Shown: one piece after another, positions 1-64,000 of the stretch | Layout: every line of letters starts with the position of its first letter | Position numbering within the stretch: position 1 is the first letter of the stretch | From: Prescottella subtropica | GTDB taxonomy: Bacteria; Actinomycetota; Actinomycetes; Mycobacteriales; Mycobacteriaceae | Assembly: GCF_005434945.1 (NCBI RefSeq) | Contig: NZ_SKCH01000001.1 | Span: forward strand, 248,001 to 312,000 | Direction of reading: 5' to 3' | DNA: 64,000 nucleotides | Notes under the pieces: generated by a model | Seen by the model: only the letters and a program-made list of their open reading frames with translations | What the model was told of the DNA's origin: nothing | The model's database searches: none | Program-made: the position numbers and the translations under genes

Positions 1-271
1 CCGTCAACGTGCCGGGGGTGACCAGATCGAGTGCGCCGACGTCGATGTCGCTGCGCGGCACGATGTTCGCAGTGGTGTACCGGTCCCCGGATGCATCGGT
101 GGCCGCGGCATCGAAATTGGCGGGCAGCGCCGACGCGCTGTCCACGCCGGGCGGGGAGCACAGATCGGTGGGTGCCGACGACGTTCTCGTCGACGAACAC
201 GCCACGAGCGCCGCCAGCAGCATCAGCACGACCGCCACCGCGCGGACTCGAGGAGCTGCGGTGGCGGACAC
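1..271 (-). CDS. Solute-binding lipoprotein, N-terminal part (partial)
   Basis: The gene runs off the left edge; about 90 codons are visible from a GTG start at 271. The N-terminus is a lipoprotein signal: a short basic stretch, a hydrophobic run and a lipobox LVAC with the acylated Cys near residue 23, followed by Ser/Thr-rich linker. The last visible residues (DLVTPGTLT) match the usual opening of family 3 (polar amino acid) ABC solute-binding proteins, so that is the likely role, at the outer face of the membrane. This rests on a short stretch. It ends 14 bp upstream of the stop of the F420 oxidoreductase gene on the same strand. Confidence 0.55.
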   Translation of the reverse strand, partial: MSATAAPRVRAVAVVLMLLAALVACSSTRTSSAPTDLCSPPGVDSASALPANFDAAATDASGDRYTTANIVPRSDIDVGALDLVTPGTLT

Positions 272-284
272 GGTCTTCGGCGTT

Positions 285-1079
285 CTACGCGAGCCCGGCC
301 AGTTGCGGCGGCGTGTGCTCGTCCCGCCACGCCAGGGCCTCCCGCAGTTCGGTCAGGTCGTAGTCGGGGCCGCTGGCGTTGACGGTGAACAGGGTGACAC
401 CGACATCGACGTACGCGGCCGCCAGCTCGGGGCCGTGCCACCACGTGGACCGTTCGATCTCGTGGGGGTCGCGCTGCACGTCGCCGCAGTGCTCGCCGAG
501 AATCGCCGACCGGCGGGTGAACTCGTCGCGGTCCCCGAAACCGTGCCAGATGTCGGCGTACTCGGCGACCAGGCGCAGCGTCTTCTTCTCGCCGCTCCCG
601 CCGATCAGTAGCGGAATGTGCCGTGTCGGTGCGGGATTGAGCCTGTCGAGGCGTCCGGTGATCCGCGGCAACGCCTCACCGAGCAGCTTGATCCGCGACC
701 CCGGGGTGCCGAACTCGTAGCCGTACGCGTCGTAGTCCTTCTCGAACCAGCCCGCCCCGATCCCCAGGATCAGCCGGCCGCCACTGATGTGGTCGACGGT
801 GCGCGCCATGTCCGCCAGCAGATCCGGATTCCGGTAGCCGGCACAACTGACCAGCGCCCCGATCTCCACCCGCTCCGTCTGCTCGGCCCACGCCCCCAGC
901 ATCGTCCAGCACTCGAAATGGGTGCTCTCCTGATCGCCGTACAGCGGATAGAAGTGGTCCCAGTTGAAGACGACATCCGCCCCCGCGTCCTCCGCCCGCA
1001 GCACCGCGTCGCGGATCCTGCCGTAATCGGGCGCATGCTGCGGCTGCAGTTGGATACCGATACGCACGGGGCGGGTCAT
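285..1079 (-). CDS. F420-dependent LLM-class oxidoreductase
   Basis: 264 residues. Opens with RIGIQLQPQ and carries the LLM (luciferase-like, TIM barrel) features: the ADVVFNWDHF loop, ISGGRLILGIGAGW around residues 99-112, and IPLLIGGSGEKKTL near 155-168. In actinobacteria this family uses F420H2 to reduce or oxidise small organic substrates; the substrate cannot be read from sequence. Cytosolic, no signal peptide. ATG start with a GGAG about 6 nt upstream. The gene precedes the partial lipoprotein on the same strand, so the two may be cotranscribed. Family call firm, cofactor inferred from family. Confidence 0.85.
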   Translation of the reverse strand: MTRPVRIGIQLQPQHAPDYGRIRDAVLRAEDAGADVVFNWDHFYPLYGDQESTHFECWTMLGAWAEQTERVEIGALVSCAGYRNPDLLADMARTVDHISGGRLILGIGAGWFEKDYDAYGYEFGTPGSRIKLLGEALPRITGRLDRLNPAPTRHIPLLIGGSGEKKTLRLVAEYADIWHGFGDRDEFTRRSAILGEHCGDVQRDPHEIERSTWWHGPELAAAYVDVGVTLFTVNASGPDYDLTELREALAWRDEHTPPQLAGLA

Positions 1080-1151
1080 GCGGGCTCCTTCACGACGGGA
1101 CGTGCATCTTCACGGTAGACCCGTGATCGGGATGCTGCGCTCGAACTTCGG

Positions 1152-1476
1152 TCACGTGGGGCCGGGGAACGTGTCGAGGAAGTTCTGGAACGCGGCCATC
1201 CCGACGCCGAGCACCACGAAGGTCGCCATAAACGCCCAGATCGCGGGTCGTGCGCGGTGCCAGACCAGCATTGTCAGTGTGGCGGACACGATGCCGGTGA
1301 ACAGCGGTAGGAACAGGCACACCCAGTACATGGCGCCGGCGGACGGACGAGGGGCGACGTCCCACGCGTCCCAGCATCCGGACCGTGAACAGGTAGAGCA
1401 ACAGCGGTGCGAGCGAGCCGGTCAGGATACCGACGAGCATCGGAGTCCACCCGACCGTGGAAACCTCTCCAGCCAT
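1152..1476 (-). pseudogene. Small membrane protein gene with an apparent frameshift
   Basis: Read from ATG at 1476, the first 35 or so codons encode a plausible membrane protein start (MAGEVSTVGWTPMLVG, then a hydrophobic helix ending FTVRM). After about 1370 that frame becomes Arg/His-rich nonsense, while another frame carries AMYWV followed by two good transmembrane helices and ends with a TGA at 1152-1154. A single-base indel between roughly 1340 and 1390 would join the two into one protein of about 107 residues with three helices. The AMYWV helix resembles the third gene of the interrupted operon near 42.4 kb. Either a true frameshift or a sequencing error. Confidence 0.6.
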
Positions 1477-1500
1477 CCGGCGAGCGTATCGGCACTCACC

Positions 1501-1506
1501 TAATCT
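1501..1506 (+). promoter_or_regulatory. -10 element of leaderless lipoprotein gene
   Basis: TAATCT, six bases before the ATG at 1513. A TANNNT hexamer placed 6-7 nt before a start codon puts the transcription start on the codon itself, giving a leaderless mRNA. No Shine-Dalgarno sequence is present upstream of this ATG, which agrees. Confidence 0.55.
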
Positions 1507-1512
1507 CGATGC

Positions 1513-1977
1513 ATGCGATTCGCCCGATCCTCCATGGCCGCCGCCCTTCTCACAGTCGCTCTGCTGTCGGAGGGATGCGGGACCGAGACGTCGGAAGTCG
1601 CGTCGGCGTCGAGTGTTCAGGAGACGCCGCAGCCGCAGGTCGGCGACGCCCGGTTATATGAGATCGCCATGTCTACGGCCACGCGGTTCGGTGAGGACCA
1701 CCCGACGAATGTGCAGGCGGTGCACACGACGAGGGCACGCGTCGTCGAACTTGTCGGTAGCGGGATTCCCGACGACACACCTGTGTATCTGATTCAGGCC
1801 CAGGGCACCTTCGCGAACGACCGGCACAGCCGCCCCGTGAACGTCTCGGTACCACCGCCCGCGACCGGCGCGCTGATGACGGTGGTCGACGCGCACAGCG
1901 GCGACACCCTGGATGTCGGGACCGGGCAGCCTGTGGATTTGTCGACGTTGGGGGCCGTACACGCCCTGCACGGGTAG
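1513..1977 (+). CDS. Small lipoprotein, unknown function
   Basis: 154 residues. Type II signal peptide: MRFARSS, hydrophobic stretch, and a lipobox-like SEGC with Cys at about residue 22. The rest is a small exported domain with the segments YEIAMSTATRFGEDHP and PVYLIQAQGTF; no enzyme motif. It would be anchored on the outer face of the cytoplasmic membrane. The start is supported by the TAATCT hexamer 6 nt upstream. Function not recognised; neighbouring genes give no hint. Confidence 0.7.
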   Translation: MRFARSSMAAALLTVALLSEGCGTETSEVASASSVQETPQPQVGDARLYEIAMSTATRFGEDHPTNVQAVHTTRARVVELVGSGIPDDTPVYLIQAQGTFANDRHSRPVNVSVPPPATGALMTVVDAHSGDTLDVGTGQPVDLSTLGAVHALHG

Positions 1978-1998
1978 TTCCGGGCGCACACTGGACCC

Positions 1999-2478
1999 AT
2001 GCGGATCCTCGAGCGTCCGACCCCGCCCACCGGTGTGAAGCGCCGGTTGTTGCGGCTGCCGATCCTGCTGTACCGGTGGCGGCTCGGTGCGCTGTTGGGG
2101 CATCGGTTCGTGTATCTCGAACATGTCGGCCGGCGTAGCGGCATCACCCGGCAGGTGGTGCTCGAGGTGGTCAACCACGACGACATCGGCGACGGCTGGG
2201 TGGTCGCGGCCGGGTTCGGTGCGACATCCGACTGGTACCGGAACCTGACCGCGCATCCTCGAGCGCACGTGCAGTCGGGTCGCCGCCGATCGGCCGTCGA
2301 CGCCGATTTCCTCGGCACCGAGGAGGGCGGCGACCTCATGGCCCGCTACGGCGTCGAACATCCCAAGCTGGGCATTCGGCTGTGCCGGGTGATGGGCTTG
2401 GAGGTCGACGGCGGCGTCGACGACTTCCGGGAGGCCGGACGCCGCATCCACTTCGTCCGGTTGCGGCCGGTGGGGTAG
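1999..2478 (+). CDS. Ddn-like F420H2-dependent reductase family protein
   Basis: 159 residues. Resembles the actinobacterial deazaflavin-dependent nitroreductase (Ddn/FDR) family: an N-terminal amphipathic RRLLRLPILLYRWRLG, then HVGRRSGITRQVVLEVV near residues 47-62, GFGATSDWYRNLTAHP around 79-94 and VQSGRRRSAVDADFL. The GRRSG and SDWYRNL blocks are typical of the split-barrel fold that binds F420H2. Known members reduce menaquinone or other substrates at the membrane. The gene lies 21 bp after the lipoprotein gene and could be cotranscribed with it. Substrate unknown. Confidence 0.85.
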   Translation: MRILERPTPPTGVKRRLLRLPILLYRWRLGALLGHRFVYLEHVGRRSGITRQVVLEVVNHDDIGDGWVVAAGFGATSDWYRNLTAHPRAHVQSGRRRSAVDADFLGTEEGGDLMARYGVEHPKLGIRLCRVMGLEVDGGVDDFREAGRRIHFVRLRPVG

Positions 2479-2598
2479 GTCGACCCCGGCGTCACCACCG
2501 CGATGTGACGTGGACCGCAACCAGGCGCTACTCTCCGCCCGCCCACCCTTACTCGGATCGTCCGGCACGTTCCTGCCGGTGAAGGGACCGCATCACCC

Positions 2599-3681
2599 AT
2601 GGCTTCGGTGACGTTCGACAAGACCACGTGCCTGTTCCCGGGCGCGGCGACCCCCGCGGTCGACAAGCTGGATCTGCACATCGAGGACGGCGAGTTCCTC
2701 GTTCTCGTCGGCCCGTCGGGCTGCGGCAAGTCCACGTCGCTGCGGATGCTCGCGGGCCTCGAGGAGGTGTACGACGGACGCATCCTCATCGGCGACCGGG
2801 ACGTCACCGGACAGGAACCCAAGGACCGGGACATCGCGATGGTGTTCCAGAACTACGCCCTCTACCCGCACATGTCGGTGGCCGAGAACATGGGTTTCGC
2901 GCTCACACTCGCGAAGACCCCGAAGGACGAGATCCGTCGCCGCGTGCTGGAGGCGGCGAAGATGCTCGACCTCGAGCCGTACCTGGACCGCAAGCCCAAG
3001 GCGCTCTCGGGCGGTCAGCGGCAGCGGGTGGCGATGGGCCGGGCGATCGTCCGCAGCCCGCAGGTGTTCCTCATGGACGAGCCGCTGTCCAACCTGGACG
3101 CGAAGCTGCGCGTGCAGACCCGCACCCAGATCGCGCAGCTGCAGCGCCGTCTCGGTACCACCACCGTCTACGTCACCCACGACCAGGTGGAGGCCATGAC
3201 GATGGGGGATCGGGTCGCGGTGCTCAAGGACGGTGTCCTGCAGCAGTGCGCGCCGCCGCGCGAACTGTACGCCCGCCCCGCCAACCAGTTCGTCGCCGGA
3301 TTCATGGGGTCGCCGTCGATGAACATGCTGACGCTGCCGGTCACCGACGCCGGCGTCGTCCTCGGCGAGACGATCGTCCATGTTTCCCGTGAAACCATCG
3401 CGGAGATCCCGGAACGGCAGGTCGTCCTCGGTATCCGCCCCGAGCATCTCGATCCGGCTCCCAACGGCGAGGGCATCCCGATGGACGTCGACGTCGTCGA
3501 GGAACTCGGTGCCGACGCCTTCGTCTACGGCCGCACCTCGCTGGGCGGCCCCGGTGAACACCCGCTGGTCGCCCGCGTCGACTGGCGCACGCCCCCACAG
3601 CGCGGTGACCGGATCACCCTGCACGTCGATCCGGCGTCCGTGCACCTGTTCTCCGTCACCGACGGTCGTCGGCTCGGATGA
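2599..3681 (+). CDS. Carbohydrate ABC importer ATPase (MalK/UgpC/SugC type)
   Basis: 360 residues. Walker A GPSGCGKST at residues 38-46, Q-loop in VFQNYALYPHMS, signature LSGGQRQR near 136-143, Walker B VFLMDEP near 156, H-loop His around 194, then a C-terminal MalK-type regulatory domain (GIRPEHLDPAP onward). Such ATPases energise sugar import with a pair of MalF/MalG-type permeases. The permeases and binding protein lie just downstream on the same strand after a 145-bp gap, so this is very probably their ATPase, although a shared MsmK-like role for several importers is possible. Resembles SugC; substrate not determinable. Confidence 0.92.
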   Translation: MASVTFDKTTCLFPGAATPAVDKLDLHIEDGEFLVLVGPSGCGKSTSLRMLAGLEEVYDGRILIGDRDVTGQEPKDRDIAMVFQNYALYPHMSVAENMGFALTLAKTPKDEIRRRVLEAAKMLDLEPYLDRKPKALSGGQRQRVAMGRAIVRSPQVFLMDEPLSNLDAKLRVQTRTQIAQLQRRLGTTTVYVTHDQVEAMTMGDRVAVLKDGVLQQCAPPRELYARPANQFVAGFMGSPSMNMLTLPVTDAGVVLGETIVHVSRETIAEIPERQVVLGIRPEHLDPAPNGEGIPMDVDVVEELGADAFVYGRTSLGGPGEHPLVARVDWRTPPQRGDRITLHVDPASVHLFSVTDGRRLG

Positions 3682-3719
3682 CCCTGACCGATCCAGTCCG
3701 GGTGTAATGACCGAAATCA

Positions 3720-3785
3720 GTCGCCGTTCGTGCCAGAGTAAACGGCGACATATGCCTCGGCCCGGTGTCAGCCACGTCTCGTGGC
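3720..3785 (+). promoter_or_regulatory. Two inverted repeats before the sugar-binding protein gene
   Basis: Between the ATPase gene and the binding-protein gene lie two perfect inverted repeats: GTCGCCGTT (3720-3728) with AACGGCGAC (3741-3749), and GCCACG-tct-CGTGGC at 3771-3785. The first could be a regulator operator or an mRNA hairpin; the second is a compact hairpin about 40 nt before the start. They probably set separate expression of the binding protein relative to the ATPase. No regulator gene is adjacent. Confidence 0.4.
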
Positions 3786-3826
3786 ATCCGGCATCGCCGC
3801 CGAATCGTCTATCGGAAAGGTGGACC

Positions 3827-5110
3827 ATGCGTTCTTTCACTACGCGTTCGCGGGTGGCGGTCGCGGCCTCGGCCGTCGCACTGCTCGCGCTCGCCGGCTG
3901 CTCGAGCGACAACGGGGGCGGCGGCAACACGGCCGACGCCGTCAAGCAGAACCTCGACGGCCGCGGCGCGATCTCCTTCGCGATGGGCAAGACCGACACC
4001 GACAAGCTGCAGCCGGTGATCGCCAAGTGGAACGCCACGCACCCCAACGAGCAGGTCTCCCTCAAGGAGCTCCCGGGTGAGGCCGACGACCAGCGCAACA
4101 AGCTCGAGCAGTCGCTGCAGGCCGGCAACGCCGACTACGACGTGATGGCGCTCGACGTGGTGTGGACCGCGGGCTTCGCCGCGAACGGCTGGCTGCAGCC
4201 GCTCGAGGGTGGTCTGGCGATCGACACCGCGCCGCTGCTGCCGGCCACCGTCGACTCCGCGACCTACCGTGGCACCCTGTACGCGGCCCCGCAGAACACC
4301 AACGCGCAGCTGCTGTACTACCGCACCGACCTGGTGCCGCAGGCGCCCGCCGACTGGAAGGCGCTCACCGACAGCTGCGCCACCGAGCAGGTCAAGACGG
4401 TGCCGGACTGCGTCGTCACGCAGCTCAAGCAGTACGAGGGCCTGACCGTGGCCACCACGCAGTTCATCAACTCGTGGGGCGGCGCGGTCGTCGGCGCCGA
4501 CGGCAAGACCCCCGAGGTCACGTCGCCGGAGGCGAAGGCGGGCGTGCAGGCGATGGTCGACGCCTACCAGTCCGGTGTGATCGCGAAGCGCTCCACCGGC
4601 TTCACCGAGGAGGAGACGAACCTCGCGTTCGTCGGCGGCGAGTCCGCGTACGCCTACAACTGGCCGTACATGTGGGACAACGCGGAGAAGACCGGCTCCA
4701 AGGTGCAGGGCAAGGTCGGTGTCGCGGCGATCGTCGGACCGAACGGCCCCGGCGCCTCCACCCTCGGCGGCTACAACAACGGCATCAACGTCTTCTCCAA
4801 GAACAAGGCGACCGCGCGTGACTTCATCGCGTTCGTCCAGAACGAGGAGAATCAGATGTCGTTCGCGGACGCGTCGTTCCCGCCGGTCCTCAAGTCGGTG
4901 TACGACGATGCGGCCCTGATCGCGAAGTACCCGTACCTGCCGGCACTGAAGTCGGCGCTCGAGAACGCGCAGCCGCGCCCGGTCACCCCGTACTACACGG
5001 CGATCTCCAAGGCCGTCCAGGACAACGCCAGCGCTGCCCTGAACGGCAAGGTCACCGTCGATCAAGCGACCAGCGACATGGCCGCGGCGATCACCAACGC
5101 GGCCAAGTAA
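3827..5110 (+). CDS. Carbohydrate ABC importer solute-binding lipoprotein
   Basis: 427 residues. Lipoprotein signal MRSFTTRSRVAVAASAV followed by lipobox LAGC (Cys about residue 25) and a Ser/Gly-rich linker. The mature part is a family 1 extracellular sugar-binding protein: ISFAMGKTDTDKLQPVIAKWN, YDVMALDVVWTAGFAANGWL, LYAAPQNTNAQLLYYRTDL, INSWGGAVVGADG and YNWPYMWDNAEK. Similar to trehalose/maltose binding proteins (LpqY, ThuE type). The start ATG at 3827 was chosen because it gives the signal peptide and has GGAAAGG upstream; the longer open frame has no export signal. First gene of a four-gene unit with two permeases and a small membrane protein. Confidence 0.92.
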   Translation: MRSFTTRSRVAVAASAVALLALAGCSSDNGGGGNTADAVKQNLDGRGAISFAMGKTDTDKLQPVIAKWNATHPNEQVSLKELPGEADDQRNKLEQSLQAGNADYDVMALDVVWTAGFAANGWLQPLEGGLAIDTAPLLPATVDSATYRGTLYAAPQNTNAQLLYYRTDLVPQAPADWKALTDSCATEQVKTVPDCVVTQLKQYEGLTVATTQFINSWGGAVVGADGKTPEVTSPEAKAGVQAMVDAYQSGVIAKRSTGFTEEETNLAFVGGESAYAYNWPYMWDNAEKTGSKVQGKVGVAAIVGPNGPGASTLGGYNNGINVFSKNKATARDFIAFVQNEENQMSFADASFPPVLKSVYDDAALIAKYPYLPALKSALENAQPRPVTPYYTAISKAVQDNASAALNGKVTVDQATSDMAAAITNAAK

Positions 5111-5145
5111 GCCGCCGAGCAACACGAGAGATCAGGTAACGCACG

Positions 5146-6237
5146 ATGGCTGACTCTGCTGAGCTGCGGCGAGCAGACGAGGCCCGCGCCGTGGTCGGGG
5201 TCGACGACCCCGACCACGGCGGTCGCGTGTCCGGGCCCGGCCCCGGCACCACGCGGACGGGTCACGACGACGAACCGACGACGATCACCCCGCACACGAA
5301 GCGGGACTTCCGTCCGATCTGGCTGATCGCGCCGACGATGGCGATCCTGGCCGTCGTCATCGTGTACCCGGTGATCCGTGCGGTGTACCTGTCGTTCCAG
5401 GCGAACAAGGGCATCGACCCGGCCACCGGCCGGTTCACCGAGGGCGGGTTCGCCGGGTTCAAGCACTACCTGCAGTGGCTCGTGCAGGACTGCGGCGCCG
5501 GTGCGGCCACGTGCCCGCCCGGCACCCTCGCCCACGACTTCTGGCCGGCGCTGTGGGTGACCCTGTTCTTCGCGGTCGTCACCGTCGCCGTCGAGGTCCT
5601 CCTCGGCCTGTGGATGGCCACCGTCATGGGCAAGACGTTCTGGGGCCGGTCCCTGCTGCGGGCGAGTGTGCTCATCCCGTGGGCCATCCCCACCGCGGTC
5701 ACCGCGAAACTGTGGTTCTTCATCTTCGCCGAGAACGGCATCGCCAACCGGCTGATGGGCACGTCCATAGCCTGGACCACCGACCCGTGGGCGTCGCGGT
5801 TCGCGGTCATCATCGCCGACGTGTGGAAGACGACGCCGTTCATGGCGCTGCTCATCCTCGCCGGCCTGCAGATGATCCCGAACGACGTCTACGAGGCCGC
5901 GAAGGTCGACGGGGCGAGCGCATGGCAGCGGTTCACGAAGATCACGCTGCCGCTGGTCAAACCGGCCCTGATGGTCGCGGTCCTGTTCCGTACCCTCGAC
6001 GTGCTGCGCATGTACGACCTGCCCGCGATCCTGTCCGGTACCTCCGGCGCCACCCCGAACACGACACTGTCGATCCTGGTGATGGCCGACATCCGGCAGG
6101 GCAACTTCCAGAGCGCGTCCGCGCTGTCCACCCTCATCTTCCTGCTGATCTTCGCGGTCGCGTTCGTGATGGTGAAGTTCCTCGGCGCCAACGCGGTCCG
6201 CACCCAGGACGAGCAGCGGAAGGGAGCCGACCACTGA
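5146..6237 (+). CDS. Carbohydrate ABC importer permease (MalF type)
   Basis: 363 residues. About 45 disordered residues, then six transmembrane helices beginning RPIWLIAPTMAILAVVIVYP, and the EAA loop EAAKVDGASAWQRFTKITLP around residues 248-267 that contacts the ATPase. Pairs with the next permease to form the channel. An unusually strong hairpin (5187-5221) lies inside the first 26 codons. Because codons 1-27 look like spacer, a GTG at 5227 preceded by GGCGG is a possible alternative start; that would leave the hairpin intergenic. Stop overlaps the next start (TGATG). Confidence 0.9.
   Translation: MADSAELRRADEARAVVGVDDPDHGGRVSGPGPGTTRTGHDDEPTTITPHTKRDFRPIWLIAPTMAILAVVIVYPVIRAVYLSFQANKGIDPATGRFTEGGFAGFKHYLQWLVQDCGAGAATCPPGTLAHDFWPALWVTLFFAVVTVAVEVLLGLWMATVMGKTFWGRSLLRASVLIPWAIPTAVTAKLWFFIFAENGIANRLMGTSIAWTTDPWASRFAVIIADVWKTTPFMALLILAGLQMIPNDVYEAAKVDGASAWQRFTKITLPLVKPALMVAVLFRTLDVLRMYDLPAILSGTSGATPNTTLSILVMADIRQGNFQSASALSTLIFLLIFAVAFVMVKFLGANAVRTQDEQRKGADH
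5187..5221 (+). promoter_or_regulatory. 17-bp perfect hairpin at the 5' end of the permease gene
   Basis: Bases 5187-5203 pair perfectly with 5205-5221 around a single central base (5204). The core arms are GTGGTCGGGGTCG and CGACCCCGACCAC. It begins 41 nt after the permease ATG. Placed just after the abundant binding-protein message, such a hairpin would be expected to slow 3'-5' decay of the upstream mRNA or limit translation and transcription of the permeases, as known for stem-loops between malE and malF in enteric bacteria. The role here is inference. Confidence 0.6.
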
Positions 6238-7223
6238 TGGGACGCCACCGCAAACCCGACGACCTCGACGCGCCAGCCGAGGCGTCCGACGACACGCACA
6301 CGGTGACGCCGACGTCGTCGGTGCCGACCGCGACCGCGGTCCGCACTCCCCCACCGCCTGCCCCGGAACCGGTCACGGTGCCCCGCCGGCGCACCGACCG
6401 CGGCAAGGCCGCCCGCACCTACCTGGGTGTCGCGATCATCCTGATCTGGGGTCTGGCACCGTTCTACTGGATGGTCGTCACCGCGTTCCGGAGCGTCGAC
6501 CACACCTTCGACACCACCCCCTGGCCGACGTACGTGACGCTCGACAACTTCCGGGCCGCCCTGTCCACCGACAAGGGCAACGACTTCCTCGGCGCCATCG
6601 TCAACAGCCTGATCATCGGTGTGGTGACGACGGCCGTCGGCCTGCTGCTCGGCGTGTTCGCCGCGTACGCGCTGGCCCGCATCGAGTTCCGCGGCAAGTT
6701 CGTCGTCACCGGCATCATTTTGGGTGCGTCGATGTTCCCGACGGTCGCGCTGATGACGCCGCTGTTCCAGTTGTTCGGCGACTTCGGCTGGATCGGCCAG
6801 TACCAGGCGCTGATCATCCCGAACATCTCGTTCGTGCTGCCGTTGACGATCTACACGCTCACCTCGTTCCTGTCGGATCTGCCGTGGGAACTCGAGGAGG
6901 CCGCCCGCATCGACGGCGCCTCCCGCTTCCAGGCGTTCCGGCTGGTGATCCTGCCGCTGGCGGCGCCCGCCCTGTTCACCACGGCGATCCTCGCGTTCAT
7001 CGCCACCTGGAACGAGTTCATGCTGGCGAGCCTGCTGTCGACGGAGAGCACCGAACCGGTCACCGTCGCGATCGCCCGGTTCGCGGGCGCGAACTCGTGG
7101 GAGCAGCCGTACGCGGCGATCATGGCAGCCGGCACGATCGTCACCATCCCCCTGGTGATCATGGTGCTGCTGTTCCAGCGGCGCATCGTCTCGGGTCTGA
7201 CCGCGGGCGGCGTGAAAAGCTGA
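6237..7223 (+). CDS. Carbohydrate ABC importer permease (MalG type)
   Basis: 328 residues. A 60-residue Pro/Thr-rich cytoplasmic leader, then six transmembrane segments (TYLGVAIILIWGLAPFYW, SLIIGVVTTAVGLLLGVFAA and others) and the EAA loop EEAARIDGASRFQAFRLVILP near residues 219-239. Second half of the sugar channel. The ATG overlaps the stop of the preceding permease by one base (TGATG), which settles the start and indicates translational coupling; longer upstream readings of this frame are antisense-like shadows of the first permease. Confidence 0.92.
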   Translation: MGRHRKPDDLDAPAEASDDTHTVTPTSSVPTATAVRTPPPPAPEPVTVPRRRTDRGKAARTYLGVAIILIWGLAPFYWMVVTAFRSVDHTFDTTPWPTYVTLDNFRAALSTDKGNDFLGAIVNSLIIGVVTTAVGLLLGVFAAYALARIEFRGKFVVTGIILGASMFPTVALMTPLFQLFGDFGWIGQYQALIIPNISFVLPLTIYTLTSFLSDLPWELEEAARIDGASRFQAFRLVILPLAAPALFTTAILAFIATWNEFMLASLLSTESTEPVTVAIARFAGANSWEQPYAAIMAAGTIVTIPLVIMVLLFQRRIVSGLTAGGVKS

Positions 7224-7237
7224 CATGGTGGCCGACC

Positions 7238-7429
7238 GTGTCTAGACCACAGCGGGGCCGCCAGTCCCTCGAAATGCTCATCGGGATCGTCGGGTTCTTC
7301 ACCGCGATGGCGTTCCTCGCGGCGGTCGTGCCGATCGTGCGCGGCGAACCGTCGGCGACGGCGTCCCTCGTGCTGCTGGGCTGTGTCCTGGCACTCGGTG
7401 GGGTGCTCGTCGCGCATCGGCGGCTGTAG
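7238..7429 (+). CDS. Small membrane protein at the end of the sugar importer operon
   Basis: 63 residues from GTG 7238, two hydrophobic segments (LIGIVGFFTAMAFLAAVVPIV and ASLVLLGCVLALGGVLVAH) and a basic tail HRRL. It lies 14 bp after the MalG-type gene on the same strand, so it belongs to the operon. No family recognised; possibly an accessory subunit of the importer. The start is uncertain: an ATG at codon 13 is a possible alternative. Confidence 0.6.
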   Translation: MSRPQRGRQSLEMLIGIVGFFTAMAFLAAVVPIVRGEPSATASLVLLGCVLALGGVLVAHRRL

Positions 7430-7456
7430 GCGGGACCCCCTCTCCCCCCGCGTTTC

Positions 7457-7504
7457 GCGCACTTGGCGCGACGCCACGCCGCGGCGGCCGCGCGCCAAGT
7501 GCGC
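7457..7504 (+). terminator. Hairpin after the sugar importer operon
   Basis: Perfect 14-bp arms GCGCACTTGGCGCG (7457-7470) and CGCGCCAAGTGCGC (7491-7504) around a 20-nt GC-rich loop, 27 bp after the last gene of the importer operon. No U-tract follows, common for actinobacterial terminators. The rest of 7505-7668 is the promoter region of the next gene; nothing else is recognised there. Confidence 0.55.
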
Positions 7505-7668
7505 ACAACGCGAGGAGTGGGCGTCGGGTACGTCCCGTCCGTCCCCGGATCTGGGGCGGATCTGGGGTGAACGGCGTGCCGACAGCGGCGCGGAGTGCCA
7601 CGATCGGGTGACGACCGGATCCGACCGACACCGGGCGGGTCACCGATTGCGGACCGGAAGTTGCCTAC

Positions 7669-9921
7669 GTGAACTCCACGAGCAGCGCGACACCCGAAAA
7701 ACCCCCACAGCACCGACGACGCCGTCGCATTCTGCGTGCCCTCGCGCTCGTCGTGATCGTGCCGATCATCCTGCTCGGCGCCGCCTATGTGCTCGCCGAC
7801 GTCCCGAACCCCGAGGAGATGCGCCCCAACCAGGTGGCGACGATCCTTGCGTCCGACGGTTCGACGGTGGTCGCGAAGGTGATCCCACCCGAGGGCAACC
7901 GGACGGAGGTGCCGCTCGACGACGTGCCCGGCTATGTCCGGAACGCGGTGCTGTCGGCGGAGGACCGCGAGTTCTACTCCAATCCGGGATATTCGATCTC
8001 GGGGTTCGCGCGCGCCGCCCGCGACAATCTGACGGGCCGCGAGAGCGCCGGCGGCGGGTCGACGATCACCCAGCAGTACGTGAAGAACGCGCTCGTCGGC
8101 ACCGACCGCACCGTGATCCGCAAGGCCCGCGAACTGGTGGTGTCGGCGAAGATGGCGCGGCAGTGGTCCAAGGACGAGATCCTGGCCGCCTACCTCAACA
8201 CCATCTACTTCGGACGCGGCGCGTACGGTATCGCGGCCGCGTCGCACGCGTTCTTCGGTGAACACGTCGACCAGCTCACCCTCCCGGAGGGGGCGGTGCT
8301 GGCCGCCGTCGTCCAGTCCCCGACCGCGCTGGACCCGGACACGAACCGGGACGCGCTCACGGCGCGTTGGAACTACGTGCTCGACGGCATGGTCGAGATG
8401 GGGGTGCTGGCGGCGTCCGAACGCGCCGGTATCGCGTTCCCTGACGTGCTGCCGACGGCACCGGCCGATGTCGCACCCGGCCCGGAGGGGCTGATCCGCA
8501 CGCAGGTGGTGCGGGAGTTGCAGGCGTCCGGGGTCAGCGAACGCGACCTGAACACGGGAGGCCTGCAGATCACCACCACGATCGACGCGAAGGCCCAGCA
8601 GGCGGCCGCGAACGCGGTCCGACGCACTCTGGGCAGCCAGCCCGACGACCTGCGCACCGCGGTGGTGTCGGTCGACCCCCGGTCGGGGGCGGTACGCGCC
8701 TACTACGGCGGGACGGAGGGCGCCGGCTACGACTTCGCGCAGGCCGGGTTGCAGACGGGGTCGTCGTTCAAGGTGTTCGGGGCGGTGGCCGCGTTGGAGA
8801 ACGAGATTCCGTTGTCGACGCCGTTCGACAGCGGACCGTTGACGGTCGGCGATCTGACGATCCGGAACGTCGAGGGCGAGACGTGCGGGACGTGCAGCCT
8901 CGCCGAGGCACTCAAACGGTCGCTCAACACCAGCTACTACCGGTTGACGCTGTCGATGGAGGACGGGGCGCAGAAGATCGCCGACGCCGCCCACCAGGCC
9001 GGGATCCCGCAGCAGGTCCCGGGCCTCGACCACGACACCCTCACCCAGGACGGCGGAGCCCCGGAAACCGGAATCGTGTTGGGCCAGTATCAGACCCGGC
9101 CGATCGACATGGCGTCCGCGTACGGGACGCTCGCGGCGTCGGGGACGTTCCATCCGCCGTACTTCGTGCAGAAGGTGGTCGACGCGGACGGCCGGGTGCT
9201 GCTCGACCGGCAGCCGTCCGAGGGCGAGAAGCGGATCGACCCGGCGATCGCGGACACCGTCACCCGCGCGATGACCCCGATCGCCGACTATTCGCGCGGG
9301 CACGGGCTCGCAGGGGGGCGGGCGTCGGCGTCGAAGACCGGTACCGCGCAGCTCGGCGACACCGGGGAGAACAAGGATGCGTGGATGGTCGGGTACACGC
9401 CGTCGCTGTCGACCGCGGTGTGGGTGGGTACCGCAGACGGGAAGGCCATCGAGAACAGTTGGGGCGGACTGATCTACGGATCCGGTCTGCCGTCGGACAT
9501 CTGGAAGGAGACGATGGACGGCGCACTCGCCGGCACCACGAACGAACAGTTCTCGTCCCCGCAGGGCAGCCCCGCCTCGAACCCGCCGGCCACCCGGTCG
9601 TCCGCCGCCGAGTCCTCCGGTGGCGGACAGCAGTACACGCAGCAGCAGTACAGTGAACCGGCCCCGACCCGGCAGCGGCCGGCGCAGACGTACGCGGAGG
9701 AACCGGAGTGGTCGGCACCCCCGCCGACGGTGCCACCGGCCCCCGTCCAGGCGAATCCCGTTCCGCAGCAAGCCCAGCCGCTGCAACAGCAGCAGCAACC
9801 ACAGTGGAATGCGCCGGTGCCGCAACAGCAGGCACCGGCGCCCCCACCCCCGGCGCCGGTCCCCGCTCCGGCGCCGGGGATCGAGATCCTCCCGGGCATC
9901 ACCATCCCGCTGCCGCGGTGA
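7669..9921 (+). CDS. Class A penicillin-binding protein (first of three)
   Basis: 750 residues, bifunctional peptidoglycan synthase. Short basic cytoplasmic tail, one transmembrane helix (about 22-43), GT51 glycosyltransferase domain with EDREFYSNPG near 98 and GGGSTITQQYVKN, then transpeptidase with SSFK (nucleophile Ser365), SLN at 418-420 and KTGTAQ at 556. After residue about 625 a long Gln/Pro-rich linker leads to a C-terminal tail EILPGITIPLPR that is shared with the other two PBPs of this window. GTG start with GGAAG upstream. Catalytic residues of both domains appear intact. Confidence 0.93.
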   Translation: MNSTSSATPEKPPQHRRRRRILRALALVVIVPIILLGAAYVLADVPNPEEMRPNQVATILASDGSTVVAKVIPPEGNRTEVPLDDVPGYVRNAVLSAEDREFYSNPGYSISGFARAARDNLTGRESAGGGSTITQQYVKNALVGTDRTVIRKARELVVSAKMARQWSKDEILAAYLNTIYFGRGAYGIAAASHAFFGEHVDQLTLPEGAVLAAVVQSPTALDPDTNRDALTARWNYVLDGMVEMGVLAASERAGIAFPDVLPTAPADVAPGPEGLIRTQVVRELQASGVSERDLNTGGLQITTTIDAKAQQAAANAVRRTLGSQPDDLRTAVVSVDPRSGAVRAYYGGTEGAGYDFAQAGLQTGSSFKVFGAVAALENEIPLSTPFDSGPLTVGDLTIRNVEGETCGTCSLAEALKRSLNTSYYRLTLSMEDGAQKIADAAHQAGIPQQVPGLDHDTLTQDGGAPETGIVLGQYQTRPIDMASAYGTLAASGTFHPPYFVQKVVDADGRVLLDRQPSEGEKRIDPAIADTVTRAMTPIADYSRGHGLAGGRASASKTGTAQLGDTGENKDAWMVGYTPSLSTAVWVGTADGKAIENSWGGLIYGSGLPSDIWKETMDGALAGTTNEQFSSPQGSPASNPPATRSSAAESSGGGQQYTQQQYSEPAPTRQRPAQTYAEEPEWSAPPPTVPPAPVQANPVPQQAQPLQQQQQPQWNAPVPQQQAPAPPPPAPVPAPAPGIEILPGITIPLPR

Positions 9922-9943
9922 CGGCGGCTCACCCGGCAGCCGA

Positions 9944-11473
9944 TCAGCCCGCGGCGACCAGTTCGTCGCCGCCCGCGTCGACTCGCGTGGCCGACGTCGG
10001 CACCGCGATCTGTTCGATGTTGCGCGGCAACAGGAATGCCACCACGGCACCGACGAGGGCGACGATCGCGCCGATCCAGAACGCGATCTGGTAGCCGCTC
10101 TCGGCGTAGAACACGGCACCCTGCAGCTGCGCCTGCATCTCGGCCGGGAACGTCACGATGTGCGAGTTGTTCATGATCGCGAACGCGACGACGGGCAGCA
10201 CGGCCGGGAACACCGACTGCGCCACCCCCACCATGGACGCGGAGCTGGCCTGCAGCTGCGGCGGCACGGCCTCGATCAGCAGGTTGGGGATCGACGCGTA
10301 GCCCATGCCCATGCCGAAACCGAAGATCGCGCAGATGATCAGGATGATCGCCGTGGTGTCGTGGGTCTGGGCGATCAGCGCGAACGCGACGGCGTTGAGG
10401 AGCAGTCCGGTCACCAGCGTCGTGCGGGGACGGGTCCCCCGGCCGACGAGGGTGCCGACGAGCAGCCCACCGAGGACGACGGCGCCGCCGACCGGCAGCT
10501 GGTACAGCGCGAAACCCTCGGCGTCGACACCGAATCCGTACCCCAGGCCCAGGACCGCCGGGGTCATCACCATCATCGGCAGCAGGATCGTGAACAGGCC
10601 GGACGACCCGTAGACCACACCCGAGCTGATCGTGGTGAGCAGCACCGGGCGCTTGCCGAGCATGTTCAGGTCGATCAGCGGTTCGGTGATCGTGCGGGCC
10701 GACACGAGCCAGCCGGCCAGGAGTGCGATACCGCCGGCCAGGAATGCGAGGGTGCCGCCGTTCGTCCACCCCCACGACGGGCCGAAACTCAGGGAGATGA
10801 GGACACCGGCGATACCGGCGCCGAGCAGGACCGCGCCGACGAGGTCGATACGGGACCGTAGTCGAACGTTCGATTCGGGGGTGGTCAGCTGGATGAGGCC
10901 ACCGAGCACGACGAGGCACACCACGAAGAACCAGAAGATGGCGCGGAAACCGTAGTCGTCGAGCAGCCAGCCGGTGAGGAACGGTGCCGGGATCGCGATC
11001 AGGCCCATGCCGCTGGTGGCGATACTGACGGCGAGCGGCACCGTCTTCGCCGGGAAGACGTCGCGGATCAGCGAGTAGCTCAGGAACAGGGTCGGCACCA
11101 TCAGGCCGGCCAGGCAGCGGCCGACGATCATCACCGCGTACGACGTGGCGACCGCGGAGACCAGCGATCCGACGAGGGAGATCGCGACGCACGCCAGCAG
11201 CATCTTCCGCTTGCCGTACATGTCGGCGAGCTTGCCGATCAACGGGGCACACATGGCGCCGACCAGCAGGAACGCCGTCAACAGCCAGGCGCCCTGCGTG
11301 GTCTGGTAGTGCGTGGCGATCGCCGGGAGGGCCGTCGAGATCATGATGTAACTGACGGCGAGCAGTTCGAGCAGGAGCACGATCGCGGCCAGCGAGAGCG
11401 CGAGCCGGAGATTCCAGCCGCCCTGTGGGGCGGTGTGCGACGGCGTCGCGCCGTCGGTCGGAGTGAAGGCCAT
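9944..11473 (-). CDS. MFS drug/metabolite transporter (14-TM, DHA2-like)
   Basis: 509 residues. Major facilitator with around 14 hydrophobic helices; motif A variant GKLADMYGKRKML lies between helices 2 and 3 and ALPAIATHYQTTQGAWLLTAF is the typical first-helix region of DHA2 exporters. Likely proton-coupled efflux of a drug or metabolite; substrate not readable. The ATG at 11473 was chosen because GAAAGG lies 9 nt upstream; another ATG three codons earlier touches that Shine-Dalgarno. Ends 22 bp from the convergent PBP gene. Confidence 0.88.
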   Translation of the reverse strand: MAFTPTDGATPSHTAPQGGWNLRLALSLAAIVLLLELLAVSYIMISTALPAIATHYQTTQGAWLLTAFLLVGAMCAPLIGKLADMYGKRKMLLACVAISLVGSLVSAVATSYAVMIVGRCLAGLMVPTLFLSYSLIRDVFPAKTVPLAVSIATSGMGLIAIPAPFLTGWLLDDYGFRAIFWFFVVCLVVLGGLIQLTTPESNVRLRSRIDLVGAVLLGAGIAGVLISLSFGPSWGWTNGGTLAFLAGGIALLAGWLVSARTITEPLIDLNMLGKRPVLLTTISSGVVYGSSGLFTILLPMMVMTPAVLGLGYGFGVDAEGFALYQLPVGGAVVLGGLLVGTLVGRGTRPRTTLVTGLLLNAVAFALIAQTHDTTAIILIICAIFGFGMGMGYASIPNLLIEAVPPQLQASSASMVGVAQSVFPAVLPVVAFAIMNNSHIVTFPAEMQAQLQGAVFYAESGYQIAFWIGAIVALVGAVVAFLLPRNIEQIAVPTSATRVDAGGDELVAAG

Positions 11474-11619
11474 CCGTGTCATCCTTTCGGACACCCAAAC
11501 GGGGGTGAGCTCGAGTGAGTTCGAGTTCTCACATGACACTGATGCGAACGCAGTGACGCCAGTCACATGTCCGTTCAGTGGGATGTTCGGGAACCCGCCC
11601 GACTTGCTGCCCCGAGTGC

Positions 11620-11648
11620 CGAAACATCCTCACGGATAGGATGTTTCG
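11620..11648. repeat. Inverted repeat upstream of the MFS gene
   Basis: Perfect 11-bp arms CGAAACATCCT (11620-11630) and AGGATGTTTCG (11638-11648) around 7 bases. It lies between the MFS gene start (11473) and the end of the ABC-2 gene. Part of the motif recurs nearby (GGATGTTCGG at 11581-11590). It could be an operator for MFS expression or a weak terminator. The remainder of 11474-11619 holds a further imperfect repeat (GTGAGCTCGA ... TCGAGTTCTCAC) but no gene. Confidence 0.35.
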
Positions 11649-11653
11649 AGACG

Positions 11654-11695
11654 GCGACGGGCGAAGCGTCGTAAATGTGACGCTTCGCCCGTCGC
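11654..11695 (-). terminator. Terminator of the GntR-ABC operon
   Basis: 17-bp perfect stem, 11654-11670 with 11679-11695 (core GACGGGCGAAGCGTC / GACGCTTCGCCCGTC), 8-nt loop, 10 bp after the stop of the ABC-2 permease gene. A classical strong hairpin without a clear U-run. Confidence 0.75.
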
Positions 11696-11704
11696 AGGTC
11701 CGGG

Positions 11705-12757
11705 TCAGGGCCGCAGCCGGCGTACCGCCCACAGCGACGGAATCAACAGCAGCGCCGACAGCGTCGACGCCAACAGCACCTCGATCACCTGGAAACGGCG
11801 CAACAGGCTGTCCGGGTGGTAACGGACCTCGAAACGGTCGATGCCCTGGGCGCGTTGGCAGGTAGCGAATTCGCGGTTCGTGGTGGCCTGGACGACATCT
11901 CTGCGCTCTTCGTACTCGGCACCGGTCTCGTCGGGTCGCTGTTCCCACTCGGGGTTGTTCCACACGTGAGTGCAGCTCGAGTAGTCGAAGTCCACGTCGC
12001 GGCCGTTCGCGTCCACGTAGGCCGAACCGATCGTCCACTTGGCTTCGTTGTCCGAGGTGTACTGCGCTCCGTAGGGGTTGGATCCGAGCGCCTGCACCTC
12101 CACTCTCGGCGTCGCATAGTGCGGCCGCGCCCCGAGTTGGAATCCGACGAGTACTGCGGTCGTCGCGATCAGAGTGATCACCATGGCGCCCAGCGTGTTC
12201 CGCAGCAGCAGGGCGAGGCAACTGCCGACGGCGAGGCCGAGGATCGTGTACGCGCCGGCGATCAGCCCGGTGGACTGGAACATCGGATACGACAACTGCG
12301 AGTGACCGTTGAACAGGACCTGGGAAACGTAGGAGTAGTTCCCGCCGGATCGGCCACGCGTCCACTCGAGCACGGCCCCGAGAATGGTCATCGCGACCAC
12401 GATCGGCGCGAACACCACCGGGATTCGCGTCCAGTACCACCGCATGCGGCTGACGGACTGTGTCAACCCCAGCACGTGGGTGCCGCGTTCGATGTCGCGG
12501 GAGAACACGGTGACGCCGACGAGGGCGCCGACGAGGACCGGCAGCGCCAGCGTCAACAGTGTGATCAGGGTGAGACTGGTTTCGGCCCAACACCCGACGC
12601 CGCGCGTAGGTGTGCACCCGAAGGCGTTCTCGAAACTCTGGTTCGACTTCGGGCGCACGACGATTCCGGAGAGTGCGGCCACCACCGCCGGCGCGAGAAT
12701 CGTGCCGACGGCGGTGAGGATCGTCGTCCGGTACTGCCGCCAGGTCGTCCAGATCAT
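11705..12757 (-). CDS. ABC-2 type permease with extracytoplasmic domain
   Basis: 350 residues. Hydrophobic helices at the N-terminus (TTILTAVGTILAPAVVAAL), four more in the middle (LALPVLVGALVGVTVF, VFAPIVVAMTILGAVL, GLIAGAYTILGLAVGS, GAMVITLIATTAVLVGF), then an outside domain of about 100 residues with two Cys and a last helix LLASTLSALLLIPSLWAV. Partner of the ATPase encoded upstream; start ATG overlaps its stop (ATGA). Probably a YtrCDEF-type exporter or cell-envelope-stress transporter. Substrate unknown. Confidence 0.85.
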   Translation of the reverse strand: MIWTTWRQYRTTILTAVGTILAPAVVAALSGIVVRPKSNQSFENAFGCTPTRGVGCWAETSLTLITLLTLALPVLVGALVGVTVFSRDIERGTHVLGLTQSVSRMRWYWTRIPVVFAPIVVAMTILGAVLEWTRGRSGGNYSYVSQVLFNGHSQLSYPMFQSTGLIAGAYTILGLAVGSCLALLLRNTLGAMVITLIATTAVLVGFQLGARPHYATPRVEVQALGSNPYGAQYTSDNEAKWTIGSAYVDANGRDVDFDYSSCTHVWNNPEWEQRPDETGAEYEERRDVVQATTNREFATCQRAQGIDRFEVRYHPDSLLRRFQVIEVLLASTLSALLLIPSLWAVRRLRP

Positions 12758-13623
12758 GCTGCCTCCTCGGCGGTGTCGGTCAGGTAGGCGAGGACGATGT
12801 CGTCGAGGTTCGCGGGTTCGATGCGCCATCCGGCGGGCTCGGTGGGGCGGGGTCCGCGGACGAGGTGGGTGCTGCGGTGGGTGTCGACGACGGTGCCGTC
12901 GGCGACGACGTCCCGCGGGTCGCCGGGGCCGGTGAGCAGGTAGTGCTCGTCGACGATGTCGTCGAGGGCGCCGGTGAGCCGGGTGCGTCCGGAGCCGAGG
13001 ATGACGATCCGGTCGGCGATCTCGGACACCTCGGACAGCACGTGGGACGACAGCACGACGGTGGTGCCGCGGTCGGCGGCGTCCTCCATGAGGGTGCGGA
13101 CGACGGAACGCCGTGCGAGCGGGTCGAGTTCGGCGAGTGGCTCGTCGAGCAGCAGCACGTCGGGGCGGCGTCCGAGTGCGAGGGCCAGGGCGACCCGCGT
13201 CCGGTGTCCGGGCGAGAGCGTCTTCACCCGTGCCGACGGGTCTATCCCGGCGTCGGCGATCAGTCGGCTCGCATATACGTTGTCCCACTGTGTGTTCGAC
13301 TTCTCCCCGAACAACAGGAGGTCGGCGACGGTGAACGCGCGGTAGAGCGGCTTGTGCTGCGCGACGTACGCGAGACCGGGGGCGATGCCGCGACGGCCGG
13401 GTCGCCGGCCGAGGATCGTCACCTCACCGGCGTCGGGTTCGAGCAGCCCCACCGCGATCGACATGAGGGTGGACTTGCCGGCGCCGTTCGCGCCGACGAG
13501 GGCGGTGATGCTGCCGCGCTGTACGTCGAAGCTGCAGCCGCGCAGGGCGTCGGTGCGGCGGAACCGCTTGTGGACGTCGCGCACCGACAGGGCCACGGTT
13601 GTCCTGCTGCCTGTCTCGCTCAT
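12754..13623 (-). CDS. ABC transporter ATPase of a YtrB-like exporter
   Basis: 289 residues. Walker A GANGAGKST near 43-51, a divergent signature LSPGHRTRVALALA in place of LSGGQ, Walker B DVLLLDEPLAELDP, H-loop SSHVLSEV. The C-terminal 80 residues form a small extra domain. Start ATG overlaps the stop of the GntR gene (ATGA) and its stop overlaps the permease start, so the three are translationally coupled. The LSPGH signature is unusual but still retains Ser and Gly; activity likely. Confidence 0.9.
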   Translation of the reverse strand: MSETGSRTTVALSVRDVHKRFRRTDALRGCSFDVQRGSITALVGANGAGKSTLMSIAVGLLEPDAGEVTILGRRPGRRGIAPGLAYVAQHKPLYRAFTVADLLLFGEKSNTQWDNVYASRLIADAGIDPSARVKTLSPGHRTRVALALALGRRPDVLLLDEPLAELDPLARRSVVRTLMEDAADRGTTVVLSSHVLSEVSEIADRIVILGSGRTRLTGALDDIVDEHYLLTGPGDPRDVVADGTVVDTHRSTHLVRGPRPTEPAGWRIEPANLDDIVLAYLTDTAEEAA

Positions 13624-14021
13624 TTCGTTTCTCCCGTGTCTTCGCCGAATTCGCTGTCGAGGGCCGCGATCACGAGGGCCTCGAGGTCGGAGCGGTCGAG
13701 GCCCGCGGCCGCGGCGTGCCGCGCCCAGGCGGTCAGTTCGTCCTGCAGTGCCTGCCGTTCCGCCATGCCGGGTTTGCGCAGGGATTGGGTGACGAAGGTG
13801 CCCAGCCCGGGCCGCGCTTCGACGAGCCCGTCGTTCTCGAGTTCCCGGTACGCCTTGAGCACGGTGTTCGGGTTGACGGTGCATGCCGTCACCACGTCCT
13901 TCGCGGTGGGCAGGCGGTCGCCCGGTTCCAGGTCGCCGAGACGCAGCGCCTGCTTCACCTGGAGCACCAACTGGACGTAGGCCGGGATCCCGGATCTCCG
14001 GTTGATGTGGAACTCGACCAC
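13620..14021 (-). CDS. GntR family regulator, YtrA subfamily
   Basis: 133 residues. N-terminal winged helix: FHINRRSGIPAYVQLVLQVKQ, GDRLPTAKDVVTACTVNPNTVLKAYRELENDGLVEARPGLGTFV, followed by a short C-terminal dimerisation helix, the compact YtrA layout. The GTG at 14021 is preferred over an ATG six codons earlier because GGAGG lies between them, 5 nt before the GTG. Expected to repress its own operon with the ABC exporter genes and to respond to cell-wall-active compounds (known for YtrA relatives, inference here). A palindrome at 14033-14056 is its probable site. Confidence 0.9.
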   Translation of the reverse strand: MVEFHINRRSGIPAYVQLVLQVKQALRLGDLEPGDRLPTAKDVVTACTVNPNTVLKAYRELENDGLVEARPGLGTFVTQSLRKPGMAERQALQDELTAWARHAAAAGLDRSDLEALVIAALDSEFGEDTGETK

Positions 14022-14032
14022 ACCGAACCTCC

Positions 14033-14056
14033 ATTCCACTACAACATTAGTGGAAT
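14033..14056. promoter_or_regulatory. Probable YtrA-type operator and promoter
   Basis: ATTCCACT (14033-14040), 8-base spacer, AGTGGAAT (14049-14056): perfect inverted repeat. The spacer contains TAATGT on the minus strand (14044-14049), a good -10 hexamer for the GntR operon, so a bound repressor would cover the promoter. Located 12 bp before the chosen GTG start. Confidence 0.65.
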
Positions 14057-14189
14057 AGAGGTTGCAGGGAACGGATGCCGGATGTCAACCTGTTCGAGAG
14101 GTTCTGCGCGTGTCGGGTCAAATGCCGGGTCACGCCGATACCCGGTGCGAAAATGCCGGTGACGTGCTGTTCGAGACGGAAGTTCGATT

Positions 14190-16403
14190 GTGAATTCAAC
14201 GAAGCCCGGTGGTGCCGGGAAGAAGGCCCCGGCCAGGAAGCCCACGGCGAGGAAGACCACCTCCACGCCGGGCAAGTCCCGCACGTCGCCGAAGCCCGGT
14301 AAGCCCGGCGGCCGGAAGCCCGCATCCAAGCAGACCAAGCCCCGCCGGAGGGGCCTGCGGATCACGCTGTACGTGTCGCTGGTGGTCGTGCTGCTGCTGA
14401 TCGCGGCACCGCTGGTGGCGTTCGGCGTCGCCTACCGGGACGCGGATGTGCCGCGTCCCGCCGACATGAGCACCAAGCAGGTGTCGACGATCCTCGCGGC
14501 CGACGGCACGACGGAGATCGCCCGTGTCGTGCCGCCGGAAGGCAACCGCACCGAGGTGTCGATCGACGAGATCCCGCTGCAGATGCGTAACGCGGTGCTC
14601 TCCGCGGAGGACCGTGACTTCTACACCAACCCCGGTTTCTCGGTGTCCGGTTTCGCGCGGGCGGCCCGCGACAACGTCCTCGGCCGGGAGAGCGCCGGCG
14701 GCGGTTCCACCATCACGCAGCAGTACGTGAAGAACACGCTCGTCGGATCGGAGCGGTCGATCGACCGCAAACTGAAGGAACTGGTCATCTCGTCGAAGAT
14801 GGCCCGCGAGTGGTCCAAGGACGAGATCCTGGCCGCCTACCTGAACACCATCTACTTCGGTCGCGGCGCGTACGGCATCGCGGCCGCGTCCGACGCCTAC
14901 TTCGGCAAGCCGCTCGCCGATCTGACGGTCGCAGAGTCGGCGGTGCTGGCGGCGGTGATCCAGTCGCCGTCCGCGCTGGATCCGGTTACCGCGCCGGCCG
15001 CGTTGACGGCCCGCTGGAACTACGTCCTCGACGGCATGGTGACGATGTCGACGCTGTCGCCGGAGGAACGGCAGGCCGTGGTGTTCCCGGCCGCGCTGCC
15101 CCAGGCGCCGGTCGTGGACTCGGGTGCCGCACCCGGCCCGGAGGGGCTGATCCGCGCCCAGGTGTTGCGGGAGCTCGCGGCGTCCGGTGTCAGCGAGCAG
15201 GAACTGAACACCGAGGGCCTGAAGATCACCACGACGATCGACCCCACCGCGCAGGCGGCGGCAGTCGACGCCGTGGCGTCCACGTTCGACGGCGAGCCGG
15301 AGAATCTGCGGACGGCCGTGGTGTCGGTCGATCCGCACACCGGTGCGGTGCGCGCCTACTACGGCGGCGACGACGGCAAGGGCTTCGACTTCGCGCAGGC
15401 CGGCCTGCAGACCGGCTCGTCGTTCAAGATTTTCGGGTTGGTGGCCGCACTGCAGCAGGACATTCCGCTGTCCCAGACGTACGACAGCTCCCCGCTGAGC
15501 ATCTACGGGGTGACGATCGGCAACGTCGGCGGCGAATCGTGCGGTAAGTGCACCATCGCCGAGGCACTCAAACGGTCGCTCAACACCAGTTTCTACCGGT
15601 TGACGTTGTCGATGGAGGACGGGGCGCAGAAGGTCGCCGACGCCGCCCACCAGGCCGGTATCCCGGAGACCGTCCCCGGCTGGGAGTACCCCACGCTCAC
15701 GCAGGCGGGGGACGCACCGGAGAACGGGATCGTGTTGGGCCAGTACCTGTCCCGCCCGATCGACATGGCGTCCGCGTACGCGACGCTCGCCGCGTCCGGT
15801 GTCTACCACGAGCCGTACTTCGTGCAGAAGGTCGTGACCGCCGACGGTGAGGTGCTGCTGGACCGGCCCGCAGCCGAGGGGGAGCGTCGCCTCGACGCCG
15901 CCGTCGCCGAGAACGCCACCCAGGCGATGCTGCCGATCGCGGCGTACTCGGCCGGCCACAACCTCGCCGGTGGTCGTCCGTCGGCGTCGAAGACCGGTAC
16001 CGCGCAGCTCGGCGACACCGGAAAGAACAAGGACGCGTGGATGGTCGGATACACGCCGTCCCTGTCGACCGCGGTGTGGGTGGGTACCGCGGACTCGCAG
16101 GCAGTCGAGAACAGTTGGGGCGGACTGGTGTACGGCTCGGGTCTGCCGTCGGACATCTGGAAGAAGACGATGGACGGCGCCCTGCAGGGCACCGACGTCG
16201 AGAAGTTCCCGTGGCCGGATCCGATCGGCGGCCAGGCCGGTGTCTCCGCGTTCACCGGGGTCTCCACCGGCACGCCGCCGACGGGCGCGACCACGCCCGC
16301 CCCGGCGGCACCCGACGCTCCCCCGCCCGCGCAACCGGCGCCGCCGCCGGCCCCGCGGTTCCTCGAGATCCTGCCGGGCATCCGGATCCCGCTCCCCGGC
16401 TGA
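14190..16403 (+). CDS. Class A penicillin-binding protein (second of three)
   Basis: 737 residues, very similar in architecture to the gene at 7669. Lys/Pro-rich cytoplasmic tail of about 50 residues, one transmembrane helix (LYVSLVVVLLLIAAPLVAFG), GT51 domain (EDRDFYTNPG, GGGSTITQQYVKN), transpeptidase with SSFK at Ser410, SLN at 463-465 and KTGTAQ at 601. C-terminal Pro/Ala linker and the tail EILPGIRIPLPG. GTG start with GGAAG 8 nt upstream. Intact. The Lys-rich tail suggests membrane-proximal charge interactions. Confidence 0.93.
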   Translation: MNSTKPGGAGKKAPARKPTARKTTSTPGKSRTSPKPGKPGGRKPASKQTKPRRRGLRITLYVSLVVVLLLIAAPLVAFGVAYRDADVPRPADMSTKQVSTILAADGTTEIARVVPPEGNRTEVSIDEIPLQMRNAVLSAEDRDFYTNPGFSVSGFARAARDNVLGRESAGGGSTITQQYVKNTLVGSERSIDRKLKELVISSKMAREWSKDEILAAYLNTIYFGRGAYGIAAASDAYFGKPLADLTVAESAVLAAVIQSPSALDPVTAPAALTARWNYVLDGMVTMSTLSPEERQAVVFPAALPQAPVVDSGAAPGPEGLIRAQVLRELAASGVSEQELNTEGLKITTTIDPTAQAAAVDAVASTFDGEPENLRTAVVSVDPHTGAVRAYYGGDDGKGFDFAQAGLQTGSSFKIFGLVAALQQDIPLSQTYDSSPLSIYGVTIGNVGGESCGKCTIAEALKRSLNTSFYRLTLSMEDGAQKVADAAHQAGIPETVPGWEYPTLTQAGDAPENGIVLGQYLSRPIDMASAYATLAASGVYHEPYFVQKVVTADGEVLLDRPAAEGERRLDAAVAENATQAMLPIAAYSAGHNLAGGRPSASKTGTAQLGDTGKNKDAWMVGYTPSLSTAVWVGTADSQAVENSWGGLVYGSGLPSDIWKKTMDGALQGTDVEKFPWPDPIGGQAGVSAFTGVSTGTPPTGATTPAPAAPDAPPPAQPAPPPAPRFLEILPGIRIPLPG

Positions 16404-16451
16404 CCCTCCGCGTTGGTAACGATTGTCTGAATTTCTGGGATAGTTACCGGC

Positions 16452-18107
16452 GTGAGTGATCGTGGTTTCCGTCAGCGTCCCCTGTCCCGACTCGGCATCG
16501 CGGTCGCGTGCGCCGGGGTGCTGGCGGGGGTGCTGACGGTCGCACCCGCGTCGGCGGCGGAGCCGGGACCGGCGTCGTGCGTACCGTTCGGCACCGCGCA
16601 GCTGCCGCCGGGACTGCCGTCGATGGGAGCCCGGGACGGCCTGGCGAACCTGCCGTTGTTCCTCGGTGACCACGCCCCGACATCCGTTGAGCTGCGCACG
16701 CAGACAACGCAGTTCACGAAGTTCTGGGACTTCGCGCTCGTCGACTGGGCGCTGCTCACCCGGCCCCGGTCGTGGACCGGCACCAACACCGAGCCGTGGC
16801 GGTACGCGCCGCTGCCGGACTGCCTGCGGAACCGTCTCGTCGGCATCTCCGCCGACGACGACGAACTGGTCGCGCTCGACACCGACGGCTGGATCTACAC
16901 GATGGACAACGCGTCGCAGACGCCGCTGACCTGGAACTGGACGTCGGCGTTCGGTGCCCCCATCTGGACCGGCGGCGGCAAGCGGCTCCTCGGCGGCGCA
17001 CCCGGACAGTGGTCGCTGTCCGTCGCGTCTCCGTGGGACAACCAGACGTACGCGGACGTCGCCGGACGCCTGCACTACTTCGGGCTGGCGAAGATGACGA
17101 TGGTGCCGTCGCTGACCGGGGACGGCAGCCGCATCACGTACGCCGACCCGTGGCTGCCGAACGACGACAGCTACGAGATCGGTGGCCCGCTCGGCGGCCG
17201 GTTCCGTTCGGTGGCGCTGTCGTCGTCCGCGTCGACGACGTTCGTGACCAACGAGTACGGCGATATGTACACCCGCAACTTCGACGTCGACGGCTCCGGT
17301 TCGGACTCGATCTTCTTCCGCTACAGCTGGGACGCCCAGACCGGGAAGCCGACGGCGCCGAACTCGGCGTTCGAGTCGTGGTTCAAGGGGTACGCGGCCA
17401 TCCAGTTGCCCGCGCAGGACTGGGTGCATCAGCCCAAGATTCCCGGCGACATCACGTCGGCGATCAGCGTGCACTCCACCGGCGTCGGCCCGGACGCCCG
17501 TGAACTGCGGGTCGCCGGACGTAGCGGCGGCACCACCGGGTTCTGGCACAAACACCTGACCGCGAGCGACTGGGCGTTCACCGCGACCGGTGCCGACCTG
17601 CCCGGCACCCCACTGGAGAATTCGTCGCGGGACCGGTCCGCCGACACCCTCGCCCCGGCCGCGCCGTGGACGCTGTCGACGACGCTGCCGTCACGGGACG
17701 CCGCGGTGGACGCACAGGTCCTCGTCGACAGTGTGCTGCCGTACTCGATCCTCGACCCGCGCCTGCTCGACCAGGTCGGCCTGCACGCCGGGCCGTCCGG
17801 ATACCGGTTGACGCTCGAACATTTCGACCCGATCGCGACGACCCGCACCGCCACCGTGACCGCCCCGAACGGCACCGCCATCGAGGTGATCGTGCACACC
17901 GCCGACGGACTGCGGTTCGCGCCGCGCGGCGCCGGACTCGACGGCACCCCGCGGCACCTCGTCGGCGCGATCGAGATCCCGCAGGAGCAGTTCGCCGCCC
18001 GCGGTAACGATCCGGTACTCGACGCGTTCGTGCGGGACTGGATGCGCGGCAAGCAGATCGCACCGATCACCCTCAGCGCCACCGACCACGACCTGGTGGT
18101 GCGCTGA
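16452..18107 (+). CDS. Secreted protein of unknown function
   Basis: 551 residues. Sec signal peptide: RQRPLSRLGIAVACAGVLAG then cleavage after VAPASA around residue 36. The mature protein is Trp/Asp-rich with beta-propeller-like repeats (ISADDDELVALDTDGWIYTM, VALSSSASTTFVTNEYGDMY, TSAISVHSTG) and a C-terminal all-beta section ending DHDLVVR. No catalytic motif recognised. Probably cell-wall associated or released. GTG start; GATAGT lies 7 nt upstream. Its stop is 6 bp from the stop of the convergent gene. Confidence 0.75.
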   Translation: MSDRGFRQRPLSRLGIAVACAGVLAGVLTVAPASAAEPGPASCVPFGTAQLPPGLPSMGARDGLANLPLFLGDHAPTSVELRTQTTQFTKFWDFALVDWALLTRPRSWTGTNTEPWRYAPLPDCLRNRLVGISADDDELVALDTDGWIYTMDNASQTPLTWNWTSAFGAPIWTGGGKRLLGGAPGQWSLSVASPWDNQTYADVAGRLHYFGLAKMTMVPSLTGDGSRITYADPWLPNDDSYEIGGPLGGRFRSVALSSSASTTFVTNEYGDMYTRNFDVDGSGSDSIFFRYSWDAQTGKPTAPNSAFESWFKGYAAIQLPAQDWVHQPKIPGDITSAISVHSTGVGPDARELRVAGRSGGTTGFWHKHLTASDWAFTATGADLPGTPLENSSRDRSADTLAPAAPWTLSTTLPSRDAAVDAQVLVDSVLPYSILDPRLLDQVGLHAGPSGYRLTLEHFDPIATTRTATVTAPNGTAIEVIVHTADGLRFAPRGAGLDGTPRHLVGAIEIPQEQFAARGNDPVLDAFVRDWMRGKQIAPITLSATDHDLVVR

Positions 18108-18113
18108 CGGAGG

Positions 18114-19058
18114 TCAGCGTGCGGGACGCAACTCCGGCAGCTGCCATGTGCCGTCCGAGATCGCGGCCCGCGGCCGGTACAGGCGGACGAGGAAGTTCCA
18201 TCCGTCGGTGGTCGGAATCGCGTTGGGCGTGCCGTTCGGAAAGTCGCCGAACCGTACCGTCACCGAGCCGTCGTTGTTCGGTACGCCGGTGATGCTGTTG
18301 ACGCTGTAGAGGTTTCGGGTATTGGGCTCGAAGTAACCGGCCGCGTTGTAGACGGACACCGACCAGAATCCGTCCACCGGAACATCCCGCAGTGTCAGCT
18401 CGTAGCAGCCGGACGGCACGTTCGGTGCGACTCCGATGTAGGCGGCTTCGTCGCTGGGTAGCCCACCCCAGCCGGCGGCGGTGCCGATCAGATGCCGGAC
18501 CGGATCGACCTGGTCCGGGCGGCCGAACGTCTCGTCGAACCCGGTGAGCCCGTTGGCGAGTTCGAGCAGCGCGGACCTGGTCTTGTCGAGACTTGCCGTG
18601 TCGTACCCGGGTGGGGAGAAGGGCACGGTGGAAGCGGAGTCGATCATGACACCGTCCTGGATGTCGGCGACGGCCCGCACATCGTTGGGGTCTGCTGGAT
18701 CGACCAGTATCCGAACAGCGACCAATACGTACGGGGATCCGGTCGTGTCGGCGGTCAACCGGTACGTGCCGGCGTCGTGGTGGATCTCTGTGACGTAGTG
18801 GTCCCGGTCGACGATCATCGCGGAGAGGTACCGATCGCCGTGTTCCGGCAGGATGAGTACCGCTCCGGCCGAGACGTCCACGACCGCGAAGCTGTACAGA
18901 GTGTCCCGGTTGAGGCGGATCACAGTCTGCCGGTCGACCGACGCCGGCTCTCGGTTGTGTAGCAACCTGTTGACGCCGCCGGCGTCGCGTTGCAGGTCGG
19001 TGAACATGCGGTCCGTCTCGGCCCGCACGAAATTGTCGACATTGACGAGAACAGCCAT
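18114..19058 (-). CDS. DUF1254/DUF1214 domain protein
   Basis: 314 residues. N-terminal DUF1254 signature around RLNRDTLYSFAVVDVSAGAVLILP and DRYLSAMIVDRDHYV; C-terminal DUF1214 with GFWSVSVYNAAGYFEPN and GWNFLVRLYRPRAAISDGTWQLPEL. These proteins are widespread in actinobacteria and proteobacteria; molecular function is not established. No signal peptide with the chosen start. The ATG at 19058 is supported by GAAAGGA upstream; the frame remains open 26 codons further but without a ribosome site. Confidence 0.82.
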   Translation of the reverse strand: MAVLVNVDNFVRAETDRMFTDLQRDAGGVNRLLHNREPASVDRQTVIRLNRDTLYSFAVVDVSAGAVLILPEHGDRYLSAMIVDRDHYVTEIHHDAGTYRLTADTTGSPYVLVAVRILVDPADPNDVRAVADIQDGVMIDSASTVPFSPPGYDTASLDKTRSALLELANGLTGFDETFGRPDQVDPVRHLIGTAAGWGGLPSDEAAYIGVAPNVPSGCYELTLRDVPVDGFWSVSVYNAAGYFEPNTRNLYSVNSITGVPNNDGSVTVRFGDFPNGTPNAIPTTDGWNFLVRLYRPRAAISDGTWQLPELRPAR

Positions 19059-19184
19059 GAGGATCGGTCCTTTCCGGGTGCCTTCGTCCGAGTATTCAAC
19101 AGTCGAGCGCGAAATTGCGGTTTTCTGCACCGACATGGTGAGAAGCGTTCTCGTTCGAGCGCATACCGTGACGCCCGGCGCCCG

Positions 19185-19826
19185 TCAGCCCGCCACGTAC
19201 CGCGCCAGCACCTCCGCCCGATCGGCGGGGGTGCGGCGCGGGCAGCTCGAACACTTGCCGCCGCCGGGCACCTCGTAGATCAGGCAGCACGAACTGCGTC
19301 GGACGAACCGGCGCCCCCCTGCGGGGCCGGTGAGGTCGACGTAGCGCGGCGGCAGCAGCGGCGACGACGCCAGCGCCGCCGCCGCCGCGCACGCGTCGTC
19401 GACCCGGTCCGTCTCGCGGCCCGCGTCGAGGGCACGCCCGGCGACCGAATCCGACGCGATCGCCCACAGTGCGCGTGGTGCGGCACCGGAGACCGCCGCG
19501 AGCGGCGCGATGACCGCCGCGTACGCCGCCCGCAGCGCCGGCGCGTACTCCTCGGCCGACGCGAGGAGTCGATCGGAGTGCAACGCCTCGAGGTAGCCGT
19601 TGTCCCGCAACGTGATCCGGTTGTGTTCCGGGGTCGGGTCGGGGGCGTGCCCGGTGGCGAGCAGGGTCTTCACCGATGCTGCGACGATCGTCGAACTCGC
19701 CGAATACCACCACAGGGTGCCGTTGATGCGGTCGTCCGGGAAGTCCCAGCGGCGTCCGGTGTCGGCGACGCGGTCGGCGAGCCACGCCTCGTCGGTGAGC
19801 AGCCGTCCGGGTAGCAAATCAGTCAT
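19185..19826 (-). CDS. FhuF-like (2Fe-2S) protein in the corrinoid operon
   Basis: 213 residues. The C-terminus has the FhuF-type iron-sulfur motif: Cys180-Cys181, Cys192 and Cys195 (CC-x10-C-x2-C) within RRSSCCLIYEVPGGGKCSSC. FhuF reduces ferric siderophores in the cytoplasm. Here the gene is last in a riboswitch-controlled importer operon and its start overlaps the ATPase stop by 8 bp, so a role in reducing imported corrinoid (Co(III) to Co(II)) is an attractive inference; iron-siderophore reduction remains possible. Confidence 0.82.
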   Translation of the reverse strand: MTDLLPGRLLTDEAWLADRVADTGRRWDFPDDRINGTLWWYSASSTIVAASVKTLLATGHAPDPTPEHNRITLRDNGYLEALHSDRLLASAEEYAPALRAAYAAVIAPLAAVSGAAPRALWAIASDSVAGRALDAGRETDRVDDACAAAAALASSPLLPPRYVDLTGPAGGRRFVRRSSCCLIYEVPGGGKCSSCPRRTPADRAEVLARYVAG

Positions 19827-20598
19827 CAGCGAGTCCGAAGATGTCGAGGGTACGGGTGCCTCGGACGGTACGCACCGCGCCGTGCACCCCGAACACCCGG
19901 GCGAGCAGATCCGGGGTCAGCACGTCCTCCGGCGGCCCGGCCGCCGCCACCCGGCCCCCGTGCAGCACCGCGATCTCGTCGCAGTACTCGGTGGCCAGCC
20001 GCAGATCGTGCAATGTCACCAGCACCGCCATCCCGTCGGCGGCGAGCCGACGCAGCAGTGTGAGCACCGACAGTTGCTGGTGCAGATCCAGGTGGTTGGT
20101 GGGCTCGTCGAGGAGCAGCACCTCCGGCTGCTGCGCGAGCGCACGGGCGATCGAGACCCGTTGCCGCTCACCGCCGGACAGGGCGAGCACGTCCCGGTCT
20201 GCGAGCGCAGTGAGTCCCACCTGCGCCAGCACCCGGTCCACGACGGCCGTGTCGTCGGCGCCGAGCGGTTCGAGCCAGCCGCGGGTCGCGGTGCGGCCCA
20301 ACCGGACCGACTCGCGCACCGTCACCCCGCCGAGCGACACCGGTTCCTGCGTGCTCACCCCGACCGTCCGGGCCAGCTGCCGGCGGCGCAGACCCGTGAC
20401 GTCGTCGCCGTCGAGCGCGATCACCCCGCCGCGGACCGGCAGCGCCCGGTAACAGGTGCGCAGCAGTGTCGTCTTGCCGCTGCCGTTGGGGCCGACCAGC
20501 GCGGTCACCGCCCCGGGCCGCACCTCGAGATCGACCCCGCCGAGTACCGTCCGGCTGCCCAGCCGGGCCTCCACCGCGGTCGCGGTCAGCCTGCTCAT
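19819..20598 (-). CDS. ABC importer ATPase, BtuD/FecE type
   Basis: 259 residues. Walker A GPNGSGKTT near 36-44, signature LSGGERQRVSIARAL, Walker B VLLLDEPTNHLDL, H-loop TLHDLRLATEYCDEI. Typical of the type II importer group that takes up vitamin B12, haem and ferric siderophores. Start overlaps the permease stop (ATGA). With the riboswitch upstream, the likely cargo is a cobalamin or other corrinoid. Confidence 0.9.
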   Translation of the reverse strand: MSRLTATAVEARLGSRTVLGGVDLEVRPGAVTALVGPNGSGKTTLLRTCYRALPVRGGVIALDGDDVTGLRRRQLARTVGVSTQEPVSLGGVTVRESVRLGRTATRGWLEPLGADDTAVVDRVLAQVGLTALADRDVLALSGGERQRVSIARALAQQPEVLLLDEPTNHLDLHQQLSVLTLLRRLAADGMAVLVTLHDLRLATEYCDEIAVLHGGRVAAAGPPEDVLTPDLLARVFGVHGAVRTVRGTRTLDIFGLADD

Positions 20599-21683
20599 CG
20601 GTTCGCCTTTCCGTAGCGGTGCCACAGCATCGCGATGAACACCGGACCGCCGACGATGCCGGTGACCACCCCGACCGGCAACTCGGTGGTGCTGGACACG
20701 GAGCGGGCGACGATGTCGGCGAGGACGAGGACGAGTGCCCCGAGCACCGCGGCGGTCGGCAGCAGACGCGCCGATGTCCGCCCGGCCAGGAACCCGGCCA
20801 GGTGCGGGACGAGCAGCCCGACGAATCCGATGGTGCCGGACACCGCGACCGCACCGGCGGTGAGCACCGACACCGCGAGCAGCATCAGGATCCGGAACCG
20901 GGGCACGTTCATGCCCAGCGCGGTGGCGCCGTCGTCGCCGGTCAGCAGCAGATCGAGCCGCCGACTGCACAGGAGCACCCCGATACCGGCGACGACGAGC
21001 AGCGTCACCGGGGCGATCAGCGTCGTCCAGGTGGCGTCCCCGAATCCGCCTGCCAGCCAGCGCATCACGGTCCCCAGCTGGTGGTCGTCGCCGAGCACCA
21101 GCAGCACGAACGTGACGGCCGCGGAGAACACCATCGTCATCGCCGCTCCGACGAGGACGACGGCGGTGGCGTCGTGGGCGCGGCTCGCGACCAGCACGAT
21201 CCCGGCCAGTGGCAGCAGCGCCCCGAGGAACGCGGCCAGCGGCAGGGTGAACACGCCCCACGTGCCGGCGCCGATCCCGAGGACGGTCACCGCGGCCACC
21301 CCGAATCCGGCCCCGGACGAGACGCCCAGCAGGTACGGGTCGGCGAGCGGATTGCGGGTCACCGCCTGCGCGACGGCACCCGCGACGGCCAGCGACGCGC
21401 CCACCGCCGCGGCGGTCAGCGCCCGCGGCAGCCGCGACTCGACGACGATCGCCTCCCGCGCCGCAGTCCACCACGGCGCGAACGACTCCGGGGCCAGACG
21501 GTGCGCGACGATCGCCCACACGTCCCCCACCGGGATCGACACGGTGCCGAGCGACACGGCGACCGCGACGGCCGTCGCGACGGCCGCCAGTAGAGGAATC
21601 AGTAACTGCCACAACGGTCGTCGACGGGCAAGGTGGGCGACCGGCAGCGGTGTGGACTCGACTTTCTCGGCGACGGCGGTCAC
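20595..21683 (-). CDS. FecCD/BtuC-type importer permease
   Basis: 362 residues, about ten transmembrane helices. Family blocks: ESRLPRALTAAAVGASLAVA, AQAVTRNPLADPYLLGVSSG and the coupling-helix region GTIGFVGLLVPHLAGFL. Forms the homodimeric channel for a B12/siderophore class importer. GTG start 4 bp after the binding-protein stop. A single permease gene, so the transporter is BtuC2D2-like. Confidence 0.92.
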   Translation of the reverse strand: MTAVAEKVESTPLPVAHLARRRPLWQLLIPLLAAVATAVAVAVSLGTVSIPVGDVWAIVAHRLAPESFAPWWTAAREAIVVESRLPRALTAAAVGASLAVAGAVAQAVTRNPLADPYLLGVSSGAGFGVAAVTVLGIGAGTWGVFTLPLAAFLGALLPLAGIVLVASRAHDATAVVLVGAAMTMVFSAAVTFVLLVLGDDHQLGTVMRWLAGGFGDATWTTLIAPVTLLVVAGIGVLLCSRRLDLLLTGDDGATALGMNVPRFRILMLLAVSVLTAGAVAVSGTIGFVGLLVPHLAGFLAGRTSARLLPTAAVLGALVLVLADIVARSVSSTTELPVGVVTGIVGGPVFIAMLWHRYGKANR

Positions 21684-21687
21684 GGCG

Positions 21688-22686
21688 TCAGCCCGCGAAG
21701 GCCTGCGGATGCAGTCCGCGGGCGATCGTCTCGGCGGAGGTCACCATGCGCGAGCTCTCGAAGAAGTCCGCGAGCGGCACGACGACGATGCGGTCGTTTC
21801 GGATTGCCGGCGTGGTGGCCATGATCGGCTGGCTCTTCAGGAACGCAACCTTGTCGGCGCCGTCGGTGCCGTAGTCGAGGACGACGATCGCCTCGGGGGC
21901 CCGCTCCCCCACCAGCTCCCAGCTCGTCTTGAAGTACGGCTTGGGGCCCTCCGCGGTGATGTTCGCGGCGCCCGCGTACTCGCCGACGAGATGGCCGCCG
22001 CCGACGCCGCCGACGGACAGCGGTTCGGCTACACCACTGTCGTAGAAGAACGTGGATACCGGTGTCACCCCGGCGGCATCGAGACGCGCGCGGACGGCGT
22101 CGAGGCCGTCGGTCACCCGCCCGGTGAGGGCCGCGGCCTGCTCCTGGACGCCGAGGATCTCCCCGAGCTGCGCGAAGTCGTTCTCCAGCAACGAGATCTC
22201 GGGGAAGCCGGCCCCGCAGTACTCGGAGAACAGGAATGTGTGGATTCCGGCCTGCTCGAGGGTGTCCCGACTCAGCCCCGACTTGTCGTCGAACGCACTG
22301 CGCATGCCGCCCACCACCAGATCGGGTTCCAGGTCGCGGATCTGTTCGGCCGTCGGATACTGCTCGGCCAGGGCCGGGATCGCCGCGAACTGCTCGGCCA
22401 CCTCGGGTAGCACGTCGTTCTGGGTGGCGTACCCCATGCCGACGATCCGGTCCCCGACCCCCATCTGGATCAGGGTCTCGGTGACGTGGTCGTTCATCGT
22501 GACGATCCGCTGCGGCGGCGCGTCGTAGGTGGCGGTGCGGTCACAGTTGGTGATCGTCACCGGCTGGTCGAAAGATGCAGCAGCGGCAGTGTTCTCGACG
22601 GCACTGCCGCGGGAACACGACGTGAGCGCGACAACGGTGCCGACTGCGAGCGTCAGTACGACAACGGGACGGGAGCGACGAAACAA
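21688..22686 (-). CDS. BtuF/FecB-type solute-binding lipoprotein, riboswitch controlled
   Basis: 332 residues. Lipoprotein signal MFRRSRPVVVLTLAVGTVVAL with lipobox LTSC (Cys about 24), then a class III binding protein: PPQRIVTMNDHVTETLIQMGVGDRIVGMG, DLEPDLVVGGMRSAF, and a long backbone helix around residues 180-200. TTG start; GAGG lies 8 nt upstream, within the region controlled by the cobalamin riboswitch. Some relatives are annotated as F420-0 binding proteins, but the riboswitch argues for a corrinoid. Confidence 0.88.
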   Translation of the reverse strand: MFRRSRPVVVLTLAVGTVVALTSCSRGSAVENTAAAASFDQPVTITNCDRTATYDAPPQRIVTMNDHVTETLIQMGVGDRIVGMGYATQNDVLPEVAEQFAAIPALAEQYPTAEQIRDLEPDLVVGGMRSAFDDKSGLSRDTLEQAGIHTFLFSEYCGAGFPEISLLENDFAQLGEILGVQEQAAALTGRVTDGLDAVRARLDAAGVTPVSTFFYDSGVAEPLSVGGVGGGHLVGEYAGAANITAEGPKPYFKTSWELVGERAPEAIVVLDYGTDGADKVAFLKSQPIMATTPAIRNDRIVVVPLADFFESSRMVTSAETIARGLHPQAFAG

Positions 22687-22711
22687 GACGGACCTCGACG
22701 TTCTGCTTCAG

Positions 22712-22907
22712 GTGGTGCGACACGCAGACCGTCGACGGCAGGCCCGCGACGCGCGGCACACCGTCTCGCCGGACCCCGCATCGCAGACCACGGCGATAGG
22801 TGGAGTCGCGAACGTCCGGCCAGGTAATCGGGCTCACCACCGAGGTGGCACACCGTTGCGGGTCAGCGCCGGACTCTCACCGGACTTCCCCTGACTGGGC
22901 GTCAGCA
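22712..22907 (-). ncRNA. Cobalamin riboswitch
   Basis: Reading the minus strand, the conserved core is plain: GGGGAAGTCCGGTGAGAG (22877-22894), then TCCGGCGCTG and CCCGCAACGGTGTG (22846-22859), matching the cobalamin riboswitch consensus of GGGAA, GGTGNAANTCC and GCNGNNCCCGCNACTGT. A B12-box-like element, GTCCGGCGAGACGGTGTGCC, follows at 22756-22775 and the 3' hairpins extend to about 22712, some 25 bp before the TTG start. Expected to shut off the importer operon when adenosylcobalamin is abundant. Exact ends are estimates. Confidence 0.9.
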
Positions 22908-22941
22908 ATTCTGCGGTCATTATGCACAGGCCCCGACCGTG

Positions 22942-24546
22942 TCACAAAGCCAGGTGGGCTCCGTGGAACCGCCGGCGCATCCGCCGATCGTGTGTCACCA
23001 GCACCACGGCACCCGTGAACGTGTCGAGGGCGGCCTCGAGTTCCTCGACGAGTGCCGGTGACAGATGATTCGTCGGCTCGTCCAGTAGCAGCAGGTCCGC
23101 GCCGCTCGTGACCAGCAAAGCCACGTCGAGTCGGCGCTGCTGCCCGTACGACAACTCGGACAGCGGTCGGGGAAGGTCGCTGGAGCGGAACAGGCCGAGC
23201 GCGAGCAGTCGCTCGGCCGCATCGTCACGGTGCAGGCCGCGTGCGGCCGCGAATGCACCCAGCAGGGTCGTCGACCCGGGCCGGGGCGGGGCGGACTGTC
23301 GCAGGTACCCGACTCGATCGGGGACGACGACGGAACCGCTGTCCGGAACGATTTCCCCCGCAATCACATTCAACAGAGTCGTCTTCCCGGTGCCGTTCCT
23401 GCCGGTGACGAGCAGTCGGCCTCCCGGTTCGACGTCGAGTTCGCCGAGAGTGAGACGCGATCCCACCTGCACGTCGCGGAGCCGGACGAGGGGTCCGGCA
23501 GTGCGGGGCTCGGCGTCCAGGACCGGCGTGAATCGCAGCGGATCGGGCGGCGGCGTGACAGGTTCGGCAGTCAGGTGACGAATTCTCTGCTTGGCGTTGC
23601 AGATTCGCCCCATCGTTCCGTGGCCACGGCCCCGGGCCCGGAAGGCGCCGTGTCCGAAGCCGGCTTTCTCCCGCTTGCGGGGGATCGCGTCGAGTCGTGT
23701 GGCGTTGGCGTCGACCAGTCGGGCACTGCGGTCGAGTTCGGATCGCCATTGTTCGTAGTCGGCCAGACGCTTTCGCCGTTCGGCTGCCTTCGCGGCCAGG
23801 TATCCGGTGTACCCGCCGCCGTAGCGCCGGACCCGGCACTCGGCGACCTCCACGATCACCGACGTCAGTCGACCGAGGAACACCCGGTCGTGGGTCACCG
23901 CGATCACTGTGCCGCGGTGGGCGAGCAGTCGGTGCTCGAGCCAGGCGACGGCATCGTCGTCGAGGTCGTTCGTGGGCTCGTCGAGCAGCAGCACCTCGGC
24001 ATTCGACGCCAGGCTCGCTGCGAGGGCGAGTCGCGTCTGCTGCCCGCCGGAGAGTGTGGCCACCGGCCGCGCCCGGTCCAGGTACGGCAGCCCCAGCGCG
24101 TGCAGTCCGGCGTCGACCCGATCGTCGACCGTGTGGCCCTCCAGGGCATCGAAAAGTATTCCCAGACGGACATATTCGTCGAGTACGGCGTCGAGGGCAG
24201 CCCCGTCGGCGGCCGCCATCCGCACCTCCGTCTCCCGGAGACGTTCCTCCAGAGCACGGATGTCGCGGAGGACGTGATCGATCGCGTCCGCGACAGTCGC
24301 GTCGGCGGGCACGTCGAGCACCTGAGCGACGTGCGCGATGCCGCCCGGTGCGATGGCCCGCACATCCCCGTCGTCAGGACGGATGCGCCCGGCGAGCAGT
24401 GCGAGCAGCGTCGATTTTCCGGAGCCGTTGTCGCCGACGACACCGACGGTCGTGCCGGGCGGGATCGACAGGTCGACGGCGTCGAGAACGAGATGGTCAC
24501 CGTAGCGTTTCGTGGCGGCGTGCAGGGACAGTCGAGGAACGGGCAT
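22942..24546 (-). CDS. ABC-F ATPase, probable antibiotic-resistance type
   Basis: 534 residues, two nucleotide-binding domains and no membrane segment. NBD1: Walker A GDNGSGKST near 38-46, SGGQQTRLALAASL, LLLDEPTNDLDD. Linker of about 80 residues rich in Lys/Arg (AAKAAERRKRLADYEQW, RKREKAGFGHGAFRARG). NBD2: GRNGTGKTT, LSYGQQRRLDVALLV, LLLDEPTNHLSP. ABC-F proteins act on the ribosome; this layout resembles the TlrC/OleB/LmrC group that dislodges macrolide, lincosamide or related drugs. Resistance spectrum cannot be read. The leader at 24564-24621 suggests attenuation control. Confidence 0.85.
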   Translation of the reverse strand: MPVPRLSLHAATKRYGDHLVLDAVDLSIPPGTTVGVVGDNGSGKSTLLALLAGRIRPDDGDVRAIAPGGIAHVAQVLDVPADATVADAIDHVLRDIRALEERLRETEVRMAAADGAALDAVLDEYVRLGILFDALEGHTVDDRVDAGLHALGLPYLDRARPVATLSGGQQTRLALAASLASNAEVLLLDEPTNDLDDDAVAWLEHRLLAHRGTVIAVTHDRVFLGRLTSVIVEVAECRVRRYGGGYTGYLAAKAAERRKRLADYEQWRSELDRSARLVDANATRLDAIPRKREKAGFGHGAFRARGRGHGTMGRICNAKQRIRHLTAEPVTPPPDPLRFTPVLDAEPRTAGPLVRLRDVQVGSRLTLGELDVEPGGRLLVTGRNGTGKTTLLNVIAGEIVPDSGSVVVPDRVGYLRQSAPPRPGSTTLLGAFAAARGLHRDDAAERLLALGLFRSSDLPRPLSELSYGQQRRLDVALLVTSGADLLLLDEPTNHLSPALVEELEAALDTFTGAVVLVTHDRRMRRRFHGAHLAL

Positions 24547-24563
24547 GGGAGAACTCCTGAAAC

Positions 24564-24621
24564 CCGGACGGATCCGGTGAGAGCGGAAGATGTCCTCGCA
24601 CAGGCGTCTTCGACCGGATTC
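24564..24621 (-). promoter_or_regulatory. Possible attenuator in the ABC-F leader
   Basis: Two mutually exclusive hairpins share bases 24573-24577. The longer one pairs 24570-24578 with 24613-24621 (GGATCCGGT / ACCGGATTC, one mismatch), reinforced by 24586-24590 with 24607-24611 (GAAGA/TCTTC). The shorter pairs CCGGA 24564-24568 with TCCGG 24573-24577 just before the ribosome-binding site, itself part of GGAGTTCTCC. Drug-inducible ABC-F genes are often controlled by such leaders. No convincing short leader peptide was found, so this is tentative. Confidence 0.35.
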
Positions 24622-24717
24622 GGTGGAAGAGGGTGCGCACAGGACCCACCGCGGAGCATGCTCGACGCGGCGTCCCGATCTAGTGATTCAGAGTTCCCAC
24701 AAAGAGTGACCATACAG

Positions 24718-24761
24718 CTGTGCGCGGTCGGTGAACAGGGAAATTCACCGACCGCGCACAG
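24718..24761 (-). terminator. Terminator of ino1
   Basis: 18-bp perfect stem: 24718-24735 with 24744-24761 (core TGTGCGCGGTCGGTGAA / TTCACCGACCGCGCACA), 8-nt loop. It starts 14 bp after the ino1 stop and separates that gene from the ABC-F leader. Confidence 0.8.
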
Positions 24762-24774
24762 AGAAAGCAGGCGC

Positions 24775-25869
24775 TTACGCCTCGATGATGAAGGCCTCGA
24801 GCTCGGCGCGAGCCTTGTCGTCGGGGATCTGGACCGGCGGGGACTTCATCAGGTACGCCGATGCCGGCAGGATCGGGCCACCGAGGCCGCGGTCCTTGGC
24901 GATCTTCGCGGCGCGGATGGCGTCGATGATGATGCCGGCCGAGTTCGGGGAGTCCCACACCTCGAGCTTGTACTCCAGGTTCAGCGGGGCGTCACCGAAG
25001 TTGCGGCCTTCGAGGCGGACGTACGCCCACTTGCGGTCGTCGAGCCACTCGACGTAGTCGGACGGGCCGATGTGGACGTTGCGGTCGTGGACCTTGCCGG
25101 ACAGCGGGCCCTCGAGGATGGAGGTGACGGCCTGCGTCTTCGACACCTTCTTGGACTCCAGACGCTCACGCTCGAGCATGTTCTTGAAGTCCATGTTGCC
25201 GCCGACGTTGAGCTGGTAGGTGCGGTCGAGGATGACGCCGCGATCCTCGAACAGCTTCGCCATCACCCGGTGGGTGATGGTGGCGCCGACCTGGCTCTTG
25301 ATGTCGTCGCCGACGATCGGGACACCGGCGGCACGGAACTTCTCGGCCCACTCCGGGTCGGAGGCGATGAACACGGGCAGCGCGTTGACGAACGCGACAC
25401 CGGCGTCGATGCAGCACTGCGCGTAGAACTTGTCGGCCTCTTCCGAGCCGACCGGCAGGTAGGAGACGAGGACGTCGACCTCGGCAGCCTTGAGCGCGGC
25501 GACGATGTCGACGGGCTCGGCGTCGGAGACCTCGATGGTCTGCGCGTAGTACTTGCCGATGCCGTCGAGCGTCGGGCCACGCTGGACGGGGACGTCCAGC
25601 GGCGGGACGTCGGCGATCTTGATGGTGTTGTTCTCGCTGGCGTTGATCGCCTCGGAGAGGTCGAACCCGACCTTCTTGGCATCGACGTCGAAGGCGGCGA
25701 CGAACTGCACGTCGCGGACGTGGTACTGGCCGAACTTGACGTGCATCAGACCGGGGACGGTCGAGTTCTCGTCCGCGTCCTGGTAGTACTGCACGCCCTG
25801 GACCAGTGACGAGGCACAGTTGCCCACGCCCACAATGGCTACGCGCACCGCGGTGCTGTTGTCACCCAT
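24775..25869 (-). CDS. ino1: Inositol-3-phosphate synthase
   Basis: 364 residues, the usual length for the actinobacterial enzyme. N-terminal NAD-binding segment [22 protein letters not shown], then [69 protein letters not shown] and [16 protein letters not shown], all hallmark blocks. Converts glucose-6-phosphate to inositol-3-phosphate, feeding phosphatidylinositol, PIMs and mycothiol. Overlaps the upstream PadR gene by 8 bp, the same arrangement as Rv0047c-ino1 in M. tuberculosis, so the two form an operon. Cytosolic. Confidence 0.97.
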
Positions 25870-26428
25870 GGTCGGGTTCTCCTTCTTTCTTCTTGGCTGC
25901 TGCTGCTGTTGATGTTTGTTCTGCGGCGATCAGCTCGTTCAGCCACCGCACCTCGCGTTCGCTGGACTCGAGTCCGAGCTGGTGGAGCTGACGGGTGTAG
26001 CGGTCGAGAGACCCCGTTGCCCGCCCGATGGCGTCGCGGAGACCTTCCCGGCGCTCCTCGACCTGACGTCGCCTGCCTTCCAGGATTCGCATCCGCGCTT
26101 CTGCGGGGGTGCGGCTGAAGAAGGCGAGGTGCACGCCGAACCCGTCGTCGGTGTAGTTCTGGGGCCCGGTGTCCGCCACCAGCTCGGAGAAACGCTTCTT
26201 TCCGGCCGGGGTCAGCTCGTACACGCGGCGGGCACGACGCTTGACGGCGCCGTCCTCGCTGCCACCTTCGACGATCAGGCCGTCCGCCTGCATCCGACGC
26301 AGCGTCGGATAGAGCGAACCGTAGGAGAAGGCGCGAAACGCGCCGAGCAGACCGGTCAGCCGCTTACGCAGCTCGTACCCGTGCATCGGTGACTCGAGGA
26401 GCAGCCCGAGAATCGCCAGTTCGAGCAT
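25862..26428 (-). CDS. PadR family transcriptional regulator
   Basis: 188 residues. Winged-helix PadR domain: [62 protein letters not shown], followed by the Vir-like helical C-terminal domain ([15 protein letters not shown]). Overlaps ino1 by 8 bp and lies in the same operon, so it probably controls inositol synthesis and itself. The promoter region 26429-26533 contains a palindrome-like TATATCGCACCGATATATA (26479-26497), a plausible PadR operator. Confidence 0.9.
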
Positions 26429-26478
26429 GACTACACCCCCTGAGTGTCCGGAACATAACCGATCGATGCGATGCCCAA

Positions 26479-26497
26479 CTATATCGCACCGATATAT
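26479..26497. promoter_or_regulatory. AT-rich palindrome before padR-ino1
   Basis: TATATCG-cac-CGATATATA: arms TATATCG and CGATATA around three bases in a stretch much richer in A/T than its surroundings, 51 bp upstream of the PadR start. PadR regulators typically bind ATG- or TATA-like inverted repeats at their own promoters, so this is a reasonable autoregulatory site. Confidence 0.5.
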
Positions 26498-26533
26498 ACG
26501 GACACACTGACGAGTCGCATCTCCACCGCGGAC

Positions 26534-27103
26534 CTACTGGTCGGCCCGGTAGACCTGGTGGACGGTGCCGTCGAATCCGACGGTCAGAAAACCCCGCGCA
26601 CCGGAGTTCTCGTTCCGCACGTCGACGCTCACCACGGGACCGTTGTCGTCGTCCCGGTCCGCGATCAACCGGACGCTCGTCGGGTCGCTCACCCGCAGCG
26701 TGCGATCGGCGCCGCGGAGCAACCCGATCAGCCTGGGCACGTTCGGCCGCAACTCGGCCAGGTCGACGGGCACCCCCTCGGTGCGGCCCGGAGACGTGCC
26801 GTGGTCGGTGAGGCGGCCGTCCTCGTACGTGTACGACTGTCCGAGACCGGGCGACCCCGGCACCGGTCGCGAGATCGACGCGTACCCCGGGGAGACCGTC
26901 AGCTGGTCGACCCGCAGGTCCCCCCACTGCCGGGCGACGTCGTCGAGCATCCGTCCCAGCCCCGCCGCGGTGGTCAGGTCGGTGCCCGTCGCGGCGGCGG
27001 CCGGACCGGCGGGCCGCGGCTCCGACGTGACCGCGACGCCGGCGCACACCAGGACGACGACGGCCGCGAGCGTGACGATCCAGCGAGTGGCCTGCGCGTT
27101 CAC
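26534..27103 (-). CDS. Membrane-anchored ectodomain protein, copy A
   Basis: 189 residues. One N-terminal hydrophobic helix (WIVTLAAVVVLVCAGVAVT) acting as signal anchor, then an outside domain: LGRMLDDVARQWGDLRVDQL, SPGYASISRPVPGSPGLGQSY, PVDLAELRPNVPRLIGLLRGA and the end GFLTVGFDGTVHQVYRADQ. The same domain appears in the gene at 27987 and, more distantly, in the two DUF1707 proteins beside them. GTG start overlaps the stop of the DUF1707 gene (GTGA). Function unknown; likely an envelope complex with its neighbour. Confidence 0.75.
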   Translation of the reverse strand: MNAQATRWIVTLAAVVVLVCAGVAVTSEPRPAGPAAAATGTDLTTAAGLGRMLDDVARQWGDLRVDQLTVSPGYASISRPVPGSPGLGQSYTYEDGRLTDHGTSPGRTEGVPVDLAELRPNVPRLIGLLRGADRTLRVSDPTSVRLIADRDDDNGPVVSVDVRNENSGARGFLTVGFDGTVHQVYRADQ

Positions 27104-27942
27104 CGGTCCTCCACGGGGAAGACGTCGACGACGGTGCCGTCCATGCGGGTGTCGATCATGCCCGTTCGTTCCTCCCGGTCCTCGAACAGCACCGAGACCA
27201 GCACGTCGCCGGCCAACGTCGGACGCACGTGGATGTGCTCCACCGTCGCCGACAGCAGACCGACCCGGCCCGGCCCGGTCGCGAGCACGTCGGCGAGCCG
27301 GTCGACGTCGAGGTCCGCGAGGTCGACGTCGACCGTGCCCATGTCGCGGCTGTCCGGCTGCCCCGCCGCCGAGAAGCCGCCGCGGAAGACCCATTCCTGC
27401 TCGCGGTGCGGCTGGTCCGCGAGCATCCGGGTCGCCATCGTGTAGTCCGGGAAGAAGATCACGTCGTCCACCCGCAGATCCTCGAATTTCTCCTCGTACC
27501 GGTGCAGGAAGTCGCGGACCCCCGCGGGCGAGACGGGGTCGAGCGGCTCGATCACGATCGGCTCCGGCTCGCCGGCCGGTGCCGGTTCGGCGACGGACAC
27601 CGGGTCGGACGCCGCACCGCCACGGTTCGTGTACTGCGCCGTCGCGAGGACCGCCACCACCGCGACGGCGACCGCGGCCACCGCACGGACAGGGATCCGA
27701 CGATCCACCGGCGCCGCGGACTCTGGTGCCGGCTCGGCCGCGGTGAGGTGTTCGGGGACCTGGAGATCCGCGACGAGGGCCGCGAGCTGCCGGAGCGTGC
27801 TCGCCTCCATGGCCTTCTCGGTCCGCGCCCGGTGCTCGGCCTCGTCGAGTTGGCCGTCTCCGTACCCGGCGTCGAGCAGCGTGCACGCGCGGACCCGATC
27901 GCGGTCACGCGCACGCATTCCGGACGAGGCTCGCTGGGGCAC
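27100..27942 (-). CDS. DUF1707 membrane protein with ectodomain, copy A
   Basis: 280 residues. N-terminal DUF1707 domain (RARDRDRVRACTLLDAGYGD then GQLDEAEHRARTEKAMEAST), a transmembrane helix around 86-104, a Pro-rich linker and an outside domain with FLHRYEEKFEDLRVDDVIFF and TVDVDLADLDVDRLADVL. The GTG start is fixed by TAGGAT 7 nt upstream. Position next to padR-ino1 corresponds to Rv0048c of M. tuberculosis. Upstream half of a two-gene unit that is duplicated in tandem (27987-29461). Confidence 0.8.
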   Translation of the reverse strand: MPQRASSGMRARDRDRVRACTLLDAGYGDGQLDEAEHRARTEKAMEASTLRQLAALVADLQVPEHLTAAEPAPESAAPVDRRIPVRAVAAVAVAVVAVLATAQYTNRGGAASDPVSVAEPAPAGEPEPIVIEPLDPVSPAGVRDFLHRYEEKFEDLRVDDVIFFPDYTMATRMLADQPHREQEWVFRGGFSAAGQPDSRDMGTVDVDLADLDVDRLADVLATGPGRVGLLSATVEHIHVRPTLAGDVLVSVLFEDREERTGMIDTRMDGTVVDVFPVEDR

Positions 27943-27949
27943 CCGGCCG

Positions 27950-27955
27950 ATCCTA
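27950..27955 (-). promoter_or_regulatory. -10 element of leaderless DUF1707 gene, copy A
   Basis: TAGGAT on the minus strand, 7 nt before the GTG at 27942. The duplicated gene at 29461 has the identical hexamer at the identical distance. Confidence 0.6.
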
Positions 27956-27986
27956 GAGAACCGACCGGAATGTCGGGGTGTGCCGG

Positions 27987-28583
27987 TCAGCGGTCGGCGC
28001 GCCGGACTTCCAGGACTTCGCCGTCGAAGCCCATGGTCAGGTAGCCGCGCGTGCCCTGGTCCGGGTTGCTCAGATAGATCCCGGCCCCGGGACCGTGCTC
28101 GTTCTGCTTGACGGAGATGTGCGCGGCCGTGGGGCCGTCGACGGCGAGTGTGCGCTCGGCGCCGTAGAACAGGCCGATCAGGGTGGGCACGTTCGGGCGC
28201 AGCGGTGCCAGATCGACTGCTGGATCACCGCCGGGGCGGCGCGGCGAGGGGACACCGGACTCGGTGAACTGGGCGGCACCCCCATCGACTTCATAGGTGT
28301 ATGCCTGCGCCAGTGCGGGTTTCCCCGGCACCCGGCGTTCCAGCCGCGCGTACCCGGGATGCACATCCAGCTCGTCGACCTCGGAGTCCCCGAACTTCTG
28401 TCGAATCTCGTCGAGCAACCGGTCGAGTCCCGCCGCGGTGGTCAGCTCCGCCGCGTCCGCCTCGGACCTGGCCGATACGGGCGAATCGCTCGAGTTCGAC
28501 AGTCCGGCGACGGCGGCGATGCCACCGATCGCGAGGGCCGCTGCCGCGGCGAGTGCCGCGATCACACGACGAGTGCCGGACAT
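27987..28583 (-). CDS. Membrane-anchored ectodomain protein, copy B
   Basis: 198 residues. Signal-anchor helix (VIAALAAAAALAIGGIAAVAG), then the same outside domain as copy A: LDRLLDEIRQKFGDSEVDEL, HPGYARLERRVPGKPALAQAY, AVDLAPLRPNVPTLIGLFYGA and the end GYLTMGFDGEVLEVRRADR. Separated from the upstream DUF1707 gene by two bases. Paralog produced by tandem duplication of the two-gene unit. Function not known. Confidence 0.75.
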   Translation of the reverse strand: MSGTRRVIAALAAAAALAIGGIAAVAGLSNSSDSPVSARSEADAAELTTAAGLDRLLDEIRQKFGDSEVDELDVHPGYARLERRVPGKPALAQAYTYEVDGGAAQFTESGVPSPRRPGGDPAVDLAPLRPNVPTLIGLFYGAERTLAVDGPTAAHISVKQNEHGPGAGIYLSNPDQGTRGYLTMGFDGEVLEVRRADR

Positions 28584-28585
28584 CG

Positions 28586-29461
28586 TCAGTTCCCTCCGGC
28601 CGACGGAGTGGAGACGAAGGTGACCCGACCGTCGAACGTCGCAAAGAGGTAGCCGGTGCGGGTGGAGGGATCCTTGACGTAGATGCCGATCTCGGGGTCG
28701 GCGGTGATCGGATCGGGACGGACGATGATGTAGTCGATCCGGCCCGCCGGCAGCCCCACCCGCATCGGAGCCTCCGCGATCAGGTCACGGAACCGGTCGA
28801 TCTCGATCTCCGCGAGATCGACCGTCGAATCGGAGGTACGAGAGGTCGGTGGCCCGCTCGGTTCGAACCCGCGGTAGTAGTCCCAGCGCTGGGCACGATG
28901 CGGCTGCTCGGGAAGCATGCGGGTGAACGTGCCGTGACTCTGCGCGAGATACAGATCGTCGACGATCCCGTCGCCGAACTTGTCGTGGAACTGCCGCCGG
29001 AACTCCGCGAACCCGTCGGCGGTCGCCGTGTCGATCGGCTCGATCACGATCGGCGCCGGCTCCCCCTCGGGCCGCGCGGGCTGCACCGGTGCCGGGGCGG
29101 CGACCGTCTCGGCGGGCGGCGTCGGATCGCCGTCGTCGCGGGTCCCCACGACCACCAGGGTCACGACAGCCACCACGACGGTCACCGCGGTCACCGCGGC
29201 CACCACGGCCGCGGCGAACCGGGCCGGGATCGGCCGCCGCGGCGGCGGTGGGACGTCGCCCAGCAGGCGGTCGGGGATCTGCAGATCCTCGGTGAGGGCA
29301 TCGAGGTCGGCGAGCGTCTTCGCCGTCATCGCCACGTCGGTGCGGGACCGGTACTCGCTCGCGTCGAGTTGGCCGTCGCTGTAGCCGACGTCGAGCATCC
29401 CGCACGTGCGGACCCGATCGAGGTCGCGCGCACGGGTTCGCGGTGACGCTTGCCGGGACAC
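28586..29461 (-). CDS. DUF1707 membrane protein with ectodomain, copy B
   Basis: 291 residues from GTG 29461. DUF1707 domain (RARDLDRVRTCGMLDVGYSD then GQLDASEYRSRTDVAM), a strongly hydrophobic helix (AAAVVAAVTAVTVVVAVVTL), Pro-rich linker, outside domain with FRRQFHDKFGDGIVDDLYLA and TVDLAEIEIDRFRDLIAEAP. The frame stays open 24 codons upstream, but the start is set by TAGGAT 7 nt before this GTG and by alignment with copy A, which has the same length before RARD. Upstream partner of the copy B ectodomain gene. Confidence 0.8.
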   Translation of the reverse strand: MSRQASPRTRARDLDRVRTCGMLDVGYSDGQLDASEYRSRTDVAMTAKTLADLDALTEDLQIPDRLLGDVPPPPRRPIPARFAAAVVAAVTAVTVVVAVVTLVVVGTRDDGDPTPPAETVAAPAPVQPARPEGEPAPIVIEPIDTATADGFAEFRRQFHDKFGDGIVDDLYLAQSHGTFTRMLPEQPHRAQRWDYYRGFEPSGPPTSRTSDSTVDLAEIEIDRFRDLIAEAPMRVGLPAGRIDYIIVRPDPITADPEIGIYVKDPSTRTGYLFATFDGRVTFVSTPSAGGN

Positions 29462-29468
29462 TCCTGGG

Positions 29469-29474
29469 ATCCTA
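29469..29474 (-). promoter_or_regulatory. -10 element of leaderless DUF1707 gene, copy B
   Basis: TAGGAT on the minus strand, 7 nt before GTG 29461. Supports the shorter start. Confidence 0.6.
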
Positions 29475-29593
29475 GGAAATTGTCCGAAATGCCGCTCGAC
29501 CACGTCTGGGAGCCATCGGACACCGCCTGTCAAGAGCGTGTGTCGGTCCCCACGTGCGACGGTCCGACGGGTCCTGTCCGTCCGGGACGCACG

Positions 29594-29599
29594 TACTCT
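29594..29599 (+). promoter_or_regulatory. -10 element of leaderless DUF5318 gene
   Basis: TACTCT, six bases before the GTG at 29606, with no Shine-Dalgarno between. Confidence 0.6.
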
Positions 29600-29605
29600 G
29601 GTCGC

Positions 29606-30028
29606 GTGCGGATACAGCGGCAGGTCGTGGACTACGCGCTGCAGCGACGGTCACTGCTCGCCGAGGTGTACTCGGGGCGGACCGGCGTCAGCGAGGTCTG
29701 CGATGCGAGCCCGTACCTGCTGCGTGCGGCCAAGTTCCACGGCCGCGGCAGCGAGGTGATGTGCCCCGTCTGCCGCAAGGAAGAACTGACCCTGGTGTCC
29801 TGGGTGTTCGGCGACAAGCTGGGCCCGGTGACGGGTTCGGCACGGACCCCCGAGGAGATCGTCCGGTTGGCCGCGACCGAGGAGGAATTCTCGGTGCACG
29901 TGGTCGAGGTGTGCCGCACATGCAGCTGGAACCACCTGGTCCAGTCCTACGTTCTCGGTGCGGTGCCGGTACCGAAACAGCGGAGGCGAACCGCCGCGAG
30001 TCGCTCCCGCCGCACCGCCAGCGAGTAG
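29606..30028 (+). CDS. DUF5318-like zinc-ribbon protein (Rv0049 position)
   Basis: 140 residues. Begins MRIQRQVVDYALQRRSLLAE, continues with DASPYLLRAAKFHG, a CPVC pair near residue 53, and a CRTC pair near 106 that together make a likely zinc ribbon; the tail is basic. Matches the conserved actinobacterial protein encoded before ponA1. Cytosolic, perhaps nucleic-acid associated; role unknown. It precedes the PBP gene by 70 bp. Start chosen from the TACTCT hexamer and conserved N-terminus. Confidence 0.8.
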   Translation: MRIQRQVVDYALQRRSLLAEVYSGRTGVSEVCDASPYLLRAAKFHGRGSEVMCPVCRKEELTLVSWVFGDKLGPVTGSARTPEEIVRLAATEEEFSVHVVEVCRTCSWNHLVQSYVLGAVPVPKQRRRTAASRSRRTASE

Positions 30029-30098
30029 GACGCCGACAGCTGCGCCCACCGGCAACCGAGGACTGTTCGACAGTCACCCGACTACTGGAGATTGGTAC

Positions 30099-32663
30099 GT
30101 GAGTTCCCCCAACACGCCGCAGGGCGGCCGACCCGACGGGCCGAACCGGCCCGGCGGGCCCCAACAGAGTGGACGACCGACCGGGCAACAGCCCGGCCGT
30201 CCCGTGAACGGGCCCGCCGGTCCGCCGCCGCGCCGCAACCCGGGTCCGCCGCCGGTCGGTCGGCCCGTGCCCCGCCAGGGCCAGGGGCCGGGAGCTCCGC
30301 GTCCCGCCCAGCAGCGTCCCGTCCCGCCACGTCCCACCCAGCAGCAGCCCGTCCCGCCGCGTCCGGCCCCGCCGCGTCCCGCGCAGGGCGGCGGTGGCGG
30401 CCGTCCTCCGGGACCGCCGCCCGTGCCCCCCGGCAAGTCCGGTGGCGGATCCGACGGGGAGCCGCCGAAGCCGTCGAACAAGAAGATGACACCGAAGCGC
30501 TGGAAGATCGTCCGGCGCACGGTGCTCGCGGCCGTCGCGCTCGGTGTGATCGTGCCGATCCTGACGTTCATGGTCGCGTACGTCGCCGCAGACGTGCCCC
30601 GCCCCGGCGACATGAAGACCAACCAGGTCGCGACGCTCCTCGCCTCGGACGGGACGACGGAGATCACCCGGGTCGTGCCGCCGGAAGGCAACCGCACCGA
30701 GGTCACCATCGACCAGATCCCGCTGCACGTGCGCAACGCCGTGCTCGCGGCGGAGGACCGCAACTTCTACTCCAACCCCGGCTTCTCGATCAGCGGTTTC
30801 GGGCGTGCCGCCCGCGACAACCTGCTCGGCCGCGACAGCGCCGGCGGTGGCTCGACCATCACCCAGCAGTACGTCAAGAACGCGATGGTCGGCTCCGAAC
30901 GCTCCCTCACCCGCAAGATGAAGGAACTGGTCATCTCGTCGAAGATGGCCAAGCAGTGGTCGAAGGACGAGATCCTCGCCGCCTACCTGAACACCATCTA
31001 CTTCGGGCGCGGCGCGTACGGCATCGCCGCCGCATCGCAGTCGTACTTCGGTAAGCCCGTCGAGAGCCTCACCGTCTCCGAGGGTGCACTGCTGGCCGCG
31101 GTCATCCAGCAGCCGTCCGGGCTGGACCCCGAGTTCAACCGGGCCGGCGCCGAAACCCGCTGGGGCTACGTCCTCGAAGGCATGGTCGACACCGGCACGC
31201 TCGCCGCCGCCGATCGGGCCGCCGCCCAGTTCCCGCAGACCATCCCCAGCGCCGAGGTCGACTACGGCAACAGTGGCGGTCCGGAGGGGCTGATCAAACG
31301 TCAGGTGCTCACCGAACTGTCGGCGGCAGGGATCAGCGACCAGGACCTCAACACCGAGGGCCTGCAGATCACCACCACGATCGACCCGGCGGCGCAGCAG
31401 GCCGCGGTGAACGCGGTGGAGACGTACATGGAGGGCGAGCCGTCCGAGCTGCGCACCGCCGTCGTCTCCGTCGACCCGCACACCGGCGCCGTACGCGCCT
31501 ACTACGGCGGCACCGACGGCACCGGCTACGACTTCGCGAACGCCGGCCTGCAGACCGGCTCGTCGTTCAAGGTGTTCGGTCTGGCCGCGGCCCTCGACCA
31601 GGGCATCCCGCTGTCGCAGATGTACGACAGTGGTCCACTCAACGTCCACGGCATCTCCATCGGCAACGTCGGCGGCGAATCCTGCGGCACCTGCACCATC
31701 GCCGAGGCGCTCAAGCGGTCGCTCAACACGAGCTTCTACCGGATGATGCTGCAGATGGACAACGGCCCGCAGGCCATCGCCGACTTGGCGCACGAGGCCG
31801 GAATCCCGAAGGACATCCCGGGTGTGGGCGCGTCGCTCACCGAGCCGGACGGCAACGGCCCCAACAACGGCATCGTGCTGGGCCAGTACCAGTCCCGTCC
31901 GCTCGACATGGCGTCCGCGTACGCGACGCTCGCCGCGTCCGGCGTCTACCACGAGCCGTACTTCGTGCAGAAGGTCGTCACCTCCGACGGCACCACTCTG
32001 CTCGACCGTGGCACCCCGACCGGGGACAAGCGCATCGACGCCGCCGTCGCCGACAACACGACGGCCGCGATGGTCCCGATCGCCGGGTACTCCAACGGCC
32101 ACAACCTCGCCGGTGGTCGCCCGTCGGCGTCGAAGACCGGTACCGCGCAGCTCGGCGACACCGGAAAGAACAAGGACGCCTGGATGGTCGGCTACACCCC
32201 GTCGCTGTCGACCGCGGTGTGGGTGGGTACCGAGCAGGGCCTGCCGCTCGAGAACAGCTGGGGCGGCATGATCTACGGCTCCGGTCTGCCGTCGGACATC
32301 TGGAAGGGCACGATGGACGGCGCACTCAAGGGCACCGACGTCGAGAAGTTCCCGACCCCCGATCCGATCGCCGGCGTCGCGGGCGTACCCGCCTACACGG
32401 CGCCCGCACCGCCGAAGACGTCCGCACCGTCCACCTCGGCCCCGTCCACGACGACGACCCCGCCGCTGCAGATCACCACGAGCAACGTGGAGATCCTGCC
32501 GGGTGTGACGATCCCGATCCCGGGTATCGCGCCGGGTCGCACCACCGAGACGACGGAACCGGGCTACGGCGGCACCACCGACGAGTCGACGACGGAACCG
32601 GCGCTGCCCGAGGGCGGCCCGGCGGCACGCGGACAGCAGCAGCGGCCCGTCCCCGTCGGATAG
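30099..32663 (+). CDS. ponA1: Class A penicillin-binding protein PonA1-like (third of three)
   Basis: 854 residues. A Pro/Gly/Arg-rich cytoplasmic tail of about 135 residues (repeated PPRP units), one transmembrane helix (TVLAAVALGVIVPILTFMVA), GT51 domain (EDRNFYSNPG, GGGSTITQQYVKN), transpeptidase with SSFK at Ser488, SLN at 541-543 and KTGTAQ at 679, then a Thr/Pro linker containing NVEILPGVTIPIPG. By position between the DUF5318 and GT87-like genes it is the PonA1 counterpart. In mycobacteria the tail takes part in regulation. GTG start with GGAG 8 nt upstream. Intact. Confidence 0.93.
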   Translation: MSSPNTPQGGRPDGPNRPGGPQQSGRPTGQQPGRPVNGPAGPPPRRNPGPPPVGRPVPRQGQGPGAPRPAQQRPVPPRPTQQQPVPPRPAPPRPAQGGGGGRPPGPPPVPPGKSGGGSDGEPPKPSNKKMTPKRWKIVRRTVLAAVALGVIVPILTFMVAYVAADVPRPGDMKTNQVATLLASDGTTEITRVVPPEGNRTEVTIDQIPLHVRNAVLAAEDRNFYSNPGFSISGFGRAARDNLLGRDSAGGGSTITQQYVKNAMVGSERSLTRKMKELVISSKMAKQWSKDEILAAYLNTIYFGRGAYGIAAASQSYFGKPVESLTVSEGALLAAVIQQPSGLDPEFNRAGAETRWGYVLEGMVDTGTLAAADRAAAQFPQTIPSAEVDYGNSGGPEGLIKRQVLTELSAAGISDQDLNTEGLQITTTIDPAAQQAAVNAVETYMEGEPSELRTAVVSVDPHTGAVRAYYGGTDGTGYDFANAGLQTGSSFKVFGLAAALDQGIPLSQMYDSGPLNVHGISIGNVGGESCGTCTIAEALKRSLNTSFYRMMLQMDNGPQAIADLAHEAGIPKDIPGVGASLTEPDGNGPNNGIVLGQYQSRPLDMASAYATLAASGVYHEPYFVQKVVTSDGTTLLDRGTPTGDKRIDAAVADNTTAAMVPIAGYSNGHNLAGGRPSASKTGTAQLGDTGKNKDAWMVGYTPSLSTAVWVGTEQGLPLENSWGGMIYGSGLPSDIWKGTMDGALKGTDVEKFPTPDPIAGVAGVPAYTAPAPPKTSAPSTSAPSTTTTPPLQITTSNVEILPGVTIPIPGIAPGRTTETTEPGYGGTTDESTTEPALPEGGPAARGQQQRPVPVG

Positions 32664-32674
32664 CCGCATCCCGG

Positions 32675-32680
32675 TAGCCT
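32675..32680 (+). promoter_or_regulatory. -10 element of leaderless GT87-like gene
   Basis: TAGCCT, six bases before GTG 32687, in the 23-bp gap after the PBP gene. Confidence 0.55.
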
Positions 32681-32686
32681 CGCGGG

Positions 32687-34285
32687 GTGACCGGAAGCAC
32701 GACAGGTGAGCCGGGGGGCGAATCGGCCACCCGAGACGGCGGCGAGTGGGTGTCCCCGGCACCCCTCGCCGCCGATCGTCGTTCGGCGGACTGGCGGGAC
32801 GTGCCCGGCCGGACGGATCCGCTCACCGCGCAGTTGACGGCGACGATCGGCGGCCCCGTCGGCCGGCACGCCCTGATCGGCCGCACCCGGTTCTTCACCC
32901 CGATGCGGGTGATCCTGCTGCTGACACTCGTGTTCCTGAGTTTCGGCTGGTTCGCCAAGGCCGCGTGCATCCAGCAGGCCCCCGTCGGCACGGACGGGGC
33001 GCTCGGCCTGGACTGGAGCGGCAACCGTCAGTACGTCGCGATGTGCTACTCGGACACCGTCCCGCTGTACGGTGCCGAACACCTCGACGAGGGCGCGTTC
33101 CCGTACAAGAAATGGTGGGAGGAACCACTTCCCGACGGTTCCGTGCAGCGCCGCTACATGGAGTATCCGGTGCTGTCCGGGCTGTACCAGTACGGCTCGA
33201 TGATCGTGGCGAAGGCGTGGCACGCCACCCCGTGGCTGCCCGGTGGTCTGCAGGTCGCGATCTACTTCGACGTGGTCGCGTTCGGGCTGGCACTGGCGTG
33301 GCTGATCACGGTGTGGGCCAGTGCGCTGCTGGCCGGCCGACGGGTGTGGGACGCGGCCCTGATCGCGTGCTCGCCGCTGGTGATCGTGCACGCGTTCACG
33401 AACTTCGACCCGCTGGCGACCGCGTTCGCGGCCGGCGGCCTGCTCGCATGGTCCCGGAAACGGCCCGTGCTCGCCGGCATCCTGCTCGGCCTCGGCGGGG
33501 CCGCGAAACTGTATCCGCTGCTGCTGCTCGGACCGCTGCTGGTGCTGTGTCTGCGGGCCGGCCGGATGCGGGCGTGGTCGCAGACCGCGCTGGCCGCCGC
33601 CGGCGCCTGGCTGGCAGTGAATCTGCCCATCGCGCTGCTGTTCCCACGCGGCTGGGCCGAATTCTTCCGACTCAACTCCGACCGCGGCGCCGACCCCGAC
33701 TCGATCTACAACGTGCTCTCCTCGTTCACCGGGTGGACCGGGTTCGACGGACCCCTCGCCCCCGGTGAGGCGCCGAGCATGCTCAACGTGGTGTCGCTGC
33801 TCGCGTTCGTCGCGGTGTGCGCCGGCATCGGCTACGTGGCGCTGACCGCACCCCGACGGCCGCGGGTGGCGCAACTGTGTTTCCTGCTCGTCGCCGGGTT
33901 CCTGCTCACCAACAAGGTGTGGAGCCCGCAGTACTCGCTGTGGCTGGTGCCGCTCGCCGTGCTCGCGCTCCCCCACCGCCGGATCCTGCTGGCATGGATG
34001 ACGGTCGACGCCCTCGTCTGGGTGCCGCGGATGATGTACTACCTCGGCGTCACCAACAAGGGACTACCCGAACAGTGGTTCACCGCCACCGTCGCGGTCC
34101 GCGACCTCGCCGTCATCGCACTGTGCGTGCTGGTGCTGCGGCAGATCTATCGGCCCACCGAGGACCTCGTCCGATTCGGGTTCATCGACGACCCCGCCGG
34201 CGGCGTCCTCGACCAGGCCGACGACGCCCCCCCGCGCCGGCTGCCGCGATGGCTGCGGCCGCGGGAGGCCGTCGGATCCGGGTAG
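32687..34285 (+). CDS. Polyprenyl-phosphate-sugar type glycosyltransferase (GT87/DUF2029-like, Rv0051 position)
   Basis: 532 residues, around ten transmembrane helices. First helix follows FFTPMRVILLLTLVFL; a large outside loop holds the acidic stretch CYSDTVPLYGAEHL; then FTNFDPLATAFAAGGLLAWS and GLGGAAKLYPLLLLGPLL, family-like segments of mannosyltransferase-related GT-C enzymes. Likely transfers a sugar to an envelope glycan at the outer face of the membrane. Corresponds to Rv0051 downstream of ponA1. Donor and acceptor unknown. Confidence 0.78.
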   Translation: MTGSTTGEPGGESATRDGGEWVSPAPLAADRRSADWRDVPGRTDPLTAQLTATIGGPVGRHALIGRTRFFTPMRVILLLTLVFLSFGWFAKAACIQQAPVGTDGALGLDWSGNRQYVAMCYSDTVPLYGAEHLDEGAFPYKKWWEEPLPDGSVQRRYMEYPVLSGLYQYGSMIVAKAWHATPWLPGGLQVAIYFDVVAFGLALAWLITVWASALLAGRRVWDAALIACSPLVIVHAFTNFDPLATAFAAGGLLAWSRKRPVLAGILLGLGGAAKLYPLLLLGPLLVLCLRAGRMRAWSQTALAAAGAWLAVNLPIALLFPRGWAEFFRLNSDRGADPDSIYNVLSSFTGWTGFDGPLAPGEAPSMLNVVSLLAFVAVCAGIGYVALTAPRRPRVAQLCFLLVAGFLLTNKVWSPQYSLWLVPLAVLALPHRRILLAWMTVDALVWVPRMMYYLGVTNKGLPEQWFTATVAVRDLAVIALCVLVLRQIYRPTEDLVRFGFIDDPAGGVLDQADDAPPRRLPRWLRPREAVGSG

Positions 34286-34343
34286 CTGCTGTTACATCAC
34301 CACGCCCCGGGTGGCGGGCCGCTTTCACGAGCCTTTCGGTGGA

Positions 34344-35075
34344 TCATCGGTGCCAGTAGGCGTGCATCGGTTCGTTCCCGAGTGCACGCGTCCCATCCGT
34401 GATGACGAGCGAGTCGGAACTCAGGGTGTAGCGGACACTTCCGTTGGTGGCGACGAATCCCGACCCGGTCGGCACGGGGTCGTCGAGTTCGATCGACGAA
34501 CCGTCGGACACGCGTACGCCTTTGTAGTAGTAGCGGCCGACGCCCGTTCGGCACACCACAACCCGAGACTCGGCGGTGCGCGCAATCACGACGGCTGGGT
34601 TGGTCGAATTGCATCGTGGTCCGGTGCCTCTGAGGAAGCCTTGATCGTCGGTGCCCGGGATGCGCGACGGCAAGGGGACGGCTGACGTCGCGGCCGAGTG
34701 CGTCGTAGGGGTGGAACGGCTCGTCGGTCCGGCCGATGTGTTCGGTGCCGAGTATCCGTAATCGGCGTAGGCGCGGGGCAGATCCGTCGAGGTGTCGTTG
34801 ATCGATCGCACGAGGAATACGAAGCAGACCGCGGCGACGACTGCGGCGGTGAGCCAGATGTATCCGAGGATCAACCCGGCCAATGCGAGACCGTTGCCGT
34901 CCTCCCCGCTGCGCCGAATCTGACGGCGCGCGATATGCCCGAACGGGATCGCGAGTACGCCGCCGAGAATCCCGAAGACCAGGGCGAGAACGGCGAGGGT
35001 GTTGGTCGGGCGCGGCGGGTACGGGGGGACGGCGTACGAGTACTCCGGGCGCGCAGGATGTGGGTTGGGCACCAC
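34344..35075 (-). CDS. DUF4190-domain membrane protein
   Basis: 243 residues. Cytoplasmic Pro/Tyr-rich start, two helices in the DUF4190 arrangement (LAVLALVFGILGGVLAIPFG then HIARRQIRRSGEDGNGLALA leading into LILGYIWLTAAVVAAVCFVF), Ser/Thr-rich linker and an outside domain of about 100 residues with two Cys (PRCNSTNPAVVIART and SRVVVCRTG). Two adjacent GTG codons (35075 and 35072) follow AAGGA; either may be used. TAGTCT lies about 40 nt upstream as likely -10. Function unknown. Confidence 0.75.
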   Translation of the reverse strand: MVPNPHPARPEYSYAVPPYPPRPTNTLAVLALVFGILGGVLAIPFGHIARRQIRRSGEDGNGLALAGLILGYIWLTAAVVAAVCFVFLVRSINDTSTDLPRAYADYGYSAPNTSAGPTSRSTPTTHSAATSAVPLPSRIPGTDDQGFLRGTGPRCNSTNPAVVIARTAESRVVVCRTGVGRYYYKGVRVSDGSSIELDDPVPTGSGFVATNGSVRYTLSSDSLVITDGTRALGNEPMHAYWHR

Positions 35076-35196
35076 TCGGTCCTTCTCATCGGGTTCGAAC
35101 AAGGGCAACAGAGCAGACTACGTTTCCTGTTTCGATCCCGGTGTGAAACGCGCGGACGACATCACGTCGTGTCGGGGTGTTCTGCAGATCGGCTCC

Positions 35197-35604
35197 TCAC
35201 ACCCGAAGTGCCGTGAACGGTGCGACCGGAATGTTGCGCACCACGAACCAGGCCACCGTGACGGCCAGGGCGGTGACCGGGATCCATTTGCCGCGAGGCA
35301 GTCGGGCGGGTCGGCCTCGCGCCCGCCCCCACGTCCACACGGTGTAGCCCGTGACGGCGAGGACGACGGCGATCGCCCCGACCGCGTTGAACCGCAGCGC
35401 CGCCGAAATGTCGAGGTGCAGGAGCGAATACAGCATGCGGGTGCCGCCGCAGCCGGGGCAGTCGATCCCGAACAGGGTCTTCGTCGGACAGGCCGGGATC
35501 ACCCCGCCCGGGGTCGTCGGATCGGCCCACACGACGAACCCGCACACCGCGACCGCTGCTGCCGCGACGGCCGCGGGTGCGGTGAGACGCCGGGCACGGA
35601 ACAC
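35197..35604 (-). CDS. DUF2752 small membrane protein
   Basis: 135 residues, three transmembrane helices. Contains the DUF2752 hallmark CPGCGGTR at residues 49-56, preceded by PACPTKTLFGID. Function of the family is not established. GTG start fixed by TACGCT 7 nt upstream. Lies between the DUF4190 gene and rpsF, where M. tuberculosis has Rv0052. Confidence 0.85.
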   Translation of the reverse strand: MFRARRLTAPAAVAAAAVAVCGFVVWADPTTPGGVIPACPTKTLFGIDCPGCGGTRMLYSLLHLDISAALRFNAVGAIAVVLAVTGYTVWTWGRARGRPARLPRGKWIPVTALAVTVAWFVVRNIPVAPFTALRV

Positions 35605-35611
35605 GTCGTCG

Positions 35612-35617
35612 AGCGTA
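35612..35617 (-). promoter_or_regulatory. -10 element of leaderless DUF2752 gene
   Basis: TACGCT on the minus strand, 7 nt before GTG 35604. No Shine-Dalgarno sequence. Confidence 0.55.
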
Positions 35618-35705
35618 GCCGGGCACAGCACTGCTGCACGATCAATTTCGCAGGTCACAGGCCACTCGTGTACCCTGCAAAGGTTGCTGACGCAACGACC
35701 CTCCT

Positions 35706-35724
35706 GCCACGGACAGTCCGTGGC
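35706..35724 (+). promoter_or_regulatory. Hairpin in the rpsF leader
   Basis: GCCACGGA (35706-35713), loop CAG, TCCGTGGC (35717-35724): perfect 8-bp stem about 35 nt before the rpsF start and just before the strong ribosome site AGGAGGTGAT. rpsF leaders of several bacteria bind the S6:S18 complex for feedback; this hairpin might be such a site, but the known bulge consensus was not identified. Confidence 0.35.
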
Positions 35725-35757
35725 CGATTCACAGTCCATAGGAGGTGATGAGGTCTT

Positions 35758-36045
35758 ATGCGTCATTACGAACTGATGGTCATCCTGGACCCCAGCCTGG
35801 ACGAGCGCACTGTCGCTCCGTCGCTGGATACGTTCCTCAATGTCGTCCGTAAGGACGGCGGCAGTGTCGACAAGGTCGACGTCTGGGGCAAGCGTCGTCT
35901 CGCGTTCGAGATCGCCAAGAACGCCGAAGGCATCTACGCGGTCATCGATCTCACCGCGGAGCCGGCCACCGTCAAAGAGCTCGACCGTCAGCTGGGTCTG
36001 AACGAGTCGGTGCTGCGTACGAAGGTCCTGCGCCACGGCAAGTGA
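35758..36045 (+). CDS. rpsF: Ribosomal protein S6
   Basis: 95 residues, standard length. [37 protein letters not shown] and the C-terminal [10 protein letters not shown] are diagnostic. Binds 16S rRNA with S18 in the small-subunit platform. First gene of the conserved rpsF-ssb-rpsR-rplI operon. AGGAGG lies 12 nt upstream, somewhat far. Confidence 0.98.
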
Positions 36046-36146
36046 TTCCCGTGTGATCCTGACCCGGGAATTCGTCGGCACCGATGTCGGTACCGGCACC
36101 TAGGCTCTGGAACAACAGGAACTCCCCACACTGCAGGAGGAACCAC

Positions 36147-36677
36147 ATGGCAGGCGACACCGTCATCACCGTCATCGGAAACCTGACGGCTGACCCCGAG
36201 CTTCGTTTCACCCCCGCGGGTGCTGCGGTCGCGAACTTCACCGTCGCGTCCACGCCCCGAGTCTTCGACCGTCAGTCCAACGAATGGAAAGACGGCGAGG
36301 CACTGTTCTTGCGCTGCAACATCTGGCGTGAGGCAGCGGAGAACGTGGCGGAAAGCTTGACCCGCGGCTCGCGAGTGATCGTGAGCGGCCGGCTCAAGCA
36401 GCGCTCGTACGAAACCCGTGAGGGCGAGAAGCGCACTGTCGTCGAGCTCGAGGTCGATGAGATCGGCCCTTCGCTCCGTTACGCCACGGCCAAGGTCAAC
36501 AAGGCCAACCGTGGTGGTGGCGGGGGCGGCTTCGGTGGCTCCTCCGGCGGATCCGGCGGCGGACGTCCGGCGTCCAACAACAATTTCAGTCAGGGCGGAG
36601 AGGATCCGTGGGGTAGCGCGCCGCAGGCGGGCTCCTTCGGAGGCTCTCAGCCCGTGGACGACGAACCGCCGTTCTGA
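36147..36677 (+). CDS. ssb: Single-stranded DNA-binding protein
   Basis: 176 residues. OB fold from [20 protein letters not shown] to [14 protein letters not shown] (about 1-112), Gly-rich flexible tail, and the acidic tip DDEPPF that recruits repair and replication partners. Protects single-stranded DNA during replication. Start ATG preceded by GGAGG. Between rpsF and rpsR as in most actinobacteria. Confidence 0.98.
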
Positions 36678-36717
36678 TCCGTACCTCGATCGGAACATCC
36701 AGAAAACGGAGATAGAC

Positions 36718-36960
36718 ATGCCGAAGCCGCCGCTGCGCGACAAGGTTATGAAGAAGAAGGTCTGCACGTTCTGCAAGGAAAAGAACACGCAGATCGACTA
36801 CAAGGACACGACGCTGCTGCGTAAGTACGTCAGTGACCGGGGCAAGATCCGCGCCCGCCGTGTCACCGGCAACTGCGTCCAGCACCAGCGGGACATCGCC
36901 GTTGCCGTGAAGAACTCGCGTGAGGTGGCCCTGCTGCCTTACGTCTCGACGGCTCGCTGA
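36718..36960 (+). CDS. rpsR: Ribosomal protein S18
   Basis: 80 residues. [20 protein letters not shown], then [20 protein letters not shown] and [14 protein letters not shown]. Contains CTFC at 16-19 and a third Cys at 53, so it is the cysteine-containing form likely able to bind zinc. Forms the S6:S18 dimer. ATG with GGAG about 8 nt upstream. Confidence 0.97.
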
Positions 36961-36977
36961 GGAAAGGGAGGGACGAC

Positions 36978-37430
36978 ATGAAGCTGATCCTCACCGCTGA
37001 CGTGAACAACCTCGGTGCGCCCGGCGACACCGTTGAGGTCAAGGACGGTTACGGCCGTAACTACCTGCTCCCCCGTGGCCTGGCCATCGTCGCCACCCGT
37101 GGCGCCGAGAAGCAGGTCGAGGGCATCCGTCGTGCCCAGGAGGCCCGCGCGGTCCGTGGTCTCGACCACGCCAAGGAGCTCAAGGCTGCCATCGAGGGTC
37201 TCGAGGGTGTGTCGCTGTCGGTGAAGACCTCCGACGCCGGCAAGCTGTTCGGTTCCGTCACCGCTGCCGATGTTGCGGGCGCCCTCAAGGCTGCCGGTGG
37301 CCCGGTTGTCGACAAGCGCAACCTGGAGCTGCCGAAGTCGCACATCAAGGCGACCGGCAAGCACCTCATCGTGGTCAACCTGCACCCCGAGGTTGCCGCC
37401 AAGTTCAACCTGAACGTCGTCGCCGCCTAG
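36978..37430 (+). CDS. rplI: Ribosomal protein L9
   Basis: 150 residues. N-terminal domain [20 protein letters not shown] and [17 protein letters not shown], long connecting helix, C-terminal domain with [15 protein letters not shown]. Large-subunit protein that supports reading-frame fidelity. 17 bp after rpsR; last ribosomal gene before the terminator at 37445. Confidence 0.98.
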
Positions 37431-37444
37431 TCGTCGCGTTCGCT

Positions 37445-37481
37445 CGGAAGGCCCCGTGGACATCGTTCGCGGGGCCTTCCG
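37445..37481 (+). terminator. Terminator after rplI
   Basis: 12-bp perfect stem CGGAAGGCCCCG (37445-37456) and CGGGGCCTTCCG (37470-37481), 13-nt loop, 14 bp after the rplI stop. No U-run. It separates the ribosomal operon from dnaB. Confidence 0.7.
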
Positions 37482-37498
37482 CATGCCTGGGGAAGAGC

Positions 37499-37774
37499 TG
37501 TGGATGAATTCGCCACGTCAGGACAGTTTTGTTACCCAGGCCATATCGATGTTCAGACTTTGTTCGCCGCACACTCGCGCACTGTCAACTCGTGCGACAC
37601 GCCGAACAGAATTTCATCCACAGGGTTGTGTGCGAAAAAACCCGTATTGACCTGCTCTTTGTTGAGTGTGATGTTCGTCTGTCCCCAGTTCATCCACAGC
37701 TTGTCCCCAGTTGTCCGCGGACGATTAACACTCAGGGCCGCCGCGTCCCCATTTCATCCCCAAGTTTATCCACA
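37499..37774 (+). promoter_or_regulatory. DnaA-box cluster in the dnaB upstream region
   Basis: The 519-bp gap between rplI and dnaB holds no gene but four 9-mers matching the DnaA box TTATCCACA or its TCATCCACA variant: 37499-37507 (minus strand), 37614-37622, 37690-37698 and 37766-37774 (exact TTATCCACA). A further near match TCATCCCCA is at 37754-37762. The region is also more A/T-rich than its neighbours (for example GAAAAAACCCGTATTGACC near 37633-37651, containing a TTGACC -35 candidate). DnaA binding here could tie dnaB expression to replication initiation or titrate DnaA. Confidence 0.55.
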
Positions 37775-37949
37775 GGGGTGGTTGCGGGGGCCTGTCCGGG
37801 CACTTACCGTCGTTGCGGGCGTGTCGCTCGAGCTGCCCCGGACGGCGGCACGGATTGTCGGGGCATGCGGGTACAAACAGAGTGGACACGGCGGCGGTAC
37901 GGGCTACCGCGCAGGCCGTCGGAGAGCTCGTTGCGGGAAAGGCGTTCGC

Positions 37950-40592
37950 GTGGCTGTTGTGGATGATCGGGGCCGTTCCGAGTACCCGGAGCCGCCCGAG
38001 GAGCCGACCGAGGAGTTCGGCCGGCAACCCCCGCACGACATGGTCGCCGAGCAGTCGGTACTCGGCGGCATGCTGTTGAGCAAGGACGCGATCGCCGACG
38101 TGCTCGAGGTGCTGCGGCCGGGCGACTTCTACCGTCCCGCCCACCAGTCCGTGTACGACGCGATCCTCGACCTGTACGGCCGTGGTGAGCCCGCCGACCC
38201 GGTCACGGTGTCCGCGGAACTCGAACGCCGCGGCGACCTGCGTCGCATCGGTGGCGCCCCGTACCTGGTGACGCTCACCCAGACGGTGCCGACGGCCGCG
38301 AATGCCGCCTTCTACGCGGAGATCGTCGCCGAGAAGTCCGTGCTGCGCCGCCTCGTGGACGCCGGTACCCGCATCGTCCAGTTCGGCTACGCCGGCGCCG
38401 ACGGGCAGGACGTCGCCGAGGTCGTGGACCGCGCGCAGGCGGAGATCTTCGAGGTCACCGAACGCCGCACCACCGAGGACTTCATGCCCCTCGAAGAACT
38501 GCTGCAGCCCACGATGGACGAAATCGACTCCATCGCCAGCCGCGGCGGAATCTCCCTCGGCGTGCCCACCGGATTCAGCGAACTCGACGAGATCACCAAC
38601 GGGCTTCACCCAGGTCAGATGATTATCGTGGCGGCCCGGCCGGGCGTCGGCAAGGCGCTGTCGCTGGATACACCTCTCCCGACGCCCGACGGCTGGACCA
38701 CGATGGGCGAGGTCACGGTCGGCGACCGACTCGTCGGTGCGGACGGCACGCCGACCACGGTCGTCGCCGCCACCGAGGTGATGACGGGGCGCCCCTGCTA
38801 CGAAGTCGAGTTTTCCGACGGCACCGTCATCGTTGCGGACGAACAGCATCAGTGGCTGACCGAGACACGGGCGTCGCGCCGCTCCGCACAGCAGGCCGCC
38901 ACGGGCTACAACCGCTACAAGAACCAGCGGATGTTCGCCGAGGTCCGCACCACGGCGGACATCGCGTCGACCCTGCGGTGCGAGACGGCGGATCGGCGGA
39001 TCAACCATTCGGTGACGAATACGCAGCCGTTGCAGTTGCCGGCGCAGGAATTCCTCGTTCCGCCCTACACTCTCGGCGCCTGGTTGGGCGACGGAACGTC
39101 GCAGGCCGCCACGTTCACGACCGCGGACCCCGAGACGATCATGCTGATCGAGGCCGAGGGGATCGTGGCCGAGCCTACGGCCACGTACTTGCGCTACCAG
39201 TTGAAGCTTCCTGAGGCTCCGGAGGTCGAACCCCGCGACTGTGCGGTCTGCGGCAAGGAGTTCGTTCCGTATACGAGCGAGGTCCGTACGTGCGGCCGTT
39301 CGTGCGGCGGAAAGGCGTGGTTCCTCTCCGATCCGGTACCGGTACCGGTACCGACGTGCCCGATCTGCGGTGGGCCGTCGATCGGGAGACACATGTGCCG
39401 CACGTGCTGGACCACGATCGGCAGCGTTGACTCGAGGCTGCGCACGATCGGCGTCCTGGGGAACAAGCACATTCCGGTGCAGTACCTACGGGCGTCGGAA
39501 GCGCAGCGGCGGGCACTGCTCGCCGGTTTGCTCGATACCGACGGCACTGTCACCCATGGTGGCTCGGTGCAGTTCACCGGCACGAACAAGCGTCTCGTCG
39601 ACGACGTATCCGAGCTCGTCGTCGGTCTCGGGTACCGGGTGCAGATGAGCGCGAAGAAGGTTGAGGGTCGCACGGAAGCCTCGTCCATCGCATACACCCT
39701 CACGTTCGGGGCGGATGACGACGTGTTCGGATTGACGCGAAAAGCACTGCTGCACAAGGAGCGTCGCGCGGCTAGTGGCACAGCCCGGATCGGTTCGCGG
39801 TACATCGTCGACGTTCGGAAGATCGACAGCGTTCCGGTTCGTTGCGTCCAGGTCGACAACGACGACCACATGTACCTCGCCGGCCGTTCGATGGTTCCGA
39901 CGCACAACTCCACGATCGCTATGGATTTCATGCGTTCGTGCTCCATCAAGCACGGTCTGGCGAGCGTTATCTTCTCGCTGGAAATGAGCAAGACGGAAAT
40001 CGTCATGCGCATTCTGTCGGCGGAAGCGAAGATCAAACTCGCCGACATGCGGTCGGGTCGGATGACCGACGACGACTGGACGCGCCTGGCGCGGCGGATG
40101 AGTGAGATCAGCGAGGCGCCGCTGTTCATCGACGACTCCCCCAACCTGACGATGATGGAGATCAGGGCGAAGGCCCGCCGGCTCAAGCAGAAGCACGACA
40201 TCAAGCTCGTCGTCATCGACTACATGCAGTTGATGACGTCCGGCAAGAAGGTCGAATCCCGGCAGCAGGAAGTCTCCGAGTTCTCCCGCAACATCAAGCT
40301 GCTCGCGAAGGAACTCGAGGTGCCGGTGGTGGCGATCTCGCAGCTCAACCGTGGTCCCGAACAGCGCACCGACAAGCGCCCCCAGGTGTCCGATCTTCGT
40401 GAATCGGGCTCGCTCGAGCAGGATGCCGACATGGTCATGCTGCTGCACCGGCCCGACGCGATCGAACGCGACGACCCGCGCGGCGGCGAAGCCGACATCA
40501 TCCTCGGCAAGCACCGTGGCGGCCCCACCGCCAACATCACCGTCGCGCACCAGCTGCACTACTCGCGGTTCGTGGACATGGCGCGGGGGTAG
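37950..40592 (+). CDS. dnaB: Replicative DNA helicase DnaB with intein
   Basis: 880 residues as translated; 462 after removal of a 418-residue intein (residues 236-653), a normal DnaB length. N-terminal domain (PPHDMVAEQSVLGGMLLSKD onward), linker, RecA-like motor with Walker A split as ARPGVGK / ST by the intein, then FSLEMSKTEI, Walker B VVIDYMQLM, AISQLNRGPEQRTDKRPQVS and the arginine finger region DADMVMLLHR. Unwinds DNA ahead of the fork. The helicase is inactive until splicing restores the P-loop. GTG start at 37950 with GGGAAAGG 8 nt upstream; longer readings into the leader lack homology. Confidence 0.96.
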   Translation: MAVVDDRGRSEYPEPPEEPTEEFGRQPPHDMVAEQSVLGGMLLSKDAIADVLEVLRPGDFYRPAHQSVYDAILDLYGRGEPADPVTVSAELERRGDLRRIGGAPYLVTLTQTVPTAANAAFYAEIVAEKSVLRRLVDAGTRIVQFGYAGADGQDVAEVVDRAQAEIFEVTERRTTEDFMPLEELLQPTMDEIDSIASRGGISLGVPTGFSELDEITNGLHPGQMIIVAARPGVGKALSLDTPLPTPDGWTTMGEVTVGDRLVGADGTPTTVVAATEVMTGRPCYEVEFSDGTVIVADEQHQWLTETRASRRSAQQAATGYNRYKNQRMFAEVRTTADIASTLRCETADRRINHSVTNTQPLQLPAQEFLVPPYTLGAWLGDGTSQAATFTTADPETIMLIEAEGIVAEPTATYLRYQLKLPEAPEVEPRDCAVCGKEFVPYTSEVRTCGRSCGGKAWFLSDPVPVPVPTCPICGGPSIGRHMCRTCWTTIGSVDSRLRTIGVLGNKHIPVQYLRASEAQRRALLAGLLDTDGTVTHGGSVQFTGTNKRLVDDVSELVVGLGYRVQMSAKKVEGRTEASSIAYTLTFGADDDVFGLTRKALLHKERRAASGTARIGSRYIVDVRKIDSVPVRCVQVDNDDHMYLAGRSMVPTHNSTIAMDFMRSCSIKHGLASVIFSLEMSKTEIVMRILSAEAKIKLADMRSGRMTDDDWTRLARRMSEISEAPLFIDDSPNLTMMEIRAKARRLKQKHDIKLVVIDYMQLMTSGKKVESRQQEVSEFSRNIKLLAKELEVPVVAISQLNRGPEQRTDKRPQVSDLRESGSLEQDADMVMLLHRPDAIERDDPRGGEADIILGKHRGGPTANITVAHQLHYSRFVDMARG
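38655..39908 (+). mobile_element. Class 3 intein with LAGLIDADG endonuclease in DnaB
   Basis: 418 residues inserted in the Walker A motif (after GVGK, before S). Residue 1 is Ala, not Cys/Ser (ALSLDTPLPTPDGW). It has the class 3 WCT set: Trp in block B (ADEQHQWLT), Cys in block F (VRCVQVDNDDH) and Thr in block G (MVPTHN then Ser). In class 3 inteins the block F Cys starts splicing. The endonuclease has two dodecapeptide motifs, LGAWLGDGT and LLAGLLDTDG, plus four Cys pairs between them. Same gene and site as the M. tuberculosis DnaB intein (recalled). Confidence 0.92.
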
Positions 40593-40622
40593 GTCGCCGT
40601 ACTGCCGCTGACAACCCCCACT

Positions 40623-40673
40623 GCGGGAGGTTGCTGCGACCGTCTCTCGGTGTTCGGTGCAGCAACCGCCCGC
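40623..40673. terminator. Bidirectional terminator between dnaB and hydrolase genes
   Basis: GCGGGAGGTTGCTGC (40623-40637) pairs with GCAGCAACCGCCCGC (40659-40673) with one mismatch. It lies between the convergent dnaB and alpha/beta hydrolase genes and could serve both. Confidence 0.65.
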
Positions 40674-40678
40674 GGCGT

Positions 40679-41617
40679 CTATCCGCTGTCGCTGTCGTTC
40701 CGTGCGGGCCCGACCCGCTCGCGCAGCCACGCCTCGACATCGACGCGGGCCGTCCTCGCCAGTGCTGTGGGGTGGGTCGTGAACCCGTGCGGCGCTTCGG
40801 GATAGATGCGGAGTTCGATGTCGTTGCCGGCGGCAGTCAGACGTCCCGCCATGGCGAGATTGTCCTCCAGCAGGATGTCGTCGGCTCCCACGACCAGCAG
40901 TGTCGGCGGCAGGCCGTGCAGGTCCCCGTAGACGGGTGAGATGTCGGCGGCGGTGCGGTCGTCGACGTGGCCGGCGTAGGCCTGGATGAAGTATTCGTCG
41001 GCGATCCGGTGTCCGGCCGGTGTCTGCGCGCTGATGTCGTAGGTGCCGAATTGTAGTGCAGCACCGTGGAATCGGCCCGCCACTCCCCTGTCCCGCAAGC
41101 GGAGCAGCGTTGTCACCGCGAGCGTGGCTCCCGCCGACCGTCCCCCGATCGTCAGCCGCGACGACCCGAATCGTTCGGCGGCATGTTCGACGAGCCACAG
41201 TGCCACCGCCTCGCAGTCGTCGGGTGCGGCCGGCCACGGATGCTCGGGTGCCAGCCGGTAGTCGACGCCGACGACGGCCAGGTGCAGCGCGTCGGCGAGC
41301 GCACGGTTGCGTATGTCGTCCCGGGCCGCGGACCCCAGGTAGAAGCCGCCGCCGTGGAAGTCGAGGTACACGCCCCGCACCGGGCCGTCGGTGGGCAGGA
41401 AGATCCGCACCGGCACACGGGTTTCCGCGAGTTCGACGGTCTCCTCGACGGTCGGCGGCTCGGCGGGTGTGGGAGCAGGTGTTGCAGCCCGTGCTTCCAC
41501 CAGGTCCTCGAAGGTGCCGGGGCCACGGCCGGCCGCCCGCGCCCGGTAGAACTCCTGCGCCTCCGTGATCTGCTCGGAGGGCACATCGACCATGAGGCTT
41601 TCCAGCGTGAACCGCAC
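40679..41617 (-). CDS. Alpha/beta hydrolase, HSL-type carboxylesterase
   Basis: 312 residues. Oxyanion motif DFHGGGFYLGS near 98-108, nucleophile elbow GGRSAGA (Ser around 172) in place of GDSAGG, acid within VVGADDILLEDN and His in PEAPHGFT. Hormone-sensitive-lipase family esterases act on short acyl or aryl esters; natural substrate unknown. Cytosolic. GTG start at 41617 preceded by GAGGAGG; the frame remains open far upstream but without homology. Confidence 0.88.
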   Translation of the reverse strand: MRFTLESLMVDVPSEQITEAQEFYRARAAGRGPGTFEDLVEARAATPAPTPAEPPTVEETVELAETRVPVRIFLPTDGPVRGVYLDFHGGGFYLGSAARDDIRNRALADALHLAVVGVDYRLAPEHPWPAAPDDCEAVALWLVEHAAERFGSSRLTIGGRSAGATLAVTTLLRLRDRGVAGRFHGAALQFGTYDISAQTPAGHRIADEYFIQAYAGHVDDRTAADISPVYGDLHGLPPTLLVVGADDILLEDNLAMAGRLTAAGNDIELRIYPEAPHGFTTHPTALARTARVDVEAWLRERVGPARNDSDSG

Positions 41618-41685
41618 GTGTCCTCCTCGCAGTCGGATGTCGACACGAGGGTAGCGGTGTGCGGAGTCCGGGGCCGGTGTGTCTC

Positions 41686-41691
41686 TACAGT
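41686..41691 (+). promoter_or_regulatory. -10 element placing transcription start on GTG 41698
   Basis: TACAGT, six bases before GTG 41698. The spacing is the same as at the other leaderless genes of this window, yet the GTG is followed at once by TGA (41701-41703). After that stop the frame continues as an apparently real protein. Confidence 0.5.
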
Positions 41692-41697
41692 GGCGGG

Positions 41698-42030
41698 GTG
41701 TGACACACCCTCGATTTCGGTAATCCTCTGCCGCCCGGCTGGAGCGATCCGGTCGATCAAGATCGCTACTGGCGGGCGTTCGTGGACCGGTTCGGGTTCC
41801 GTCCGGGCGTGGATGCGTCGTCGTGGCCGGTGATCGCGGAACCGACGCTGTCGCTGACGTTCGATCTGAGCACTCCGTCCGTGACAGAGGGGACGTTCGG
41901 CCATCCGTGGGAACAGACGCTCTGCGTGTTCGGTGAGCGACTGGTGAATTCGCTCGGACGCACGCTCGCGACGTGGCTGCCGATCGTGCGGGTCGACGGG
42001 CATCCATCCACCGGTAGTGTGGCCGAATGA
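41698..42030 (+). pseudogene. DUF2716-like protein gene with TGA as second codon
   Basis: From the GTG at 41698 the codons read GTG, TGA, then an open frame HTLDFGNPLPPGWSDPVDQD, RYWRAFVDRFGFRP, EPTLSLTFDLS and WLPIVRVDGHP to a TGA at 42030. The WPVIAEPTLSLTFDL part resembles DUF2716. Coding character begins right after the early stop, and the first in-frame start codon after it is GTG 41782, which would remove 28 conserved-looking residues. Either the gene is broken, UGA is read through, or translation starts at a non-standard codon. Overlaps the next gene (ATGA). Confidence 0.5.
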
Positions 42031-42446
42031 CTCTCGCCCGACTCGCCTGGATCGTCCTGGCCACGTTGACCGCTGCGTTCGGTTGGTTCGTGGCGGGGGA
42101 GCCGATGCTGCAGGTCACGTCGTGTGAGGTCGAATTTCTTCCGGGGCTCTACCCGTCCGAGTTGTGTCAGCAACCGATCGGTGACTACTTCGGTCCGGCG
42201 ACCGTGGGCATGCTCGCGGTTCCGGTGTTGCTCTGCGTCTTTCCGGTGGTGGCACCGTTCGGTTGGGTCGCGGGCGCGGCCGCCGGGTTGTTGCTGCTCG
42301 GATCGCTGCGAGGCTTCGTCACCTCCGACTATGCGGCGAGTGTCTACGGCTTCTACCTTCCGATCGCATTGGTGGCCGTCGTATTCGCCTTCGGCCACGA
42401 GTTCCTGAGTAGCCGTCGACTGCCCCGGAAACGAGTGCAGCCATGA
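42027..42446 (+). CDS. Four-helix membrane protein, unknown function
   Basis: 139 residues. Helices at LARLAWIVLATLTAAFGWFV, GPATVGMLAVPVLLCVFPVV, VAGAAAGLLLLGSL and GFYLPIALVAVVFAFGHEFL; a loop between the first two contains two Cys (SCEVEF, ELCQQP). Basic tail SSRRLPRKRVQP. ATG overlaps the stop of the DUF2716-like frame and its own stop overlaps the next start (ATGA), so it is the middle gene of a coupled trio. No family recognised. Confidence 0.7.
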   Translation: MTLARLAWIVLATLTAAFGWFVAGEPMLQVTSCEVEFLPGLYPSELCQQPIGDYFGPATVGMLAVPVLLCVFPVVAPFGWVAGAAAGLLLLGSLRGFVTSDYAASVYGFYLPIALVAVVFAFGHEFLSSRRLPRKRVQP

Positions 42447-42832
42447 CTGATCCGCGTGCGGACACCGACCGCAGCGCCGGTGACGACTGAGCTTTCGGCC
42501 TCGGGGTGCCGGTCGGTCTGTTGCTCGGCGCGGGTCTCGGTGTGCTCGCCGTGGTGACGATTCCGGTGGCCTTGCAGGACATGCTGCATGTGCCGGAGAT
42601 GTCGCCGGTTCCGTCCGGTCTGCGTCGCCCCGATGGGCAGGGTCCGACTGCGATGTACTGGGTGACGTGGATCGTCCCGTTCGTTGCCGGTGTCGTGTTG
42701 GCCGGGGCACTGTGGGTGTTGCGGCCGTTGCGGCCGTTGGTGATTGCGCTGCTGATCGCATTCCTGGGCGTCGGAGGACTCTTCGCCGCCGTGTTCGGAT
42801 CGCTCGATATAGGTGGCTTCGCACCGAGCTGA
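42443..42832 (+). pseudogene. Three-helix membrane protein gene with in-frame TGA at codon 16
   Basis: ATG 42443 (overlapping the previous stop) begins MTDPRADTDRSAGDD, then TGA at 42488-42490, after which the same frame continues AFGLGVPVGLLLGAGLGVLA, TAMYWVTWIVPFVAGVV and LVIALLIAFLGVGGLFAAVF to the stop at 42832. Restored, the protein has 129 residues and three helices. GTG 42506 could be a restart. TGG to TGA would be the simplest explanation. The AMYWV helix resembles the frameshifted gene at 1152-1476. Confidence 0.55.
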
Positions 42833-43036
42833 CACCGCTTCTCCGGGTTACCCTGCCCGGTCGTCGCGAGCATCAGCCGGTGCAACGAGTCGATGACCGA
42901 GTCCGGTGCCCTCCTCGTCATCTGATATCGCTGGGATGTAACGCTGCCCGCCGGGTTTCCGACGTTCTCCCTGACGTGATGCACGGGGTGGGGGTCGCAC
43001 CGGGCGTCGACCGTGAGTCGGGTTTGGGGAGTGCAC

Positions 43037-44758
43037 ATGACTGTTCGCGGATTCTCGACACGGCACCGCCTCGCGGTGCGGGTGACGACACCGATCGCGC
43101 TGGGCGTGGCCCTGCTGGTGGTGTTGGCGTGGGCTCTGTGGTCCACTCCGACCCGCACCGTCGACACCGAGTTGACGGCGTCCACCAAGGACTGCCACGA
43201 CATGGTGACCCTGTCGATCGCCGGGCGTGGGGACACGCCACGGCCGGGCACCACGAAGATGCTCGTCGATGCGAACGGCAACGAACTGCCGGCGGCATCG
43301 GCGGACGACTACGTCAGTTCGTGGATCGACGAGGCGTCCAATGCGCCACTCGGCGCCGTCGAGCCGGGCTCGTACGCGGCGATGTACATCGCGTACCCGG
43401 CCGATATGGCGAGCTACGAGAACGCCGTCACGACCGGTGTCACGAACGCCGAGTCCGTGATGAAGGCGATCCGAATCTCCTGTCCGGACACCAAGTTCGC
43501 GATCGTCGGCTACAGCGAGGGCGCGGACGTGGCCCGTCGGGTCGCGATGAACGTCGGCCATCAGACGGCCGGCGCGGACGGCGTATACGGGCTCGTGGAT
43601 CCGGCGAACGTCGTCGGTGTCGTCATCCTCGCCGATGCCGGCCGCGCGTCCGGTCAGGGCCCGTTCCCCGGTGCGAAGAACCCGTTCACGAACCCGGACG
43701 GATTCGACACCAAGTACCAGGACGGGGCGACCCCGGCACCCGGCCAGGGCGCACTCCCGGACACCGGCGGCGACGACTTCGGCGCCCTCGACGGCAGGAT
43801 CGCGTCGTTCTGCTCGGATGGGGACCTCACCTGCTCTGCGCCGCAGAATATTTCACTGCTCCAGTTGGTGGTGAACGTGGGCCGGCAACTGAACGTCGAC
43901 GCGCTCGAACGCGAACAGTTGACGCCGGCCACCGGCATGGACGTCGCGACCGTGCTGTCGCGGATCGCGCTCGACGCGTTCGCCGACATCGAATCGCAGC
44001 CGGACTGGATGCGCAGCGACGAGACGTTCCTCGAGGTGCTACTGAAGGTGTCGGACCCGTCGTACACGCGGCCCACCGCCACCGATACTGCTGCCGCCGA
44101 CGTCTTGACAACGACTCCTGCTGCGGGAGGCAAGGATTCGATCGACGCGGACACGATGTCGCCACTCGCCTATCTGCCGCAGAAGCTGTTCAAGGAGATC
44201 GTCGGGCTGATCGTCACCAACCAGAACACCGTCCCGGTGATCATGAGCGACCCCTACCAGTTGACGTTGGCGCCGGGCGTCGGACACCACTTCGACTACT
44301 GGCGGGATGCCGCCGACGGCCGTCCGCTGACGTCGGCGGCGTATGCGGCGGCGTGGTTGACGCACCTCGCGCAGCAGGTGCAGGACGGGAAACGGGTGGA
44401 CGCGTCGGTGAGGCCAGGTGCGACGGAACTGTCGGTGGCCCTCACTGAGGTCGAGCCGCCGAGCGGCACCCCGGGTACCACGCCGGACGCCGCCCCGGAC
44501 ACCGAGTCCCGGGAGTCGAGTGCGGACGCACCGCAGACACACGGGCAGGAGGCCGGGATGCCGTCGGCGACCGAGTCCAGGGAGTCGGCCCGGTCGGCGA
44601 CAGCGACAGTCCCGGACGCGGTCGTCGGCACCACGGCCCCGCCGACCGCGGTCGAGACCACGGCCCCGTCCACGACGGTCACCACTACGCCGCCACAGAA
44701 GAGTCCGGTCGCGGGATCCGAGTCGACCGCGGAGGCCACGCCGACACCGGCGGGCTGA
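43037..44758 (+). CDS. Cutinase-family serine hydrolase, secreted or anchored
   Basis: 573 residues. N-terminal hydrophobic segment (TTPIALGVALLVVLAWALW, about 19-37) as signal or anchor, then a cutinase-like domain: IAGRGDTPRPGTTKM, YAAMYIAYPADM, nucleophile elbow GYSEGAD with Ser160, and several conserved Cys (KDCHDM, RISCPD, ASFCSDGDLTCSAP). His of the triad may be in APGVGHHFDYW near 419. The last 110 residues are Thr/Ser/Pro-rich. Cutinase-like proteins of mycolata hydrolyse lipid esters at the envelope. A GTG at 43031 is an alternative start. Confidence 0.85.
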   Translation: MTVRGFSTRHRLAVRVTTPIALGVALLVVLAWALWSTPTRTVDTELTASTKDCHDMVTLSIAGRGDTPRPGTTKMLVDANGNELPAASADDYVSSWIDEASNAPLGAVEPGSYAAMYIAYPADMASYENAVTTGVTNAESVMKAIRISCPDTKFAIVGYSEGADVARRVAMNVGHQTAGADGVYGLVDPANVVGVVILADAGRASGQGPFPGAKNPFTNPDGFDTKYQDGATPAPGQGALPDTGGDDFGALDGRIASFCSDGDLTCSAPQNISLLQLVVNVGRQLNVDALEREQLTPATGMDVATVLSRIALDAFADIESQPDWMRSDETFLEVLLKVSDPSYTRPTATDTAAADVLTTTPAAGGKDSIDADTMSPLAYLPQKLFKEIVGLIVTNQNTVPVIMSDPYQLTLAPGVGHHFDYWRDAADGRPLTSAAYAAAWLTHLAQQVQDGKRVDASVRPGATELSVALTEVEPPSGTPGTTPDAAPDTESRESSADAPQTHGQEAGMPSATESRESARSATATVPDAVVGTTAPPTAVETTAPSTTVTTTPPQKSPVAGSESTAEATPTPAG

Positions 44759-44778
44759 GAGGAATCCCCCGGGGGGAA

Positions 44779-44819
44779 TCGGGCGGTGGTGCCGGAAGGG
44801 GTCCGGCGCCACCGCCCGA
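44779..44819 (+). terminator. Terminator after the cutinase gene
   Basis: 17-base arms 44779-44795 and 44803-44819 (TCGGGCGGTGGTGCCGG / CCGGCGCCACCGCCCGA), pairing fully in RNA with one G-U, 7-nt loop, 20 bp after the stop. The rest of 44820-45046 shows nothing recognisable apart from a GC-rich repeat. Confidence 0.75.
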
Positions 44820-45046
44820 CCACGGTCCACCAGGTCGGGGGTCCGGGGGACCGTGGGTCGATCGGACGAGCCGATCGACATGATGAACGCTAGTTCGACA
44901 GTGGGGCGGGGTGTAGGGGGATTTGCCCCGTGACCCCGGTGCGGTGGCGTGGGGATCACGCTCGGTGTCGGGGATTCGTACCGTTCGTCCGGCCCGACGG
45001 CGGTTCGGGCGCTATGTTCGTGATGCCGACGGACGAGGGGATGCCC

Positions 45047-45745
45047 ATGAAAACCGACATCAGCTGCGGACCTGCCTTCGCGATCGCGGAAATCCATGTC
45101 CCGCCGGGTGGATCGGTCCGCGTCGAGGCCGGGGCGATGGCGATGATGCGCGGCGACGTCACGATCACCACCTCGACGAAGGGCGGCTTCATGAAGGGGC
45201 TACGCCGGTCCCTCGGCGGATCCAGCTTCTTCGTCAACGACTTCAGCAGTGAGAACGGCGGAATTGTCGGTGTCGCCGGCGCCCTGCCCGGCGACCTCGT
45301 CGAAACGGCGGTGACCGGGGAGGCGGCGCTGCTCGTCCAGTCCGGGTGCTGGATCGCATCCGACCCGACCATCGAGGTCGAATCCAAGTGGGGTGGCGCG
45401 AAGGGCTTCTTCAGCGGTGCCGGTCTGGTCCTGTTGCGGTGCAGCGGGCACGGCCAGATCCTGCTGTCCAGTTACGGGGCGATCCGGCCGTTGACCCTGT
45501 CGACCGGGGAGACGATGATCCTGGATTCGGGGCACGTCGTCGCCTTCGAGGACACCGTCGAGTACCGCATCCGCAAGGCCGGCGGCTGGAAGTCCCTGTT
45601 CCTCGGCGGGGAGGGCGTCGTCACCGAGTTCACCGGGCCGGGCCGGGTGTGGATGCAGACTCGCAGCACCACCGATTTCGTGGCCTGGCTACGGCAGCAG
45701 ATCCCGTCGTCGAGCAGCGTCTCCAGCAGTAGCAGCAGCGACTGA
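45047..45745 (+). CDS. AIM24 family protein
   Basis: 232 residues. AIM24/TIGR00266 pattern: AIAEIHVPPGGSVRVEAGAM, GGSSFFVNDFSSENGGIVGV, EAALLVQSGCWIASDPTIEV, ILLSSYGAIRPLTL and LDSGHVVAFEDTVEYRI. A double-stranded beta-helix-like protein of unknown role. Ends with a Ser-rich tail (SSSSVSSSSSSD). ATG 45047 chosen for GAGGGG 6 nt upstream; the frame is open further but without conservation. Its last 57 bases overlap the end of the convergent monooxygenase gene. Confidence 0.87.
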   Translation: MKTDISCGPAFAIAEIHVPPGGSVRVEAGAMAMMRGDVTITTSTKGGFMKGLRRSLGGSSFFVNDFSSENGGIVGVAGALPGDLVETAVTGEAALLVQSGCWIASDPTIEVESKWGGAKGFFSGAGLVLLRCSGHGQILLSSYGAIRPLTLSTGETMILDSGHVVAFEDTVEYRIRKAGGWKSLFLGGEGVVTEFTGPGRVWMQTRSTTDFVAWLRQQIPSSSSVSSSSSSD

Positions 45746-47203
45746 GAACGTGAGGGTGCCGTCGTCGACGGGCGTGTCCCGCAGCACGGCGATGTCCTTG
45801 TAGTAGTCCATCTGCAGATTCCAGGGATCCACGGTGCCCGCCCGCGGCCACAGATCCAGCGACCGCTGGACGTAGCCGGCGGCGAAGTCGAGCAGCGGGC
45901 GGGTCGGCATGTCGGGGCGGGGGTTCTCGGCGACCGCGACGGCGGCGCCGAGTCGGTCCATCGTGGTGAGCACCCGGCACAGGTATTCGGCGACCAGATC
46001 GACCTTGAGGGTCCACGGGGCGTTCGTGTAGCCCACCGCGAACGAGAAGTTCGGGACGTCCGAGAGCATCGTGCCCTTGAATGCGAGTCGCGTCGTGATG
46101 TCGACGGGTGCACCGTCGAGGGACAGGTGGACGCCGCCGAGGGCGAGTAGGTCGAGTCCCGTTGCGGTGATGACGATGTCGGCGTCGAGGTGCCGGCCGG
46201 ACGTGAGGGCGATCCCGGTCTCGGTGAACGTGTCGATGGTGTCGGTGACGACCGACGCCGTGCCGTGACGGATCGCCGCGAACAGGTCACCGCCGGGGAC
46301 GACGCACAACCGCTGATCCCACGGCTCGTACCGCGGATTGAAATGGGTGTCGACGTCGAAACCCGCGGGCAGTCGACGTTTGTTCAGCCACCGGATCACG
46401 GCCCGCGCCTGCCGCGGGAACCGTTGGCACAGTTTGTACACCCACACGTTCTGGGCGATGTTCTTCTTGCGGGTGAGCCGGTAGCCGCGCTCGTCCCCGA
46501 GGACCCGTCGGAACACCCGGTACAGCGCGTCTTCCGCGGGCAGCGGAATGACGTACGACGGTGACCGCTGCAGCATCGTGACGTGTGCGGTGGCGTCGGC
46601 CATCGCCGGGATCAGGGTGACGGCGGTGGCCCCGGACCCGATGACGACGACACGTTTGCCCGCGTAGTCGAGGTCCTCCGGCCACTGCTGCGGGTGCACG
46701 AGTCGTCCGGTGAACCGTCCGGTTCCGGGCAGTTCCGGTGTGTATCCGCGGTCGTAGTTGTAGTAGCCGGTGGCGCAGAACAGCCAGTTCGCCGTGACCG
46801 TGGCGGTCCCGTCGTCGGTCTGCGCGGTGACGGTCCAGCGGGCGTTCCGAGACGACCAGTCGGAGTGAATCACCTTGTGGTCGTAGCGGATGTGTTCGTC
46901 GAGACCGTACTCGCGGGACGTCTCCCGGATGTAGGCGAGGATGTCCGCGGCCGGCGCCAGAGCCTTGTTCCCTCGCCACGGTTTGAAGTCGTACCCGTAC
47001 GTCTGCACATCGGAGTCGGAACGAATCCCGGGATAGCGGAACAGATCCCACGTTCCACCGGACGCGGAACGCGACTCGAGGATCAGGATCGTGCGTTCGG
47101 GATGCTCGCGACGCAACCGGGCCGCGACCCCGATCCCGGACAGGCCCGCCCCGATGACGAGCACGTCGACGTGCCGTGGTGCATCCGTGTCGGACTCGGT
47201 CAT
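45689..47203 (-). CDS. EthA-like flavin (Baeyer-Villiger) monooxygenase
   Basis: 504 residues. FAD-binding GAGLSG at 18-23, GGTWDLFRYPGIRSDSDVQT, the Baeyer-Villiger fingerprint FTGRLVHPQQWP, NADP-binding VVVIGSGATAVTLIPAMA, WDQRLCVVPGGDLF and VGYTNAPWTLKVDLVAEYLC. Close in pattern to mycobacterial EthA/MymA. Oxidises ketones or thio-compounds with NADPH and O2. No TetR gene (EthR type) is adjacent. ATG with GGAGG 8 nt upstream. The last 19 codons lie antisense to the AIM24 gene. Confidence 0.92.
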   Translation of the reverse strand: MTESDTDAPRHVDVLVIGAGLSGIGVAARLRREHPERTILILESRSASGGTWDLFRYPGIRSDSDVQTYGYDFKPWRGNKALAPAADILAYIRETSREYGLDEHIRYDHKVIHSDWSSRNARWTVTAQTDDGTATVTANWLFCATGYYNYDRGYTPELPGTGRFTGRLVHPQQWPEDLDYAGKRVVVIGSGATAVTLIPAMADATAHVTMLQRSPSYVIPLPAEDALYRVFRRVLGDERGYRLTRKKNIAQNVWVYKLCQRFPRQARAVIRWLNKRRLPAGFDVDTHFNPRYEPWDQRLCVVPGGDLFAAIRHGTASVVTDTIDTFTETGIALTSGRHLDADIVITATGLDLLALGGVHLSLDGAPVDITTRLAFKGTMLSDVPNFSFAVGYTNAPWTLKVDLVAEYLCRVLTTMDRLGAAVAVAENPRPDMPTRPLLDFAAGYVQRSLDLWPRAGTVDPWNLQMDYYKDIAVLRDTPVDDGTLTFSVAAATAGDAARRRDLLP

Positions 47204-47289
47204 CGGGACCTCCGTGTCGTGCCGGGGAATCACGCTCTCACTGCACGGTAGCCCGGTTTCCCGGTTCCCGGAATCACTCGGCCCTCGGA

Positions 47290-47295
47290 TACGGT
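47290..47295 (+). promoter_or_regulatory. -10 element of leaderless phosphotransferase gene
   Basis: TACGGT, six bases before GTG 47302. Confidence 0.55.
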
Positions 47296-47301
47296 CGGAC
47301 G

Positions 47302-48117
47302 GTGATCGAGGTTTCCGCACCGCTCGTCGGCGAGATGCTCGGGCGGTGGAACCTGCGGGTGACCGGCCCGCCGATGCGCGGGAACGTCGCGCTGGTGCTG
47401 CCGGTACGGCGGCGGGACGGTCGCGACGCGGTCCTCAAACTGCAGGACGTCGACGACGAGACCGCCGGTGAACCCGACGCGCTGCGGGAGTGGGACGGTG
47501 ACGGCGCGGCCCGGTTGTACGCCCACGACCCCGATACCGGTTCGATGCTCCTCGAACGACTCGATGCGTCGCGGCCGCTGTCGGGTGTCGCGGACACCCG
47601 CGTCGCCGTCCGGGTCCTCGCGGAACTGCTCGGATGCCTGTCCACACGCCCCGCTCCGGACGGGATGCGCCGACTCGGCGACGTGGCCACGGGGATGCTC
47701 GACGCCGCCCCCGCCGTGGTCGCGGCGATGACCGACCCGGCGGATGCCCGGGTCCTCGCGGACTGCGCGGCAGCCCTACGCGAGGTCGTGTCGGATCCGG
47801 GGGATCGGTTGCTGCACTGGGACTTGCACTTCGACAACGTGCTGGCCTCCGATCGGGAACCGTGGCTCGCGATCGACCCGAAACCGCTCGCCGGGGATCC
47901 CGGTTTCGAACTGCTGCCCGCCCTGGTCAACCGTTTCGACGCGGACGAGGTCCGGTGGCGGTTCGACCTGATGACCGAGACACTCGGCCTCGACCGGGAC
48001 CGGGCCCGCGCCTGGACCCTGGCCCGGATCCTGCAGAACGGGCTGTGGGCCGTCGAGGACGGCGCCCGGCACCTGCCGGCCGAGCAGGCCGCGATCGCCC
48101 GGATGCTGATGCCGTAG
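47302..48117 (+). CDS. Aminoglycoside/hydroxyurea phosphotransferase-like kinase
   Basis: 271 residues. Small protein-kinase-like fold of the APH(6)/streptomycin 6-kinase group: NVALVLPVRRRDGRDAVLKL for the nucleotide lobe, GSMLLERLDASRPL, catalytic loop LHWDLHFDNVLAS (Asp174), and metal-binding WLAIDPKPLAGDPGFELL. May phosphorylate a drug or a metabolite; resistance cannot be inferred. GTG start fixed by TACGGT 6 nt upstream. Convergent with mihF across a shared terminator. Confidence 0.85.
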   Translation: MIEVSAPLVGEMLGRWNLRVTGPPMRGNVALVLPVRRRDGRDAVLKLQDVDDETAGEPDALREWDGDGAARLYAHDPDTGSMLLERLDASRPLSGVADTRVAVRVLAELLGCLSTRPAPDGMRRLGDVATGMLDAAPAVVAAMTDPADARVLADCAAALREVVSDPGDRLLHWDLHFDNVLASDREPWLAIDPKPLAGDPGFELLPALVNRFDADEVRWRFDLMTETLGLDRDRARAWTLARILQNGLWAVEDGARHLPAEQAAIARMLMP

Positions 48118-48118
48118 A

Positions 48119-48158
48119 CGGGCAGTGCCCCGCACCGGACGGTGCGGGGCACTGCCCG
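48119..48158. terminator. Bidirectional terminator between kinase and mihF genes
   Basis: 18-bp perfect stem 48119-48136 with 48141-48158 (GGGCAGTGCCCCGCACC / GGTGCGGGGCACTGCCC plus one outer C-G pair), 4-nt loop. It starts 2 bp after the kinase stop and ends 12 bp before the mihF stop. Confidence 0.85.
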
Positions 48159-48169
48159 GGTCGAGATGC

Positions 48170-48481
48170 TCAGCCGAGCTTGGCGATCAGGTCGGCGCGC
48201 TGACGGGCGCCCAGACCGGACACCCGGCGGGTCTCGGCGATGCCGACGGACTCGGCGATGTCGCGGGCCTTGATCTTGCCGACCTTCGGCAGCGATTCGA
48301 GCAGGTAGAGCACCTTCGTCTTACCGACCAACTCGTCGGTCTCCGCTTTGTCGAGAACCTCGACCAGCGTGAGCTTGCCGGACTTGAGCCCCTCCCGGAT
48401 CTCGGCGCGCGCCTTGCGGGACGCGGCCGCCTTCTCGAGGGCGGCAGCGCGCTGTTCGGGGGTCAAGGTGGGCAGTGCCAT
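48170..48481 (-). CDS. mihF: Actinobacterial integration host factor mIHF
   Basis: 103 residues. MALPTLTPEQRAAALEKAAA, ARAEIREGLKSGKLTLVEVL, VLYLLESLPKVGKIKARDIA and GLGARQRADLIAKLG with the helix-two-turn-helix motif are diagnostic of mIHF. A nucleoid protein that bends DNA and is required for phage L5 integration; essential in mycobacteria. Usually next to gmk in actinobacteria, but here between the kinase and enoyl-CoA hydratase genes. ATG with AGAGAGG upstream; TAGGTT and TAGCCT are -10 candidates. Confidence 0.95.
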   Translation of the reverse strand: MALPTLTPEQRAAALEKAAASRKARAEIREGLKSGKLTLVEVLDKAETDELVGKTKVLYLLESLPKVGKIKARDIAESVGIAETRRVSGLGARQRADLIAKLG

Positions 48482-48594
48482 GGTGTGCCTCTCTGTCGCG
48501 GTGCGTGGACGAACCTACGCGGGGTGAACCACAGGCTAGAACGCGAACTGTTTCCGCGCGCGTCAACTTCTCCCCGCGTGTCGGGCTGTTGCGG

Positions 48595-49386
48595 TTATCG
48601 CCCCGTCCACGTCGGCGCCCGCTTGGCGAGGAACGCGCTCATGCCTTCCTGGGCGTCGCACGTGACGGCGTTGGTCGCCATGGTCTCCGACATCAGCTCG
48701 TACGCCTCGTCCTGCGGCAGGTCGATCTGCCGGTAGAACGCCTGTTTGCCGATCGCGAGGGTCAGCGGACTCGATTCGGCGATCCGCGTCGCCAATGCTC
48801 GTGTACGAGCGTCCAGTTCGTCGGGGGAGACGACGATGTTGACCAGCCCCCAGTCGGCCGCGGTGGCCGCGTCGATCGTCTCCCCGGTGAGCAGCAGTTG
48901 CATCGCCCGCTTGCGGCCCACCGCGCGGCTGAGGGCGACCATCGGGGTGGAACAGAACAGCCCGATCCGCACGCCGGGCGTCCCGAACACCGCGGTCGAC
49001 GCCGCCACCACCAGATCGCACGACGCCACCAGTTGGCATCCGGCCGCGACGGCCGGTCCCTGCACGGCGGCGATCACCGGCTGCGGAATCGCCTGGACGG
49101 CGTCCATCATTTCGGTACACACCTCGAACACCGTCCGTTCGTCGTCGAGGGTGCGGTCGACCATCTCGGACAGGTCGTGGCCGGCGGAGAACACCGGTCC
49201 GGTCCCCGTGACGATCACGACCCGGATGTCCGGATCGTCGGCAATCGTGCGCAGTGTCGCCGTCACCTCCCGCATCGTGCTGGTGGAAAGCGGGTTTCGC
49301 TGCCGCGGTCGGTCCAGGACGAGTGTGGCGATTCCGGAGCCGCGGTCGATATCGGCCCGGACTGCTCTGTCCGTCGTGTCGGTCAT
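48595..49386 (-). CDS. Enoyl-CoA hydratase/isomerase family protein
   Basis: 263 residues. Crotonase fold: VLDRPRQRNPLSTSTM, VTGTGPVFSAGHDLSEM (oxyanion loop), AAVQGPAVAAGCQLVASCDL, FGTPGVRIGLFCSTPM, TGETIDAATAADWGLVN. The SAGHDL version resembles the ECHDC3 group. The catalytic Glu usual in hydratases is not obvious in the GLFC segment, so isomerase or another CoA role is possible. ATG with GGGAAAGG upstream. Confidence 0.88.
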   Translation of the reverse strand: MTDTTDRAVRADIDRGSGIATLVLDRPRQRNPLSTSTMREVTATLRTIADDPDIRVVIVTGTGPVFSAGHDLSEMVDRTLDDERTVFEVCTEMMDAVQAIPQPVIAAVQGPAVAAGCQLVASCDLVVAASTAVFGTPGVRIGLFCSTPMVALSRAVGRKRAMQLLLTGETIDAATAADWGLVNIVVSPDELDARTRALATRIAESSPLTLAIGKQAFYRQIDLPQDEAYELMSETMATNAVTCDAQEGMSAFLAKRAPTWTGR

Positions 49387-49472
49387 GGCGCACCTTTCCC
49401 GTGATCGTCGGAACGTCTCGATGCTAGGTCGAGATCCCGCCGTCGTCCTGCTGTCCTGGCAGGATCGGGGAC

Positions 49473-51962
49473 GTGAGTATCGCGAATCTGACCCGTGCCG
49501 AGACCGCCGCCCGTTCCGCCGAGGTCACCGTCCGCTCGTACCGGGTGGAACTGGACGTCACCGGTGCGCCGAATCCGACGGAAGCCGGCTTCCTCACCAC
49601 CACGACCGTCGAGTTCGACGCGTCGGCCGCCGAGACGTGGCTCGACTTCATCGGCCTCGAGATCCGGTCCGTCATCGTCAACGGCCAGTTCGTGGACGTC
49701 GACCACGACGGTGCCCGCATCCGGTTGCGCGGGCTGCGCAGCACCAACACGGTCGTGGTCAGCGCGGTCGGCGAGTACAGCCGTTCCGGGGAGGGCCTGC
49801 ACCGGTTCGTCGACCCGGTAGACGAGCAGACCTATCTGTACACGCAGTACGAGCCGTCGGACGCGCGTCGGGTCTTCGCGTGCTTCGAGCAGCCGGACAT
49901 GAAGGCGCCGTTCACGTTCGTGGTCACCGCCCCGAGCGGCTGGGAGGTGACGTCGAACCGTCCGGTGGCCGTCGTCGAGGACGACGGGGACCGCCAGTTC
50001 GTGGAGTTCTCGCCGACGCTGCCGATCTCCACGTACATCACCGCGATCGTCGCGGGGCCATACCATCGCATCGAATCCGTGTGGCGTCGAGGCGATCTGA
50101 AGGTTCCGCTCGGGGTGATGTGTCGGGCGTCGCTGGCCGGGCACCTGGACGCGGACACGATCGTCGAGGTCACGAAGCAGGGCCTCGACTTCTTCGCCGA
50201 ACACTTCGACTACCCGTACCCGTGGGGCAAGTACGACCAGGTGTTCGTGCCCGAATACAACCTGGGCGCCATGGAGAACCCCGGCTGTGTGACGTTCACC
50301 GAGGCGTACGTCTTCCGTGGCGCCGCGACCGCCGCGCAGTACGAGGCGCGCGCCAACACGATCCTGCACGAGATGGCGCACATGTGGTTCGGCGATCTCG
50401 TGACGATGGTGTGGTGGGACGACCTGTGGCTCAAGGAATCGTTCGCCGACTACATGGGTGCCCTCGCGAGCGCCGAGGCCACCGAGTGGACCGACGCGTG
50501 GGTGGCGTTCGCGAATCGCCGTAAGGCGTGGGCGTATTCGCAGGACCAGCTGCCGACGACGCACCCGATCGTCGCCGACATCGTCGACCTCGAGGCCGCC
50601 AAACTCAACTTCGACGGCATCACCTACGCGAAGGGGGCCAGTGTCCTCAAACAGCTCGTCGCGTACGTCGGCCGGGACGCGTTCTTCGACGGCGCCCGAC
50701 GCTACTTCCGTGAACACGCCTACGGCAACACGACTCTCGCCGACCTGCTGGCGGTGCTGTCGACGGCGTCGGGCCGTGATCTCGAGTCGTGGGCGCGGGC
50801 CTGGCTGCAGACCACCGGCATGTCGACGCTCACCCTCGAACGGGCGGCCGACGGGTGGGAGATCGTGCAGACCGATCCGCGGCCGCACCGGCTCGCCGTC
50901 GGCCTCTACGACGTCGACGACGTGGGGAACCTGGTGCGCAGTGGCCGGATGGAACTCGATGTGGTGGACCCCCGGACCCCCGTCGACCTTCCCGCGGCCG
51001 CGCTGCGACTGATCGACGACGGCGACCTCACCTATGCGAAGGTGCGACTCGACGCGGATTCTCTTGCCACGGTGGAACAGTCACTCGATCGTGTCGTCGA
51101 CCCCCTCGTGCGCGGTCTGATCTGGTCGGCGTTGTGGAACGCGGTCCGTGACGGCGAACTCGATCCCGTCCGCTACCTGGACGCGGCGCGGCGGTTCGCT
51201 CCGGCGGAGACGAACACCGCCCTCACCGCGGCGGTCCTGGCGAACGCGTCGTACGCGATCGCCCACTACCTGCCCGACGCGACGCGTGACCGGTGGAGGC
51301 AGGACTGGCTCGACACCTGTTGGGCCACGATGCACGACGCTGCACCCGGCTCCGGAGCGCAGTTGGCGTGGGCGCGGGCCGTGGCGGCGGCCGCCGCCGT
51401 CGACGACCGGCACGCGGCCGACCTGCGCGCGATCCTCGCCGGCGACCGTCCCGGTCCGGACGGGCTGCGTCTCGACCCGGACCTGCGGTGGGCGTGGTGG
51501 ACGGCGCTGTCGGCGACCGGGCATGCCGGCCCGGACGACGTCGACACCGAACTGGCCCGCGACGACACCGCCTCCGGGCGCACCGCACACCTGCGGGCCC
51601 TCGCGGCCCGCCCGCACCCGGACGTGAAGGCCGACGCCTGGCGGTCCGCGCTCGACGACCCCACGCTCAGCAACGACCAGCTCGACGCCGTCATCGGCGG
51701 CTTCCGGTCCGGTGGCCGGCGCGATTTGATCGCCGGGTACGACGACGCCTACTTCGCGGCGATCGGTGACGTGTGGGCCGGGCGCAGCATCGAGATCGCC
51801 CGCCGCATCGTGCTCGGCCTGTTTCCCGCCGCCGAATCCCTCGACGGTGTCGACACCTGGCTCGGCGCCCACCCGGACGCCCCCGACGCGCTGCGCCGCC
51901 TGGTGCTCGAACAGCGCGACCATCTCGCCCGCGATCTCCGGGTGCGGGCGGCGCGGTGTTAA
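49473..51962 (+). CDS. pepN: Aminopeptidase N (M1 family)
   Basis: 829 residues. Exopeptidase motif GAMENPGCV near 265, zinc site HEMAH at about 299 with the downstream Glu in WWDDLWLKESFADYMG, Tyr of the active site in ATEWTD-following region, and the ERAP1-like C-terminal helical domain. Removes N-terminal residues from peptides in the cytosol. GTG start; CAGGAT lies 7 nt upstream, close to the leaderless pattern. Length matches actinobacterial PepN (about 850). Confidence 0.95.
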   Translation: MSIANLTRAETAARSAEVTVRSYRVELDVTGAPNPTEAGFLTTTTVEFDASAAETWLDFIGLEIRSVIVNGQFVDVDHDGARIRLRGLRSTNTVVVSAVGEYSRSGEGLHRFVDPVDEQTYLYTQYEPSDARRVFACFEQPDMKAPFTFVVTAPSGWEVTSNRPVAVVEDDGDRQFVEFSPTLPISTYITAIVAGPYHRIESVWRRGDLKVPLGVMCRASLAGHLDADTIVEVTKQGLDFFAEHFDYPYPWGKYDQVFVPEYNLGAMENPGCVTFTEAYVFRGAATAAQYEARANTILHEMAHMWFGDLVTMVWWDDLWLKESFADYMGALASAEATEWTDAWVAFANRRKAWAYSQDQLPTTHPIVADIVDLEAAKLNFDGITYAKGASVLKQLVAYVGRDAFFDGARRYFREHAYGNTTLADLLAVLSTASGRDLESWARAWLQTTGMSTLTLERAADGWEIVQTDPRPHRLAVGLYDVDDVGNLVRSGRMELDVVDPRTPVDLPAAALRLIDDGDLTYAKVRLDADSLATVEQSLDRVVDPLVRGLIWSALWNAVRDGELDPVRYLDAARRFAPAETNTALTAAVLANASYAIAHYLPDATRDRWRQDWLDTCWATMHDAAPGSGAQLAWARAVAAAAAVDDRHAADLRAILAGDRPGPDGLRLDPDLRWAWWTALSATGHAGPDDVDTELARDDTASGRTAHLRALAARPHPDVKADAWRSALDDPTLSNDQLDAVIGGFRSGGRRDLIAGYDDAYFAAIGDVWAGRSIEIARRIVLGLFPAAESLDGVDTWLGAHPDAPDALRRLVLEQRDHLARDLRVRAARC

Positions 51963-52137
51963 CGCGATGTGACGCCGTCTTTACGCCGGCGGCCTCGGGC
52001 GTTTCTTTTCTGTAAGAGCCTGCCGCAGATCACCTTCGGGGCTTGGAAACCGGTCTCGTGCTCGGCTACACATGCCTTGTCGCCGAGAACGGCGGAACGG
52101 TGAGGCGTCGGCTTCGCAGAAACGAAGGGGAATGACA

Positions 52138-52269
52138 ATGGGTTCTGAGGATTTCGCGGCGGCCGCCGGTTCGGTGGATTTCGACCAGCTGATCGCCGGG
52201 GCGGAAGCAGTGGGTGCGTTCGCCGGACTGGTCGCCGCAGTCGGGGCGTTCGCTGCACTGCTGAAGTAG
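52138..52269 (+). CDS. 43-residue hydrophobic peptide
   Basis: MGSEDFAAAAGSVDFDQLIA then GAEAVGAFAGLVAAVGAFAALLK. Acidic N-terminal part, then a Gly/Ala-rich helix with a repeated VGAFA unit spaced by six residues. ATG preceded by GAAGGGGA at ideal distance, followed by a strong terminator, and a 175-bp leader with no other gene, so it is a stand-alone transcription unit. No signal peptide. Size and amphipathic character recall the small PorA/PorH channel peptides of corynebacteria, but no homology was established. Confidence 0.65.
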   Translation: MGSEDFAAAAGSVDFDQLIAGAEAVGAFAGLVAAVGAFAALLK

Positions 52270-52300
52270 GACGGGGCCGGCCAGGGGTGGCCGCGCCGAA

Positions 52301-52335
52301 CTCGGGCCCGGAGTCGCCACCACTCCGGGCCCGAG
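52301..52335 (+). terminator. Terminator after the small peptide gene
   Basis: 14-bp perfect stem CTCGGGCCCGGAGT (52301-52314) and ACTCCGGGCCCGAG (52322-52335), 7-nt loop, 31 bp after the stop. It isolates the peptide gene from the FetB-like gene downstream. Confidence 0.75.
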
Positions 52336-52365
52336 GCATGTCTCGGCCGTGGGAAGGTGTCCACG

Positions 52366-53127
52366 ATGAGTGCATCGTTGGCGAACCCCGGTGTCGCACT
52401 GCTGCTGCTGTGCGCGGTCATGCTCGCGTGCACGGCCGTCGTCTACTGTGTCGCCCACCTCGGCCGGCCGGTGACCGCACCGTGGGCTGCGGTGCGCGGA
52501 GCCCTGCAGCTGGCCGTGGTCGCGCTGATCCTGGTGGCCGCGCTCGCGCACCTGTGGTCGTCGCTGCTGGTGCTGGCCGTGATGTTCGTGGCCGCAGTCT
52601 TCACCGCGGCCCGTCGTGCCCGCGCCGGACGATCCGCGGCCTGGCTGGCGGTGGCGCTCGCGTCGGGGGTCGGCCTGGTGGTGCCGATGATGCTGGTCAG
52701 CGGCGTCGTCCCGTTGCAGGGCGTGGCGCTCGTCCCGATCGGGGGCATCGTGCTGGGCAATGCAATGACCGCGACCGCGCTCGCCGCCAAACGTGGTCTC
52801 GACGCGATCGAGCAACGCTGGGGTGAGGTGGAGGCCGGACTGAGCCTCGGATTCAGTGTGCGGGACGCGCGCATGGAGGTGGTGGGGTCGGCCGCGTCCG
52901 ACGCGTTGCTGCCGGGCCTCGACCAGACGCGCACCGTCGGACTCGTCACGCTGCCGGGTGCTTTCGTCGGTGTCCTGCTCGCCACCGGGTCCGCGGTGCA
53001 GGCCGGGGCCGTGCAGATCCTGGTGCTGGTGGCCCTGTTGCTGGCGCAGTCGTGTGCGGTGGCGGTGACGATGGAACTGGTGGCCCGCGGAGTCGTGCAC
53101 CGGCCGGGGAGCCACACCTCGGTCTGA
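52366..53127 (+). CDS. FetB/UPF0014 family membrane permease
   Basis: 253 residues, about seven helices. YbbM/FetB features: APWAAVRGALQLAVVALILV, MFVAAVFTAARRARAG, GGIVLGNAMTATALAAKRGL and the cytoplasmic loop ASDALLPGLDQTRTVGLVTLPGAFVG. FetB pairs with an ATPase FetA and exports iron in E. coli; no ATPase gene is adjacent here. ATG 52366 has GGAAGG 8 nt upstream. Confidence 0.85.
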   Translation: MSASLANPGVALLLLCAVMLACTAVVYCVAHLGRPVTAPWAAVRGALQLAVVALILVAALAHLWSSLLVLAVMFVAAVFTAARRARAGRSAAWLAVALASGVGLVVPMMLVSGVVPLQGVALVPIGGIVLGNAMTATALAAKRGLDAIEQRWGEVEAGLSLGFSVRDARMEVVGSAASDALLPGLDQTRTVGLVTLPGAFVGVLLATGSAVQAGAVQILVLVALLLAQSCAVAVTMELVARGVVHRPGSHTSV

Positions 53128-53176
53128 CGGTCCGCGGAACAGTCGATGAACACTCGCCGCATTCCCCGGAATCGAG

Positions 53177-53206
53177 TTGAACACCCGTCCGAATGTGGGT
53201 TGTGAT
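53177..53206 (+). promoter_or_regulatory. Promoter candidate of the PhoD gene
   Basis: TTGAAC (53177-53182), 18-bp spacer, TGTGAT (53201-53206), 48 bp before the ATG. Reasonable but not strong. A clear actinobacterial PHO box (GTTCACC repeats) was not seen. Confidence 0.35.
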
Positions 53207-53254
53207 CCTGGGGTGCTGGAAAACGTGGTGCAGGAAAACCTGGAGAACACCGAC

Positions 53255-54922
53255 ATGTCAGGAGTGAGCCGTCGCGGTGTCCTGCGCGGCTCCGTGATGC
53301 TCGCGGGGGCCGGACTGGTCGCCGCGACGGCGGGAAAGGCGGCCGCCGCGACCCCGTCCGCGGTTTTCGGGCACGGCATCGCGTCCGGTGATCCACTGCC
53401 CGACGGTGTGATCATCTGGACCCGCGTCACCCCGTCCGCCGACGCGGCACCCGGCTCCGGTGTCGGGCCGACGGTGCCGACGACCTGGCAGGTCGCCGCC
53501 GACGACGGTTTCACGACCATCGTGTGCAGCGGCACCGTCCCCACCGGCCCCGACCGCGACCACACCGTCAAGGTCGACGTCACCGGTCTGCGTCCGGGCA
53601 CCGGCTACTTCTACCGGTTCACCGCACTGGGGCAGACGTCGCCGACCGGACGCACCCGCACCGCGCCCGCCGTCGACGCCGACGTGCCGCGGCTGCGGTT
53701 CGGTGTCGTGTCCTGCTCCAACTGGGAGGCCGGCTGGTTCGCGTCGTACCGGCATCTCGCCGACCGTGACGACCTCGACGCCGTCCTGCACCTCGGCGAC
53801 TACATCTACGAGTACGGCCGCGGCGAATACGGTGCCCGCACCGGATCGGTGCGCCTGCACGATCCGGCGCACGAGATCGTCTCCCTCGCCGACTACCGGA
53901 TCCGGCACGCGCAGTACAAGACCGACCCGGATCTGACGGCCCTGCACGCGAAGGTGCCGTTCATCGCCACGTGGGACGACCACGAGTCCGCCGACAACGC
54001 CTACGACGGCGGCGCCGAGAACCACGATCCCGCCACCGAGGGGGAGTGGGGTGCCCGTAAGGCCGCGTCGACGCAGGCGTACTTCGAGTGGATGCCGGTG
54101 CGGGTCAACGGAACCGGAACCGATGCCGCACTGTATCGGCGTTTCCGGTTCGGGAATCTCGCCGAACTGTCGATGCTGGACCTGCGCACCTACCGGGACG
54201 AGCAGGCGTCCGCCGGTGCCGGCTGGCGCACGGTCGACGCCCCCGACCGGACGATCACCGGGCGCGCCCAGATGGACTGGCTGACCGGCGGCATCGTCAC
54301 CTCCCCGGCCCGGTGGAAGCTCGTCGGCAACCCGGTGATGATCACGCCGTGTGTGTTCCCGCCGCTCGACACCCGCACCACGGCGGCGATCACCGAGATG
54401 ATCGGCGTCCCCGACGCGGGCATTCCCTACAACACCGACCAGTGGGACGGCTACACCGCCGACCGACGTCGACTGTTCGACGCGATCACCGGGAATGCGG
54501 TGCGTAACACCGTGTTCCTGACCGGGGACATCCACACGTCGTGGGCGTGCGACCTGCCGGTGGACGCCGCGAACTATCCGGTCGCCGGCACCGTCGGCAC
54601 CGAGTTCGTGGTGCCGTCGGTGACGTCACCGAACATCGACGACATGCTGAACGTGCCGCCGCGGACGGCGACCGTCGCCGCGGAGGAAGCATTCAAAACG
54701 ATCAACCGTCATGTGCGGTACGTCGAACTCGACTCCCACGGCTACGGCGTATTCGAGGTGGACAAGCAAGGCGCGCAAATGGATTGGTTCTACGTCGACG
54801 ATCCGACGGATCCGCGGGGGACCGCCCGGCACGGGATGAGCTACCGGGTGGCCGACGGCACCGGGAAGGCGCATCCGGTGCCGGGGCCGCTCGATCCGAG
54901 GGTGTACCGCCCCGGCGTCTGA
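53255..54922 (+). CDS. phoD: Alkaline phosphatase PhoD, Tat-exported
   Basis: 555 residues. Twin-arginine signal SRRGVLRGSVMLAGAGLVAA with AxA cleavage (AAAATP). Fibronectin-like N-terminal region (HGIASGDPLPDGVIIWTRV), then the metallophosphatase blocks LHLGDYIYEYGRGEYG, ATWDDHESADNAYDGG and FLTGDIHTSWACDLPV that bind Ca and Fe. Releases phosphate from organic monoesters and diesters outside the cell. ATG 53255 chosen to give the Tat signal, with GGAG 9 nt upstream. Confidence 0.93.
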   Translation: MSGVSRRGVLRGSVMLAGAGLVAATAGKAAAATPSAVFGHGIASGDPLPDGVIIWTRVTPSADAAPGSGVGPTVPTTWQVAADDGFTTIVCSGTVPTGPDRDHTVKVDVTGLRPGTGYFYRFTALGQTSPTGRTRTAPAVDADVPRLRFGVVSCSNWEAGWFASYRHLADRDDLDAVLHLGDYIYEYGRGEYGARTGSVRLHDPAHEIVSLADYRIRHAQYKTDPDLTALHAKVPFIATWDDHESADNAYDGGAENHDPATEGEWGARKAASTQAYFEWMPVRVNGTGTDAALYRRFRFGNLAELSMLDLRTYRDEQASAGAGWRTVDAPDRTITGRAQMDWLTGGIVTSPARWKLVGNPVMITPCVFPPLDTRTTAAITEMIGVPDAGIPYNTDQWDGYTADRRRLFDAITGNAVRNTVFLTGDIHTSWACDLPVDAANYPVAGTVGTEFVVPSVTSPNIDDMLNVPPRTATVAAEEAFKTINRHVRYVELDSHGYGVFEVDKQGAQMDWFYVDDPTDPRGTARHGMSYRVADGTGKAHPVPGPLDPRVYRPGV

Positions 54923-55003
54923 CCCTGCACATGCCGCTGCGGCCGGCACTCCCGGGGAGCGTCGGCTACAGCGGTTCTCTGTGGTTGTCCGGGGCTTCTG
55001 CGC

Positions 55004-56176
55004 CTACGCGGCGTGGGGGCCGGCCCGCCCGTGGGCCGGAACGGGTTGTCGGTGTGGGTCGACGCTGGTGGGCGGGGTGAACCACGGCCGGCGATCGGCG
55101 GCGATGGCGACGGTCCAGGGGGTGTGGTGGAGCGTCCGGTGATGGTGTCGGCAGAGCAGGACCAGGTTGTCGAGATCGGTGGGGCCGCCGTCGACCCAGT
55201 GCCGGACATGATGCGCATCGCAGTGGGCGGGTGGGGCCCCGCACCCGGGGAACGCGCAGCCGTGGTCGCGGGCGGTGAGAGCACGGCGCTGCTTCTTGGA
55301 CACGGTGCGGGTGGTGCGACCCAGGTCGATCGGGGCGCCGTCCGCGAAGACGATCGGCGTGAGGTGGCAGTCGCACGCGATCAGTCGGGTGGTCGGGATC
55401 GACAGCGGCCCGAGCCACGGCATGCGCGCGATGTCACTGCCGCCGAACAGATCCGGGTGGTCCGCGGCCGTCCGGGCCAGGTCGTGGGCGTCGACGTGCA
55501 GGTTGAGGTGCGGGCGTTCACCACCGTCGATGGGGGTGTTGCCGGAATCGAGGTAGCGGCGCAGAATTTCGGTGAAGGCATCGGCGCGACGCTGCCCCGA
55601 GGTGCGGGTGCCGGCAGGATCGTCGGTGGGGTTGCCCGGTCTGGTGAGTGCGGAGAGCGCACTCAGCAGCATCTCGCCGGTGACGGCGTCGAAATCTCCC
55701 TTGACGGCGACCCGTCCGTTCAGGGTTTTCGCGGCGTGGAACTCGTTGCGGTCGGCGTCCTCCGCGGGCGGGAGTTCGTCGGATTCGAAGATGCGCTCGA
55801 GTCGGGCGATGCAGGTGCGGACGGTGGTGGTGGTGGCGTTCGGGCCGGTAGCCGCGTCGAGCAGAATCTGCCGGCACGAGTCGAGTGCCTCGGTGGGCAT
55901 GCCGCGCGGTGGTCGTTCACAGAATCCGGTGATGAGGGCGGCATGGTCGGCGGACAGGCGCCCGTCGTGGAAGGCGGCGGCGACATCGGGTTCGCGGTGG
56001 AGCGCCGACCCAAGATTGAGAATTCGTGCAGCAGCAGGTATTTCGAGCAGTGTATGGGCGGCGAGCCACTGCTTGACGCTGCGGTAGCCGAGCGTGTCGA
56101 GCGGCACCGGACGCTCCGCGATCTCGGCGACCAGCGACACTCGGAGAGCCTCGAGGCGTTCGATCTCGCGGGACAC
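55004..56176 (-). CDS. DUF222 / HNH endonuclease (13E12-type) protein
   Basis: 390 residues from GTG 56176. DUF222 region (SREIERLEALRVSLVAEIAE, VKQWLAAHTLLEIPAAARIL, ITGFCERPPRGM) and a C-terminal HNH domain RDHGCAFPGCGAPPAHCDAHH with WVDGGPTDLDNLVLLCRHHH. Common multi-copy family in actinobacteria, biology unclear. Coding similarity appears to continue upstream (LPAPALLDSTLEV): an ATG at 56279 would be in frame if the run of seven C at 56265-56271 had six, so the N-terminus may be truncated by a homopolymer indel. Confidence 0.82.
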   Translation of the reverse strand: MSREIERLEALRVSLVAEIAERPVPLDTLGYRSVKQWLAAHTLLEIPAAARILNLGSALHREPDVAAAFHDGRLSADHAALITGFCERPPRGMPTEALDSCRQILLDAATGPNATTTTVRTCIARLERIFESDELPPAEDADRNEFHAAKTLNGRVAVKGDFDAVTGEMLLSALSALTRPGNPTDDPAGTRTSGQRRADAFTEILRRYLDSGNTPIDGGERPHLNLHVDAHDLARTAADHPDLFGGSDIARMPWLGPLSIPTTRLIACDCHLTPIVFADGAPIDLGRTTRTVSKKQRRALTARDHGCAFPGCGAPPAHCDAHHVRHWVDGGPTDLDNLVLLCRHHHRTLHHTPWTVAIAADRRPWFTPPTSVDPHRQPVPAHGRAGPHAA

Positions 56177-56310
56177 CTCGAGCGTGCTGTCCAGAAGTGC
56201 CGGCGCGGGAAGGTTGTCGACATCCTCGGCGCGCAGCGAGAGTGCTGCGACTGGTTGCGGCGATCCCCCCCGGATTCATGACACGAGATTAATTCGAACA
56301 TAAGTTCGAG

Positions 56311-56907
56311 TCAAGGGTTCGCGGTCAGCATCTCGATCCACCGTCCGATCACCGTCTGCAGGGCGGCCCGGCGGTCGTCGAACGCGGCTCGGGAATCGAC
56401 GGCGCGGGACCCGTACGCGAGATCGAACACCAGCCCCTCGAGCAGGCTGACGAGATCGCGTCCGGCGCCGGTCGGGTCGGCCGCACCCAGTCCCTCCATC
56501 AGTGTGGTGGCTTCCGGGATCGAGAGCAGGCACGAGGCGAGTCCGGCCCGCAGTTCGTCGTCGCCGGCGGCGTCGGTGAGAAGTGCGTAGCGGGCGAGGA
56601 CGTCCCGACGCCGCTCGACCGTCGACATTGCGAGGTGGTCGACGATCAGTGAAGCGGCCTCGGACGATGTCCGTGGCGGCTCGTCGGGGAGGTGGTCGTG
56701 GAAGGCGGCGCGGGAGCGGTCGGTCAGGTGTGCCACCGCGGCCGTGACCAGCGCGTGGCGGGTTCGGTAGTAGTACGACGTCGACCCGCGGGCGAGCCCG
56801 AGTCGCGCGTCGACGGCCTGGTGGGTGAGTGTATGGTTGCCGCCCTCGGCGGCGAGGTCGAGGGCGGCCTCGCAGATGAGTTCGCGGCGGGACGGGCGGT
56901 GAGGCAT
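56311..56907 (-). CDS. TetR family regulator
   Basis: 198 residues. N-terminal helix-turn-helix: RRELICEAALDLAAEGGNHT, LTHQAVDARLGLARGSTSYY, YRTRHALVTAAVAHLTDRSR; variable C-terminal ligand domain. Divergent from zapE with 40 bp between; the palindrome CTCTA-N6-TAGAG there is a likely operator controlling both. ATG with GGATGGAG upstream. Ligand unknown. Confidence 0.88.
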   Translation of the reverse strand: MPHRPSRRELICEAALDLAAEGGNHTLTHQAVDARLGLARGSTSYYYRTRHALVTAAVAHLTDRSRAAFHDHLPDEPPRTSSEAASLIVDHLAMSTVERRRDVLARYALLTDAAGDDELRAGLASCLLSIPEATTLMEGLGAADPTGAGRDLVSLLEGLVFDLAYGSRAVDSRAAFDDRRAALQTVIGRWIEMLTANP

Positions 56908-56924
56908 GTCTCCATCCTCGCACC

Positions 56925-56940
56925 CTCTACGATGCTAGAG
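56925..56940. promoter_or_regulatory. Probable TetR operator between divergent genes
   Basis: CTCTA (56925-56929), six bases, TAGAG (56936-56940). It overlaps the zapE -10 element TAGAGT and a TAGCAT hexamer usable by the TetR gene, so one bound repressor could block both promoters. Confidence 0.5.
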
Positions 56941-56941
56941 T
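56936..56941 (+). promoter_or_regulatory. -10 element of leaderless zapE gene
   Basis: TAGAGT, six bases before ATG 56948; no Shine-Dalgarno. Confidence 0.55.
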
Positions 56942-56947
56942 CTCGTC

Positions 56948-57982
56948 ATGCGCTGGTCCCGGAAAACCCCACCGCAACAGTCCGGTCGATCCGTCGATCC
57001 TGCCGTGTTCGACACGGCGGCAGCGGAACTCGGATTCGTGCTCGACGCATCGCAGCGGCACGCCGCTGCTGTCCTCGCCGCGGGTGACCGCGATCTGTAC
57101 CTGTGGGGCCCTGTCGGCCGGGGTAAGAGTTGGCTCATGGCAACGTATTTCGATGCGCTGCCGGACGGACGCAAGCTGCGGGTGCATTTCCATGAGTTCT
57201 TCCGGGACCTGCACGCGGCCATCCGGGCGTCCCGCAACGATCTCGGGGTCGCGTTGGACCGGATACTCGACGGACTCGACGTGGTCTGCTTCGACGAGTT
57301 CCACGTGTACGACCCCGCGGACGGAAAGTTCATCGCCCGCTTGCTGCCGGTGCTCGTGAAGCGCGAGATCCGGGTGGTGCTGACATCGAACTATCCACCG
57401 AGATCCCTGATGCCCAATCCACTGTTCCACGATGGTTTCGTGCCCACGATCGACCTGATCGAGCGCAGTCTGACGGTCGTCACCCTCGACGGTCCGGTCG
57501 ACTACCGCACGGTTGCGGCACACGACAGCGGCTTCGCGGCCGGATTCTGGGTGTCGCCTGGAACGCCCGGGCAGCTCACGCGACTCGGTCTGCACGTGCC
57601 GACGCCCACCGAATGCCGAACCCTGCGGCCCGCCGGACACCCCGTGCACGTCCACCGGGCCGCCGACCACCTGTGGATCGACTTCGCCGATCTGTGTGAG
57701 CGGGCGACGGCCCCGGCCGACTATCTGGTGCTCGCCCGGGACTTTCCTCGGTGGGTGGTGTCCGGTGTTCCAGAGCTACGCTATGTGAAAAGAGATGCTG
57801 CGCAACGCTTCGCGAACGTCATCGACGTACTCTACGATCGCGACGTCACGGTGATCTTCCTCGCCCACGCATCGCTCGACACCCTGGGCGGTGACCGCGC
57901 GGGGCTTCCGGTGGACATCGACCGCACCTGTAGCCGTCTCGGCCGGCTCCGATGGATCGACCTCGCGGCCGTCCGGTCGTAG
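56948..57982 (+). CDS. zapE: Cell division protein ZapE / AFG1-like ATPase
   Basis: 344 residues. Single AAA-type domain: GFVLDASQRHAAAVLAAG, Walker A GPVGRGKSW at 54-62, HFHEFFRDLH, Walker B DVVCFDEFHVYDPADGKFIA, sensor VVLTSNYPPRSLMPNPLFHD. C-terminal FANVIDVLYDRDVTVIFLAH is family typical. ZapE associates with the division ring in E. coli; AFG1 relatives act in mitochondrial quality control. Start fixed by TAGAGT 6 nt upstream. Confidence 0.9.
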   Translation: MRWSRKTPPQQSGRSVDPAVFDTAAAELGFVLDASQRHAAAVLAAGDRDLYLWGPVGRGKSWLMATYFDALPDGRKLRVHFHEFFRDLHAAIRASRNDLGVALDRILDGLDVVCFDEFHVYDPADGKFIARLLPVLVKREIRVVLTSNYPPRSLMPNPLFHDGFVPTIDLIERSLTVVTLDGPVDYRTVAAHDSGFAAGFWVSPGTPGQLTRLGLHVPTPTECRTLRPAGHPVHVHRAADHLWIDFADLCERATAPADYLVLARDFPRWVVSGVPELRYVKRDAAQRFANVIDVLYDRDVTVIFLAHASLDTLGGDRAGLPVDIDRTCSRLGRLRWIDLAAVRS

Positions 57983-57989
57983 CGTCCGC

Positions 57990-58604
57990 TCACCGCCGCC
58001 GCGCGGCGAGGTGCACGTCGGGGAAACGGTGGTCTGCGTCGGGACGGCTGACGGTCCGCCAGACCTCGTCGAAGCCGGCGGTATCCAGCACCGTGGCGAG
58101 TCGGTCCGGGTGCCAGCGCCACGCCGGGGCGACGGCATGGTCGAACTCGGTGACGGCACCGACCTCGTCGGTGGCCTGCCCGACGATCGCGACGATCGCA
58201 CCCGGTACCAGTAGCCGGAACCATCGGTCCAGTACCGCTGGAACATTCGCGGGAGCGACGTGGATCAGGCTGTAGCGCGCCAGGATTGCGCGGACGGTCA
58301 CGGTGGGGAGTGTGTCGAGCACGGCGTCACCGAGCACGAACCGCAGGTGCGGGTGTTCGGTCCGCGCGATCCGCAGCATCTCGGTACTCGGGTCGACACC
58401 GATCACATCGAGGCCGGCGCGGTCCAAGTCGGCGGTGATCCGGCCCGGGCCGCAGCCCACGTCCACGACGGTGCCTGCGGCCGGGCCGGCGTGGACGAGT
58501 TCGGCGAACATCGCCACCGCGTGGCGTTCGAGCACCGTGAGGTAGGGGGAGGGGAACGTGCGGACGTAGAGGTCGGCGACGGCGTCGTACCCGGGCTGCT
58601 CCAT
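57990..58604 (-). CDS. SAM-dependent methyltransferase (class I)
   Basis: 204 residues. Motif I VVDVGCGPGRITADL near 46-60, motif II DVIGVDPSTEMLRIAR, post-motif DTLPTVTVRAILARYSLIHV, then LVPGAIVAIVGQ. Small-molecule methyltransferase; substrate unknown. ATG 58604 has TACCCT ending 8 nt upstream, near the leaderless spacing. Divergent from the CHAP gene with 45 bp between; ends 7 bp from zapE, convergent. Confidence 0.85.
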   Translation of the reverse strand: MEQPGYDAVADLYVRTFPSPYLTVLERHAVAMFAELVHAGPAAGTVVDVGCGPGRITADLDRAGLDVIGVDPSTEMLRIARTEHPHLRFVLGDAVLDTLPTVTVRAILARYSLIHVAPANVPAVLDRWFRLLVPGAIVAIVGQATDEVGAVTEFDHAVAPAWRWHPDRLATVLDTAGFDEVWRTVSRPDADHRFPDVHLAARRR

Positions 58605-58636
58605 GCCGGCCGAGGGTAGCGATCTCTCTCGGCGGC

Positions 58637-58642
58637 TACTCT
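58637..58642 (+). promoter_or_regulatory. -10 element of leaderless CHAP gene
   Basis: TACTCT, seven bases before ATG 58650. Confidence 0.55.
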
Positions 58643-58649
58643 CGACGCC

Positions 58650-59240
58650 ATGAATGCGCAGTCGTCCCGTCGCCGGAGAGTTGCCGTGTGGATCGCGTCG
58701 ATCGTTGCGGTGCTGGCGGTGGCGGTGGGTGCGGTGTTGGTGTGGGCGCCGCCCCGGTATCTTCCGTGGGACACGGCGTCGTTCCCGGATGTGGATCGAA
58801 CGGCCTTGTCGCCCACGCAGGTTCGGGTCGTCGACCTGCTCGAGGCTGAGCATGCGGATCAGCGTCCGGGCACGTTCTATTCGGACGGTGCGCAGGAACC
58901 GTGGTGCGCCAACTTCGTCAGCTGGATCATGCGGGAGGCCGGCGAGCCGCTGTCCAATCCGAACTCGGGGTCGTGGCGGATCCCGGGCGTGTACACACTG
59001 CAGGAGTACTACCAGTCGCAGAACCGGCTCGAGTCGATCGGCAACGGCTACCGTCCGGTGGTCGGTGATGTGGTGTTGTACGACAACGAGTTCCGGCTCG
59101 GTCAGCACACCAATGTCGTGGTCGCGGTCGACGGTGACACCGCCACCACGGTCGGCGGGAACGAACTCGGCAAGATCCGGGTCCACGATCTGGACTGGCA
59201 GTCCGATCATGCGGTCGTCGGCTTCGGACGCCTGAACTGA
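58650..59240 (+). CDS. CHAP-domain exported amidase/peptidase
   Basis: 196 residues. Signal-anchor helix VAVWIASIVAVLAVAVGAVL, then a CHAP (NlpC/P60-like) domain with catalytic Cys in EPWCANFVSWIMREAG (about residue 90), His in RLGQHTNVVVAVDGD (near 155) and the following TTVGGNE. Likely cleaves peptidoglycan peptides or the glutathionyl-type amides outside the cell. Start supported by TACTCT 7 nt upstream. Confidence 0.85.
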   Translation: MNAQSSRRRRVAVWIASIVAVLAVAVGAVLVWAPPRYLPWDTASFPDVDRTALSPTQVRVVDLLEAEHADQRPGTFYSDGAQEPWCANFVSWIMREAGEPLSNPNSGSWRIPGVYTLQEYYQSQNRLESIGNGYRPVVGDVVLYDNEFRLGQHTNVVVAVDGDTATTVGGNELGKIRVHDLDWQSDHAVVGFGRLN

Positions 59241-59267
59241 GCCCACCGGAACCGAACACATCGAAAC

Positions 59268-59286
59268 TAAACATAGCCTTACCTAT
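59268..59286. promoter_or_regulatory. Candidate iron-box (IdeR/DtxR site)
   Basis: TAAACATAGCCTTACCTAT agrees with the DtxR/IdeR consensus TTAGGTTAGGCTAACCTAA at 12 of 19 positions, the right half (TAGCCTTACCTA) being strong. It sits 60 bp before the methyltransferase-cupin pair in a short A/T-rich stretch. Confidence 0.45.
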
Positions 59287-59346
59287 TTCAAGATTTTCTC
59301 CTAGAGTCGATGCAGAGGGGGATCGACCCGAAGGAGGCTGATCACG

Positions 59347-60159
59347 GTGACGGACCACGGACAGGGTGCCGAGCCGGCACGTATGCCGCTCGCGGACCGC
59401 GATGCCACCCATCTGCCCGGACATTGGCTCCTGGCCCGGCTGGGAAAGAAGGTGTTGCGGCCGGGTGGGCGTGAGCTGACCGAACGCATGTTGGCCGACG
59501 CCGGTGTCTCCGGCGCCGACGTCGTCGAACTTGCGCCCGGCCTGGGACGGACGGCCCGGGAGATCGTCGCCCGCGGCCCGCGCAGCTATCTCGGTGTGGA
59601 GGCCGACGACGACGCGGTACGACTGGCGCAGTCCGCGGTCGGCGCGGCGGGCACGGTGGTGCGCGGGGAGACGTCGGCGACCGGTCGCAGCGCTGCGACG
59701 GCCGATGTCGTCGTGGGGGAGGCGATGCTCACGATGCAGACGGATCGGCACAAGCGGGAGATCGTCGAGGAGGCGCGGCGGGTGCTCCGGCCCGGTGGCC
59801 GGTACGCGATCCACGAACTGGCGCTGACACCGGACGATCTCGCCGACGACACCAAGGACGAGATCCGCACGGCACTGGCCCGGTCCATCAAGGTCAATGC
59901 GCGTCCGCTGACGGCCGACGAATGGCGGTCCCTGCTGGACGACAACGGTTTCCGTGTCGAGACGGTGTCGTTCGCGCCGATGGCGTTGCTGCGGCCGCGT
60001 CGACTGATCGCCGACGAGGGTGTCCGCGGGACGCTGCGGTTCGTACGAAATCTGCTGCGCGACGCCGACGCCCGCACCCGTGTGCTCGCCATGCGGCGCA
60101 CCTTCACGACGTATCGTGACCATCTGACAGCCATCGAGGTGATTGCGAGAAAGGCGTAG
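59347..60159 (+). CDS. SAM-dependent methyltransferase, iron-box associated
   Basis: 270 residues. LPGHWLLARLGKKVLRPGGR, motif I DVVELAPGLGRTAREIV, YLGVEADDDAVRLAQ, then ADVVVGEAMLTMQTDRHKRE and RVLRPGGRYAIHELAL, followed by a C-terminal helical part (FVRNLLRDADARTRVLAMRR). A small-molecule methyltransferase. GTG start with AAGGAGG 10 nt upstream. The cupin gene follows after two bases, and a candidate iron box lies upstream, suggesting iron-responsive expression of the pair. Confidence 0.85.
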   Translation: MTDHGQGAEPARMPLADRDATHLPGHWLLARLGKKVLRPGGRELTERMLADAGVSGADVVELAPGLGRTAREIVARGPRSYLGVEADDDAVRLAQSAVGAAGTVVRGETSATGRSAATADVVVGEAMLTMQTDRHKREIVEEARRVLRPGGRYAIHELALTPDDLADDTKDEIRTALARSIKVNARPLTADEWRSLLDDNGFRVETVSFAPMALLRPRRLIADEGVRGTLRFVRNLLRDADARTRVLAMRRTFTTYRDHLTAIEVIARKA

Positions 60160-60161
60160 CG

Positions 60162-60485
60162 ATGACGGCGGAGACGAGCCTGGTACGGATCGACGGTTTG
60201 GTGACGTTCGAGCCGAAGGACGGTCCGATGCCGCGGATCGAACGCCTGTCCGCCGGCCCCGGCGTGACCGTCGTCCGCATGAGCTTCACGGCCGGTCAGG
60301 TCCTCGACGATCACAAGGCGGCGGCCCCGATCCTGGTGCAGGGCCTCGTGGGGAAGGTGGCGTTCGAGACCCAGGGCACGTCCGTCGATCTCGTGCCGGG
60401 CACCGCAGTCAACCTCGACACCGGCATCGTGCACCGACTCGTCGCGGCGGAGGATTCCGTCGTGGTGCTGTGCGTCCTGCGCTGA
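60162..60485 (+). CDS. Small cupin-domain protein
   Basis: 107 residues. Cupin barrel: VVRMSFTAGQVLDDHKAAAP, ILVQGLVGKVAFETQG, VPGTAVNLDTGIVHRLVAAEDS. Metal ligands would be His in DDHKAA and His in IVHRL; one of the usual pair (HxH) is missing, so metal binding is uncertain. Two bases after the methyltransferase stop, hence same transcript. Function unknown. Confidence 0.83.
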   Translation: MTAETSLVRIDGLVTFEPKDGPMPRIERLSAGPGVTVVRMSFTAGQVLDDHKAAAPILVQGLVGKVAFETQGTSVDLVPGTAVNLDTGIVHRLVAAEDSVVVLCVLR

Positions 60486-60494
60486 CGGTGTTCG

Positions 60495-62228
60495 TCACAT
60501 CCCGGGGGCGACCCAGCGAACTCCGGGGCCACGGCTCGGTCCGGAGGGATCCTTGACGGCGCGCCCGGACTGGCGCAGGTAGCGCAGCAGTGCAGTCACG
60601 TCCTTGCCGTCGGCGCCGGTCGCGGCGACGACGTCCCGGTTGGTGACGGCATCTCCGGCGCGGAGGCGTTCCTCGATCCAGTCCTGTACCGACACGGCCG
60701 CGATGTCGATCCCCGACGCGCCGCCCAGGCAGGTGCGAGCAGTCGAGGTCAGCACCCATTCGTCGCCGCGCTCGGTGACAGGCTGGACGATGTCGATATC
60801 GACGAGCCATTCCATCGTCTGCAACGCCTCGCTGGTTCCGGTCTGGGTCTGTGCGGTGACCTGCCGGAGCGTCATCAACGGCGCCTTGGACAGGTGTTTG
60901 AGCACGATGAGCGTGTTGACGGCGTCGATGGTGTCGGTTCCGTACCGGTGTCGGAGCCGGGCGAGGCCCGCGACGAACGCAGTATCGGGCCGGGAGGCGA
61001 CGAGCGTGACGCAGACGTGGAAGTCGTCCGCCTCGACTTCGGGCGCGGTGCGTCCGGTCGAGAGCATCGCCGACCACATTCGGTCGAATCCTCGGGACGA
61101 TTCCTCTGCGAGACCGAGCGCGCGCATCCCGGCCATGAGTCGATTGTTGCGCGGGACGGATTGGGTGGTCAGCAGGTGGTCGGATGTGACACCGAAGGGG
61201 AGGGCGCCCGGAGACCACAACTTCAGGACCCGGGGAGACTGGTCGACGACGACCGGAGAGGCCATCGACCAGTCCCGGTGGATCAGCGCGTTGGAGACCA
61301 CCTCGTCGACGGCCCTGTTCGGGAAGGCGGGCACCGCAACCTCTTGCCCTCCGGGCAGATTCACGCGGGCGATCTCCGCGTCCGCGTGTCGGCGCACCAG
61401 ATCCTGCACCTGATCGAACACGAGGACCAGCGCGCCACCGAGATCGGTGACGGCGGGTTCGCCACCGGGCACGGTGCGGCGCAGGTAGCGGACGGACACC
61501 ACCTCGGGTCGGTGCTGACCGAACAGCAGTTCGGCTGCGACGGTGAGTGATCCAGACGACGTCAGCAGTCCCAACTCGCGCAGCAGTGCGAGTGACTGTT
61601 CAGGGACGGCGGTGCTGTCGCCGACGGCGCGACGTTTCGCGGTGAGCAGGGTCCGGGCGCGAGTGATCGCAAGTGGATCGAGATCGTCCGCGGTGAGCAC
61701 GGAGGCGCGCGCTGTCATATCCGGGTTGGCGCGCGCGGAGTGCAAGTCGCGGCGTTCGTGTTCGGTGAGGGGGACACAGTCGGTTCCGATGCGCCGTGAG
61801 GCCGCCCCAGTGGTGCGCGAGTAGACGGACAGTCCGGCCGGGATGCGGACGAGGAGCAGTCGGTGCCCGTGGTAGTCGACGGCGCCGGCCTCCACCCGCA
61901 GGTTGGGGCGGGTCTTGTCGAACACCTTCCGTTCGATCCATTCGGCGTCGCGGTCGGTGCCGCTGAACGCGTCAGGTCCGGAACGCTTGTCGGACACCCC
62001 GAGGACGACGTGGGCGTCACCGCCGTCGCCGTTGGCGAAGCAGATGCACTCGTCGATGAGTGTCTCGGTGACCGCGGCGTCGGGGTTCCCGCGGCCGACG
62101 GGACGGCCGGGCACTCGAGCGGGATCCTCCTTGAAGTCCAGCACCGTGGATTCCTGTGAGTCGCCCGTGGCCCCGGCCCAGATCGCGTCGAGTGCGGTGT
62201 GGACCGTATCGGGGAGGGTGGGTGCCAT
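60495..62228 (-). CDS. AlbA_2/Schlafen-type ATP-binding protein (COG2865-like)
   Basis: 577 residues. N-terminal AlbA_2 domain (ESTVLDFKED, then CICFANGDGGDAHVVLGVSD, KTRPNLRVEAG, YSRTTGAASRRIG), a GHKL-type ATP-binding domain (AFPNRAVDEVVSNALIHRDW, LWSPGALPFGVTSDHLL, QSVPRNNRLMAGMRALGLAE), and a C-terminal part with winged-helix character (LTSTARTCL, RDVVAATGADGKDVTALLRY). Such proteins are treated as predicted regulators and Schlafen-domain members appear in defence loci. ATG fixed by TACCAT 6 nt upstream. A 38-bp palindrome covers the -35 region, so it is probably autorepressed. Confidence 0.85.
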   Translation of the reverse strand: MAPTLPDTVHTALDAIWAGATGDSQESTVLDFKEDPARVPGRPVGRGNPDAAVTETLIDECICFANGDGGDAHVVLGVSDKRSGPDAFSGTDRDAEWIERKVFDKTRPNLRVEAGAVDYHGHRLLLVRIPAGLSVYSRTTGAASRRIGTDCVPLTEHERRDLHSARANPDMTARASVLTADDLDPLAITRARTLLTAKRRAVGDSTAVPEQSLALLRELGLLTSSGSLTVAAELLFGQHRPEVVSVRYLRRTVPGGEPAVTDLGGALVLVFDQVQDLVRRHADAEIARVNLPGGQEVAVPAFPNRAVDEVVSNALIHRDWSMASPVVVDQSPRVLKLWSPGALPFGVTSDHLLTTQSVPRNNRLMAGMRALGLAEESSRGFDRMWSAMLSTGRTAPEVEADDFHVCVTLVASRPDTAFVAGLARLRHRYGTDTIDAVNTLIVLKHLSKAPLMTLRQVTAQTQTGTSEALQTMEWLVDIDIVQPVTERGDEWVLTSTARTCLGGASGIDIAAVSVQDWIEERLRAGDAVTNRDVVAATGADGKDVTALLRYLRQSGRAVKDPSGPSRGPGVRWVAPGM

Positions 62229-62234
62229 GTGTGG

Positions 62235-62240
62235 ATGGTA
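62235..62240 (-). promoter_or_regulatory. -10 element of leaderless AlbA_2 gene
   Basis: TACCAT on the minus strand, six bases before ATG 62228. Confidence 0.6.
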
Positions 62241-62245
62241 CCCAC

Positions 62246-62283
62246 AGTTGTTTCATAGTTGTTGAAACAACTATGAAACAACT
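62246..62283. promoter_or_regulatory. 38-bp palindromic operator of the AlbA_2 gene
   Basis: Arms 62246-62263 (AGTTGTTTCATAGTTGTT) and 62266-62283 are exact reverse complements with a two-base centre (GA). It sits 5 bp upstream of the -10 element and so covers the -35 region. The arm contains the repeated unit TTGTT, and TTGTTTCA/TGAAACAA form an inner inverted repeat with different phasing. The stretch is far more A/T-rich than the surroundings. A long RNA hairpin is an alternative, but the placement before the transcription start favours a protein site. Confidence 0.75.
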
Positions 62284-62371
62284 TGTCGGCGGCATGGCGT
62301 CGGGCGGCCTGCCGATACGGATCTACCGGCGGTGTAAGTGCAGGTAGGGATGCTTTTCCTATCGGGATGCG

Positions 62372-62393
62372 AGTTGTTTCGTAGTTGTCGAAC
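62372..62393 (+). repeat. Third copy of the palindrome arm
   Basis: AGTTGTTTCGTAGTTGTCGA followed by AC, matching the arm plus centre of the 62246 palindrome except two substitutions and a one-base difference. It lies 89 bp further, just after the end of the TetR gene, so the AlbA_2 promoter region (62229-62427) is bounded by related sites. Nothing else is recognised in this gap. Confidence 0.6.
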
Positions 62394-62427
62394 TGCCGGG
62401 CCGAGGTGATCGACCTCGTGGCTCCGC

Positions 62428-63042
62428 TCAGAGTTGTCCGCCGGTGACGTGCTGCAGGGCCTCGAGTCCGAGGCTGTTGCCGGTGGCGTTCGCGGGCAGG
62501 GCGGCGCCCCGTTCCGCGGCCCGTGCCGCGGACATCGCGGCGATCCAGGCCGCGAACACGGAGGCGGCCCGGGCGTGGGGGACGAGGGAATCGGCCGGGT
62601 GGTTCCCGCGCTCCACGGCATCGGTGATCAGTTGGGCCTGCACGCCCATCCAGCGCTGGAACACGTGTCCGGCGACGTCCGGTGGCCCCGAATCGAGGTG
62701 GGCGACGAGAGGATGCACGCGGGTGTCCGTGTTCTCGACCCGGTCGGTCCACCCGGCCGCGGTCATCGCCTGCAGCGCGTCCCGGACGGTGTCGACAACC
62801 GGTTCGTCGACGGGGCGTTCGAGAATCGCGTCGACGAACGCGTCGAGCCAACCGTCGAAGTAGGCGAGCAGGATCGCGGCCTTCGACGGGAAGTGGAGAT
62901 AGACGGTGCGCACCGCGACGTCGGCGGCCTCGGAGATGTTCTCGATCGAGGTCTCGGCGTAGCCGCGTTCGTCGAACAATGCGTCGGCGGCTGCCAGGAT
63001 CCGTGCCCGGGTGGAGGCTCTGCGGCGTTCCTGCCGGGTCAA
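62428..63042 (-). CDS. TetR family regulator (second)
   Basis: 204 residues from TTG 63042. Helix-turn-helix: RRRASTRARILAAADALFDE, RGYAETSIENISEAADVAVR, TVYLHFPSKAAILLAYFDGW. C-terminal ligand domain with an Ala-rich helix AASVFAAWIAAMSAARAAE. The TTG overlaps the stop of the membrane-protein gene (TTGA), so the two are translationally coupled and it likely regulates that gene. Longer upstream readings overlap the membrane gene and are rejected. Confidence 0.88.
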   Translation of the reverse strand: MTRQERRRASTRARILAAADALFDERGYAETSIENISEAADVAVRTVYLHFPSKAAILLAYFDGWLDAFVDAILERPVDEPVVDTVRDALQAMTAAGWTDRVENTDTRVHPLVAHLDSGPPDVAGHVFQRWMGVQAQLITDAVERGNHPADSLVPHARAASVFAAWIAAMSAARAAERGAALPANATGNSLGLEALQHVTGGQL

Positions 63043-63827
63043 GCCGGATCCGCCTGCGGCTTCGGGGCGAGCCTGGACACCAGCACGTTCCCGGCGACAC
63101 CCACGACGATCATGCCGATTCCGGCGGCGTCCGGCAGGGCATCGGTCACCCAGCCGAAGATGCCGGCGATCACGACGAACATCGGCACCCACGCGAACAG
63201 GGTGACGATCGACGGTGCGACTTCGATCTCCCCGCGGGTCGCCGCATCTGCGGCGCCGGCGTGGTCGGGGTAGAACTCGGTGAACGCGACCGCGAAGAAG
63301 ATCGCGGCCAGCGGCAGGATCCAGGCAGCCCAGAAGTTGCCCGGGTCGTCCAGGACCGCGTCGCCGAACAGTCCGGCCCCGGCGGAGAAGGCGAACGCAC
63401 CGGCCCACACGGACGAGATCGCATAGTTGATCTTGACGAACAGGGGTGTGTCCCAATACTCCTGCGGTGCCTGTTCTTTCGCATACGGCAGCGTGAACGG
63501 CCGCCGGACGAGAATCGTGACGACGACGAACAGTGCCAGGGCGGCGTTGGTGATCTCACCGGCCCACACCTCGATCCAGTCGACAGCACTGTCGGACGCG
63601 GCGAGACCCACGACGGCGAGCGCCGCGAAGAACAGCGCACCGAATGTGTCCAGGGCGTGGATCCTGACTCCGCGACGGGTGCCGAGCCACATCGTCAGCA
63701 GCGTCAGGCCCAGGGCGGCGCAGACGGCCTCCTCGAACCGGCCGGGCGCCGACAGGACTGCCATGAGAATCCACGGGGCGATACCCGACAGCGGTGACTT
63801 CAGGTACCCGTCGAGGAATTTCGTCAT
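63039..63827 (-). CDS. Polytopic membrane protein, unknown function
   Basis: 262 residues, about seven helices (GIAPWILMAVLSAPG, AVCAALGLTLLTMWLG, DTFGALFFAALAVVGLA, EITNAALALFVVVTILV, VWAGAFAFSAGAGLFGD, WILPLAAIFFAVAFTEFYPD, VTLFAWVPMFVVIAGIFGWV). Loop RRPFTLPYAKEQAPQEYWDT between helices is notable. ATG 63827 fixed by TACAGT 7 nt upstream. Coupled to the TetR gene. No family recognised. Confidence 0.75.
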   Translation of the reverse strand: MTKFLDGYLKSPLSGIAPWILMAVLSAPGRFEEAVCAALGLTLLTMWLGTRRGVRIHALDTFGALFFAALAVVGLAASDSAVDWIEVWAGEITNAALALFVVVTILVRRPFTLPYAKEQAPQEYWDTPLFVKINYAISSVWAGAFAFSAGAGLFGDAVLDDPGNFWAAWILPLAAIFFAVAFTEFYPDHAGAADAATRGEIEVAPSIVTLFAWVPMFVVIAGIFGWVTDALPDAAGIGMIVVGVAGNVLVSRLAPKPQADPA

Positions 63828-63834
63828 GCGGGAC

Positions 63835-63840
63835 ACTGTA
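63835..63840 (-). promoter_or_regulatory. -10 element of leaderless membrane-protein gene
   Basis: TACAGT on the minus strand, seven bases before ATG 63827. The remaining 160 bp to the right edge (63841-64000) show no supported gene. Confidence 0.55.
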
Positions 63841-64000
63841 TTCCGGGTGGAAGTGCACACGTACTACTTTTCGCGCAGTCGGGATCGAAAGTTTTCGAAC
63901 GGGCCGGGCACTGTTCGGCGGACGCCGATGCCGTCGTGCCGCCGCCGACAGAGGGTAGTGACGCACATCTCATTCGTGGCGTAGGTTGCATTCACGACGT

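Follow-up and report, generated by a model that had tools for sequence, protein, structure and literature searches.

A conserved half-site array on the promoter of a Schlafen-GHKL-winged-helix gene of Prescottella subtropica and its relatives is probably an operator read by the gene's own product

Proteins in which a Schlafen RNase is joined to a minimal histidine kinase and a winged helix have been linked to BREX and related loci, across at least 1017 taxa, in a paper that also cites a preprint dealing with anti-phage defence by bacterial Schlafens (PMC12839542). In the passages considered here, that paper deals with the defence linkage of these proteins, not with operators or autoregulation. 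The protein described here, from Prescottella subtropica, has the same three-part architecture as the BREX-linked proteins, and the acidic residues of its Schlafen domain stand at the aligned positions, as in the BREX-linked Schlafen RNases. In the mammalian Schlafen endoribonuclease rSLFN13 the active-site acids are E205, E210 and D248 (PMC5862951). The structural genomics entry 3lmm, which is the uncharacterised protein DIP2311 of Corynebacterium diphtheriae, matches our protein over its full length in a profile search (E 3.1e-136) and also supplies the top four fold matches, with 23-24% identity in the fold alignments. In the open-licence literature we found no paper on the regulation of 3lmm/DIP2311, and no account of operators, autoregulation, bracketing repeats or silencing for Schlafen-GHKL-winged-helix proteins.

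Autorepressors such as TetR, MarR and the toxin-antitoxin repressors have a palindrome that covers their own promoter. The locus described here shares this palindrome over its own promoter, but it is unlike these systems in that the DNA-binding, ATP-binding and putative effector parts of the protein are one chain, and in that the half-sites are present in many copies at a pitch of about 11 bp, with a sequence that varies between relatives. In RAYT/REP elements, integron cassettes and iteron plasmids, repeats flank a gene whose product may bind them, and short sites stand in tandem. The repeat-flanked gene and the tandem short sites are found here too; the repeats are, however, direct and mostly beside the gene, and our profile and fold searches of the protein found no recombinase, transposase, integrase or replication domain.

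The features of the window, by which we mean the whole 64,000-nucleotide stretch of P. subtropica DNA that was analysed, are as follows.

60495..62228, minus strand: gene for a 577-aa protein with SLFN_AlbA_2, HATPase_c_4 and predicted tandem winged-helix domains (from the ORF, profiles and AlphaFold)
61767..62153, minus strand: SLFN_AlbA_2 domain, residues 26-154 (PF04326), with acidic E26, D31 and D80
61002..61226, minus strand: HATPase_c_4 (GHKL-like) domain, residues 335-409 (PF13749)
60498..60698, minus strand: last winged helix, residues 511-577, as predicted from the secondary structure of the model and from covariation with the half-site
62235-62240, minus strand: -10 box TACCAT, 6 nt before the ATG
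62246-62283, no strand assigned: 38-bp palindrome of four AACAACT half-sites, -55 to -18 from the ATG
62246-62252, 62257-62263, 62266-62272 and 62277-62283: the half-sites of the palindrome
62372-62392, no strand assigned: distal direct pair, half-sites AGTTGTT at 62372 and AGTTGTC at 62383

Two sets of relatives were compared with this locus. The order-wide set (n=42) holds 40 homologs in 20-kb stretches, the window and L008, an 84% ortholog from the same genus; the 40 comprise two from a separate search and 38 taken from 64 places, the window's own not among them. The genus of G419, which named contigs with identical proteins show to be Corynebacterium, was also searched; the gene turned up at 66 places in 60 of its 242 genomes, and 48 of these places had their upstream regions read (L141 and L162 were left out as partial, and 16 others were not included). 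These 48, together with the window and L008, make up the 50 orthologs. The controls were 260 upstream regions of other genes, taken from the same stretches and from the window.

The initial annotation named an AlbA_2 and a GHKL domain in the protein, and the profile matches agree with it: PF04326 was matched with E 5.4e-10 (40.3 bits, against a curated cut-off of 25.3) and PF13749 with E 1.4e-11 (44.6 bits, against 26). The family is one that we take to be COG2865. In an AlphaFold model of the 577-aa protein (mean pLDDT 80.9, pTM 0.62), two C-terminal helical units can be read as winged helices, and helix 541-553 as the probable recognition helix of the last one, which also has a strand at 571-573 and, before it, a wing (about 561-570) that holds position 568. 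Just before HATPase_c_4, residues E309, N313 and H317 are kept in 50/50 orthologs.

In a profile alignment with the Schlafen structure 5yd0, residues E205, E210 and D248 of rSLFN13 align with E26, D31 and D80 of the window protein, the two numberings being matched by allowing for an offset of 13 residues in the chain of 5yd0. The protein thus appears by alignment to have the three-carboxylate Schlafen site, and its RNase activity is putative. Among the 50 orthologs, E26 is kept in 50, an Asp or Glu at position 31 in 50 and D80 in 48; among the 42 order-wide proteins, where the acids are less strictly kept, the counts are 37, 41 and 29. The GHKL and winged-helix parts are presumably not part of rSLFN13-N. 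No model of PADLOC-DB 2.0.0 matches the whole protein, and three pAgo-related models match it partially, the best with 5.7e-11 over residues 219-343. Of eight neighbours in the window, one was matched by PADLOC, a methyltransferase (59347-60159; partial mad2 match, E 3e-12, residues 42-208), which lies mostly inside a gap (59241-60026) in the homology with the related genome G005.

A 38-bp perfect palindrome had been reported upstream of the gene, and the DNA holds exactly that: the arms, 62246-62263 and 62266-62283, are 18 nt each and exact, with a 2-nt spacer, GA. Each arm consists of two tandem 7-bp half-sites (AGTTGTT at 62246 and 62257, AACAACT at 62266 and 62277) at a pitch of 11 bp, close to a single turn of the helix. 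In the palindrome one tandem pair of half-sites faces another, and this is one layout of an AACAACT array. A third copy had also been claimed, as a 20-of-22 match. The related site exists, at 62372-62392, with its start 126 bp from that of the palindrome and a 90% match over 21 nt, but over 22 nt the match is 19/22. When the 64-kb window was shuffled 20 times by mononucleotides, the longest perfect inverted arms were 10-12 nt, against 18 here, and the inverted-repeat score of the palindrome was 18, against a best of 14 among 278 control upstream regions. The single longer perfect inverted repeat in the window, with 19-nt arms near 48137, is a GC-rich hairpin behind a gene and is terminator-like. 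Beyond the locus, scans of the P. subtropica genome gave one extra weak site with 3 mismatches and one extra weak site with 1 mismatch, and a further scan for extra operator sites found none.

The promoter had been described as leaderless, which fits what we observed. The ATG occupies 62226-62228 on the minus strand, with the TACCAT box 6 nt 5' of it, and the palindrome ends (-18) 5 bp before this box. A TANNNT box stands 4-9 nt before the start in 44 of the 50 orthologs and in 10 of the 260 controls. Three Shine-Dalgarno-like words were looked for in front of the 50 ortholog starts, and no start had any of them. Taken together, the box near the start and the absence of these words are consistent with a leaderless promoter in the family.

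Whether close orthologs keep the palindrome was a test set beforehand, and the palindrome was kept at the identical position. L008 has a perfect palindrome with 18-nt arms at exactly -55 to -18; its arms carry matched changes (CATAG to CGTAG, CTATG to CTACG), and a distal half-site pair lies at -158/-148. Among 14 genomes of the genus, the gene is present in two and decayed in a third. The decayed copy L010 has a distal half-site triplet. At L032 (G007, about 4950-5480), a decayed gene copy matches residues 2-112 and 529-575 and retains a distal half-site triplet and a partial palindrome. When the arm pattern was searched with up to 2 mismatches in the 14 genomes, it was found in the two with the gene, in one with a remnant and as a single 2-mismatch hit in G004. 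DNA homology between the window and G005, the genome of L008, covers the gene and the palindrome as far as 62285 and sets in again at 63953, a point that in G005 is about 200 bp further along, which means that the TetR and membrane-protein genes of the window are not at that locus in G005. Either one lineage gained this segment (62286-63952) or the other lost it.

The array was also found with the gene in Corynebacterium. Four half-site words, derived from these same orthologs, were counted in the last 150 bp before the gene: one word occurs exactly two or more times in 50/50 orthologs and 2/260 controls, and at least three times in 48/50 and 0/260, counting exact copies throughout. In many of them tandem clusters stand instead of a single palindrome; 47 of the 50 exceed the control 95th percentile for tandem repeats and 24 for inverted ones. 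Half-site pairs are nearly confined to the gene: in 20 Corynebacterium genomes, all picked for carrying it, a family gene is no more than about 350 bp away from 45 of 51 ACAACT pairs and from 15 of 16 AGATAT pairs, and often has pairs on either side. Flanking proteins are rarely common to these loci. For 29 of them (1.5-kb flanks), 4 of the 370 pairs that are less than 65% identical share an upstream neighbour and 6 a downstream one, and a conserved partner gene of the kind seen in two-gene toxin-antitoxin operons was not found. In several cases, for example L116, L125, L142 and L145, the distal half-site cluster has a TGAnCTGC-like motif after it; at L142 the string CTGGGGAAATGTA, which many orthologs have before the -10 box, comes after the distal cluster, so that this cluster looks as though it were on a second promoter-like element.

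Repeats before the gene are also enriched across the order. A composition-weighted score, which was devised after the upstream sequences had been viewed and was applied to a set in which some of the 42 are close relatives, separated the 42 from the 260 controls for tandem repeats at 10-12 bp (p 4.5e-6), for inverted repeats (p 9.3e-12) and for their sum (p 1.7e-13), with 17, 12 and 16 of the 42, respectively, above the control 95th percentile. A simpler first repeat score was weaker (inverted p 2e-4; 8-mer counts p 0.47). A phylum-wide set was weaker as well (p 0.31 for tandem repeats, 0.003 for inverted ones and 0.005 for the sum), with 13 of 14 loci scored, L163 not being scorable and L175 being counted despite its wrong placement at a contig end. 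Beyond Corynebacterium, AACAACT arrays accompany family genes in three metagenome-assembled genomes: L269 (Arcanobacterium sp.), where they flank the gene on both sides; L212 (Actinomycetaceae), where they lie on both sides of a partial gene match; and L192 (Clostridia, 24% identity), where an array lies within about 100 bp before the match. In a scan of genome contigs for the half-site pattern, 13 of 120 pieces among the matches listed carry a family gene, and in plasmid and phage records identity to the protein is at most 30.5% and 32.1%, respectively, among the matches listed.

The half-site itself differs between relatives. By class, the 50 orthologs comprise 36 ACAACT, 9 AGATAT, 2 ACAATT and 3 GAAACT, the label of L129, a mixed array, having been set by hand from B to C. 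Distal and proximal clusters generally use one word; the exceptions are L124, with AGATAT in the proximal cluster only, and the mixed L129 and L161. Three genomes (G594, G488 and G546) have two copies of the gene with different half-site classes, and in G505, the fourth genome in which both copies were read, both are ACAACT by count, with one array mixed.

Two residues of the last winged helix change in step with the half-site. With classes B and C pooled, residue 568 is Arg in 11/11 AGATAT/ACAATT proteins; of the 39 others, 29 have Pro there, 8 Ser and 2 Ala. Residue 545, in helix 541-553, is Gly in 10 of the 11 and Thr or Ser in 39/39 others. In a scan of all 577 columns only 332 and 568 share no residue between the 11 and the 39, and 332 varies within the 11. 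A tree built from residues 1-412 groups ten of the 11 proteins in one clade and puts L160, whose branch is long and unsurely placed, outside that clade. The 30 columns most informative on half-site class are spread over all domains, with 6 in the last winged helix. A Mantel test that compared the similarity of operators with that of domains, on 38 of the 42 order-wide proteins (four short ones dropped) and pairs below 55% identity, favoured neither winged helix (partial r -0.017 and -0.065), and the GHKL domain gave a partial r of 0.190, reached by 2 of 500 permutations. The initial annotation had proposed the C-terminal winged helix as the binder. The covariation of 568 and 545 with the half-site argues for this proposal, whereas the Mantel test lent it no support.

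Behind the gene, 34 of the 48 Corynebacterium orthologs have a direct repeat of the upstream array region, as compared with 1 of 236 control genes. The repeat is 90-179 nt long and begins 1-58 nt after the stop codon. The test was strict (same strand, identity at least 70%, E<=1e-8) because at E<=1e-3 bracketing is noise in GC-rich DNA (17/40 homologs, 45/179 control genes). Neither the window nor L008 was found to have a downstream array copy, and 14 of the 48 Corynebacterium orthologs have none by the strict test. Order-wide, 6 of 40 homologs pass it, including L075, itself from G419. At L066 the downstream repeat contains the operator; at L065, L067, L084 and L093 the gene-flanking direct repeats lie upstream of the operator and may be duplicated flanking sequence rather than operator array.

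The two copies are alike above all at the half-sites. Over the 34 loci, half-site positions are 98.0% identical between the upstream and the downstream copy (1063/1085) and other positions 83.7% (2633/3146), counts that leave out half-sites gone from both copies and come from local alignments that may lean on half-sites. In the 20 copy pairs that are less than 88% identical, the values are 98.0% and 77.4%, and by locus 31 show the excess, 1 is equal and 2 show the reverse. The two copies within a locus are more alike than upstream copies between genomes in L148/L153 (0.94 and 0.96, against 0.86) and in L125/L132 (0.90 and 0.93, against 0.62, with genes 66% alike); L113/L114 and the L150 group show the opposite, with upstream copies more alike between genomes. 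At L180 (G605) and L178 (G534) a single repeat stands between left and right flanks that, at L147/L150 (G488, G546), enclose repeat, gene and repeat. No family gene was found within the 5.5 kb examined around these two single repeats, and G605 and G534 carry the gene elsewhere (L142 and L126). Further single arrays are L179 (G598), with a left flank like that of L146 and an unmatched right flank, and L181 (G612), near a contig end. The single-repeat loci may be sites before gain of the gene or scars of its loss.

We propose, with a probability of about 0.7, that the palindrome and the distal site are a dedicated autoregulatory operator that is read by the last winged helix of the protein itself, a reading built on sequence comparison. 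As is usual for self-regulating transcription factors, the operator lies on the gene's own promoter, is dedicated to it and is conserved with it. The last winged helix would read the 7-bp half-site (AACAACT in the window), whose copies, 11 bp apart, would present themselves on the same face of the DNA helix, possibly for cooperative binding, and the distal direct pair, about 12 turns upstream, might be tied in by looping. The bound protein would exclude RNA polymerase and so keep the gene low; we infer this repression because the operator overlaps the promoter. The hold might then be loosened, and a nuclease-type effector released, by ATP at the GHKL domain or by some trigger that the Schlafen domain encounters, a control and an output that are suggested by the domains of the protein.

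Other binders of the array can be imagined. The neighbouring TetR protein is a highly improbable one: TetR proteins often bind palindromes and its gene ends 35 bp beyond the distal site, but it is missing from the G005 locus, where the palindrome is still perfect, and this disfavours it as the binder. Moreover, the operator lies behind the TetR stop codon and on the AlbA_2 promoter, and the arrays at the 29 Corynebacterium loci have no common neighbour. A factor acting in trans from elsewhere in the genome is somewhat less improbable and still unlikely, given how rare paired half-sites are away from the gene in the 20 gene-carrying Corynebacterium genomes, and given that the half-site class differs among relatives, and between copies within one genome, in step with residue 568. 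The palindrome might instead work as an RNA hairpin or terminator and not as a DNA operator, since a perfect inverted repeat is able to fold and a terminator-like match on the plus strand overlaps 62218-62245. We consider this very unlikely, because a transcript from the putative leaderless promoter would start downstream of the palindrome and not contain it; the palindrome is also AT-rich, and tandem clusters replace the single palindrome in many orthologs.

Autorepression alone does not explain the downstream array copy in Corynebacterium. One possible but doubtful explanation is that the arrays are the ends of an excisable or mobile unit of repeat, gene and repeat, brought together by the protein, with control of the promoter being secondary. 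The bracketing in Corynebacterium, the retention of the downstream half-sites and the single-repeat loci L180 and L178 speak for it. Against it, the downstream copy is absent from the window, from L008 and from 14 Corynebacterium orthologs, the protein is without a detectable recombinase domain, among close relatives the gene stays at one locus, and in several groups the two copies have diverged where they stand. A lone repeat can also be explained by ordinary recombination between direct repeats, and both genomes with such a locus hold the gene at another place. An equally tentative explanation is a single-gene unit that brackets itself: the protein would bind its own changeable half-site arrays on both sides of the gene and hold the ends together, which would silence the gene, and gain or loss would proceed through the repeats. 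Were this so, the window could, just as tentatively, be regarded as the form with the promoter-side array only.

If the protein does read its own array, as our preferred reading of an autoregulatory operator has it, then a single chain would be repressor, ATP-responsive part and effector at once, and the changeable half-sites would offer a ready system for working out a winged-helix recognition code. The bracketing repeats, if they are functional, would be a novel means of packaging and silencing a single gene and of losing or moving it.
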